Source: a virus. From it: a DNA stretch of 37,642 bases. This document shows positions 1 to 37,642 of the stretch, one piece after another. Below the pieces are notes generated by a model. That model was not told the DNA's origin and did not search any database. It was given only the letters and a program-made list of their open reading frames with translations. Where the stretch lies: positions 1 through 37,642 of IMG/VR virus record IMGVR_UViG_3300031111_000020. One strand, written 5' to 3'. The position numbers were made by a program, and so were the translations under genes. Position 1 is the stretch's first letter, and every line of letters begins with the position of its first letter.

Positions 1-3
1 TAC

Positions 4-24
4 TAATAGTGGGCGATGAAGATA
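4..24 (-). promoter_or_regulatory. Phage RNA polymerase promoter P1 (phiOR-like)
   Basis: Read on the minus strand the site is ATCTTCATCGCCCACTA followed by TTAG. It shares 17 identical bases with the promoter before the head operon, and its CACTA matches the -7 to -3 core of T7, T3 and SP6 promoters. By analogy +1 is an A near base 4. It lies just downstream of the large terminase gene and points out of the window, the place held by phiOR in T7, which serves late transcription and end processing. Genes or a terminal repeat beyond base 1 cannot be seen. Confidence 0.8.
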
Positions 25-92
25 AACCTTACTTCTTAGTACCTTATGGGTGTGTCTTTTTTGTGGTGTTTAAGGAGCGCAAACCTAGAGCA

Positions 93-1823
93 CTACCTTA
101 TACGCTGTGTTATAGAAGTCCTGTTCTGAGAGCTTCGCCCTCGTGTTAAGAGAGATTCCGAAACAGGAGTTCTCCCTACCACATGCTCCTTAAACTTCTC
201 CAACTCAGCGTCCAGGAGAGCTGCCTTGTGGTCCTCAATAGAGCGGTCTGTGTCTCTGCTCATCGTGTCAGTCCAGTAGGCGACTGCTCCAGCTAAAGCG
301 TCCAAACGGTCATCGTGTTTCAATGCTCCTCGGTCTTTAGTGATGTGTGTCATCTGGTAGAACAAGGAGTACTTAACACTCTCACCGGCTTCAGACTTAT
401 CTCCGACATACTTCATGTCTTCTCTGACAACAGACTCATCGAAGATCAATCTGTGTTGGTTCATCACCGGCTCTAAGGTGTCGATGATCCTCTGCTCCTT
501 CTGGATGTTGTGGCGCACCTCGTCTAGACCACAGGGATGAAACTTGTCTAGCACCGGCTGGAATATCTTGTTGAACATCCCGTCGCCGAAGTTGCTCTCT
601 ACCATGATCTCGTGGACCTTCTGGTTCTTGGCGATCATTGCAAGCCGAATCAGAGCGTCGTCCTCGTATCCTCCAGGGACTGATCCCGCAGCGGTGACGA
701 ACAGATTCCCGTGGAGCTGCTTGACGACAGCATACGCAGTCTCGTCTTTACCTCGACCCGAGGGGTCAATGAACATGACTGCTCCCTCATACTCTGCCCA
801 CTTCTCGTCGGCGAACATCGGGGAGAACCACTTGTCTCCGGTGAGTCCTACATTCGGGATGTCCTTAATCTGGAGGTCGGGCTTGCTGCTCCATACGATA
901 TTAATTGGAGCCTTCACTGTGTTGATCCCTGCGATAATCAGGTCGGCAAGCTTCAACGGGTATCTCTCAGCATCGCTGAGGGATGTGTCCAGCATGAACT
1001 GCAGGGCAAACCCGGAGCGTCCGTACGATGCCTCACGCTCTTGCAGGTCAATCTCGTGGAACCTATCTTGGTCTGTAGGCTTCCCGACAAGATCAGGATC
1101 TACTTTCAGTTTCTCTGAGAGGAACGGAGCCAATGCGCCTGCGTAGACTTCCATGCTTTTCGCATCGGGGAACCTTGCAGGCCAGATGCGTGCCGTGTAT
1201 CCTTTCTGTCTGAGCTTGTTGTAGATCGACGATTCAGTCTGGGGTGTCCCGAGGTAGGTGATCCTGGGAGAACCTTCAGGCACGAGAATAGCTTCAAACT
1301 CTGAGATCGTGTTCAAGAGTTTTTCACGTTTGTCCTCTGTGTCTGAGTTGTTCAGAACCTCAACGTCGTCTGCAATTATGTGTGTCGCCCTGGAGCCTGT
1401 GAGCTGCCCAAAGATACCTGTGGATTTGACTGAGGGACTGTGAGCTGCCCTACAGATCGCAACATCGAACGACACCATCGACCACCTCTTCGTCTTCTTG
1501 CTGTACAGGTGTGTGAGAGATGGCATCTCTTGAATTAGACGTTGTGTGAATGTGCTGAATGCATCTGCTCTGTCTTTACTCGCAGATACGATCAGGAACT
1601 TCCCTTCAGGGTCTCTCAGGAGTGACCAGAGCACATAGGCTGAGGTGATCCATGATTTCCCGCACCCTCGGAATGCCTCTATGATCTGACGCTTCTCTCC
1701 GTGCTGTAAGTAGAGAGCGATGTCGTACTGGAGAGGGGTAGGTTCTGGGAGATGCAGATGATGCCATACTGTGAATAGGAAGTTTCTGAAGTCATCTAAG
1801 ATCGGGTCGTTAAACTTCTGCAT
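93..1823 (-). CDS. terL: Terminase large subunit (T7 gp19-like DNA maturase B)
   Basis: This is the ATPase-nuclease that packages concatemeric DNA into proheads through the portal. The 576-aa protein has a Walker A-like FRGCGKS at residues 51-57 and a Walker B-like IIADD ending at D152/D153. The C-terminal nuclease half shows FIDPSGRGKD, a VESNFGDG segment and HDDRLDALA, as in T7 gp19 (586 aa). The start is fixed by an in-frame stop four codons upstream, although only a distant AAGGAAA serves as ribosome binding site. It is the last gene before promoter P1, as gene 19 is last in the T7 late region. Confidence 0.95.
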   Translation of the reverse strand: MQKFNDPILDDFRNFLFTVWHHLHLPEPTPLQYDIALYLQHGEKRQIIEAFRGCGKSWITSAYVLWSLLRDPEGKFLIVSASKDRADAFSTFTQRLIQEMPSLTHLYSKKTKRWSMVSFDVAICRAAHSPSVKSTGIFGQLTGSRATHIIADDVEVLNNSDTEDKREKLLNTISEFEAILVPEGSPRITYLGTPQTESSIYNKLRQKGYTARIWPARFPDAKSMEVYAGALAPFLSEKLKVDPDLVGKPTDQDRFHEIDLQEREASYGRSGFALQFMLDTSLSDAERYPLKLADLIIAGINTVKAPINIVWSSKPDLQIKDIPNVGLTGDKWFSPMFADEKWAEYEGAVMFIDPSGRGKDETAYAVVKQLHGNLFVTAAGSVPGGYEDDALIRLAMIAKNQKVHEIMVESNFGDGMFNKIFQPVLDKFHPCGLDEVRHNIQKEQRIIDTLEPVMNQHRLIFDESVVREDMKYVGDKSEAGESVKYSLFYQMTHITKDRGALKHDDRLDALAGAVAYWTDTMSRDTDRSIEDHKAALLDAELEKFKEHVVGRTPVSESLLTRGRSSQNRTSITQRIR

Positions 1824-1855
1824 TTCTATACGCTACCGTTTCCTTGCCCACTGCG

Positions 1856-1882
1856 CCCCCACAGGAGTCATTTCTATGGGGG
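1856..1882 (-). other. RNA hairpin upstream of terL
   Basis: Minus-strand RNA can form CCCCCAUAG / CUGUGGGGG, nine pairs including one G-U, around a 9-nt loop. There is no U-tract after it, so it is not an intrinsic terminator. It lies in the 140-nt gap between the small gene ending at 1964 and the terL start. A processing site or a brake on terL translation is possible, especially as terL has a poor ribosome binding site. Nothing else is visible in the gap beyond open frames under 20 codons. Confidence 0.45.
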
Positions 1883-1963
1883 TACAGTGAACGTTCTAGG
1901 TTAGAGATGATTCAGGGTATGGGTTTTTTGAGATCGCCTCTTACAGGGCATCTGAGGGGCTGC

Positions 1964-2152
1964 TTAGACTTTCTTCAGTGCTTCGTTCATTTTCTTGCGT
2001 CTCTTTTTCAGCTTATCTCCGAGACTGTTCGAACCGTCAGGCACAAGTTTGTCTGCAGATTCCCGCACCTTGCTCTTGCCCTTAGGTTTGATCTTGTTTT
2101 TATCAACGTACTTCTTAATGAAGAACCCTGTGAATTTACCCCATGCACTCAT
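1964..2152 (-). CDS. Small basic protein between terminase subunits
   Basis: The 62-aa protein is strongly basic, with the C-terminal third reading KLKKRRKKMNEALKKV and many Lys throughout. No family is recognised. A GGAGAGGA ribosome binding site precedes the ATG, and the start overlaps the end of the small terminase gene by 17 nt, which suggests translational coupling. T7 also has small genes between 18 and 19 (the spanin genes 18.5/18.7), but no signal peptide, lipobox or membrane segment is seen here, so this is not a clear spanin. A DNA-binding or packaging accessory role is only a guess from charge and place. Confidence 0.7.
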   Translation of the reverse strand: MSAWGKFTGFFIKKYVDKNKIKPKGKSKVRESADKLVPDGSNSLGDKLKKRRKKMNEALKKV

Positions 2153-2378
2153 TGGTATCCTCTCCTTCTACAGGGAACGGGAGCTTCAGGAGGTTGTCCC
2201 TCAAGGCTCCAGGTTTGTTGATTTCGTCTGGATCACATTCGATGTTGTTGTCCCTTAGCAACTGCACTGCGGTTGAGAAAAACGAGGCAGGGCATTCAGG
2301 GTCTTCGAGTCTCTCCATCAACTTAGCTACGGTGACACTCATCAATTCATTCAGGACTGACTCTGTAACTTTCGCCAT
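2136..2378 (-). CDS. terS: Terminase small subunit (T7 gp18-like DNA maturase A)
   Basis: The 80-aa protein is close in length to T7 gp18 (89 aa) and keeps the family pattern: an N-terminal helix (MAKVTESVLNELMSVTVAKL), a central AVQLLRDNNIECDP segment and a C-terminal LLKLPFP motif. In T7-like phages this subunit recognises concatemer DNA and recruits the large subunit for cutting and packaging. It lies just after the holin candidate and two genes before the large subunit, as in T7. The start ATG at 2378 follows an AGGATAACCTCTC leader with a weak ribosome binding site. Confidence 0.85.
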   Translation of the reverse strand: MAKVTESVLNELMSVTVAKLMERLEDPECPASFFSTAVQLLRDNNIECDPDEINKPGALRDNLLKLPFPVEGEDTNECMG

Positions 2379-2384
2379 GAGAGG

Positions 2385-2768
2385 TTATCCTTTCACCGCA
2401 GACTTCACAGCACTAATGAGTCCGGGGAGATAATCTCCGACCTTCTTGACACCGATAACCGAGGCGACTAACCACATGGTAATCTGTAGGAACCACTCGG
2501 GGAGCATGTTCCAGTTACGGAAGACCTCAGCACTTCCCTGAGGATCGAAACCGGACCAGACGAACATTCCGATGATTGCGTAGAACAGCACATCGTCTTT
2601 GTACCCTGCGTTGTCCAGCTGCTTCATTTCCCACTCGTGGTTATACTCCTGGTCGGACTTAGCGAGGCGCATCTTGTTGTCGATGATGGCCCCTTTGAGT
2701 TCAACTTTCTTTGAGATGATTCCGGTAACACCTTTCACGATGTCGCTGAGAATAGGTATGTACATCAT
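2385..2768 (-). CDS. Probable holin-type membrane protein
   Basis: The 127-aa protein has an N-terminal amphipathic stretch with KGVTGIISKK, a charged middle (KMRLAKSDQEYNHEWEMK) and two hydrophobic segments at about residues 60-75 and 92-107, ending in a short Lys-containing tail. This resembles the phage/GTA three-helix holin families, although only two segments look clearly transmembrane. It follows the amidase and a one-helix membrane protein, with ATGA overlap at its start, so it completes a lysis cassette. A second in-frame ATG three bases downstream has better spacing to GGAGG. Holin is an inference from topology and context. Confidence 0.6.
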   Translation of the reverse strand: MMYIPILSDIVKGVTGIISKKVELKGAIIDNKMRLAKSDQEYNHEWEMKQLDNAGYKDDVLFYAIIGMFVWSGFDPQGSAEVFRNWNMLPEWFLQITMWLVASVIGVKKVGDYLPGLISAVKSAVKG

Positions 2769-3034
2769 TTTCCTCCGTACAAGTTAATGCCCAGGAGAGA
2801 GAAACCTCCAAGAACCAGGGCGATTACGACGAAGCGGATAACTGCCCACTTAATCGATTTGATCTGTGTCACCCATTCACCTAAGGCTTGAATGTGGGGA
2901 GACATCTCTTTAAGCATTTCGTGATCTGCTCTGTGTTGCTCAGATTCCATCTTGCAGGTATTGCAGTACTCCGCTTGCTGGAGAGCGTTCACGACTTCTC
3001 TGGCGATGCTTCTTCTTTCCTCTGATGTGATCAT
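2765..3034 (-). CDS. Membrane-anchored small protein of the lysis cassette
   Basis: The 89-aa protein has a soluble N-terminal region with a CNTC pair (residues about 24-27), a HRADHEMLKEM helix, and one C-terminal membrane segment (about AVIRFVVIALVLGGFSLLGI). Similar proteins of about 90 aa are common beside phage holin and endolysin genes; their role is not settled. The ATG at 3034 overlaps the amidase stop as ATGA, and the stop overlaps the next gene the same way, so three lysis-region genes are coupled. A holin-regulator or spanin-like role is possible but unproven. A longer upstream start would run inside the amidase gene and was rejected. Confidence 0.75.
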   Translation of the reverse strand: MITSEERRSIAREVVNALQQAEYCNTCKMESEQHRADHEMLKEMSPHIQALGEWVTQIKSIKWAVIRFVVIALVLGGFSLLGINLYGGK

Positions 3035-3438
3035 ATCGCAGCCCTTTCTACGAAATCTTTGACATCGAAGTCTGGGCATGTCTTGTGGTCGTTGACCTCA
3101 TAATGTCCTCTGATGTCTTCAGGTTTGAGGTCGTACTGCGCCCGGAGCACCTGGAGCAGTTGGCGAAGGGAAGCTGCCTGGGCCATCGTGTAAAGACCTT
3201 CCTTACCTATCAGGCAGATTCCTATGGATGATGTGTTATATCCTCGGGCGTGAATGCCGATCTCTGAGTCCGGAAGACCCTTCTCGACAGTCCCATCCCT
3301 CAAGATGATGTAGTGGTAACCGACCTTCGACCATCCGTTTCCTTTAGGTTTCGGGTCGGTGTGCCACGCTGTAATCATCTCAAGGTTTCCGATCATGGAT
3401 GCGCTGCAGTGAACAAAGATGGTAGTGATTGGTCTCAT
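3031..3438 (-). CDS. N-acetylmuramoyl-L-alanine amidase endolysin (T7 gp3.5-like)
   Basis: This zinc amidase cuts the bond between N-acetylmuramate and L-alanine of peptidoglycan. The 135-aa protein aligns with T7 lysozyme by eye: VHCSAS (zinc ligand H10), GYHYIILRDGTVEKG, HARGYNTSSIGICLIG, and a GHYEV...KTCPDFD end giving ligands H112 and C121, with catalytic Y41 and K119. The start at 3438 overlaps the upstream stop as ATGA and has GGAGG ten bases before it; an ATG nine bases earlier sits on the ribosome binding site. In T7 the homologue is an early/middle gene that also inhibits T7 RNAP; here it is in the late lysis cassette. Whether it also binds the phage RNAP is unknown. Confidence 0.93.
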   Translation of the reverse strand: MRPITTIFVHCSASMIGNLEMITAWHTDPKPKGNGWSKVGYHYIILRDGTVEKGLPDSEIGIHARGYNTSSIGICLIGKEGLYTMAQAASLRQLLQVLRAQYDLKPEDIRGHYEVNDHKTCPDFDVKDFVERAAI

Positions 3439-6400
3439 TCTTTCCATGCCTCCGGAATTTCCATGAATTCTTTGGGAGGTGAAGGTTTCCCTATGGCATC
3501 CCTAGTCTTCTTTTTGCGCTGTCTCCGCAGTTCGTCGCCAGTTATCCAAACTTCATTAGCGATCCTCTGCGTGTCCCATACCTTGTTCCTGATGTATTCA
3601 TTGCTGAAGGTCTCATCTTCAAGGAGCATTCCCTTAGCTATTTTGTAGAATGCGTTGATAACCTTGTCTGCGACCTGACGCTCAAGGTTTGGATACCGCT
3701 TCTCTGAGCTTAAGAACTCTTTTGCGAGTTCATTCATGCTTTCCTTCATTTTCAGCTTCTCTCCCAGAATGCGCTTGAACTCATACTTCTGCTCAGGCGT
3801 AAGCTCAACACCGAGGACTTCTTTAGGTGTCCGCTTAGTCGGGAGGCCGATGTCGTCAAACCACTGTGTTGAAGGAGATGTATCAGGAGTTACTCTCTTC
3901 GCCCCTGTTGCCATACGGTATCCCCAACTGTATTTTTCTACCGGTTCACCCATCCAATCGAGTTTCTGCTCGAGAAGAGTTGATGCGTATGTCTGCTTAA
4001 TCATGTCAACGAACGTCTGAACCTCTCGTAGGTGCGGATCGATCATGTCGTTAACACTCCCGGCAGCTCCTGAAGCTGGTAGAAATGTTTTCCCGAAACT
4101 CTTCGTCCAGTAAGGTAGCCTCGCTCCTTCGTCGGCAACTGCTACAGCGATGTCCTGCACGCCTTTTAGATATGTTTTGGATAGCAGGTTGTTAGAGAAG
4201 CTGAGGAGGAAGAACTGCATGATTTCCCAACCCTCATCTGTGTCGAACCTCGATATCATGGTTGCCATATCTGCGGTCAGGCCCAAGAACATTCCGAATG
4301 GGTCGTTCCTGTTGTACTGATAATACTCACCGTTGATCTTGATTGAGTACTCAGGTATGCCTGCCTGGATGAGCCTACTTCTCTCAGAAGGATCGTGAGA
4401 ACCTGTGACATCCATTGAGGCGACCAAAGCGGAGGTTATTGTGTATATGCCGAAGCTGACTGCCAACTGCGCCAACGCTTTGTTCTGTTCAATAGGATTC
4501 TGACTGCGCAGGCCATCTCGCAGTTTCTTCGATGCGAAGTTCGCAAGAGGTGTTCTTGAGCCAGCGAACTTTGCGATGTTCAGAGGTGTTCTGAAGAAAG
4601 GAATGATGAACTTGGTAGAAGGGAACTGGTTCAGGAGTTTCGTGACCCCTTTACCTCCTTCTCCGAGTTCGGCCTGCCACACGAGTTCTCTGGCTTTCAC
4701 TCTGGTGCTCTCAGCAAGCTCCTCGATGAACTCTTTCGTGAGAGGATCGAGTGCCTGCTTCTGCCCCCTAAGGTGCTTCAGGAGTATGTCAGAAACCTCA
4801 TTGGCGTACCTCACTGCCTCTTTCGGTTCTTTCCCCATATCCAGAGCCTTACGCATTGCAAGACCTTTGGCCTCCATCTCCACGATGATTGTCTTCTGCA
4901 CAGCATCCATCATGTTGAGAGGCGCAAAGGAAACGCTTCTGAGTCCCTTCCCGAGCGCATCGACACCTTTGTACATCGCATTTGCCACTGACGATTCAGG
5001 GTGCTGCCCGAGTCGGATGAACGGATCAACCCAGGAGTGCTGAAGGTTCTCCCTGTTAAAAGCTGTCTCTTTGCCGACCTCCTGTGTTCTGATTAGAGGA
5101 TCGAGGGAGATGTCTTCGGACCACTTCTCGTAGTTGAACTCTTTGAAATTCTTAAACGCTTGTCCTGGGTTCTGCGCTGAGAACTTGATACCACTCACTA
5201 CTCCTTTGACAGGAACAGAGAGGTAGTACTTCAGCATTCCAGATGCAAATGTGGTCGCTCTAATAGCTAACTCCTGCGACTTCATGCGACCAGGTTGGTT
5301 GCGTGCCTTTCCTATTGCCCAGCCTATAGCATCCTCACCGATCTCGTAGGCAGACCTCAGGATGTTCGACTCCATGTTGACCATGAAGGTGTTCTTGCTG
5401 GAGAGAAGGTTTGCCGTTCTGTATTCTACGATGGCACGCATGAGATGAGATTTGCTTATTTTCTCAGCTTCTCTCAGCCTCGCCTCTGTTCCCTTCTTCT
5501 CTGTGAATTCTTTAGCGACCTGCCTGACCCTTTCTAATCCACCTAAGATGTCTACAGATTCAACTACCTGATGCCGTACCTCTGCAGCGTCCATCATCTC
5601 AGGCGTAAGATCGGCGACCTTGAACATCTGCCCGTTGACACGGATGTTTCCTGAAGCTGTCGCCCTGGCAATGTTGGAGGTTGCTCCTTTGACGTATGCG
5701 ACGACATCGCCCATCAAGCGATACTTGTCGTAGAACTTCAGGAGGTTAACTTCAGTTGGGGCTTCTAGGGCTTTTCCAGCCAGATCGAGAACGTGCGAAG
5801 ATAGACCTTCCGTATACGCCCTCCACCGCACAAGTTTAGCTGCCAGGTTATCTGTGTTCCGTGCAAAAGTTGCGAGTTCTTCCATCGTCTTGCCTGTGAG
5901 AAACTTGGCATCTTCCTGCGCCTTGGCGATTGTCTCTGCGTGTGTTTCAGGTTTAGATCCCAATTCGTAGGCTTTATCCAGGTTATCTTCGAGAGCTTTC
6001 TCGATGCCCTTCCCAACTTCAGCAGCTGTGTCGTACCTGTAGATGTTCAGGTGGTCACCATCCGGTGGAATAGCAGGTTCACCGTCGTTAACCCTTGTGA
6101 AGAAATCATGCAGACTGTTATCCATGTGTTCCCTATTAACCTGTACCCTTGGAACGAACTGGTCCAGGCCGATAGGTTCTTCAGCAATGATAAGCTGGCC
6201 TTTCCTGGTGACCCTATTAAAGTGACGCCCAACTTCAGCAACGTAGTCAGCTGTCTTCCTGTTGTTCTGCCAACCCTTAGAAGTCTCTGCGCCGTAACCG
6301 TCACCTTTCCCTTCGTACACTGAGAAGTATGCCTTGCCATCAGCTTTAATTGCGTTCGCTGCCTGCATGATCACACGTTCCCTGATGTCGCCTTCTTTGA

Positions 6401-7838
6401 TAACGTTCAGGGTGTTGTTCGATATAGCGACATCGGCCTGCCCATTTGCGTGTTCATTGGCGACCTTCCTGTTGTGCTTCGCATCTCTATTGAATGGGTC
6501 GTAGACCGAGAGTTTGACACCGAGATTACCGAGGTACTCGACCACATTGTCGAATCGCCCTCCTCCGATATCGATAACCTTCTGCCCCTTGACCCATCCT
6601 CCGAGTTTCTCAATCGCCTTAATAGAAGCAGGCATCTTGCTCTGGTTGATAGATGTGTCAGCTGAGTCGAACTCCTGAATCTCTCCGACTCTATCGAAAT
6701 CCCACAGAACAGGATCGAATCTATCGGTGCGCAGAACATCTATGACCCCTTCTTCCTTCCACTTCTTACCTACTTCCTCTTTTGCCTCAGCCTGCGCACG
6801 CTCCTCTTTCAGGCGGAAATCCCTGTTAGGGTCTGCTCGTAACTCCTTCAGCCCACTCGTTCCTGCAGGGCCGGTCATGCCGTAGATAAACCCTACACCT
6901 ACAGATTCCAACGCCTGATTCATGTCTCCGGTGTGGGCGTAAGTCTGAGCACCGAACATGCTCCCCATAACGGAAGTCTTCAGCAGACGGTTGAGGTCTC
7001 CTGTGTAATGGAACACCTTACCAACAGCATACCGTTCAGCACCGGCAAGGAGGATATCCTTCATGGCCTGCGCAGGTGTTTCGTGATCTTTTGTGGCTTC
7101 GACGAGGGTGGCCCATGGAACTCCCATCATGAATTCGCCGATTCCAGGAATTGCTCCACCGACAGCCCCACCGACAACGTTCTCTACGCCTGTATGGAAC
7201 TTATTCGGTTGACCGTGTTTGCGAGTATTAGCTTCCAGTTCAGCATCCATTATGGCTGCATTCTTGACGTAGAAAGCGATTCCAGCATCAAGTTCATCAC
7301 TGACAGCCTGCTTGAGGTTGTCCCACTGTGTTTTTGTCGGTTTGGCTTTGTACAGAGTCTTCTCAATTTCTTTGTCGTACTCCATACCTCCAGCCAGCAG
7401 AGGATCGTAACCTGAAGATTCGATGGTGTTGACAATCATTCCTCCAACGTCTTTCAGGTTCTGCCCGAGACTCGCTACTCCGTGGTTAAACGATGAGATC
7501 GCCTTCATGCCCCACCGCTTAGTCGTGTTAAGCGACTCTCCTAATGAAGCAGAAACAACTTCATAGTCTGAAGTCGTACGTCCGCCTACGATCTTAGGAG
7601 AGGTTCTCCCGGAGTGATCCCCGACGTACTTATCAGGAACAAACTCTTCTTCTTCTTCTTCAGCAGGCACATGCGGATATTCTAGAGCCTGGGTAGGAGC
7701 GAACAGGAACTTACTTGCGTACTCCATGTACGATACGTCTCCGGTTGGGTGATCCTTCTTCCATTTAGCCTCAGCTAATTCCTGGTCGCCCATATCGGAG
7801 TACTGCGGGTACTTCTCTCTGAACTCAGTAATATTCAT
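3435..7838 (-). CDS. Large internal virion/ejection protein (gp16 position) with embedded methyltransferase-like domain
   Basis: The 1467-aa protein follows the gp14 and gp15 homologues and is similar in size to T7 gp16 (1318 aa), which is ejected into the cell with the DNA. It opens with an EFREKYPQYSDM motif common in phage internal proteins. No T7-type lytic transglycosylase motif is visible. Residues about 398-553 instead look like a class I SAM methyltransferase: VIDIGGG (423-427 DIGGG), VYDPFNR, ISNNTLNVI, and AYFSVYEG. The C-terminal half is helical with FIIPFFRTPLNIAK, as in large phage polyvalent/internal proteins. The ATG at 7838 is better spaced from GGAG than the GTG at 7844. It probably helps DNA entry; the enzyme role is inference. 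Confidence 0.85.
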   Translation of the reverse strand: MNITEFREKYPQYSDMGDQELAEAKWKKDHPTGDVSYMEYASKFLFAPTQALEYPHVPAEEEEEEFVPDKYVGDHSGRTSPKIVGGRTTSDYEVVSASLGESLNTTKRWGMKAISSFNHGVASLGQNLKDVGGMIVNTIESSGYDPLLAGGMEYDKEIEKTLYKAKPTKTQWDNLKQAVSDELDAGIAFYVKNAAIMDAELEANTRKHGQPNKFHTGVENVVGGAVGGAIPGIGEFMMGVPWATLVEATKDHETPAQAMKDILLAGAERYAVGKVFHYTGDLNRLLKTSVMGSMFGAQTYAHTGDMNQALESVGVGFIYGMTGPAGTSGLKELRADPNRDFRLKEERAQAEAKEEVGKKWKEEGVIDVLRTDRFDPVLWDFDRVGEIQEFDSADTSINQSKMPASIKAIEKLGGWVKGQKVIDIGGGRFDNVVEYLGNLGVKLSVYDPFNRDAKHNRKVANEHANGQADVAISNNTLNVIKEGDIRERVIMQAANAIKADGKAYFSVYEGKGDGYGAETSKGWQNNRKTADYVAEVGRHFNRVTRKGQLIIAEEPIGLDQFVPRVQVNREHMDNSLHDFFTRVNDGEPAIPPDGDHLNIYRYDTAAEVGKGIEKALEDNLDKAYELGSKPETHAETIAKAQEDAKFLTGKTMEELATFARNTDNLAAKLVRWRAYTEGLSSHVLDLAGKALEAPTEVNLLKFYDKYRLMGDVVAYVKGATSNIARATASGNIRVNGQMFKVADLTPEMMDAAEVRHQVVESVDILGGLERVRQVAKEFTEKKGTEARLREAEKISKSHLMRAIVEYRTANLLSSKNTFMVNMESNILRSAYEIGEDAIGWAIGKARNQPGRMKSQELAIRATTFASGMLKYYLSVPVKGVVSGIKFSAQNPGQAFKNFKEFNYEKWSEDISLDPLIRTQEVGKETAFNRENLQHSWVDPFIRLGQHPESSVANAMYKGVDALGKGLRSVSFAPLNMMDAVQKTIIVEMEAKGLAMRKALDMGKEPKEAVRYANEVSDILLKHLRGQKQALDPLTKEFIEELAESTRVKARELVWQAELGEGGKGVTKLLNQFPSTKFIIPFFRTPLNIAKFAGSRTPLANFASKKLRDGLRSQNPIEQNKALAQLAVSFGIYTITSALVASMDVTGSHDPSERSRLIQAGIPEYSIKINGEYYQYNRNDPFGMFLGLTADMATMISRFDTDEGWEIMQFFLLSFSNNLLSKTYLKGVQDIAVAVADEGARLPYWTKSFGKTFLPASGAAGSVNDMIDPHLREVQTFVDMIKQTYASTLLEQKLDWMGEPVEKYSWGYRMATGAKRVTPDTSPSTQWFDDIGLPTKRTPKEVLGVELTPEQKYEFKRILGEKLKMKESMNELAKEFLSSEKRYPNLERQVADKVINAFYKIAKGMLLEDETFSNEYIRNKVWDTQRIANEVWITGDELRRQRKKKTRDAIGKPSPPKEFMEIPEAWKE

Positions 7839-7853
7839 TGCCACTCCTCAGAG

Positions 7854-9554
7854 TTATCTGATTCCTGCAGGATCATCTGTTTCTATGATCACACCACCTT
7901 CTGTCGATGCGTTCATCTTATCTCTGATCCTCGTCATTATCGTTTCCAGCCTCTTACCATTACGTCCTCCTCTGGCCTGTTCTCCTAGTGCTCGTACAAC
8001 GGCAAGGTCGAGAGGTTGGTCCGTGCTGGCAGACGCTTCGATTATTGCGTCCTGGTAATCTTTCATCATGTCCTGGTAGATGTCCGAAAGGTCAGGAGAG
8101 AGGATTCCTAAGGCTTTCACAGCTTCGTCCTGGTAGACCTCCTTGTAGATGAAGTCTTCCTCGGTGTTTATGACATGCTGTATCTGTGTCTTGAGTTCGC
8201 TCTTCTCTTCCTTCAACTTAGAATCGAGCAGCCCGGTTAGTATCTTCCTGTCACTGTCGCTCAGTCTTCCTGTGTTATTGCTATACTGTTCTTTCCACCG
8301 CTGCTCATCTTCCTTGTTCCTTATAAGCAGAGCGTTGTATCTGAGCACTCTGAAGACCTCTGGATCAGTCCGGTCTGCTACGCCTTTGCCCTGGATGTGA
8401 TCCTGGAAGAGTTTCATGGCGTATGTGTAATCGACACGGGACATCATATCTTTGAAAGGCTTACCGTTGGCATCGACACCAGTTCGAAGCTCCTCAGCTT
8501 TCTGTATCGCTAAGTCTCTCGATGTGAGAAACCGTCCGGTGTCCTTATCCTCGTACACGGAAAGAGAGTTCAAGCTTAGAGCTGCATCGGCGAAACTGTT
8601 CGTGATGCCCTGCTCATATTCTTTCACTGCCTCTTCCTCAGCAGCTATAGCAGCCTTCTCATTAGCAGCCCCTACAGCAGCAGCTTGGTTCCTGTACTGG
8701 ATCGCCTTGGCAGCGTGCTTTGTATCGAGCACTCTGGTTCCACTACCATCGGCCTCATCGATGAAATCCATGATGCTATCGTCACCAAGCTTCACTGCCC
8801 TCATACCTGCCTGCTTAACGAATAAAGCTGTTATCTCGTCTCTGCTGAACCCAAGCACTGAGGCGAACTCCTGCATCTCAGAGAGTGCTCCACGGAGGCT
8901 TTTGCCCTCTTTGAGAGTGTTCCTGATAACGATGTTCGCTCGTGCTTCCTGCTTCACGGTCAACTCTGCGTGTGCCTCTTCCAGCTTCTTCAGCTTGAAG
9001 GCTTCCTCTATTGTGGATTTAGCCTTGAGTGCTTCAGGAGCGAATGACTTCAACGCTTCTTTGTGCTGAGGTAGTTCGTCCATGTACCTCTGCTCAATAG
9101 CAAGGAGACGGTTACCCATGCCTAAAACAACTTCACCTGTCTCCGGATCAACTAGGGAATTGCCCTCATCGTCTGTTGGGTCTTCCCACGGCAGATGTCC
9201 GAATTCTTCTTCGGTGCGCTTGATCTCGGCAATGTAACCGTCCAGGGCCAGCTCACCTTCCACTTTGTTGTACCCATTGATGAACGCTCTGGTGTGCTCA
9301 TCGAGGTTCACATCTGTTTCCTGGTATCGTGCCAGCATTCCTGCATGGGCATCTTCCTTAGCAACGTGAGCGTCCAGTTTGCCCTTCTCTTCGAGGAACA
9401 CCATTGCATTGCTAAGAGTCCTTTGCAGAGAACTGCCTTGTGGAACCTGGGCGTATGGATCGGTAGGAGACGCAGCCGGTCTTATGCCAGGAAGTCCTCC
9501 TGTTTGACTCAGCTGCGTCCGTGAATTCTTTCGAGTCTCAGTTTGCCTCGGCAT
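7854..9554 (-). CDS. Internal virion protein (T7 gp15-like)
   Basis: The 566-aa protein is predicted soluble, mostly helical and rich in Glu, Lys and Ala, without membrane segments. It is shorter than T7 gp15 (747 aa). Identification rests on its place between the gp14-like and gp16-position genes, and on a typical N-terminal low-complexity leader followed by long charged helices (for example a KLKKLEEAHAELTVKQEA stretch). In T7, gp15 and gp16 form the periplasm-spanning ejection tube. Sequence similarity by eye is weak, so the name is partly positional. The ATG at 9554 lies just after the gp14 stop, in a tight operon. Confidence 0.75.
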   Translation of the reverse strand: MPRQTETRKNSRTQLSQTGGLPGIRPAASPTDPYAQVPQGSSLQRTLSNAMVFLEEKGKLDAHVAKEDAHAGMLARYQETDVNLDEHTRAFINGYNKVEGELALDGYIAEIKRTEEEFGHLPWEDPTDDEGNSLVDPETGEVVLGMGNRLLAIEQRYMDELPQHKEALKSFAPEALKAKSTIEEAFKLKKLEEAHAELTVKQEARANIVIRNTLKEGKSLRGALSEMQEFASVLGFSRDEITALFVKQAGMRAVKLGDDSIMDFIDEADGSGTRVLDTKHAAKAIQYRNQAAAVGAANEKAAIAAEEEAVKEYEQGITNSFADAALSLNSLSVYEDKDTGRFLTSRDLAIQKAEELRTGVDANGKPFKDMMSRVDYTYAMKLFQDHIQGKGVADRTDPEVFRVLRYNALLIRNKEDEQRWKEQYSNNTGRLSDSDRKILTGLLDSKLKEEKSELKTQIQHVINTEEDFIYKEVYQDEAVKALGILSPDLSDIYQDMMKDYQDAIIEASASTDQPLDLAVVRALGEQARGGRNGKRLETIMTRIRDKMNASTEGGVIIETDDPAGIR

Positions 9555-9556
9555 CC

Positions 9557-10051
9557 TTAGATTCCTTCCTTCGCTTTCAGAAATTGTAAGTGAGACCTGT
9601 GGCCGGAAACACCCGCAGATGCTATACCTAAGCCCATCTCAAGTAATCCTGGTTTAGAAGCTTTAGCCTGCGCTACCCTGGAATTGCGGGTAACCTCAGC
9701 CTTCTGTAATTGCAGTCTGTTCTGCAGTATGCCTGACTCATAGTTGTAATCGATGTTCCCTTTGCTAATACTCTCCTGCGTGATCTCGTTATTGATCACT
9801 GCGAGTGGGGAAACTCCTGCCTCTGCTCCTGCTACACTAGCTGTGCTCCGTCTCTTCATTGCAGCCAGGGCATTCGATAGGACATCTGAGCGGTGCTTCA
9901 CTCCCTGCTCATGCGCATTCTGCTCGAGAGCAGCTTTGTCTGAAGCGTAAGCAGCCTCTGCACTATTCTCCATCGCATTCGCCTGAGAACGTGCTTGCAT
10001 TGAACCGACGAGTGCAGAACCGATTGCTAATGCGGTATTGAGTTCACACAT
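9557..10051 (-). CDS. Internal virion protein (T7 gp14-like)
   Basis: The 164-aa protein begins MCELNTALAIGSALVGSMQA, the short hydrophobic N-terminus typical of gp14 homologues. It continues as a long Ala/Gln-rich helical region with repeated small residues, and ends with GLGIASAGVSG. In T7, gp14 (196 aa) is ejected first and forms a channel in the outer membrane. AAAGGA sits ten bases before the ATG, and the first 25 nt overlap the end of the gp13-like gene. Order gp13, gp14, gp15, gp16 is preserved. Confidence is high from order and N-terminal character. Confidence 0.85.
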   Translation of the reverse strand: MCELNTALAIGSALVGSMQARSQANAMENSAEAAYASDKAALEQNAHEQGVKHRSDVLSNALAAMKRRSTASVAGAEAGVSPLAVINNEITQESISKGNIDYNYESGILQNRLQLQKAEVTRNSRVAQAKASKPGLLEMGLGIASAGVSGHRSHLQFLKAKEGI

Positions 10052-10524
10052 GCGTTTATTCCTTTCGTGAACATGTAAAACGGTTCGTAAGAATGGAGGT
10101 GATGAATTGTGTCTTCATGGATCGTAAATCCCAGCCACTTCAACCAATCCTGTGCCTCTTCGTTTGCAACGTGAACGAAGTTAAACAAGAACGGAGACAT
10201 TTTCGAAAGCCCATCAATCACCATACGAGATTCTCTGGCAAAGGTTATCCTGTCCCTCTTGTTCTTGAATAGATCGTTTGAGCATAGGAACCAGGGGATG
10301 CAGAAGTTCTCCTTACCAACTCCTGCAAACCCCCAGAATCCTACTATCTTTCTGTCCTCGTTCTCGATCACATAGACCATGTTGGAAGACCTTACTGAAA
10401 ACTCCACCGCTTCACGAACGGGTAGTCCTGTTGCGCTTACCACTTCCACCTGATCAATCTCTCTCAGTTCCATATCTAGAACTCTTTCGATGTCTGTGGT
10501 TTCCATGATGCGGTGCGTAATCAT
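10027..10524 (-). CDS. Internal core/assembly protein (T7 gp13-like, DUF2833)
   Basis: The 165-aa protein has a GNAT-like layout: RIMETTDIERVLDMELREID at the N-terminus, VYVIENEDRKIVGFWGF as a central strand pair, PWFLCSNDLF, and a C-terminal DWLKWLGFTIHED. This matches the phage gp13 family, which folds like an acetyltransferase but whose members are assembly factors for the virion core in T7. No proof of enzyme activity is visible. The ATG has an AGGAGA site at good spacing and follows the gp12 stop by eight bases. Confidence 0.85.
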   Translation of the reverse strand: MITHRIMETTDIERVLDMELREIDQVEVVSATGLPVREAVEFSVRSSNMVYVIENEDRKIVGFWGFAGVGKENFCIPWFLCSNDLFKNKRDRITFARESRMVIDGLSKMSPFLFNFVHVANEEAQDWLKWLGFTIHEDTIHHLHSYEPFYMFTKGINACVNSIPH

Positions 10525-10532
10525 ATTTTCTC

Positions 10533-13397
10533 CTATCCCATCATTGATGATCGAGTGAAGTACTTGCCCTCGTAGGTCGCAGCCTGGATAGAGCAGGGCA
10601 GGTATGAATTGCTTACGATATCCAGTTGATCTTTCCCGTCACCACGCACGAAGACTCTTTGTTCTTTGGATGTCATGGTGGTCTCGAAGTCGAACTCGTG
10701 GGTCTGCATAGTTCTTTCTGCAGGAGTGAACTCGATCTTGAAATAACCTGTGTCCTTAATGTTGAATGTCACAGTTTTGATCTTCAGGTTTCCTACGAGA
10801 CGATCAACTCCTGATCCGTCAGGGGCTTTCATCCCTAACTCAGAGAAACGGTAACGCATTGTATTGCGTATCCCAATATGACAGGCCACGCCTGTATACA
10901 CGCCAGTGACGTATACAACAGTGGTTGCTCCTGCGTTGCTCACAGAGGAAATAGGAAGTTCTTCACCAGTTGTTGCGTGGACAACGCACCAATTTGATGA
11001 TCCATTAACACCTACGTACGACATTGTGAATGGTGTTATTCCAGAACCACCGTACCCACCATTGACTTCCTCTAGGCGATCCAAATGTACCCTGAAATCG
11101 AGATCACCAGTGTTTGCCTTCTCAAGGTCGATCTTCTCCATCACGATATCAACCCCGTCGTCTCCGACTACATAGATGAAATTGTCTAAGATGCTGAACC
11201 AGAGAACATCATAAGGTAGTTCCCAAGTTCCCCATGCAGACTGAACCTTCTCTGCTCCGTTCCACATCATCTTGTAGACGTAGATGAATTCCGTTCCTGT
11301 CTTACCGACCAGAACGATATCGTGTGATGCACTTCCAGCCAGGATGTTCACATCGGCAGGAATGTAGTTAGGAATGTGGGCAGTCACATCAGCAGCGTCG
11401 TTGACTATGGAATCAGGCTGCACGAAGTACTCCCTAAGAGCTGCGTTGTTAACCTTAGGCACTGTGAAGTAAACATTAGGCCCGATCCCCACAGGAGCAC
11501 ACACATCTGAAGTTTCGAAACGTGTAGTCTGTGATATCGAAACTGAAGAAGGAGTCAGCAACCCTTCGGAAGAGAGAAGGAACTGCTGCTGATCAGAGAA
11601 GATGAGTAAATCCTTCTGGAATGCAATGGAGTACTTAAGGTTAGCAACTTCGTTTGAAGAGACAGCCTGGTCGATTATATCTGTGTCGAGAAGCTCTAAC
11701 ACAGTCCCTCGATAGAAGTTGAAGAAATCGCTTGTACAGGACAAGACGACATTTTCGGATGTCAGCAGGCCGAGTCTATTATTAAAGAAGAAGACACTGT
11801 TGATTGGAGCACCAATGAAGGAAGGATCAGGAGAAGAATCCTCATCACCTACACTCCGTTCTTCCCAATAGATCGGACTTACTGTGAACGTGTTCGCTGC
11901 GGTCCTGACGATCTTGTGTGGCATAGTGTTTTGGTCAAAACCGTTGTCGATCCCAGGCTTTGCTATCTCGTTCCACACACCAGTTCCATCGTCGTTTGCG
12001 CCAGAAGCTGAGTACTGCACATAGTAATTGTCGAATTTATTAGATGCATCTCCAGATACTTCCATAATGAAACCGTCTGTAGCAACAGGAGGTAGATCAG
12101 AGAATTTCTGAACAACCTTCTCGTATGCCTTCAGAACTTCACCCTGGTAACCATCAGAAACGGAAAGCTCAAAGGCATCCCCTGTACCTTTTACTATGTG
12201 GATCATATCTACCCCAACTTTTGTGAACGTCCAACCAGTAGGATAATCGGTCTCTAACTGACCATGCAAAAAATTACGGAAGGTGAACACGGCATCTCTA
12301 TTTGTAGCACCATTGTCCATGTGTCCAGAAACGCCACCACCTTCATCCACTAGCGTGCCGTTGATGAAAATGGAACAATGGGTATCATCTACATACTGTT
12401 TAACCCAAATGAGGGCTTCCTCCGGCCAGGCCGAAGAGGTGCTCCCACTTTTAGCTGGGTATACTCCCTTGTTCGTCACTATCGTGTAGTCGGCTACAGT
12501 GGTCGCCCTGATAGCACTCTTTGGATTGTTGGAAGAGAAATACTCCTTATAGTCCGTGTTTTCGGTGAAATCCCCTTCATACAACTCTACCCAAATAGGC
12601 TCCTCGCTCGAAGAGTCGTCGCTCCAATCACCTGATGATCCTGATCCGTTTATAGTGTACGCACGTTCGTAAATTCCTTCAGAATCACCACTCGTGCGGA
12701 ATGATGCTGCCCAATACTGCGACACAGCGACATCGAATACCAGGGCTATATACGATCCGTTGGTGACAGACACTGAAGAACTGAGAGTTATCTCCTGTAC
12801 TCCCGTCGTTGTGCTATCTACCGTCATTGATCCGGTTGCTCTATCCGTTCCGTTCGGCACACTCCCTGATAAATTCTGAGCACGAATAGTTAACGTGTTT
12901 GTCCCTCCGGAGAACGGCAGCCCAACTATCTTGAACTTAACCCTATCAAACCCCCAAGTTGATCCTGAGGTGTTCTGCAAGATTACGGCTTTATCTCCGT
13001 ACGACCCTACCGGACTGCCCCCTCCTACGACGATTAGATCACCGTCGCTGTAAGAGGAAGGTTCGTAAAGAAGAACGTCACTACCTATGTCTCCGTACTG
13101 GACAGTACACTTCGTCCCATCGACTGTATAAATCTCAATAGGATTGGAAGAATCTCCAGTGAACAATGCGATGTATCTCTCGCCAGTGTCCCTGTTGATC
13201 AGGTGTCCATGCACATTGCCATCAGCAGTTGAAGTGACCTGGGTGAGAAACTCAGAGCCAGGTCTTTTCTCTAAACCGTGAACGATGGAAGGAAGAGCAT
13301 TCTCCATCAATTCACACTGATTCTCTAACCGCAGAACCGCAGGCTGTTGGCTTACGCCTCCAACAAGGGAAGGTATAAGCTTGCTGATCAGTCCCAT
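10533..13397 (-). CDS. Tail tubular protein B / nozzle (T7 gp12-like) with large insertion
   Basis: The 954-aa protein begins MGLISKLIPSLVGGVSQQP, the standard start of gp12 homologues, followed by ENQCELMENALPS and EKRPGSEFL. It forms the tail nozzle below the gp11 ring. It is about 160 residues longer than T7 gp12 (794 aa). The extra length lies at about residues 112-280, between the YGDIGSDVLLYE segment and the conserved TTVADYTIVTNK. The insertion is rich in Ser, Thr and Gly with alternating hydrophobic strands, like a secreted beta-sandwich or lectin domain. A clear AGAGGAGGT site precedes the ATG. Confidence 0.93.
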   Translation of the reverse strand: MGLISKLIPSLVGGVSQQPAVLRLENQCELMENALPSIVHGLEKRPGSEFLTQVTSTADGNVHGHLINRDTGERYIALFTGDSSNPIEIYTVDGTKCTVQYGDIGSDVLLYEPSSYSDGDLIVVGGGSPVGSYGDKAVILQNTSGSTWGFDRVKFKIVGLPFSGGTNTLTIRAQNLSGSVPNGTDRATGSMTVDSTTTGVQEITLSSSVSVTNGSYIALVFDVAVSQYWAASFRTSGDSEGIYERAYTINGSGSSGDWSDDSSSEEPIWVELYEGDFTENTDYKEYFSSNNPKSAIRATTVADYTIVTNKGVYPAKSGSTSSAWPEEALIWVKQYVDDTHCSIFINGTLVDEGGGVSGHMDNGATNRDAVFTFRNFLHGQLETDYPTGWTFTKVGVDMIHIVKGTGDAFELSVSDGYQGEVLKAYEKVVQKFSDLPPVATDGFIMEVSGDASNKFDNYYVQYSASGANDDGTGVWNEIAKPGIDNGFDQNTMPHKIVRTAANTFTVSPIYWEERSVGDEDSSPDPSFIGAPINSVFFFNNRLGLLTSENVVLSCTSDFFNFYRGTVLELLDTDIIDQAVSSNEVANLKYSIAFQKDLLIFSDQQQFLLSSEGLLTPSSVSISQTTRFETSDVCAPVGIGPNVYFTVPKVNNAALREYFVQPDSIVNDAADVTAHIPNYIPADVNILAGSASHDIVLVGKTGTEFIYVYKMMWNGAEKVQSAWGTWELPYDVLWFSILDNFIYVVGDDGVDIVMEKIDLEKANTGDLDFRVHLDRLEEVNGGYGGSGITPFTMSYVGVNGSSNWCVVHATTGEELPISSVSNAGATTVVYVTGVYTGVACHIGIRNTMRYRFSELGMKAPDGSGVDRLVGNLKIKTVTFNIKDTGYFKIEFTPAERTMQTHEFDFETTMTSKEQRVFVRGDGKDQLDIVSNSYLPCSIQAATYEGKYFTRSSMMG

Positions 13398-13399
13398 AA

Positions 13400-14038
13400 T
13401 TACCTCCTCTGTCCGAGGCGTATAGGATTAGAGTGCCTGCGGATCGCATTACTTACTGAATAAGACTCGAAGATATTGTGCTCACCGATATCAGATTCAT
13501 GCTCCATGAGGCGCAACTTGGCTTGACTCTCGTTGAATTCAGTGAACCCTACAAGACTCTCAGCCCCGATTGTCTCTCCCTGGAACACACGAGCAGCACG
13601 AATGGCAATGTAATCTCGTGCTACCTGGGGGAGGTCTTCGTAGTCCAGGAACCAGACGATATTGACAGAAATATCCTGAGTGAATTCATAAGTCTGATTC
13701 GCTTTGTCGTACAGGAAACCTCCCCTTGTCACGACTTCATCTGTCTTGTAATACCCGTCGATCCTCAAAACGTTTGCTGGGATTGTGATCTTGTTAGTCG
13801 CCCCATCCGGAGACAAATCGTAGTCATAATCGGAGTTACAATGGAGACCTGTGCTCTGCACTTCCCTTGAAACACGGTGGAGAATGCTACGAGCAAGGAC
13901 AGCCTCTACGAGATCACTGTCTACAGCGGTGACCTCAGACTCCCCAATACTGGAGAGCATGAGATTCATCGCTTCGAGTTCTGTCATGGGAACCAAAGAG
14001 AGTGAGGTTCCGGTAAGATCGGTAATCTGGATAGTCAT
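13400..14038 (-). CDS. Tail tubular protein A / gatekeeper (T7 gp11-like)
   Basis: The 212-aa protein (T7 gp11 is 196 aa) carries the family signature MTELEAMNLMLSSIGE near its N-terminus, then VSREVQSTGLHCNSDYDYDL, NKITIPANVLRID, and DYIAIRAARVFQ. It forms the adaptor ring between portal and nozzle. It is directly followed by gp12 with two bases between stop and start. Its ribosome binding site is only GGGGA. In T7 gene 11 follows gene 10 directly; here three extra genes lie between capsid and gp11. Confidence 0.93.
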   Translation of the reverse strand: MTIQITDLTGTSLSLVPMTELEAMNLMLSSIGESEVTAVDSDLVEAVLARSILHRVSREVQSTGLHCNSDYDYDLSPDGATNKITIPANVLRIDGYYKTDEVVTRGGFLYDKANQTYEFTQDISVNIVWFLDYEDLPQVARDYIAIRAARVFQGETIGAESLVGFTEFNESQAKLRLMEHESDIGEHNIFESYSVSNAIRRHSNPIRLGQRR

Positions 14039-14054
14039 GTCCGGTTCCCCTTTC

Positions 14055-15758
14055 TTAGGTCACGGTTATTTCTTGCGTCGCTGTCTGTTTACCGGCCAGG
14101 TAATAGACAAGAGTGTAAGTTGCAGGATCGAGCATCAGAGGATTCGACCAGGAACCATCGGCCTGGGTGGTTGTTTTCCCACGCAGAGTGAATGTTCCAG
14201 CATCATATTCGCTCTTAAGGTATGCACTGATCTGCATGTCATCGATGTAGTCGCCGGTTACGGAATCGACAGCTGCGAGTGCGTCTGTTCCTCCGTAGTC
14301 CTGGTTGATTACTTCAGAACCAGAACCTCCAGCACCGCTTACCCAAGCTGCGTCACCTCTGTTACGGATCGCCTCAAGAGAATCAGTAGCTGTGTTGAAC
14401 CCGGTTCCCTTAGCAGCAGCGAGAGAAGAAATGATTGTGTCCTGTTTCGCTTCTGTCGCATCCCCGCCTCCGCCTGCAGCAGCCGTATCCAGGAGATTAT
14501 CGAGTCTCCCGCCATTGGCCCAATCTCCCTGCAGTTCAGCGGTATCTACAAGGATGGCATCTACAACACCATCAATAACTCCAACTTCAGTATCGATAGT
14601 TGTAAGCGATGCAGGTAGGGTGGTTCCTGTGTCTACAAGGACGGCATCTACAACACCGTCAATGGTGTCGATCTTCCCTTCAATTGTTGAGAGAGTCGCA
14701 GGTAGCGTGGTTCCGGTGTCTACCAGTATGGCATCAGCAACGCCATCGATGGTGTCAATCTTAGAGTCAATCGCAGCAAGCCCGGAGTCAAGCTCAGCCT
14801 TCGTGGGAGGATCGTATACAGCCAGAGCATCTGCGACTTCACTCTGTACTTCGGCATCCCAATCAGAATTCCAGGGAATTTGCTGCAGATTGTCTCCCTG
14901 GTTTCCAACAGTCGTCATAAGGTTTGGAACATTAATAGCTGTGTTCCTCACATCAGCACCGAAACTACCAGCACCTGTGTGTCCGGTATAAGGCTCATCC
15001 CACACAGCATCCGCCACATCAGCAGCGGATACGTCATTGAGATCGCCGATAGCAGCATCCAGGTTGTTGCCTATGATGTTGCCTGCGGTCCCTGCGCCGT
15101 ATGCGCCAGGAAGAGCAGTAGCCCAAGGATCGCCACTACCACCGGCAGCAGCAAGAGCAGCTCCTGTCGATCCAGCACCTGAATGGTCTGCAACTAATTC
15201 ATCCCACACCGCATCGGCTATAGCAGCAGCTGAAGGATCGTTAAGTCCGGTAATCTGAGCAGGAAGCGTGGTCCCAGTATCAACAAGAACAGCGTCTACG
15301 TTGGAATCGATGGTGTCGATCTTCCCGTCAACAGCGGAGAGTTCTGCTCCAGTGGCTGCATCATAATCAGAAAGAGCAGTGTCCACTTCAGCATTAACTT
15401 CAGCTGCCGTTAGATCATTCAAGGAACCTCCGGAAGCGAATAGTTTGTCGTAAATAGCTTCCTCAACTACCTGGAATTCGTGTCTTACAGGAAGAGCACC
15501 ACTCGCACTGACGAGTACTACAAGCATGCCTACAGTTGCTGTGTCAGTAGCGTCGAGAGTTGCGTAGTAATACCCGTCTGAAATATGAGTAGCACCTCCG
15601 CTGTTCTTACTTGGAAGGGTGGTTCCTCCGTGTTTAAAAAGTTTAATGTCTGTATTTGCGATAGTTAACCCTGTCTCGGCAGTCTTACCGTCAGCATCAT
15701 CAACGAAAGGTCCGAGTAGAATTTCCTGACTTGCTGTACTTTGTCTTAGCGTTAGCAT
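14055..15758 (-). CDS. Repeat-rich putative tail appendage/fibre protein
   Basis: The 567-aa protein has three parts. Residues about 1-110 resemble the head of phage appendage proteins (LRQSTASQEILLGPFVDD, then DGYYYATLDATD). The middle contains repeats: two copies of ADAVWDE followed by HxGAGSxG, and several units reading IDTIDGVVDAILVDTGTTLP with a 29-residue period. Residues about 480-567 look like an Ig/prealbumin-like beta domain (DPATYTLVYYLAGK). Ala, Asp and Thr are over-represented. It sits between capsid and gp11, not in the T7 fibre position. A receptor-binding or capsid/tail appendage role is inferred; no catalytic motif is seen. GGAGA precedes the ATG. Confidence 0.75.
   Translation of the reverse strand: MLTLRQSTASQEILLGPFVDDADGKTAETGLTIANTDIKLFKHGGTTLPSKNSGGATHISDGYYYATLDATDTATVGMLVVLVSASGALPVRHEFQVVEEAIYDKLFASGGSLNDLTAAEVNAEVDTALSDYDAATGAELSAVDGKIDTIDSNVDAVLVDTGTTLPAQITGLNDPSAAAIADAVWDELVADHSGAGSTGAALAAAGGSGDPWATALPGAYGAGTAGNIIGNNLDAAIGDLNDVSAADVADAVWDEPYTGHTGAGSFGADVRNTAINVPNLMTTVGNQGDNLQQIPWNSDWDAEVQSEVADALAVYDPPTKAELDSGLAAIDSKIDTIDGVADAILVDTGTTLPATLSTIEGKIDTIDGVVDAVLVDTGTTLPASLTTIDTEVGVIDGVVDAILVDTAELQGDWANGGRLDNLLDTAAAGGGGDATEAKQDTIISSLAAAKGTGFNTATDSLEAIRNRGDAAWVSGAGGSGSEVINQDYGGTDALAAVDSVTGDYIDDMQISAYLKSEYDAGTFTLRGKTTTQADGSWSNPLMLDPATYTLVYYLAGKQTATQEITVT
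14545..14765 (-). repeat. 87-bp in-frame tandem repeats in the appendage gene
   Basis: Similar units begin at about 14545, 14632 and 14719, exactly 87 bp apart (29 codons), each encoding a DGVxDAxLVDTG segment. A diverged fourth copy begins near 15280. The repeats keep the reading frame, so the copy number could change by slippage or recombination without destroying the protein. Confidence 0.85.
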
Positions 15759-15770
15759 TTCTTTTCTCCA

Positions 15771-16760
15771 TTAAAAGACATGACGGTTATAGTGGTAAGC
15801 AAGTACAGGGATAGTAGGACCACCTCCACCTCCGCCTACATATTCGTCAAACCCAATATCCCAAGAACTTCGAGAATCCCCATCAATATCGTCATCGAAT
15901 GGAAATACTCCGTCTGCTGACAGATCAGTGCCTGCTCCCATGGTTGTTCTATCTGCTTCTACGATGTGGAAGTCGTCCTGGTTTGAGGACTCATATGTAA
16001 GGGAGTATGATCCTCTTCCGTTGTCTCCTGAGTCGTAACAAGTCGTATCATTTGGAGACCCGTAGACATCATCATCGTTTCCATCAGCAAGGCAGTTTTT
16101 GCGATACATAGTTGAATTAACATTGAAACCCTGCTCACAGTTCACAGCTGTACAGTTGTAGCAGTAAAGGGTTCCTGAATAGTTCCTGAAACCCATAGAA
16201 TTACCTGCACCTGTTGACCGTATATCGCTAGCTAAACAGTTGATTGCGTGGATGTAGTTGTTTGCAACGGAGATAAACGCTGAGATCGCTGCAGTTGATC
16301 CTGAACTGGTGTTTAAAATATCGTGTGCTATGCATCCTGTGAAATCTGTATAAGAATAATCGCTTCTGAACACATTTCTGTTTGCAGATTGCAATAATGA
16401 ATAACTGCCGACCTCTATATCCTGCGTAGAAAAGTAAGCTTCGCCGACGGTCCAGAAGGACATATTAGACGAAGTAGTGAATAGCACTCCTTGCCCAGGG
16501 ATTCCGCCATGGGAGTGTCCTGAAGCTGGGCGCACAATCCTAAAGTAACTAGCGTTTGTCGTTGCTCCTCCGAATGTAACTTCAGCAGTCACAGTGTACG
16601 AAGAACTATCCGCATAACACTCAAGTACTTCGCTCTGATTCAGAGAAGATAACGCATTGTCGGTGTCTGATTCCCATGAAGATAAAACAGTATAATCTCT
16701 AGTGGCGTTGCCGAATGTACTAATGTTCTCGTTAGTTCCTGTTCGTCTAGATGTAGCCAT
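15771..16760 (-). CDS. Putative beta-helix appendage or surface-binding protein
   Basis: The 329-aa protein has short Asn-, Ser- and Cys-containing turns of the right-handed beta-helix type (for example NNYIHAINCLASDI, then YCYNCTAVNCEQGF). Near the C-terminus it has DDIDGDSRSSWDIGFDEY, a closing motif of many bacterial beta-helix surface proteins. The last residues are a Gly run and a short tail (TIPVLAYHYNRHVF). No catalytic residues for a depolymerase can be assigned by eye. Its ATG overlaps the previous stop as TAATG, and the appendage gene follows, so the two are likely parts of one external structure. Confidence 0.75.
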   Translation of the reverse strand: MATSRRTGTNENISTFGNATRDYTVLSSWESDTDNALSSLNQSEVLECYADSSSYTVTAEVTFGGATTNASYFRIVRPASGHSHGGIPGQGVLFTTSSNMSFWTVGEAYFSTQDIEVGSYSLLQSANRNVFRSDYSYTDFTGCIAHDILNTSSGSTAAISAFISVANNYIHAINCLASDIRSTGAGNSMGFRNYSGTLYCYNCTAVNCEQGFNVNSTMYRKNCLADGNDDDVYGSPNDTTCYDSGDNGRGSYSLTYESSNQDDFHIVEADRTTMGAGTDLSADGVFPFDDDIDGDSRSSWDIGFDEYVGGGGGGPTIPVLAYHYNRHVF

Positions 16761-17230
16761 TATGTCAACCCCACGATTCTGCCAATAGTGTCCGCCGAAA
16801 TTAGACTGTTGTTGTATTTATCCCAAATTATTCTTCTGACTTTTGATTGGTCGATGACTTTTCCTTCGAGCGGTTGATAGGTATCCTCAGGATTCCGCAC
16901 ACGAGACCAATTAACACTCGCAGTCCATGTCGGAAACTCTGTCATTAAATCTTCAAATCGGATACAGAACCTTCTCTTGGCTGTTGGAATCAGCAATATG
17001 TCGTCACGTTCCTCGATTTCATCTGAAGAGAAACTCCTAACCTGGAGAGCACGAGCAGCCTTTTCTACGTTAATATTGTCGCCGACATTCACCTTAACAA
17101 TCAAAAACTTTTTCCTCTCCTGCACGCCGAACTGGTGTTCTCCATCTACCACAGCGATGATGTCTCCCTCTTTCTTTCTCCCTACTTCTTGTTCATGACG
17201 ACAAGCAATTAACATAGAAACGATAGGCAT
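16760..17230 (-). CDS. Unknown protein after the capsid terminator
   Basis: The 156-aa soluble protein begins MPIVSMLIACRHEQEVGRKKEGDIIAV. It continues with KKFLIVKVNVGD, FSSDEIEERDDILLIPTAKRRFCIRFEDL and a Trp-containing C-terminal part. No family is recognised. It is the first gene after the capsid terminator, preceded by AAAGGAGAT, and is coupled to the beta-helix gene by TAATG overlap. Placement points to a structural or assembly role with the two appendage genes downstream, for example a connector or chaperone. Confidence 0.75.
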   Translation of the reverse strand: MPIVSMLIACRHEQEVGRKKEGDIIAVVDGEHQFGVQERKKFLIVKVNVGDNINVEKAARALQVRSFSSDEIEERDDILLIPTAKRRFCIRFEDLMTEFPTWTASVNWSRVRNPEDTYQPLEGKVIDQSKVRRIIWDKYNNSLISADTIGRIVGLT

Positions 17231-17252
17231 TTGTTATCTCCTTTAAATGTGG

Positions 17253-17285
17253 AAAAAAAGGGGCCACCCAATTCAGGGTGACCCC
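17253..17285 (-). terminator. Intrinsic terminator after the capsid gene (Tphi-like)
   Basis: Minus-strand RNA forms GGGGUCACCC / GGGUGGCCCC, ten pairs with a 6-nt loop, followed at once by seven U. The one imperfect pair is a U-G wobble in minus RNA but a C-A mismatch in plus RNA, so it acts on the minus strand. T7 has its major terminator Tphi at the same point, just after gene 10. Genes further on (appendages, tail, lysis, terminase) would depend on readthrough, giving lower expression than capsid. Confidence 0.92.
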
Positions 17286-17311
17286 TTAGGTGTCACTTCA
17301 AGGACTATGGA

Positions 17312-18325
17312 TCAACTATCAGTCCAAGGAGAAGCAGCGTTAGCAGCAGCAACTCCAATGCCCAACTCGATGCAAGACTCGGGGCGCAGGTATCCGTGAC
17401 CAATGGCATACTTGGAGACGAGCAGATGACCCTGCCTCTGAATCTCGTACTCACCTTCCATCGCCAAATCCATCAGCTTGACAGTTCCTACGGCTTCCTT
17501 AGCGAAGACGATCCCGCAGGTTCCGTAAGTACCAACACCAGAACAGTCAACACCGTGGTAGGTTGCGCCAGTGAGGTCAGTGAGAGGCATGTTGTTACTC
17601 TTAATGATGGTAATGCCTGCGACCCTGAATACGGAGGCATCGGCATACGCACCTGCTCCGCCCCAATCCTTATTAATCAGATCGGTGTTCTGGGCCAGGA
17701 GGTAATAGATGCTCGGAGGAACAACCGCATACCTGCCATCCTCAGGGACATCGTTCTCGTCCATAGTCTGAGCAGCAGTGAACAGTGCGGTAGCAAGGGC
17801 AGTACCCTTCTCGGCAGTAGTGAGAGCAGCCCACGCACTAGAAGTAGCGGAGACGGCAATCTGAGTACCACCAGAGTTACCAGTGATTACAGTCGCAGCC
17901 CTAGCACCGATGACGATCTCCTGCATGACGTTCTTATCGAAAGCCTGCGCAAGAGTACGTCCCATCTCGGTGCTGTAGATCGAGCGCACATCGTAATGGT
18001 TCATGGCCTCGTCGATGGAAGCCAGGAAAGCCTGGGCCAGAAGCAGGCCATCAATGGAGATGACACGCTCTGCGTGGTTCACAACGGTTCCGACCAGATA
18101 CGCTCCAGGCGTATGATACGCAGCAGCAATCTGACCAGTGAAGGGGAACTGAGCACTCTTGCCGTTCTCAATCGTGCGAACGAGGTGCTTGTCGAGCATT
18201 ACGGTCATCTTCTCAAACGTGGTGAGGACTTCCCCACCGAAGACCTTCAGGAAAAGCTGAAGTACATCAGAACCGGCAGCGTTGGCATCACCGATTCTAG
18301 AGGGGGTTGCATTGGGAGCAGCCAT
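17312..18325 (-). CDS. Major capsid protein (T7 gp10-like)
   Basis: The 337-aa protein has the T7-type capsid pattern: an N-terminal arm with DVLQLFLKVFGGEVLTTFE, the DKHLVRTIENGKSAQFPF loop, and a C-terminal ALMDLAMEGEYEIQ-like stretch (present as KLMDLAMEGEYEIQRQG) followed by KYAIGHGYLRPE. It is close in size to T7 gp10A (345 aa). The ATG at 18325 has AAAGGAG at good spacing; an upstream in-frame start at 18400 would add 25 residues of unlike composition and was rejected. It is preceded by a 150-nt leader after the scaffold gene and followed by a strong terminator. No slippery extension for a 10B form was found. Confidence 0.95.
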   Translation of the reverse strand: MAAPNATPSRIGDANAAGSDVLQLFLKVFGGEVLTTFEKMTVMLDKHLVRTIENGKSAQFPFTGQIAAAYHTPGAYLVGTVVNHAERVISIDGLLLAQAFLASIDEAMNHYDVRSIYSTEMGRTLAQAFDKNVMQEIVIGARAATVITGNSGGTQIAVSATSSAWAALTTAEKGTALATALFTAAQTMDENDVPEDGRYAVVPPSIYYLLAQNTDLINKDWGGAGAYADASVFRVAGITIIKSNNMPLTDLTGATYHGVDCSGVGTYGTCGIVFAKEAVGTVKLMDLAMEGEYEIQRQGHLLVSKYAIGHGYLRPESCIELGIGVAAANAASPWTDS

Positions 18326-18475
18326 GATTTGAACTCCTTTAATAAATAAGAATGGTTTGTTGTACGATGTTGTTTCTTTGTGATTCCCATTCGCCTTCAA
18401 AGGTGTCCGTTGACTGACCGCCCCTCAGGGCTTCTATGTCATTGGGCTTTTCTGGTGTCCTGGTACTTTCCTCGC
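18326..18475 (-). other. Scaffold-capsid intergenic leader
   Basis: This 150-nt gap holds no gene and no copy of the CGCCCACTA phage promoter core, unlike T7, where phi10 precedes gene 10. Only the AAAGGAG ribosome binding site for the capsid gene and a weak GCCC/GGGC hairpin are visible. Either a divergent promoter is present or capsid is transcribed from the promoter at 21536. Confidence 0.5.
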
Positions 18476-19333
18476 CTAAAGAAATGTGCTTCGATGGACC
18501 TTTTCTATAACTGCCTTTCGATATGCAGGGTCTTTAGAGTAGCGAGGATCACCCATTGCAGCAGTCATTTCAGCACTGCTTGCGAATCCGTCTCCTGCTT
18601 TAGAAGCGGGAGAGTCACCCTCAACGAGCGAAGGGTGAGTTCCTACAGCTTCGGTGTAACGAGTCTTCAGGGATGTGAGAGCTGTCTTGACTGTGTTGAT
18701 ATCTCTGGAACCGAGAAGCTCATCAATCGCTTCTATTTCTGATTCATTCAGAGCTTCAGCAGCCCATTCGACAACTTTCTCATACTCAGCTTCGCCACCT
18801 ACGCTTTCAAACGCTTCTTTACGGAAGTTATCCCTGAGGGCTTCCTGACCGGCAATGTAGTTATCTACCGTTTCTTTCGGATATCCAGCCTTTTCCAAAC
18901 TAGCGTAGTCCTCAGCAGTCAGTTCTCCGTTCTCTAGATACGATTGCTCGAACGCAGAGAGGTCTACAGGTGCATCGGCAGCGTCTGCAGCACCGGCATC
19001 AGCATCTGCAGCATCAGCACCGGCATCAGCATCTGAAGCATCTGAAGCATCCGGAACGGTAGGAGAAGGATCGCCTGTTGCGTCCACGCCTTCTACCGTA
19101 ACTCCAGCTTCAGCCAGCTTCTCTTTCAGCTGCTTGATTTCTAGAGCTTGCGCACCGATCTTTGATTCAGCGTTCTTGTATCCACCAACTAGAGCGTCCT
19201 GGTCTTTAAACTTCCCTGCCAGGAGATCGCCGTTAGGATTCGTTCCTTCTTCAAGTTTAGCTGCCATCTTCTCATCATGTCCCTCGGGTGGATTAACACC
19301 AGTGTCCGTGGGAGGCATATCGATTCGTGACAT
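18476..19333 (-). CDS. Capsid assembly scaffold protein (T7 gp9-like)
   Basis: The 285-aa protein is acidic and helical, as expected of a T7-type scaffold (gp9 is 307 aa). It has GHDEKMAAKLEEGTN, KFKDQDALVGGYKNAESKIG and a predicted coiled segment early on, then an Asp/Ala low-complexity linker, and a C-terminal helix set ending in AYRKAVIEKVHRSTFL that likely contacts the capsid. KDQDALVGGYKNAE is a typical motif of marine T7-like scaffolds. It lies directly before the capsid gene; TAGGAGA precedes the ATG. Confidence 0.92.
   Translation of the reverse strand: MSRIDMPPTDTGVNPPEGHDEKMAAKLEEGTNPNGDLLAGKFKDQDALVGGYKNAESKIGAQALEIKQLKEKLAEAGVTVEGVDATGDPSPTVPDASDASDADAGADAADADAGAADAADAPVDLSAFEQSYLENGELTAEDYASLEKAGYPKETVDNYIAGQEALRDNFRKEAFESVGGEAEYEKVVEWAAEALNESEIEAIDELLGSRDINTVKTALTSLKTRYTEAVGTHPSLVEGDSPASKAGDGFASSAEMTAAMGDPRYSKDPAYRKAVIEKVHRSTFL
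18991..19052 (-). repeat. Short direct repeats encoding an Asp-Ala linker in the scaffold gene
   Basis: An 18-bp sequence, caccggcatcagcatctg on the plus strand, occurs at 18991 and again at 19018, within further copies of gcatctg and gcatcag. It encodes a flexible acidic linker of Asp, Ala and Gly at about residues 94-117. Spacing in multiples of three keeps the frame, so length changes by slippage are tolerated. Confidence 0.8.
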
Positions 19334-19350
19334 GTTTTCTCCTAGTTAAT

Positions 19351-19557
19351 TTAATGTCTTGTGCGGGTGAGTCCGTTAACAGCATCAATCACGGTCACCT
19401 CAGCGTCTTTAGGTGAGGCAGTGTCTGCCCTCATTGCCGTAACAGCATCGGCAGGATTACCTCCAGCTGGAGCTTCTGCAATTTGAGGCTCAGTAGGGAC
19501 CACTTCTTCCTTGGTCTCTTCCAAAGGTGTCTCTTTAACTTTCTTGCTCTTCGCCAT
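19351..19557 (-). CDS. Small protein between portal and scaffold
   Basis: The 68-aa protein has a Lys/Glu-rich start (MAKSKKVKETPLEETKEEV), a Pro/Ala middle and a C-terminal NGLTRTRH. It is probably disordered and no domain is recognised. The ATG overlaps the portal stop by one base. Many T7-like phages have a short gene at this place, such as T7 7.3, a tail or assembly protein, but similarity is only positional. It is likely a minor virion or assembly protein. Confidence 0.7.
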   Translation of the reverse strand: MAKSKKVKETPLEETKEEVVPTEPQIAEAPAGGNPADAVTAMRADTASPKDAEVTVIDAVNGLTRTRH

Positions 19558-21059
19558 TATTCTGATATTCCTTTCGTTAAGTTACCGGCAACCTGAGGAG
19601 CAGCCCTGTTAGCTAACTCCATCATCTGTGCCTGCTGTTGTTCCGCAGCGACTTCCTCTTTATCTCGGAGGAGATTCTCGGTATCAACACCTCGACCTCT
19701 CGCTGCACGTTCAATGTATGTTCTTATGTCTAGGTGCGGGAGAGCAGCATCTTTGACAAGCTCCAAGTCCATGAGGAACAGTGACATTCTTTCAACATCG
19801 TGCGTCCTACCAAGGGCTTCGAGTCCTGTTGTGATTACTATTTGCGTTGCGTTATCAGGCAGTTTCGGAAGCTTCTTCTTCTTCTCCATTTGCTTCTTAA
19901 TCAGCTTAAGGAGAGGAAGCTGCAGCTCCTGGCTCAGCAGGGAGTAGACACCTCCGAGGGTATCTTCGAGTTCCCTTGCCATGAACCTGATCTCTTCCGC
20001 TGTCACACGTTCTCCTTGTCTCTGGATCGCAGAGTTGAGCATGAACACCTGGGACAAACTCTTGCGAAGCTCATCGATTGTTTCTTTCGCAACTCTGAAG
20101 TCCATCGCTTTCGCTACCTGCATGACTGTCACATCCTCAGACCGACCAGGCTTTACAGCCCCGTTCTCTGACTGAGCTACTGTACGCTGCGATGTGACAC
20201 CGTTAGGATTGACAAGGAACAGAACCTTCGACATTATTGCCGATCCTTCAACGACTGACATGGACAACGATTCGAGACTTCTCAAGTCGCCTAAGTGCTC
20301 CTCGACAAGACCTCGCCCGTAGTCCTCACCATGAAGACCCATCCACCGAAGCGGAAGCCAGGGGCAGTCATCAAGTCGGTAAGTTCCTGCAGATTCTGGT
20401 ACGATAACATCATTGACTTCCTGAGAGACCTTCCAGTGCGTCTTCGCTCTGACTACTCTGGTGAACATCTCAACAGGTTCATCAATATTTTTCTGAACGT
20501 TCATTACCGCATCTCGAATAGAGTCCGGCAACGCCAAGGGTGATACTTCTTCCCTCACGACTATCTCAAGAACGAGTCCTAATGGATCACGCTTGACAAC
20601 ATACTGGTCCAGCCTGTACACCCTGAGCCTTTCCTTCTGTTCGTTCAGGTAAAGCAGGGCATTCCCGGAAGTGATGAGATAACGTAGAGCCTCGAACACT
20701 GGAACACGCAAAGCCTGACTCTCGATCTCGTCCATTATCATTTTCTCTATTTCAACGAGAATCTTCTCAGCCTCTTCCAACGCCTCTTTATCTAGACCGT
20801 TTTTCCTAGCTTCTCCCTTGTCTATCTTCTGCCTGAAGAACGGTGAGTTCGGAGGGAGCAGCGCAAGGATAAGTTTGGATGCCAGGTTGTTCACACCTCT
20901 CGCTCCCATGCCTTGATAAGGAGTAGGGAGGTCGGAGTTTTCTTTATGGCCTTGGGGAGGAAGCAAACTAGGGATCGTGAGGTCCGCACAGTCCCTTCCA
21001 CGCTTTAGTACATAGTTCCTCTCAGTATCCAACTTTGTCCATCGGGCTTTATGTGACAT
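19557..21059 (-). CDS. Portal / head-tail connector protein (T7 gp8-like)
   Basis: The 500-aa protein (T7 gp8 is 536 aa) forms the dodecameric ring through which DNA is packaged and ejected. It carries the gp8 landmarks: TIPSLLPPQGH, a PYQGMGARGVNNLASKLILALLPPNSPFFR segment (residues about 46-77), RLDQYVVKRDPLG, and in the C-terminal half RQGERVTAEEIRFMARELEDTLGGVYSLLSQELQLPL. The C-terminus is Gln- and Glu-rich. It lies after two small virion-type genes and before the scaffold gene, the T7 order. Confidence 0.95.
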   Translation of the reverse strand: MSHKARWTKLDTERNYVLKRGRDCADLTIPSLLPPQGHKENSDLPTPYQGMGARGVNNLASKLILALLPPNSPFFRQKIDKGEARKNGLDKEALEEAEKILVEIEKMIMDEIESQALRVPVFEALRYLITSGNALLYLNEQKERLRVYRLDQYVVKRDPLGLVLEIVVREEVSPLALPDSIRDAVMNVQKNIDEPVEMFTRVVRAKTHWKVSQEVNDVIVPESAGTYRLDDCPWLPLRWMGLHGEDYGRGLVEEHLGDLRSLESLSMSVVEGSAIMSKVLFLVNPNGVTSQRTVAQSENGAVKPGRSEDVTVMQVAKAMDFRVAKETIDELRKSLSQVFMLNSAIQRQGERVTAEEIRFMARELEDTLGGVYSLLSQELQLPLLKLIKKQMEKKKKLPKLPDNATQIVITTGLEALGRTHDVERMSLFLMDLELVKDAALPHLDIRTYIERAARGRGVDTENLLRDKEEVAAEQQQAQMMELANRAAPQVAGNLTKGISE

Positions 21060-21071
21060 CGATAACTCTCC

Positions 21072-21257
21072 TTACTTCTTCGAGATGCCGAGGCCAGTTC
21101 CTGCACCGCCCTGGTTGAGGGACACCTGGAGTCTACGTTTACCTAGTTTCCTTCGTTTGATTTGTCCTTCTTCAGCTTCACCACCAGCGTTAAGTTCAGC
21201 CAGTTTAATCGGAGGTGGAGGTGCTATAGGTTTAGGCATTTTTGGATTTGGACACAT
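21072..21257 (-). CDS. Small Pro-rich virion-type protein (T7 gp6.7-like)
   Basis: The 61-aa protein reads MCPNPKMPKPIAPPPP at the start and KLGKRRLQVSLNQGGAGTGLGISKK at the end. This Pro-run plus GxRRLQ...GLGI layout is common in short genes just before the portal in T7-like phages, some annotated as gp6.7-type minor virion proteins. The ATG at 21257 is chosen for its AAAGGAGAAG site; longer frames upstream lie within the previous gene. The start overlaps that gene by 26 nt. Confidence 0.75.
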   Translation of the reverse strand: MCPNPKMPKPIAPPPPIKLAELNAGGEAEEGQIKRRKLGKRRLQVSLNQGGAGTGLGISKK

Positions 21258-21456
21258 TGACTTCTCCTTTTTCTCGGTTGTCCTCAGCGATCTGCTGAAG
21301 CTGTAGATCAAGAGAAGTCTTGAGCAAAACAACAAGCTCTCTCTTGCCTGCGTATCTGAAGATTTCTCTCTCACTTTCGTCGATGGAGGGACACTTTTCA
21401 GGAAACAGCCTATCCAATTCTTCGATAAGCCTTGGTGTATCCATTGGAATTTCCAT
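21232..21456 (-). CDS. Small unknown protein, first gene of the head operon
   Basis: The 74-aa soluble protein has a LIEELDRLFPEKCP segment, ESEREIFRYAGKRELVVLLKTSLDL, and an amphipathic helical C-terminus. Proteins with this LDxxFPxxxP and YxAGxRxxV layout are frequent in T7-like phages in the same place, without a known role. It is the first gene after promoter P2 and its hairpin, and GGAGAAATA precedes the ATG. Confidence 0.75.
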   Translation of the reverse strand: MEIPMDTPRLIEELDRLFPEKCPSIDESEREIFRYAGKRELVVLLKTSLDLQLQQIAEDNREKGEVNVSKSKNA

Positions 21457-21484
21457 TATTTCTCCTTACACACAAGGGACTTTT

Positions 21485-21522
21485 TGAAAGAAAAGAGGCT
21501 ATACCATTTGGTATAACCTCTT
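21485..21522 (-). terminator. Strong hairpin with U-rich tail directly after promoter P2
   Basis: Minus-strand RNA forms AAGAGGUUAUACC / GGUAUAGCCUCUU, 13 pairs with one U-G wobble and a 4-nt loop, followed by UUCUUUC. Its wobble again fits only minus RNA. It starts about 14 nt after the predicted P2 start site, so it could end readthrough from RNR, or act as a stable 5' end on head-operon mRNA, or attenuate P2. The position makes a simple terminator less certain. Confidence 0.7.
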
Positions 21523-21535
21523 GTTTTCTCTTGTC

Positions 21536-21556
21536 TGTTAGTGGGCGATGAAGATT
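21536..21556 (-). promoter_or_regulatory. Phage RNA polymerase promoter P2 (head operon)
   Basis: On the minus strand the site reads AATCTTCATCGCCCACTA then ACAGAC. It is identical to P1 over 17 bases and shares CGCCCACTA with P3 before RNAP. The CACTA fits the T7-group core, giving +1 at an A near 21536. It separates RNR from the structural genes, as middle and late classes are separated in T7. Confidence 0.88.
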
Positions 21557-21575
21557 ATCTAATTAATACGCACTG

Positions 21576-23474
21576 TTACACCTCACATTTGTCACCTATA
21601 CAGGCGTATTCCATAGCTCCTGCTGTCCTGTCTTCCCCCTCATAGGTTGACAGATTAGACCAATCGAGAATCGGCATTGCAGCAGACAGTTCCTTGTACT
21701 TTTCTTCAGTAATATCTTCGTACGGAGCGAGATGGTAATGGCCACCATCATAAGGAAGGAAGGATAGACCTCCTATATCATCCCAATGCTTGTACACCCA
21801 GGCTCCTACCTCTAGCCATTCATGCTCCTTGACGTAGATTGTGACCGATGGATTGTGCTCACAATAATAAGTCTTAAACATATTCCAGTACTCTAGCTGC
21901 TCGAGTGCTGAGATATTATCCTTGAATATCCCATCCACGTTTGGAGACTTTACGGGAAATTCGAAGACCAGAGTACTAGCGTCTTCTTCTGTCTGTCCAG
22001 TCTCTGGGTGGTAAGGTACTCCATGATTGGCTAGAAATTCAGCAACAGGATCAGTAGCTGAAACCCTAACCCTCCTAATGTAGTATGGAGAGAACCTTGG
22101 GTGAATTCCTGAGGAAGTATTAGTTAACTGCGAGACTGTTCCAGATGGTTTCACGCAGGTAACAGCAGCAGGCATGTTGATGCCTAAAGCCTCAGACCAC
22201 CTCTGCGCTGTCTCCAGGGCGACCTGCCGTAGAACAGCGAGGTTTGACTTCATGGATGTGATATCGTCAGTGCCATTGAGATATTTGTTATCCATCGTTC
22301 CTGTGAGAGATACTCCAAGCAACCTTTCATCCTCACAGTTATACTTCCACTCTTCACTGACGAACTTGAAATCAGTGAGTGTGCTTTGAATAACGCCTAG
22401 GATTGTCGCATGCTTAACCTTGTCGTGAAGAGATAGAAGAGTGTCTTCATGGCGCACGATAACCTCAGTCAGATTACAGAACTGGCGAGGACGTAGAGCT
22501 ATCTCACCGCAAGGGTTGACTCCTGCGTCTCCTTCCCACAATCGCCTGGGTGCAGCGGAGCAAGACATCAGAGCCTGACGGTTCACGATCCCTCGCTCCC
22601 CTGTTCCGGACCTCATAAGTGAGATCCACTCTTCAAGAAAGATTCCCATGTCTGGTTTCTCTGTGTAGGCCACTGAATTATTTGAGAGCATACGATCAGG
22701 GTGTGTGATCCAGAACTGTCCCTGCTTGGCATCTCTCATCCTTGGATCGGATAGGTTGCTGAGGGAGATCGTTGCGGATCGTCTCACGCCTCCGGACACG
22801 ACACAGTTAGCAATCTTGCACACGATGTCGTAGACCTCTAGCGAATTGAGCTTGCGTCCCTGTGCTGCCTTAAACGTGGCAGTAGTGAACTCAACCAGTT
22901 CTTTAAGAGGTTCAGGGCCAGAGGCTCTACCACCGAATGTCTTGAGGACTGCACCCTTCGGCCTGATCTCAGAGTAATCTATAGCAGCAATACCACCGCT
23001 GTAATATAGATTAGCGACGTAGTTATTGTATGTCTCCGCCCATCCAATTTTGCTGTCCTCTACAGTAAACTTCAAGTGATCCGACCTATCCCATAGTTCA
23101 GGAACATCAGGTAACTGGTTAATGTACTGCCTCTCAACAGAGAACCCTACGCCTGCGCCGTTCATCAGTATGTAGAGTACTTCCGAGAATGATCGAACTC
23201 TGTCAATTGGAGTGTATGCGCAGTTGTAGCCAGCTATATTGTCATTATCCAAGGCTGTACCGGCAGACCACAAAGCTCTCATGCTAGGCACAACCTCCTT
23301 CTTATGAACTGCGTGGCAAGCTGCGACGTACTCTTCCATCATGCCTTCTGGAACTCTTCTTGACATGTAATCCCCGTACCTTGCTACGCTTTCTTTCCAA
23401 GTCTCCCTCTCTCCAGTTTCAGGTATGTACCTTGCGTACGTCCTCTTAAATATAAAATCTTCATACTGTCCCAT
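21576..23474 (-). CDS. nrdJ: Class II (B12-dependent) ribonucleoside-triphosphate reductase
   Basis: This enzyme reduces ribonucleotides to deoxyribonucleotides with adenosylcobalamin, supplying phage replication. The 632-aa protein matches the monomeric Lactobacillus-type enzyme: NPCGEI gives N320, thiyl Cys C322 and E324, with reducing C333 exactly 11 residues on; C85 in GYNCAYTPID is its partner. The C-terminal CIGDKC (C625, C630) is the shuttle pair with the same five-residue offset. PSGTVSQLTNTSSGIHPR is also conserved. The ATG at 23474 has AAAGGAAC before it; an upstream in-frame start would translate the terminator hairpin and was rejected. Marine T7-like phages often carry RNR here. 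Confidence 0.95.
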   Translation of the reverse strand: MGQYEDFIFKRTYARYIPETGERETWKESVARYGDYMSRRVPEGMMEEYVAACHAVHKKEVVPSMRALWSAGTALDNDNIAGYNCAYTPIDRVRSFSEVLYILMNGAGVGFSVERQYINQLPDVPELWDRSDHLKFTVEDSKIGWAETYNNYVANLYYSGGIAAIDYSEIRPKGAVLKTFGGRASGPEPLKELVEFTTATFKAAQGRKLNSLEVYDIVCKIANCVVSGGVRRSATISLSNLSDPRMRDAKQGQFWITHPDRMLSNNSVAYTEKPDMGIFLEEWISLMRSGTGERGIVNRQALMSCSAAPRRLWEGDAGVNPCGEIALRPRQFCNLTEVIVRHEDTLLSLHDKVKHATILGVIQSTLTDFKFVSEEWKYNCEDERLLGVSLTGTMDNKYLNGTDDITSMKSNLAVLRQVALETAQRWSEALGINMPAAVTCVKPSGTVSQLTNTSSGIHPRFSPYYIRRVRVSATDPVAEFLANHGVPYHPETGQTEEDASTLVFEFPVKSPNVDGIFKDNISALEQLEYWNMFKTYYCEHNPSVTIYVKEHEWLEVGAWVYKHWDDIGGLSFLPYDGGHYHLAPYEDITEEKYKELSAAMPILDWSNLSTYEGEDRTAGAMEYACIGDKCEV

Positions 23475-23501
23475 GCAGATGTTCCTTTCTATGATGAACA
23501 G

Positions 23502-23529
23502 AAAAGGGGCCATCCCGAAGGACAGCCCC
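23502..23529 (-). terminator. Intrinsic terminator with UUCG tetraloop before RNR
   Basis: Minus-strand RNA forms GGGGCUGUCC / GGAUGGCCCC, ten pairs including two adjacent wobbles, capped by the very stable C(UUCG)G loop and followed by UUUUC. The two wobbles are C-A mismatches in plus RNA, so the element is directed to the minus strand. It lies between the small membrane gene and the RNR start, so RNR expression must come from readthrough or an unseen promoter. Confidence 0.87.
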
Positions 23530-23563
23530 CTATGTTTAGGACAACTATTCTGCAACTACTTCT

Positions 23564-23749
23564 TCATTGAAACATTACAAATAGCTTAACGGAACAATGC
23601 ACAAGTATCATTAGAGGCCAGAACACGGACAGGCACATCACAACCAAAAGGTTTCCGATAGTGCATTTGCTAATATCAGGTCCGGAAAAGAACCATAGAA
23701 TTGTGCTTAACCACCCTATTCCGTAGATGGATAAGAAGGTGGAGTCCAC
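23564..23749 (-). CDS. Small two-helix membrane protein
   Basis: The 61-aa protein is almost wholly hydrophobic, with two likely membrane segments (about residues 8-22 and 31-58, the latter beginning TIGNLLVVMCLSVFW). It starts with GTG, supported by an AAAGGAGGT site at good spacing, and overlaps the exonuclease end by 34 nt. No family is recognised. A role at the host membrane, such as superinfection exclusion or energy dissipation, is speculation. Confidence 0.65.
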   Translation of the reverse strand: MDSTFLSIYGIGWLSTILWFFSGPDISKCTIGNLLVVMCLSVFWPLMILVHCSVKLFVMFQ

Positions 23750-24492
23750 AGTTTTACCTCCTTTGTTTCAAAGTTATAGTCTTCAGCTCTGAGTATCCGA
23801 GCTACTCGTGCTTGGACGATTGCATCCTCTTCTGTTAAACCCTTCGCTTCGTAAGCCTCTACAATGCGCTCCCACACATAAGGCTTCCACGCTTCAAGGC
23901 ATCCATCCAGAATCTTCTCAGCCTTCTTAGGGCCGATCCCAGGGCAGCCTTTGAATCCATCTGCGGTGTCACCTGTCAGTATCTGCGTATAGAAGTTGTA
24001 ATCAGCTTCTTTCTCAGTGACGTACCGCAGCGTGTTATCCTTCCAATCGAACAACCATCCTGGGATCGTCTGCATATCCTTGTCGGCTGAAGCGATGATG
24101 TATTTGTCTGGTGTCCTCGTAGAGAGAATGCCCATAACATCATCAGCTTCGAGACCTTCCTTCAAGCGAGTCGAGTAGGCTTCTTGGAGATGATCCCTTA
24201 TTCCATCTAAGAGTTCTGGCTTCTCCTTGTCTGCCCTGTTCGCCTTGTAAGATGGAAGTACTTCGTATCGAAAGTTAAGAGAACCTGTGAGGCACACGAT
24301 TACCTTGACAGTGCCTGTCTTTTCGATGAGACCGAGTATGAACTGGTCTGTGTCGAAAATTGCCTTGTCGAGATTGGACGACGTTGTTACACAGTCATCT
24401 CCCCAATCGATTTTTGTCGCGTTAGTGAATGCGAAGCGGTACAGGAGGATGTCACCATCTACCAATAGAACGGTAGCGGGACATTTCTTCAT
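23716..24492 (-). CDS. 5'-3' exonuclease (T7 gp6-like, FEN/5'-nuclease family)
   Basis: The 258-aa protein (T7 gp6 is 300 aa) removes RNA primers and degrades host DNA in T7-like phages. It opens with VLLVDGDILLYRFAF, has YKANRADKEKP, EGLEADDVMGI and ASADKDM as metal-binding acidic motifs, and GDTADGFKGCPGIGPKKAEKIL as the helix-hairpin-helix. The ATG overlaps the stop of the DUF3310 gene as ATGA. It follows DNA polymerase, as gene 6 follows gene 5 in T7. Confidence 0.95.
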   Translation of the reverse strand: MKKCPATVLLVDGDILLYRFAFTNATKIDWGDDCVTTSSNLDKAIFDTDQFILGLIEKTGTVKVIVCLTGSLNFRYEVLPSYKANRADKEKPELLDGIRDHLQEAYSTRLKEGLEADDVMGILSTRTPDKYIIASADKDMQTIPGWLFDWKDNTLRYVTEKEADYNFYTQILTGDTADGFKGCPGIGPKKAEKILDGCLEAWKPYVWERIVEAYEAKGLTEEDAIVQARVARILRAEDYNFETKEVKLWTPPSYPSTE

Positions 24493-24896
24493 TCAATTGC
24501 ACCTACGAAAACATCGTCAGGAACATTTCTCCTGCCAGAACTATCCCTTGAAACCTGTTTGGCGATGGTGCTGATTCCCATGTAGTCGAGCTGCCCAACA
24601 GTATTGGAGCTGGAAACTGCAAGTGTATTGAGTAGAGACTTCAGCCCCTCCATCCCGCCTGTCTCAAAGGCGATCATGAAGTCCAGGTACTGTTTGGCTT
24701 TCTTCAAGTCCTCGATGCCGTTCTTCTGCTTATACCTTCGGATGTACTTGCGAATGTTTCCTCTTGAGAAAGCTATTCCATCTCCAGTTCCGAAGATGCA
24801 CTCGATCTCTTCCAGTTCCCCTCCGTCCTTGTAGCGGGAAGGGGAGTGGATTGTTTCATTTGTATTTGTATTTGTGAAATGTCCGATGTGTGGCAT
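24489..24896 (-). CDS. DUF3310 protein (nucleotide-kinase-like family)
   Basis: The 135-aa protein carries the DUF3310 signature: YKDGGELEEIECIF, FSRGNIRKYIRRYKQKNG and DLKKAKQYLDFMI. The same family is linked to the C-terminal part of T7 gp1.7, a nucleotide kinase, although this short version has no P-loop. The ATG at 24896 is chosen because GGAGG precedes it and its TAATG overlaps the upstream gene; a longer frame to 25046 runs through two other small genes. The C-terminal 50 residues are not recognised. Confidence 0.8.
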   Translation of the reverse strand: MPHIGHFTNTNTNETIHSPSRYKDGGELEEIECIFGTGDGIAFSRGNIRKYIRRYKQKNGIEDLKKAKQYLDFMIAFETGGMEGLKSLLNTLAVSSSNTVGQLDYMGISTIAKQVSRDSSGRRNVPDDVFVGAIE

Positions 24897-25015
24897 TAGT
24901 GCCTCCACGCTGCGATGATCAAGGCGATTACTACGCCTGCGCAGAAGATGCTTGCGACGACAGAACCGAATACAACGAGGTTGGCTAGAACATAAGTATC
25001 GATTACTAACTGCAT
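24896..25015 (-). CDS. Small single-pass membrane protein
   Basis: A 39-aa frame encodes MQLVIDTYVLANLVV followed by more hydrophobic residues to a final WRH, so nearly all of it is one membrane helix. AAAGGAGAAATAA precedes the ATG, the stop of the previous small gene abuts it, and its own stop overlaps the DUF3310 start as TAATG. Tight packing on both sides supports translation. No function can be assigned. Confidence 0.65.
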   Translation of the reverse strand: MQLVIDTYVLANLVVFGSVVASIFCAGVVIALIIAAWRH

Positions 25016-25156
25016 TTATTTCTCCTTTGAAATTAGCTGCTTGCAATTGCGGTGAGGATCGAATGCGTTATTTTCCCACGCCTCGATGTCTTCCCGTATA
25101 GCAGTTTCCAGTTCCTCGATTCTCTTCCTTAAGGCATTCGTAAGTGCTCCACTCAT
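25016..25156 (-). CDS. Small charged helical protein
   Basis: A 46-aa frame begins MSGALTNALRKRIEELETAI and ends KQLISKEK. It is predicted helical, with an alternating acidic/basic pattern. AAAGGAGA precedes the ATG at 25156, ten bases after the DNA polymerase stop, and the stop directly precedes the next ATG. Position and ribosome binding site support a gene; function is unknown. Confidence 0.65.
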   Translation of the reverse strand: MSGALTNALRKRIEELETAIREDIEAWENNAFDPHRNCKQLISKEK

Positions 25157-25165
25157 AAGTCTCCT

Positions 25166-26992
25166 TTAATGGGTCTCAGCCCAAGTTCTCCCGATCCCAA
25201 ACTCACCATCGAGAGGACACTTGAAGTTGAATAGTTTCCCTGCATCTATAATTGCCCGCACACCGAGCTTTCCTACTTCGTTTGCGATGTCAGGGTCTAC
25301 TTCCATCTGCCATTCATCATGTACGTTGGCGCAGTAAGCCCACCTATATCCGTGCTCTCCGAACTTTGCGCAGCACGAGTCATAGAGCAGGACGTAAGCT
25401 TCCTTCATGATGATAGCTCCGGCAGACTGAAGTAGAGTGTTAAGAGCGGAGTGTTGCGATCTGCAAGGGATTGTTCTCCCGTCCAGACCTCTGATCCACC
25501 CTTGCACCCTTGCCTTCTGCTGCACTTTACCTATCAGTTTCTTTAAACCTGGAAGAGCAGCAAAGAATGCTTCCTGTATTTCTTTAGCACGCTGCATGGA
25601 AACACCGAGAATGCCTGCCAGTGTGCGCACGCCTGCACCATACAAGAAGGCGTAAATAAATCTCTTCGCCTGATCCCTAGTGTCCATTCCACCCATTTCC
25701 TGATTGAAGGTGTGGACATCCCCTTCGAGAACAATCTTGATGTACTCACCACCATCGAATGCAGCCATGTACCCTGCGAGTGTTCGTAGTTCGAGGCCCG
25801 ATGCGTCGATGCCTACGAGCACCTTATTCTTTGGCACTGTGAACAGTTCTCTAAAATCCTTTCCGAAAGGGACGACACCGTTTGCGTTATGGATGGAAGG
25901 AACCTGTCCGATGTTCGGGTACATGTGTGTCATTCTGGAAGTCACCGCACCGCAGGTGTTCATGCTGCCGTGTATACGTCCTGTCTCTTCATTGTAGTTC
26001 TTCATCAAAGCCTGCTTACCAACCGCAAGCTGCCCGAGTCTCTTCTTGAGCATCTGAGACTCAAGGAGCATAGGGATGATTGGGTACTTCAAGGTCTTAA
26101 GGACTTCCTCAGAGACAACAGGCTGTCCCTCTTTTGTGTACTCTTTAGGTTTCCATCCGTACTTCTTCTGAAGCTGATACCCGATGTGGTCATTGCTGTT
26201 CGGATTAAATTCGGTGAGCTTGATCTTGCAAATCGGTACACCCTTTGTGTACCCGAGCCTTGCATTGTTCACCTTAGGGACAAATACTTCAGACATTTCG
26301 CCCTTACCCCATTTGGCAGGAGCGTACCAAGGTTCGATCATTGCAATCGCCTTAGCGTCTACTTCCTCTTTCCTCTCAGCGAGTGTCCCGTGTAGAGATT
26401 GTGCTGCCTTGATATCGAACATGAAACCGTTAGCTTTCTGTTTCAGAAAGATGCTATGAGCACGCAGCTCAGTGTTAAGCACATTCTCAGGAACTGCCTT
26501 CTCTATCAGACGATCAATAAGCAGGTCGTTCACAACAACGTCTCTCTCACAGTAGTCCGACATTTCTGGAGACCACTCCTGCCAATCGGTTGTTTCACCG
26601 AAGTCGTCCTTGAAGCACCCCATCCTGATTCCGTAGGCTTTGAGACTGTGCGAACCTATCAAACTCCTAGGGAATGTTCCTTTATTGAACCTGCCCCAAT
26701 CGCTCTTGCTTATATCTGGAGTGGCACATCTCGCCCATGGAAGGGTGTCTACGATTTTCCCTTGAGGTTTCCAATCCGGGTACACTATCTGGATCGCAGG
26801 AATATCGAACCCTTCGATGTGGTGGCCTGAAATGGAAGAGGCAGCACCTAATCGTGCCACCCCTTCGTCAATGCTCTTGCTTTGTGAATCGTAGCGATCA
26901 ATCTCTCCGGTCACTCGATCCTTGATAACGATACAATGAATCTTGTCCATCGTATCGAGTAAACCATTAGTCTCTATGTCGAATACAAGCAA
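25166..26992 (-). CDS. DNA polymerase, family A (T7 gp5-like)
   Basis: The 608-aa replicative polymerase (T7 gp5 is 704 aa) has an N-terminal 3'-5' exonuclease with FDIETNG (D5, E7) and a YCERDV motif near residue 147. The polymerase shows motif A DASGLELR (D396), the O-helix RDQAKRFIYAFLYG with Tyr447 at the position of T7 Tyr526 (E. coli Phe762), and motif C VHDE (558-560). It starts with TTG, supported by AAGGAGGTGATT nine bases before it and immediate FDIETNG. T7 gp5 uses host thioredoxin; the matching insert is not evident here. Confidence 0.95.
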   Translation of the reverse strand: MLVFDIETNGLLDTMDKIHCIVIKDRVTGEIDRYDSQSKSIDEGVARLGAASSISGHHIEGFDIPAIQIVYPDWKPQGKIVDTLPWARCATPDISKSDWGRFNKGTFPRSLIGSHSLKAYGIRMGCFKDDFGETTDWQEWSPEMSDYCERDVVVNDLLIDRLIEKAVPENVLNTELRAHSIFLKQKANGFMFDIKAAQSLHGTLAERKEEVDAKAIAMIEPWYAPAKWGKGEMSEVFVPKVNNARLGYTKGVPICKIKLTEFNPNSNDHIGYQLQKKYGWKPKEYTKEGQPVVSEEVLKTLKYPIIPMLLESQMLKKRLGQLAVGKQALMKNYNEETGRIHGSMNTCGAVTSRMTHMYPNIGQVPSIHNANGVVPFGKDFRELFTVPKNKVLVGIDASGLELRTLAGYMAAFDGGEYIKIVLEGDVHTFNQEMGGMDTRDQAKRFIYAFLYGAGVRTLAGILGVSMQRAKEIQEAFFAALPGLKKLIGKVQQKARVQGWIRGLDGRTIPCRSQHSALNTLLQSAGAIIMKEAYVLLYDSCCAKFGEHGYRWAYCANVHDEWQMEVDPDIANEVGKLGVRAIIDAGKLFNFKCPLDGEFGIGRTWAETH

Positions 26993-27006
26993 CCAGAATC
27001 ACCTCC

Positions 27007-27141
27007 TTATTTGCCTCCAGTGAAGCACCATTTCTTCCACGGTGAACGTGCGTAAATTCCTGTTTTAAGGTCTTTATAAACAACTGTGTCTGTCTTAGAA
27101 TTGTATGCGATAAACACTTTACCTTTCCCTTTAACTTTCAT
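27007..27141 (-). CDS. Small basic protein between primase-helicase and DNA polymerase
   Basis: A 44-aa frame begins MKVKGKGKVFIAYNSKTDTV and ends SPWKKWCFTGGK. It is basic and looks like a compact beta-strand protein (VFIAYNSKTDTVVYKDL, then GIYARSPW). It fills the gap between genes 4 and 5 homologues, and its stop forms part of the polymerase ribosome binding site (TAAGGAGG). The leader before its ATG has only a weak ribosome binding site. Function unknown. Confidence 0.6.
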   Translation of the reverse strand: MKVKGKGKVFIAYNSKTDTVVYKDLKTGIYARSPWKKWCFTGGK

Positions 27142-27164
27142 AATTTCTAACCCCTATCTCTTTA

Positions 27165-28808
27165 TTAGAATGGATCATCACTGTCACAGAACATGTCGAT
27201 ATCTGCTCTATCTACCGACAGGAGCCTCCCTGTTTTCTCGTTGAACTGGAGGGTATCTCCTGTTCCTGTAATGCCGGTGAACCTATCCTTCATCACCCGC
27301 ATCGTTGCGATGTTCTTCTCTTCATCATCCTGAGGATTACGCTGTAGAGCGATAACCCTGTTGGACAACTGGTAGATTGAGCCTGAACCTCGAAGGTCTG
27401 AGGGACTGACATCGGCCCCTTCTTCGTGGGCCTTTCCTTGCCCCTTCTTCCTTAGGTGAGAGACGATGAGTATTCCGACCTGGGCTTCCTCAGTAAGGGA
27501 TGCGAGGGCTGTCATAAGGTTGTCGATGATCCTCCGCTCGTCACCCATTTCCTCTCCCTGGCCTGACACTGTGATAGAGATGTGGTCGAGGACGATGAAG
27601 TCAACTTCACACCCAAGTGCGAGATACCTGATTTTCGCCATTAGGTTGTCACTCTCCAAGGAACCGAAGTGGTCATACATAAAGAAGCGTCCGTTGCCTG
27701 CGGTAAGGTCGTAAGCTTCCATGTACTGTTCTTTGGTGATCCCTTCTCTATCCAGGTGCAGCCTCTTATTGAGGTGGATGGACATCATTCTCTCAGCAGA
27801 GAACTCGTTGTTCTCTTCGAGTGCGACATACCCGACCTTTAAACCTTGGTCGAGCAAGTCCTTGGCGATCTCAGCCACAAGGGTAGACTTTCCAAGGCCG
27901 GAGCCTGCGGTAAAAGTCCAAAGCTCTCCCTTCCTGAGACCGTATGTGGTTGCGTTCAGTTTTGGATATGGTGTTTGGTACGCACCTACCCTAGGATCGA
28001 TATCGAACCTGTTCTCCATTGAACTTCGCAGTTCAGTCCCGTTGATGATCCCGTCAGGTCTCCATATCTGAGCGTCATAAATAGCGGTTGTTATTGCCTT
28101 GATTTGCCCGGCTTGAAGGAGGTCGTTAGCATCCTTTATCCCATCGTCCCATGTGACTACCTTCGCCTGTCCAGGTTTGAACAGCATAGCAACTCGCTCA
28201 GCTGCTTCTCGTCCCGGCTGATCGTTATCGAAAGCTATGACGACCTCAGGGTAAGACATGCAAAACTCCAGGTTCATTGCGACATATTTGTGCGCATTAC
28301 CAGCACCGTTGGGAACAGAGACTACCTCCCACTTGTTTTGGAAAGCCTGACTGACACTCATTGCATCGATCTCGCCCTCGGTGATCACGAGGCGTTTGCC
28401 TCCCTTGGTCTTGAACCTGTGCTGCCCAAACAGTTCTAGTTTGGATACGTCACCTACCCAACCGAATCGCTTGTCTGGATATCGTAGGTGCTGGGCAACC
28501 ATGACACCTTCCCAATAGTAGGGAGCGATCTGTACCGTTTCTCCCTTCGCTTTGCCGACTCTATATCCGTAACGAGCGCACGCTGCTTCCGTTATTTTCC
28601 TTATAGGGAGAGACCTCACATCCCCATCAATAAAATCCGCAGGTGCTTTATGGTGTTTAGTTGACACAAGCTTTTCTCCCTCCGCTCTGAAGTAGGACCG
28701 GCAACTGAAACAGTAGGCAGTCCCATCGTCATAGTTAGCTTTAGCATCTGATGATCCACACTTCTGACATGAAGAATGGAACTGGAACTGCCCACTGTCT
28801 CTCTCCAT
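27165..28808 (-). CDS. DNA primase-helicase (T7 gp4-like)
   Basis: The 547-aa protein (T7 gp4A is 566 aa) makes RNA primers and unwinds DNA as a hexamer. A zinc finger is formed by C14, C17, C33 and C36. The TOPRIM core shows ITEGEIDAMS (E145) and FDNDQPGR (D194, D196). The helicase has Walker A GSGLGKST at 302-309, VLDHISITVSG as Walker B region, and HLRKKGQGKAHEEG with SDLRGSG toward the end. The C-terminus is acidic (DIDMFCDSDDPF), as in T7, where it binds the polymerase. Confidence 0.95.
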   Translation of the reverse strand: MERDSGQFQFHSSCQKCGSSDAKANYDDGTAYCFSCRSYFRAEGEKLVSTKHHKAPADFIDGDVRSLPIRKITEAACARYGYRVGKAKGETVQIAPYYWEGVMVAQHLRYPDKRFGWVGDVSKLELFGQHRFKTKGGKRLVITEGEIDAMSVSQAFQNKWEVVSVPNGAGNAHKYVAMNLEFCMSYPEVVIAFDNDQPGREAAERVAMLFKPGQAKVVTWDDGIKDANDLLQAGQIKAITTAIYDAQIWRPDGIINGTELRSSMENRFDIDPRVGAYQTPYPKLNATTYGLRKGELWTFTAGSGLGKSTLVAEIAKDLLDQGLKVGYVALEENNEFSAERMMSIHLNKRLHLDREGITKEQYMEAYDLTAGNGRFFMYDHFGSLESDNLMAKIRYLALGCEVDFIVLDHISITVSGQGEEMGDERRIIDNLMTALASLTEEAQVGILIVSHLRKKGQGKAHEEGADVSPSDLRGSGSIYQLSNRVIALQRNPQDDEEKNIATMRVMKDRFTGITGTGDTLQFNEKTGRLLSVDRADIDMFCDSDDPF

Positions 28809-28821
28809 TGTTATCTCCTAT

Positions 28822-29082
28822 TTATTCAGTGCCAAAATCCTCTTCGAACCACACTGGAACATCCTGTTCGAACGCAGGGTTTATTCTGTACTCCATGTAT
28901 CTCTTGCCTGACCCAGGAGCTGTCTTCATCCTGCTCACGATGGCATCACCCCATCCGGATAATTTCTTGAGATCGTGAATCCTGCTAGGGAGTCTCTCGA
29001 TGCCGTAGTTCCTTTCAGCAATCAACCCTGTGATCGGATTACCTTCAGACAGGTGCTTTGCGAGTTTCGCTACTTGATTCAT
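28822..29082 (-). CDS. Small helix-turn-helix protein
   Basis: The 86-aa protein has a winged-helix pattern: VAKLAKHLSEGNPITGLIAE, then RLPSRIHDLKKLSGWG, then GKRYMEYRINP. This matches short phage HTH proteins found near replication genes. The ATG at 29082 has GGAGG eight bases before it; a longer start at 29139 would overlap the endonuclease gene and adds unrelated residues. The C-terminus is acidic (VWFEEDFGTE), reminiscent of replication-partner tails. It may bind DNA, but its target is unknown. Confidence 0.75.
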   Translation of the reverse strand: MNQVAKLAKHLSEGNPITGLIAERNYGIERLPSRIHDLKKLSGWGDAIVSRMKTAPGSGKRYMEYRINPAFEQDVPVWFEEDFGTE

Positions 29083-29116
29083 TGGTCTTACCTCCAGGTA
29101 TGTAACAGCCTCGAAG

Positions 29117-29527
29117 TCAAAGAGACCTCCGAGGCTCATTAATCCATGCTTCAGGGATCAATCCCTTGGCATACTTAAAACCGTTCTTTTCACACCACAT
29201 TGCGTATGTTGTCTTACTTGTCTTGCTGATAGTGGCGTTAGGGTTAGTGAATACGAAACGAATATCTAATTCAGGGTGCTGTTCCTGAATCATGCAGTGC
29301 TTCGCACGATCCTCAGGCATCAGTCTCCCCTTCGATTCGATAATGATTCCGTTCGGGAGTATAAAGTCTGGGGTGTACTTCCTCTTCTTCTCAGGTTGCG
29401 TGAATGCAATCTTCATTGTTTCGTATTGAGGATCGATCCCTAGACCCTTGAGTTGATCGGCTATTTTTGACTCAAGCCCAGAGCGGTATCCACGAGCGTA
29501 CGCAGACTTCCGCTTCTGGTATCCCAC
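29117..29527 (-). CDS. Endonuclease I / Holliday junction resolvase (T7 gp3-like)
   Basis: The 136-aa enzyme resolves branched DNA before packaging and breaks down host DNA. Catalytic residues line up with T7 gp3 with a one-residue shift: E19 in GLESKIADQL, D54 in YTPDFIL, and E64 and K66 in IIESKGR. Length is close to T7 (149 aa). It starts with GTG, whose G overlaps the SSB stop as TAGTG, so it is translationally coupled to SSB. Order SSB, endonuclease, primase is as in T7. Confidence 0.95.
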   Translation of the reverse strand: MGYQKRKSAYARGYRSGLESKIADQLKGLGIDPQYETMKIAFTQPEKKRKYTPDFILPNGIIIESKGRLMPEDRAKHCMIQEQHPELDIRFVFTNPNATISKTSKTTYAMWCEKNGFKYAKGLIPEAWINEPRRSL

Positions 29528-30153
29528 TAGAAATCTTCGCTATCCGCTTCACTTGCCTCTTCAGTCTCGTCGGAAGCGTCGTAACCTTCCTCTTCACCGA
29601 AACCGTGAGTGGCAGCAGTGGCCCCATTTCCACCAACCAACTCGATGATCTGAACAGCGTTCATGCGAAGAGTCACACCCGCTGCAGCACGAGCAGCCAT
29701 GAAATAATCCGCCAGGACAAAGGACACCTTAAGGATCGAACCTCCGTAGATGGCAGGAACAGGGGATAACTTATTGCGCTTACTGTCGAAGACATCAGGG
29801 GAGATAGTGAACGTATCTCCTGTCTTCCTGCTGGTGATGGTGTGGTTCATCTTGAACTTGAACTCCAAGACACCAGGAACCTCTTCACCATCATCGTCAA
29901 GCTGTGGTCCGTAGGGATATTCCTTGACCATCTTCTTTGCTACAGCGGGTTTGGCCTGCTTTTTCGCTGCCTCGAAGGATGCGTCAACAGCAGCATCAAT
30001 CTTCTCGCAGAGTTCCTTGCACTCATCAGTAGGGATGAGCAGGTTGACCTTAAACACGCCACCTTCGTTGAACTGAGTATCCGGGTTTTTCAGCCATGCA
30101 TACTTGGCCTCACCCTTCGGGCTTACGAGTCTTTCCTGTTTCTCTTTCGCCAT
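29527..30153 (-). CDS. Single-stranded DNA-binding protein (T7 gp2.5-like)
   Basis: The 208-aa protein (T7 gp2.5 is 232 aa) shows the gp2.5 layout: an early KYAWLKNPDTQFNEGGVFKV strand region, the OB-fold core with LEFKFKMN, and a C-terminal acidic tail (EETEEASEADSEDF) ending in an aromatic residue, which in T7 is needed to contact gp4 and gp5. It covers single-stranded DNA at the fork and promotes annealing. AAAGGAGAATT precedes the ATG. It is preceded by two small Cys-containing genes. Confidence 0.93.
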   Translation of the reverse strand: MAKEKQERLVSPKGEAKYAWLKNPDTQFNEGGVFKVNLLIPTDECKELCEKIDAAVDASFEAAKKQAKPAVAKKMVKEYPYGPQLDDDGEEVPGVLEFKFKMNHTITSRKTGDTFTISPDVFDSKRNKLSPVPAIYGGSILKVSFVLADYFMAARAAAGVTLRMNAVQIIELVGGNGATAATHGFGEEEGYDASDETEEASEADSEDF

Positions 30154-30165
30154 TACAATTCTCCT

Positions 30166-30396
30166 TTAAATGTAAAGAGGTTCGTCGTCGATATCGTCGA
30201 TATTAACCTCGCACTGATCATCGAAGCAGTACCCACACACATCGCAGTCCACCGGCAGAATGCCTCTCTCGAACTGCGTGATGAGACACTCAGGCGAAAG
30301 GTTTGCGTTGTTGAGTTGGATGTAAATATCGACGGGAAGGATTTCTTCCTTAACCCAGTAGTAGTAAGCGGTGTAGATCAGGTATTTGTCGTTCAT
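30166..30396 (-). CDS. Small acidic Cys-containing protein
   Basis: The 76-aa protein starts MNDKYLIYTAYYYWVKEEIL and has CDVCGYCFDDQC in the C-terminal part, followed by many Asp. The four close Cys could bind zinc, although spacing is unusual. Its ATG overlaps the previous stop as ATGA and it is just before SSB, in one operon. No family is recognised. Confidence 0.7.
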   Translation of the reverse strand: MNDKYLIYTAYYYWVKEEILPVDIYIQLNNANLSPECLITQFERGILPVDCDVCGYCFDDQCEVNIDDIDDEPLYI

Positions 30397-30665
30397 ACTA
30401 CTTTCCCTTCCGCATACAGCTTGGCTCTGAACGCAGCCATTGCACGCTTCGCCATCTTTCTAGAATTGCGGTGTACGCACTGACAGCTGGTGAACACACC
30501 AAGGCTTTTGTTAAAACCAAGGTGTCCTCTGCCGAAGCACCTGGGGCAAAATGGGAGAGCTTTAGACCTCAGGTAGACCTGCTGATGAGTGAGCATCTTC
30601 TGGTGACTTCCGAGAGCTTTCTTGTAGCTTCTCTCGTTCCACCACCTGCGGATTTTAGTGAGCAA
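30393..30665 (-). CDS. Small zinc-finger-like protein after RNAP
   Basis: The 90-aa basic protein has CPRCFGRGHLG and a following CQCVH, like half of a DnaJ-type zinc finger, flanked by Arg/Lys-rich helices (KIRRWWNERSYKKAL, then RKMAKRAMAAFRAKLY). It starts with TTG; a GGAGG five bases before it supports this and no better start exists. It follows RNAP by 46 bases. A nucleic-acid-binding role is likely from charge and fold; function unknown. Confidence 0.7.
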   Translation of the reverse strand: MLTKIRRWWNERSYKKALGSHQKMLTHQQVYLRSKALPFCPRCFGRGHLGFNKSLGVFTSCQCVHRNSRKMAKRAMAAFRAKLYAEGKVV

Positions 30666-30711
30666 GATAACCTCCTATTCAGTAAGGGTTTGCTATTCGG
30701 AACCGTATAGT

Positions 30712-33135
30712 TCATGCGAAAAAATAAGGGGAGTTCTTTACAACAGAAATATCCAGGTCGCCCTGCTGTGGTGTAGGGGGTACTGCATCTTTCAGATTAG
30801 CAGGGAGTTGTTCCACTACCTCCTTCCTGAATCGTTCAAGCTGATTCGTTGAGTACATCTGAACAAAGGTTTCTCTTATTGTCTCGTGGAGTTCAGGTAT
30901 CATGGATGCATGCGCCCCGATACTGTCGTGGATCGTAGTGATCGGACTATCCCAAGCGTTGATAACAGACATAAGATGGGAAGCGTCGTTCGAGTGGATG
31001 TAGTTCGGGGAAATACCTTGAACAGCTCTTCTCGAATCGAGGTTATCCCACTTACTTTCCTTCATGCTTACCCTGATCCTGTTCTCACCGAAGTAGGTAT
31101 TGATTCGCAACGTGTCCTCTTTGGCATACTCCTGGTGAACGAGAAACCCTGAGGGTGTCGTCCACTTAATAGGGATGCCTGCCTGGACCGTCACTTTCGC
31201 TACCTCATGGAGCCAATCCATCACCTGTCTAGAGGCTGTCACAACCGTACCTATCGCATCGTGCAGTTTCTCAGCGTAGTACCGAATGGCCTCGAAAGAA
31301 TCTCCATCTATCTCAAGGTAGTTTTCCTTGATCTTCTCCAGGTCTCCTTTCAGTTGAGTGCGCAACCCATACTTCTTCAAACCGTACGGAGTACACATCA
31401 CAGCACGCTTTGTGGTCTTCCTTGTTATTTTCCCTTGCCATATAATAGCTTCAGGCACACCTTTATCAGCATCAGCCTGAACCATTTCGATAAGAACATC
31501 GGCAACCTCCTGGTAAATGTCTTGCGGTTTGTTTCCTGGGAGAAGGTTCACTGGAGCGGAACCGTCCAACAGCAGAGCACTCAGGTGCTGCAGACCGTTA
31601 CATGTCCCGTCCATAGCTACAGGCAGGTAGGAGACACAATCTAGCCCGTAGTCCATCCACCGTGACCATTCGATACAGAAGGCGAGAAACTGCCACGGTT
31701 CATCGGCTTCAGTCCACCAGAGATTGTTAAGTGCATCAATCCCACACTTGTAGATTTCCTTCTCGTTGTCGGACACCCACTTGTACCGCTCAGGGAAGCT
31801 CACCTTGTCTACACCGAAGCAGTTGGCCCCGTGGATCGCAAGCCAGTACGCCCCCTGCTGGTCGAGCTTAACTCCGTCCGCAAAACGCAGAAGAGATCGT
31901 CCAGCATCATCGGCCTGGGGATTCACGAACCCCTGCAATGGGTACACCCTGCCTCGGAAATCGGAAGCCCACACAAAGTAGATCGCCTCTTCATCCATGA
32001 ATTTTTCAGCGAGGCTAATCTTCATGCCTGTGGCAATGCGCTTGCTCCTATTGCGTACTCTCTGGATGTACACATCCGCAGCTTGCTGCTTCCACATCCT
32101 TAGAACGTCCTTAGCGGGGGCATTGTCGCTATCATTCCAAGGTTTCTTTGGTAGAGGCTCCAGGTCAGAGCAAGGAAGACCGGCTATATCACCACCGGCT
32201 TGCCAGAGTTCCTTCATCACCTTGAGTACTCCACTGTTGATGGCCCATCGTACATCCTGCAGTTTGTTGATAGCTGAGTACACCTCCGGCATGTCCAAGT
32301 TTTTGATCGCACTCTTCGCCTTCGGGTTGTCAACCTTGATCATCTTAACCTTGCTCAGTGGAGACATGTACCCACCATCATCGATTGAAGTCCAAGGCTT
32401 AGGAGGAATGATCATCGGGTAGAATATGGGCTGAAGAAGTTCACACTTAGAATGTGCGTCCGCCAACCACGCATCTACCTCAGGAGTAGGCTCCAACACA
32501 ACAGGAGTGTCCTTGCCTCTCTTCATCTTCACCCTACGAGGTGTGACCATGCCAGTGCTCTCGGCGAACATCGTGATGGCACGCATCCCAATCGCTAATC
32601 TCTCAGACTTGTCGAACTCAATGAGACCCTTTATTCCGATCCGATTTTGCGAAGCAGTGATCACACGCTTCCTGTGTGGAGAAGTGGAGTACTTCATCTG
32701 CTTCTCTAGCACATAGATATACCCAGGATTCTGCTCTTTAAACGTCTTGTACTCGTACTGGTCAATGAGGGACTGACCGAGGCGCAGTGCTATGCCTTGG
32801 ATGTACTCCCCGTTAACTCGTGACATTGTGAAGCTATTAATGATCACCTTTGCCGTGATAAAGGCGATCTCCTCATTAGGCAGTAAACGAAAAAGCTTTA
32901 GGGTGGAGAGGAACCGACCTGACCCACGCCCTGACTTCTCTTTGAAGGCACGGAGAGCATCAATCATGGGTTCCATAGATAATCGCATTAGACGACTCCC
33001 AGGAGGGAGTTCGGATAAGGGAGTCGGTTTTTTCTGATCACCGTGAAGCTGCTTCCTGTATCTGAGAATGGAGTACTGCACGGCTTCATCTTCAAGCGCA
33101 AGCTGACGCTTTAAATCTCCTATTGATACACCCAT
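30712..33135 (-). CDS. Phage single-subunit RNA polymerase (T7 gp1-like)
   Basis: This 807-aa enzyme (T7 883 aa) transcribes middle and late phage genes. It carries DFRGRVYPLQGF, motif A AMDGTCNGLQHL (D509), motif B TRKTTKRAVMCTPYG (K576, Y584), and motif C TIHDSIGA (D737), with the C-terminal SPYFFA foot like T7 FAFA. The ATG at 33135 has GGAGG eight bases before it; GTG two codons upstream is too close to the ribosome binding site. Its leader holds a promoter of its own class (P3), so it probably drives its own synthesis once made. It is separated from early genes by attP. Confidence 0.97.
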   Translation of the reverse strand: MGVSIGDLKRQLALEDEAVQYSILRYRKQLHGDQKKPTPLSELPPGSRLMRLSMEPMIDALRAFKEKSGRGSGRFLSTLKLFRLLPNEEIAFITAKVIINSFTMSRVNGEYIQGIALRLGQSLIDQYEYKTFKEQNPGYIYVLEKQMKYSTSPHRKRVITASQNRIGIKGLIEFDKSERLAIGMRAITMFAESTGMVTPRRVKMKRGKDTPVVLEPTPEVDAWLADAHSKCELLQPIFYPMIIPPKPWTSIDDGGYMSPLSKVKMIKVDNPKAKSAIKNLDMPEVYSAINKLQDVRWAINSGVLKVMKELWQAGGDIAGLPCSDLEPLPKKPWNDSDNAPAKDVLRMWKQQAADVYIQRVRNRSKRIATGMKISLAEKFMDEEAIYFVWASDFRGRVYPLQGFVNPQADDAGRSLLRFADGVKLDQQGAYWLAIHGANCFGVDKVSFPERYKWVSDNEKEIYKCGIDALNNLWWTEADEPWQFLAFCIEWSRWMDYGLDCVSYLPVAMDGTCNGLQHLSALLLDGSAPVNLLPGNKPQDIYQEVADVLIEMVQADADKGVPEAIIWQGKITRKTTKRAVMCTPYGLKKYGLRTQLKGDLEKIKENYLEIDGDSFEAIRYYAEKLHDAIGTVVTASRQVMDWLHEVAKVTVQAGIPIKWTTPSGFLVHQEYAKEDTLRINTYFGENRIRVSMKESKWDNLDSRRAVQGISPNYIHSNDASHLMSVINAWDSPITTIHDSIGAHASMIPELHETIRETFVQMYSTNQLERFRKEVVEQLPANLKDAVPPTPQQGDLDISVVKNSPYFFA

Positions 33136-33235
33136 AGGCACTACCTCCTGATTTAAGTTTTGAGGTTTGTTGTTTTGTGGGTTTGAAACTAAGAGTTAAT
33201 CTTTAAGAAGGGAGTAAACATTGCGCACCATGCAA

Positions 33236-33280
33236 GGCGAGGGAGACTCAGAGGCGACTAGCTGCTTGGTCTCCCCCGCC
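33236..33280 (-). other. Long-stem hairpin in the RNAP leader
   Basis: Two 12-nt arms (33236-33247 and 33269-33280) pair in 11 of 12 positions around a 21-nt loop; one position is mismatched. No U-tract follows, so it is not an intrinsic terminator. It lies between P3 and the RNAP ribosome binding site. A RNase III processing site, as found between T7 early genes, or a stability element is most likely. The rest of this leader (33142-33235) shows no gene. Confidence 0.6.
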
Positions 33281-33333
33281 ACAGCACAGGAGGGAGGAGG
33301 ACGGTATGAAAGTGGGAAATGTTTCGGTTAGTC

Positions 33334-33354
33334 TTTTAGTGGGCGTTGGATACC
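33334..33354 (-). promoter_or_regulatory. Phage RNA polymerase promoter P3 upstream of RNAP
   Basis: Minus-strand ATCCAACGCCCACTA followed by AAAGAC shares CGCCCACTA and downstream AGAC with P2; the upstream half is less conserved. Predicted +1 is near 33334. It lies about 200 bases before the RNAP start and overlaps the edge of the arm-type repeat at 33353. It implies positive feedback on RNAP. Confidence 0.75.
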
Positions 33355-33371
33355 CGGCAAAGTCCCGGCAG
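33353..33371 (-). repeat. Putative integrase arm-type site, RNAP-side copy
   Basis: The 19-bp cccggcaaagtcccggcag on the plus strand occurs here and again at 33534, in the same orientation, on the two sides of the tRNA-Leu core. Each copy holds two cccggca heptamers 11 bp apart, one helical turn. Such paired direct sites fit the arm sites bound by the N-terminal domain of lambda-type integrases. The first copy touches promoter P3. Confidence 0.75.
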
Positions 33372-33397
33372 AAGGCTGTAAACCCGCATAAATAAAC

Positions 33398-33448
33398 GAC
33401 TCAAAGGATTTTTGAGTCCCCTGCGTCTACCAGTTCCGCCACTCCGGC
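33398..33448 (-). other. attP core with tRNA-Leu 5' half
   Basis: On the minus strand, GCCGGAGTGGCGGAACTGG from 33448 onward, then TAGACGCAGGGGACTCAAAA, is the acceptor 5' strand, D arm and anticodon arm of a bacterial tRNA-Leu with anticodon CAA. The 3' half is absent, so this is not a tRNA gene. At 33398-33418 the sequence gactcaaa-ggatt-tttgagtc is a perfect 8-bp inverted repeat around 5 bp, centred at the anticodon loop, as expected for core-type integrase sites. Identity to tRNA breaks after the loop (an extra A and weak 3' stem), suggesting crossover there. Confidence 0.85.
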
Positions 33449-33479
33449 ACGTTTAACTGCTTGAAATCGTTACCCTATT

Positions 33480-33492
33480 CATCAACGTATTA
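33480..33492 (+). promoter_or_regulatory. Near-consensus IHF site in attP
   Basis: The plus-strand bases CATCAACGTATTA match the IHF consensus WATCAANNNNTTR at all defined positions but the first. It lies between the core and the int-side arm repeat, the place where a bend is needed to bring arm sites to the core in lambda. Short AT-rich matches arise by chance, so the position is the main support. Confidence 0.5.
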
Positions 33493-33514
33493 CTATTGAG
33501 TACCGTGGCACACC

Positions 33515-33523
33515 TGTGGATAA
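33515..33523 (-). promoter_or_regulatory. DnaA-box 9-mer
   Basis: TTATCCACA on the minus strand is the perfect E. coli-type DnaA box. It lies 11 bp from the int-side arm repeat in the gene-free attP segment. A single box is not an origin, and one chance copy in a genome this size would not be surprising. Confidence 0.35.
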
Positions 33524-33533
33524 CCAAGAAAAT

Positions 33534-33552
33534 CCCGGCAAAGTCCCGGCAG
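33534..33552 (-). repeat. Putative integrase arm-type site, int-side copy
   Basis: This is the second exact copy of the 19-bp direct repeat, 115 bp from the core on the int side. The wider spacing here than on the other side (26 bp) is asymmetrical, as in many phage attP sites, and leaves room for the IHF-type bend. Confidence 0.75.
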
Positions 33553-33592
33553 TTAATCATGTGAAGGTATACCTCTTTGTTCATCTGTACCT

Positions 33593-33742
33593 CTACCAAT
33601 ATTTCCGCAATATCCCAAAGAACCACTCGAATACTTCACACGCTTTATGGAATCCAATGGCTAGCAGAATGATGGTCGCAAACGTGCCTGTGATAATAAT
33701 AGTGGCTCCAAGAGCACCTTCGATGAGTTTAATTATATTCAT
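33593..33742 (-). CDS. Small single-pass membrane protein next to attP
   Basis: The 49-aa protein starts MNIIKLIEGALGATIIITG and is one long hydrophobic segment followed by FHKACEVFEWFFGILRKYW, a basic end. The ATG at 33742 overlaps the stop of the previous frame as ATGA; a longer frame to 33856 would overlay another small gene. Ribosome binding site is weak (GGTGAT). It may be a lysogeny or exclusion protein, by position only. Confidence 0.6.
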   Translation of the reverse strand: MNIIKLIEGALGATIIITGTFATIILLAIGFHKACEVFEWFFGILRKYW

Positions 33743-33894
33743 TTTATCACCATAGCTCCCTGGAGGGCAACGCAGAGCATCACGACGAGCGGTGCTCCCG
33801 GCCCTCCCATGTCTTGCGAGATAAGGACACTGAAAGATATCATCACCCACGAACAAACTACCGAGGCCATGACCTTCAAGTGGTTACTGTTCAT
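33739..33894 (-). CDS. Small membrane protein, overlapping gene
   Basis: A 51-aa frame, MNSNHLKVMASVVCSWVMIS and onward to GAMVIK, has two short hydrophobic segments split by GGPGAPL. It starts within ATGA at the end of the previous gene and ends in ATGA of the next, so all three small genes after int are coupled. A GAAGAGGGG stretch serves as ribosome binding site. No family is recognised. Confidence 0.6.
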   Translation of the reverse strand: MNSNHLKVMASVVCSWVMISFSVLISQDMGGPGAPLVVMLCVALQGAMVIK

Positions 33895-34124
33895 GCACAC
33901 CCCTCTTCCTCTGACAGAAGCATCACCTTCAATGCTTCGGCAGCTTCAATGGCATCAGTTACCTGCTCAGGGTCTGCCCTGAGGATAATGGAATCGGAGG
34001 TCAGCACTTGGAGGATTTCCTCCATCGCCTCAGACGGACGAATCTGCCTGATAGGTATACCTGAATCCCGAAAGATATCAACAAACATCGTCTTCTTGTC
34101 TTTGCACGCACAACTGCAATCCAT
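33891..34124 (-). CDS. Small acidic protein after integrase
   Basis: The 77-aa protein begins MDCSCACKDKKTMFVDIFRD and continues with mostly helical acidic sequence (EAMEEILQVLTSDS, DPEQVTDAIEAAEALKVMLL). The CSCAC start might bind metal. AGGAGG precedes the ATG directly after the integrase stop. An excisionase would usually be basic with a winged helix, which this is not. Confidence 0.7.
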   Translation of the reverse strand: MDCSCACKDKKTMFVDIFRDSGIPIRQIRPSEAMEEILQVLTSDSIILRADPEQVTDAIEAAEALKVMLLSEEEGCA

Positions 34125-34127
34125 GAT

Positions 34128-35159
34128 TCAATCCTCCTGTAGGAGTTGCACTGCCTGTTTCAAATTGGAAGGGGCAAGGTGCGCATACCTCTCTGTAACC
34201 TTGATGGTCGAATGCCCTAGCAGTTCCTTGACCACATAGAGGTCGGCCCCTCTTTGAACCAGGCGGGATGCGCAGGTGTGCCTCAGGGCGTGCCACACAA
34301 ACTGCGTGTCACCATCGAGGCCCATCAGGGAGCGCACCTTTTTCCAGTAGTGCTGACACTGATCCGTGGTCATGGGGAAGAAGCGTTCCTCCCCCTCTCT
34401 GTTCATGATATTCTTCCGGACATCGAGAATATCTCGGACCAGAGGGATCATCCAAATCGATCTAGGCACATCCGATTTATTCTCCCACACATGAATCAGA
34501 CCTTCCTTAAAATCCACATCCGAATACTTCAAGGCAAGAGCTTCGCCCAACCGCATCCCTGTGTTCACCAGGACCAACGCCAGGTGTCCAAACTCAGGGA
34601 CATTCCATTGGTCGAACGCTGTTGTGATGGTTTTCAGTTCGTCCTTGGTGATCACCCTGATTCGGCCCTGTGTTTCCTTTTCCATACGGAAGAATGGAAC
34701 CTTGTCGATGGCATCCCATTCCCTCGCAGCGGACCTGAGTATAGTCTTGAGGCAGGCGTAGTTTCGGTTGATTGTTGCGGGTCTGTTCCCTCTAGCTTTC
34801 AATTCCTTCCCGAGAGAAGCAACCACATCGTTCGTGATATCGGACAGGTACAGGTCACCTATGATCTCCATGATCCTGAATGCGGTGCGATAAGATTTCT
34901 CTCCATCCCTGAGGGACATCCACCGCTCTTCATAAATCTTGTCGATTGCATCCGATAGTTTCATAGAGGATGAGGACTCGCATATACCTGTAAGTTCATC
35001 CCTGAGCCTCTTCATTTCAGCGTCCTCAGCCCGCTCCGCTTGTCTTCGGCCCTTGTCCCTCCGTGTATCGTTCCGAGGCACGCCAGTGCTCTTACTAACA
35101 CGGTGGCCTAGAACCTGGAAGTCCATGACCCACTTGTTCCCTCTGAGATAGACCGTCAC
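34128..35159 (-). CDS. int: Tyrosine recombinase integrase
   Basis: The 343-aa protein catalyses site-specific integration, most likely at the tRNA-Leu half-site 700 bp away. It has an N-terminal arm-binding region (VYLRGNKWVMDFQVLG), a SAM-like core-binding domain at about 65-165, and catalytic residues R203 (NTGMRLGEAL), H290 and R293 (HALRHTCASRL), H316 (LLGHST) and nucleophile Y325 (ERYAHL). The GTG start overlaps the regulator stop as GTGA with AGGAGG nine bases before it. Related phages of the T7-like group carry int before RNAP. Confidence 0.96.
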   Translation of the reverse strand: MTVYLRGNKWVMDFQVLGHRVSKSTGVPRNDTRRDKGRRQAERAEDAEMKRLRDELTGICESSSSMKLSDAIDKIYEERWMSLRDGEKSYRTAFRIMEIIGDLYLSDITNDVVASLGKELKARGNRPATINRNYACLKTILRSAAREWDAIDKVPFFRMEKETQGRIRVITKDELKTITTAFDQWNVPEFGHLALVLVNTGMRLGEALALKYSDVDFKEGLIHVWENKSDVPRSIWMIPLVRDILDVRKNIMNREGEERFFPMTTDQCQHYWKKVRSLMGLDGDTQFVWHALRHTCASRLVQRGADLYVVKELLGHSTIKVTERYAHLAPSNLKQAVQLLQED

Positions 35160-35560
35160 TCTTCATCACCTCCTGGGCATCCTGTTTTGCATTCTTCTGG
35201 GCTTATGTCTTCGCACTCCATGATCTTCTGCAATTCCGAGTACAGCTTGGCCCCCTTAGGAGTCAATCCTGCGCTAAACCTCCGACGCTCGTACATGTCC
35301 GGCCTCGTGTACACAAGATTGTATCCCCTGAAGGTTCCCTTCGCACTGTCGGGAAACCTAGACAGCATCCGCATGTTCCTCGATACGGAGCCTTGGGGCA
35401 TGTTCAGTTTCAGGCCAATTTCGGGCATAGTGATCGGGTTATTGGTAGGACGTTCTCCAACGAGCAAGAAGATGAGCACCTGTTGGACAGGGATATCGAC
35501 ACTGACTGATTCTCTAATATGCTGAAGTGCTTCAAACAGTCGAGCAGTACAGATATCCAT
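35156..35560 (-). CDS. MarR-like winged-helix transcription regulator
   Basis: The 134-aa protein has helices at the N-terminus (RLFEALQHIRESVSVDIP), a recognition-helix region TMPEIGLKLNMPQGSVSRNM, the wing with RRRFSAGLTPKGAKLYSELQ, and an acidic Cys-containing tail. It is a likely lysogeny-control or int regulator. The ATG at 35560 has AAGGAG seven bases before it; upstream frame to 35593 has no such site. It directly precedes and overlaps int, so both share an operon. Specific targets are unknown. Confidence 0.82.
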   Translation of the reverse strand: MDICTARLFEALQHIRESVSVDIPVQQVLIFLLVGERPTNNPITMPEIGLKLNMPQGSVSRNMRMLSRFPDSAKGTFRGYNLVYTRPDMYERRRFSAGLTPKGAKLYSELQKIMECEDISPEECKTGCPGGDEE

Positions 35561-35772
35561 TTCCGATCTCCTTCCGCAACCAGTTTTGGACACTTGTGCA
35601 TGAGGGAAACAAATTCCCCTGAATCAAAGTACTTTTCCTCCCCTGAACTTTTCCTGAGAAATGTGTGTGATCCGATAAAGGACTCTACCATTGTTCCATC
35701 AACGAGTTCAATCTTTACTGAAGCAACATTCGAAACTTCTAAATTAGGTTGGCGATGGTCTTTGTCTTCCAT
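35410..35772 (-). CDS. Small protein overlapping the regulator gene
   Basis: The 120-aa frame begins MEDKDHRQPNLEVSNVASVK with a strong AAAGGAG site, and residues about 1-70 look like a normal soluble protein. The last 50 residues are in a second frame over the start of the regulator and are Ser-rich and unlike the rest, so they may be only readthrough in an overlap, or the gene may have lost its natural stop by a frameshift. The N-terminal part gives no family match. It is the first gene after the probable promoter at 35830-35858. Confidence 0.6.
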   Translation of the reverse strand: MEDKDHRQPNLEVSNVASVKIELVDGTMVESFIGSHTFLRKSSGEEKYFDSGEFVSLMHKCPKLVAEGDRKWISVLLDCLKHFSILENQSVSISLSNRCSSSCSLENVLPITRSLCPKLA

Positions 35773-35829
35773 GTATTTCTCCTTTATTGGCAACTGAGCG
35801 GTGAGTGGTACATTGATTTGGCGTGGTAT

Positions 35830-35858
35830 TCATTAACAGTTTGTATTTCGGTTGTCAA
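35830..35858 (-). promoter_or_regulatory. Possible sigma70 promoter of the lysogeny module
   Basis: Minus-strand TTGACA (35853-35858) is a perfect -35. The -10 is uncertain: GTTAAT matches 4 of 6 at a short 15-bp spacing, while at 17 bp the bases TAATGA match poorly. It lies in the 149-nt gap before the small gene, regulator and int, the only clear gap between the ligase and int operons. The gap also has a short TGCACA/TGTGCA hairpin at its ligase-side end. Confidence 0.45.
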
Positions 35859-35921
35859 ACACTATCAGGAAAAAATATAGGAAAACTAATATGTTGGAAG
35901 TTTTTACCCACTTGCACACCT

Positions 35922-36107
35922 TCATGTGCAGTTGATAATTCTGCGGATCGCAACAGTTGGAACCTCCTTCATCAGGTTCATGGCAAGGATGGGAGCGTGC
36001 TCTGGGCAACACTCTACATCATCCTGTCTGGTTAAATTCTCGTAAGCCGATACTATAAATTCGGCAGGCTTCTTCTTGCCCTTTGCACACAATCGGCAAC
36101 ACCTCAT
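35922..36107 (-). CDS. Small Cys-rich probable zinc protein
   Basis: The 61-aa protein has MRCCRLCAKGKKKPAEF at the start and VECCPEHAPI about 25 residues on, giving CxxC and CCxxH type ligands for one zinc. AAGGAGGT precedes the ATG, right after the ligase stop. No family recognised. It resembles the other early zinc microproteins in this region. Confidence 0.72.
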   Translation of the reverse strand: MRCCRLCAKGKKKPAEFIVSAYENLTRQDDVECCPEHAPILAMNLMKEVPTVAIRRIINCT

Positions 36108-36108
36108 A

Positions 36109-36963
36109 TCAGTTACCTCCTTCCTTGTCAGGGCGCATCCTCACGAAAGAAGGGAACCGAAGTGCTCCCACTCTCGTCATTTCCTGAGCCTTGACCTCTA
36201 CCATCTGCCCTACTAGAGCACCGGAGAGAAACTCCATCCAGTAATTCTCACGCTGTTCATCAGAGAAACCCGTACCGCAGCCAAACACGGCATCCCCGAG
36301 TTTAACCATGAACTTACCGAGGCGACCTGCGTGCTTGCCTTTGCCCTCAACAGCATCAACAATCTCGCAGTCGTGCGTTTCAAACTCTTTCATCTTAAGA
36401 AGGTGCGGGGATCGCCTGTGGACATACGGAGTGTTCTCCTTCAACATCAACCCTTCGTAACCCTCAGCAATTGCCTTACGCATGAATGCCTCAGCGTTCT
36501 CCTGATCTCGACACCACATGCCCTGCACCAATTCGAGTTTCTTGAGGTAAGGGAAGGCGTTCTGACGGTGGAACATCACGATAAGTTCCTGCTTCCTGTC
36601 GTACAGAGGCATGGTGTCTTCATCGGAAGTCCACTCTTCGTATCGGATCGCATCGAAGATATAGAACTTCAAGGTGGATTCATCCCTGTTGCTCTTCCTC
36701 CGACCTCTCCGCATGGTGTCCTCGAAGGACTCCCCCATAAGCTCTCCGTCAAAGACATAGGGCTTGCCCTCAGCCAGCCGGACCAACTCATGATCGAAGG
36801 AATCGAAAGCTAAGACCTTTCCGGTGCGGGAGTAGAAGGTGACCTCCTGCCCGATCACGAAAGCGAGGACACGCATGCCATCGAGTTTTTGTTCACAAAC
36901 ACATGGGAACGGATTGTCAATCCCCGGCCTGAACGGTTTTGCAAGTGTAGGTTCCTTGAACAT
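36109..36963 (-). CDS. ATP-dependent DNA ligase
   Basis: The 284-aa ligase seals nicks in replicated DNA. The nucleotidyltransferase motif I is CEQKLDGMRVL with K26 as the AMP-accepting Lys. FDGELMG (motif III) and EGLMLKE (motif IV) follow, then an OB-fold end with GKFMVKLGD. It is shorter than T7 gp1.3 (359 aa). In T7 ligase follows RNAP, but here it precedes int and RNAP in the early region. GGAGG precedes the ATG, which overlaps the upstream stop as TAATG. Confidence 0.94.
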   Translation of the reverse strand: MFKEPTLAKPFRPGIDNPFPCVCEQKLDGMRVLAFVIGQEVTFYSRTGKVLAFDSFDHELVRLAEGKPYVFDGELMGESFEDTMRRGRRKSNRDESTLKFYIFDAIRYEEWTSDEDTMPLYDRKQELIVMFHRQNAFPYLKKLELVQGMWCRDQENAEAFMRKAIAEGYEGLMLKENTPYVHRRSPHLLKMKEFETHDCEIVDAVEGKGKHAGRLGKFMVKLGDAVFGCGTGFSDEQRENYWMEFLSGALVGQMVEVKAQEMTRVGALRFPSFVRMRPDKEGGN

Positions 36964-37163
36964 TATAGTTCCTCCTTCACACTCTCGAAGTTACGGCATT
37001 TCTTAGTTTTCCAGGCAGGATCAAACAGAAAAGGATAAAAGAACCAACCTTTTCTAATTCCATGAGAATTCCCTGTCATTTCAGGATCGGGATTAACACA
37101 CTGAATATGGCAGTTATAGGGAACAGTTCTCATGTGCTTGCACGAATAACATTCCTTTCTCAT
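36963..37163 (-). CDS. Small Cys-rich phage protein
   Basis: The 66-aa protein has MRKECYSCKHMRTVPYNCHI, then CVNPDP, then HGIRKGWFFYPFLFDPAWK and a closing KKCRNF. This CxxC...CHxxC...HGxxxGWFxxP...C order is common among short phage proteins and probably binds zinc. Function is unknown. GGGAGG precedes the ATG at 37163, which forms ATGA with the previous stop. Confidence 0.75.
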   Translation of the reverse strand: MRKECYSCKHMRTVPYNCHIQCVNPDPEMTGNSHGIRKGWFFYPFLFDPAWKTKKCRNFESVKEEL

Positions 37164-37354
37164 CAGGCCACCTCCCTTTCCCTCCACGCAGGGTGCGTGT
37201 AGATGCTCTTGAATCTCTCCAAACACGAAGGACAAAGAGCAAACCACCAATCGGTTTTGGGGCAACGTTCGACCATCTGCACTTCCTTGACAGCCGTATT
37301 CCTGCACTGATATGTGTTGCCTTTCTCATTCACTAACCTCTGGACACACCTCAT
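37163..37354 (-). CDS. Small Cys-containing zinc-finger-like protein
   Basis: The 63-aa protein reads MRCVQRLVNEKGNTYQCRNT, later VERCPKTDWWFALCPSCLER. It has C3, C17 and a CPSC pair, so one zinc site is likely. The ATG at 37354 has GGAGG seven bases before it; a longer start to 37411 lies within the preceding gene. Stops and starts overlap on both sides, tying four early genes in one coupled operon. Confidence 0.7.
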   Translation of the reverse strand: MRCVQRLVNEKGNTYQCRNTAVKEVQMVERCPKTDWWFALCPSCLERFKSIYTHPAWREREVA

Positions 37355-37479
37355 TTCCAATCCTCCTCTTGATAGAAATCTTTCACATAAGTGTTCCCGC
37401 ATGCAGGGCAAACGGTTGCGTGGTTAAGTTCAAACGCTTTGAACACTTTCCCACAGCACAAACATTCCAGTTTGATCAT
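37351..37479 (-). CDS. Zinc-ribbon microprotein
   Basis: The 42-aa protein MIKLECLCCGKVFKAFELNH and onward has CLCCG and CPACG knuckles 15 residues apart, a minimal zinc ribbon, and ends with acidic EEDWK. AGGAAGTGATT precedes the ATG at 37479. It is the first gene seen in the window in transcription order. Early zinc ribbons often touch nucleic acid or host polymerase, but this is not shown here. Confidence 0.72.
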   Translation of the reverse strand: MIKLECLCCGKVFKAFELNHATVCPACGNTYVKDFYQEEDWK

Positions 37480-37541
37480 CTGAATCACTTCCTTTCTTCT
37501 TTGATTTATGGGGGTTTTAAAGCAAAGGATTCGTTCTACTC

Positions 37542-37563
37542 TTGCCCCTATCGCTAGAGGCAA
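37542..37563 (-). other. Hairpin in the early leader
   Basis: Minus-strand UUGCCUCUA / UAGGGGCAA forms nine pairs with one U-G wobble, closed by a GCGA (GNRA-type) tetraloop. No U-tract follows, so it could be a 5' stabiliser or processing site upstream of the early operon. The surrounding segment 37480-37642 has no convincing gene, no CGCCCACTA promoter and no clear sigma70 promoter. Confidence 0.5.
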
Positions 37564-37642
37564 GGCCAGAAAGAACCTATGAAATGATCCACTTTAAAAT
37601 CGAAATCTGCCCTTTGATGAAAGAGTGTGTCCTCTGATAATC

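Follow-up and report, generated by a model that had tools for sequence, protein, structure and literature searches.

The viral DNA analysed here (IMG/VR record IMGVR_UViG_3300031111_000020, 37,642 nucleotides, hereafter the window) comes from a T7-like phage and encodes a 1469-aa protein that is probably an internal virion (ejection) protein and whose middle part, according to structure prediction, is a complete class I SAM-dependent methyltransferase domain with predicted catalytic activity. The domain belongs to a family that is widespread in phages and distinct from the DarB-type delivered methylases. Its closest named kin by sequence is the phosphorothioation-associated methyltransferase family TIGR04096, although it falls far under the cut-off of that family. 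Our preferred reading, held tentatively, is that the delivered domain methylates nucleic acids, most probably the phage's own incoming DNA, which would thereby evade DNA-sensing defences. The features on which the analysis rests are collected in Table 1.

Table 1. Positions of the ejection-type protein, its domains and motifs, and the neighbouring genes; residues are numbered from the GTG start of P0001, the 1469-aa protein.
Feature	Residues (aa)	Position in window	Strand	Basis or remark
Ejection-type protein (T7 gp16 position), 1469 aa, with embedded methyltransferase		3435..7844	(-)	open frame; PHROG 6651
Class I SAM-dependent methyltransferase domain (predicted)	390-558	6171..6677	(-)	held-out profile; AlphaFold2; Foldseek PDB; Pfam Methyltransf_23
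Motif I VIDIGGG, SAM-binding loop	423-429	6558..6578	(-)	conservation
Motif II VYDPFNR	447-453	6486..6506	(-)	acidic D449 ends strand 2
Motif IV region ISNNTLNVI, after strand 4	474-482	6399..6425	(-)
AYFSVYEG, strand 5	505-512	6309..6332	(-)
Family signature TSKGWQNNRK	521-530	6255..6284	(-)	includes Q526
Conserved C-terminal module of marine autographivirus ejection proteins	952-1362	3759..4991	(-)
gp15-position gene, 566 aa		7854..9554	(-)	position only
gp14-type internal virion protein		9557..10051	(-)	Pfam T7_gp14, E 8.6e-11
gp13-type protein		10027..10524	(-)	PHROG 308, E 3e-25; Pfam Phage_T7_Gp13, E 0.0012, under cut-off

The ejection-type protein and its gene neighbourhood

The gene lies in a late structural cluster with an order of the gp12-13-14-15-16 type, tail genes being found upstream and the large terminase subunit downstream. 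The gp15-position gene had no PHROG match (best E = 0.044). At aa 979-1376 the 1469-aa protein matched PHROG 6651 ('internal virion protein') with E = 4.5e-41, and its C-terminal part is homologous to the 'internal virion protein D' of Autographiviridae. The conserved C-terminal module is common to Syn5, CRP-114, ProddE, HTVC119P, jiawei, S2B, and ctgrD200. From gene order and family membership, the protein would be present in the virion and ejected from it. The internal virion proteins D of Syn5, ProddE, CRP-114, and HTVC119P thus resemble it in their C-terminal module, whereas none of seven such proteins examined (0/7) carried a methyltransferase or any Pfam domain.

The first-pass annotation had called the protein gp16-type. 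This label is based on gene order and on homologues in marine autographiviruses ('internal virion protein D'); it does not extend to detectable similarity to T7 gp16 itself. Direct homology was unsupported by HMM, hhalign, and PDB sequence search: a profile of 13 relatives did not match T7 gp16. The N-terminal part of the window protein reached only a non-significant E of 0.05 against the gp16-N profile. The two proteins are alike in gene position after gp13/14/15-type genes, in size, in having an enzyme domain inside, and in hydrophobic segments near both ends (aa 222-248 and aa 1122-1149 in the window protein, with the methyltransferase domain between them). They differ in that the enzyme domain of the window protein follows the first hydrophobic segment instead of preceding it, and in that the window protein has no lytic transglycosylase. 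In agreement with the first-pass annotation, Pfam reported no transglycosylase family in the 1469-aa protein, and the GxMQ-type motif of T7 gp16 was missing. Pfam and PHROG together recognised only the methyltransferase domain and the ejection module.

Fold and conservation of the methyltransferase domain

A held-out profile, built from 65 relatives with the window sequence excluded, detected the domain at 215 bits (E = 2.3e-65) and gave no second match in any of the 690 window ORFs over all six frames, nor in 200 shuffled versions of the domain, so that the match exceeds chance. The domain had first been placed at 6180-6650; its location stands, with slightly wider best boundaries. Scanned alone, it matched Pfam Methyltransf_23 (E = 1.1e-6, 29 bits versus a cut-off of 27). 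This was also the only Pfam family seen in the whole-protein scan, there at 23.9 bits and under the cut-off. PDB sequence searches with the domain returned generic methyltransferases only, all sub-threshold, and no target-recognition domain was identified with it.

AlphaFold2 predicted a Rossmann methyltransferase fold (pLDDT 91.2, pTM 0.86). Foldseek yielded 241 PDB matches at E <= 0.001, led by class I methyltransferases, with moderate TM-scores (0.5-0.6); the best match was the tRNA U34 methyltransferase Trm9 (E 2.5e-7). The Trm9 fold is common to many unrelated methyltransferases. All four motifs from which a class I layout had been proposed are present on the minus strand, and the layout is borne out by the held-out profile, the model, and the structural matches. 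A Rossmann-like fold and a conserved SAM pocket, the two points on which that proposal had been made to depend, were both found, the latter across 70 non-redundant relatives.

In VIDIGGG, D425, G427, and G429 were conserved in 98-100% of these relatives and I426 in 87%. D449 of VYDPFNR was invariant, with N452 and R453 each at 91%; DIGGG and D449 are both present in the window domain, and apart from I426 their conservation was 91-100%. The stretch ISNNTLNVI, which sits where DNA amino-methyltransferases have NPP[YF], was conserved as well (N477 99%, L479 and N480 100%, V481 99%, I482 97%), as were Y510 (83%) and G512 (86%) of AYFSVYEG. Two more family motifs were recognised: SADTSxxQxxP at the domain start and TSKGWQNNRKTxxY, whose glutamine, Q526, was invariant across the 70 relatives. 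We consider it very unlikely that the domain is a non-catalytic remnant with a structural or SAM-binding role: all SAM-pocket residues are intact, as are N480 and Q526, both invariant in the family, despite an overall identity of only ~54% to the nearest relative.

The sequence also separates the domain from two known kinds of DNA methylase. A DarB-type N6-adenine methylase was ruled out, given that NPP[YF] is absent and this region reads NNTLNVI (family consensus N[VT]LNVI). A C5-cytosine (m5C) methylase was ruled out as well, because the domain contains no cysteine and hence no PC motif.

Distribution of the family

About 100 relatives of the domain were found, most of them within giant phage proteins of the polyvalent type; outside the contigs with the ejection-protein family, most reside in phage proteins of 1000-4250 aa. 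The domain also occurs in ejection proteins of the same family as the window protein, which share the C-terminal module; contigs encoding them number at least five besides the window (L003, L101, L059, L066, and L030). As to whether the methyltransferases of ejection proteins arose once or several times, parsimony gave six changes, but a single clade was not rejected (p-AU 0.38). An open-access literature search, limited in coverage, found no paper describing such a methyltransferase within an ejection protein.

A likeness to phage polyvalent proteins had been suggested at the outset. The relatives in polyvalent-type proteins are in keeping with it; it does not hold for the enzyme itself, as the published polyvalent methylase is the DarB-type N6-adenine enzyme with an NPP[YF] motif (PMC5512222). 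DarB of phage P1 is likewise a methylase within a large protein whose entry along with the DNA is predicted or known (PMC5512222), but the window protein lacks NPP[YF], LPD36, and the SNF2 helicase. The idea that LPD38, found in polyvalent proteins, and the C-terminus of the ejection protein are the same module received no support (hhalign probability 0.8). The polyvalent-type ORFs L097 and L058 did match the ejection module (E ~1e-13).

One relative, L001, combines the methyltransferase, LPD38, and a polyvalent-type ADP-ribosyltransferase (ART-PolyVal) in a single protein. Together with the frequency of protein-modifying domains in polyvalent proteins (PMC5512222), this would suit a domain that methylates a host protein, e.g. 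RNA polymerase or a defence factor. We regard this as quite improbable, since Pfam, NCBIfam, and PDB searches revealed no specific similarity to protein methyltransferases and the gene context favours DNA. Genes adjoining the relatives include PAPS-reductase, DarA/DdrB, and N6-methylase genes; in Rhodocytophaga, the operon of a relative also contains a pair of PAPS-reductase-like genes, an N6 methylase gene, and a gene for a DdrB-ParB/DarA_C/SNF2 protein.

Stand-alone relatives were found in KVP40-like phages and plasmids. The KVP40.0066-like proteins of schizotequatroviruses belong to the same methyltransferase family (by tblastn and structure search), but are small and free-standing, come from T4-like phages, and lie outside any ejection protein. 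Delivery is thus not essential for the family, and the window gene itself is part of the late structural cluster; the enzyme could therefore act late in the producing cell, on replicating or packaged DNA, and be packaged only as part of a core protein. The recurrence of the domain in ejection and giant polyvalent-type proteins suggests use at entry instead, and late action seems to us unlikely.

Relationship to phosphorothioation-associated methyltransferases

Profile-profile comparison, which the first-pass annotation had proposed as a check, identified TIGR04096 (dnd_rel_methyl, 'DNA phosphorothioation-associated putative methyltransferase') as the nearest named family (hhalign E 3.8e-10, probability 96.7, over ~117-151 aligned columns). 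The two families are alike in D[IY]G.G, [YW]DP, LNVI, and a conserved glutamine near each other; in the alignment the Q526 signature falls near TFQK of TIGR04096. All 10 TIGR04096 methyltransferases obtained higher HMM scores than every one of 25 UbiG/Methyltransf_11 control methyltransferases. The kinship is distant: in the NCBIfam scan the window domain had no TIGR04096 match, and the best relative scored 22 bits against the curated cut-off of 150 bits. TIGR04096 also has a second, C-terminal 'HHKW'-type domain (profile positions 314-468), which the window protein lacks; no TIGR04096 match, second domain included, was obtained for P0001 or P0002, the two window proteins scanned. This second domain adjoins or is fused to some of the relatives. 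No Dnd or PAPS-reductase gene was recognised in the window, and matches to TIGR04096 in Bacteroidota were weak or partial only.

The same scans bear on a different substrate. The delivered domain could methylate host RNA, for instance the wobble region of tRNA, and so, as infection begins, alter translation or escape tRNA-targeting defences; Trm9 is its best fold match in the PDB, and some relatives weakly match the tRNA/rRNA methyltransferases MnmM and RrmJ in NCBIfam. In the NCBIfam scan, however, TIGR04096 outscored the tRNA/rRNA families (6e-5 versus 0.02), the gene context points to DNA modification, and many unrelated methyltransferases have the fold of Trm9. We consider an RNA target unlikely.

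A possible role at DNA entry

Kinship to TIGR04096 and the PAPS-reductase, DarA/DdrB, and N6-methylase neighbours of the relatives lead us to favour a nucleic-acid-modifying enzyme that acts early on incoming DNA. Against this stand the lack of any canonical DNA-base methyltransferase motif and Trm9 as the top structural match, with TM-scores that are only moderate. The failure to identify a target-recognition domain, the TIGR04096 partner domain, or homology to T7 gp16 counts against it too, as does the non-significant gp16-N match. In the sequence of events that we envisage, the enzyme domain was inserted into the variable middle of an ejection protein, a core protein that would be carried within the phage head and leave it with the DNA. 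Lying between the hydrophobic segments, the domain would occupy the part whose counterpart in T7 gp16 is turned towards the host cytoplasm and contacts the DNA on its way in (for gp16 topology and DNA binding, see PMC8954989), and would thus presumably be on the cytoplasmic side. There it would use host SAM to methylate nucleic acid. The likeliest target is the phage DNA during its entry, modified at neither N6-adenine nor C5-cytosine but elsewhere. DNA modified in this way might no longer be recognised by DNA-sensing defences. A more specific version, in which an enzyme built into the ejection apparatus modifies the DNA during entry by non-canonical chemistry, perhaps at the backbone, the sugar, or a pre-modified position, so that defences based on backbone sensing or restriction are blind from the outset of infection, we judge unlikely.

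The phage-delivered methylases described so far are mainly DarB-type N6-adenine enzymes. The family found here differs from these, turns up repeatedly in giant phage proteins as well as in the ejection proteins of short-tailed phages, and is related to phosphorothioation-linked methyltransferases. As its nearest bacterial kin adjoin DNA-sulfur-modification genes, we propose that phage DNA entering the cell may be marked or protected by the domain. The family offers a concrete handle on any effect that ejection proteins have on incoming DNA besides its transport, and on the role of TIGR04096 methyltransferases in sulfur-modification defence systems.

A methyltransferase domain in the ejection-type protein

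All four methyltransferase (MTase) motifs reported in the first-pass annotation were located in the 1469-aa ejection-type protein, at aa 423–429, 447–453, 474–482 and 505–512 (numbered from the GTG start, one lower than in the stop-to-stop frame). A profile of 65 relatives, with the window sequence left out, matched aa 390–558 (E = 2.3e-65). It had no other hit when run against the window's ORFs in all six frames, nor any against 200 shuffled versions of the domain. Pfam Methyltransf_23 passed its cut-off of 27 bits when the domain was scanned alone (29 bits) and fell slightly below it for the whole protein (23.9 bits, E = 3.8e-5).

The AlphaFold2 model of the domain, built from a 66-sequence alignment (pLDDT 91.2, pTM 0.86), displayed the strand and helix order of class I MTases. 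Foldseek matches in the PDB were class I MTases, among them Trm9 and UbiG (best E = 2.5e-7), with moderate TM-scores of 0.5–0.6; in BFVD, no close structural neighbour carried a useful name. Key residues, including those of the SAM pocket (D425, G427, G429, D449, N477, L479, N480, V481 and Q526), were conserved at 98–100% in 70 non-redundant relatives, and all nine are present in the window domain. Thus, neither a fold other than Rossmann-like nor a poorly conserved SAM pocket was found. The original observation is real, and the domain is almost certainly an intact class I MTase.

Features and loci (positions in the window unless a contig is named)
Feature	Position	Strand	Remark
Ejection-type protein	3435-7844	minus	open frame
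MTase domain	6171-6677	minus	aa 390-558
Amidase_2 endolysin-type gene	3031-3447	minus	overlaps end of ejection-protein gene
T7-type RNA polymerase gene	30712-33141
Integrase-family gene	34128-35159	minus	PHROG 1, E 2e-57
Transcription-regulator gene	35156-35593	minus
Vibrio vulnificus putative fusion protein	L013 7482-8504
Rhodocytophaga island	L149, G002:C115:21500-38500		mobile-element-like
ORF with N-terminal module and MTase	L068 4352-7528		1059 aa

Carrier protein and probable delivery

The C-terminal part of the protein matches PHROG 6651 'internal virion protein' as well as the Autographiviridae 'internal virion protein D', both in marine phages and in others. Its neighbours (gp13-, gp14- and tail-type genes, followed by genes for an amidase and the large terminase subunit) agree with the T7 order. 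The label 'gp16-type' holds for position and family only, because HMMER, hhalign and PDB searches detected no direct match between this family and T7 gp16. The protein contains no transglycosylase; the Amidase_2 gene could provide the missing wall-cutting activity.

In four relatives (contigs L003, L066, L101 and L030), the MTase sits between a C-terminal module and an N-terminal module common to MTase-free ejection proteins, seven of which had no Pfam domains. In the window protein, the C-terminal module is clear, and the N-terminal match is not significant (E = 0.05). The L068 ORF, with its MTase at the extreme end, is possibly an ejection protein split over two genes. HExxH-like stretches (HEVAHVARR, HELWHSLAR) in the MTase-bearing proteins of L059 and L066, for which Pfam reported no peptidase domain, suggest a putative zincin peptidase domain of the kind known from polyvalent proteins.

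In T7 gp16, residues 1–156 are periplasmic, and the region between the transmembrane regions 243–410 and 1119–1290 (411–1118) is cytoplasmic and DNA-binding (PMC8954989, review). Hydrophobic segments of the window protein (aa 222–248 and 1122–1149) flank the MTase similarly, which by analogy would place it on the cytoplasmic, DNA-facing side. Judged by family and position, the domain is likely delivered with the phage DNA.

The genome combines a T7-type RNA polymerase gene with integrase-family and regulator genes, so the phage may be temperate, which is unusual among T7-like viruses.

Relatives and type of methyltransferase

Scans of viral and genome contigs yielded about 100 relatives (31–54% identity), the majority embedded in ORFs of 1000–4250 aa; the L001 protein (4112 aa, counted from the start codon) additionally carries the polyvalent-protein domains LPD38 and ART-PolyVal. 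Small free-standing MTases occur in KVP40-like Vibrio phages, in one uncultured huge phage and on plasmids of Vibrio and Photobacterium. The C-terminal module of autographivirus ejection proteins is also matched by two long polyvalent-type ORFs (L097, L058; E about 1e-13), and these ORFs may link polyvalent proteins to podophage ejection proteins. Ejection-protein copies are scattered in the domain tree (6 changes); since a single clade is not rejected (p-AU 0.38), one capture and repeated captures are both compatible with the tree.

DarB, a phage-delivered N6-adenine methylase, carries NPP[YF] and is fused to LPD36 and an SNF2 helicase (PMC5512222). The type of METHYLTRANSFERASE differs, the corresponding stretch being N[VT]LNVI. 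The domain contains no cysteine. For some relatives, the best NCBIfam match was TIGR04096, 'DNA phosphorothioation-associated putative methyltransferase' (best E = 6e-5), and hhalign aligned the phage family with TIGR04096 MTases (E = 3.8e-10, probability 96.7). The phage-family HMM scored all 10 collected TIGR04096 MTases (8.6–20.7 bits) above a narrow set of 25 cellular UbiG/Methyltransf_11 controls (at most 8.2 bits), the lowest only barely; by hhalign, nine of the 10 ranked first. As the window domain had no NCBIfam match to TIGR04096 and no family member reached its 150-bit cut-off, the family is, by sequence comparison, akin to TIGR04096 and not a member.

Genomic context and function

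True TIGR04096 genes have DndB, PAPS-reductase, DUF4007 or cysteine-desulfurase genes as neighbours. The Rhodocytophaga MTase gene is flanked on each side by a PAPS-reductase-like gene and adjoins a gene matching the TIGR04096 second domain; an N6/Eco57I methylase is encoded nearby, as is a protein that combines DdrB-ParB, DarA_C and SNF2 domains. This island may unite sulfur and methyl modification of DNA in one module. The second domain, which the window protein lacks, also lies near the MTase on a Photobacterium plasmid and, by eye, is fused ahead of a same-family MTase in Vibrio vulnificus (motif YHHKW). These settings favour, short of proof, a nucleic-acid substrate, and we consider modification of nucleic acid somewhat probable. 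That the MTase protects incoming DNA, which requires the whole chain of inference, is a more tentative proposal. Delivery of enzymes with phage DNA is a known theme; new here are a different methyltransferase family, with kin in sulfur-modification systems, and its place in the ejection protein of a short-tailed phage.
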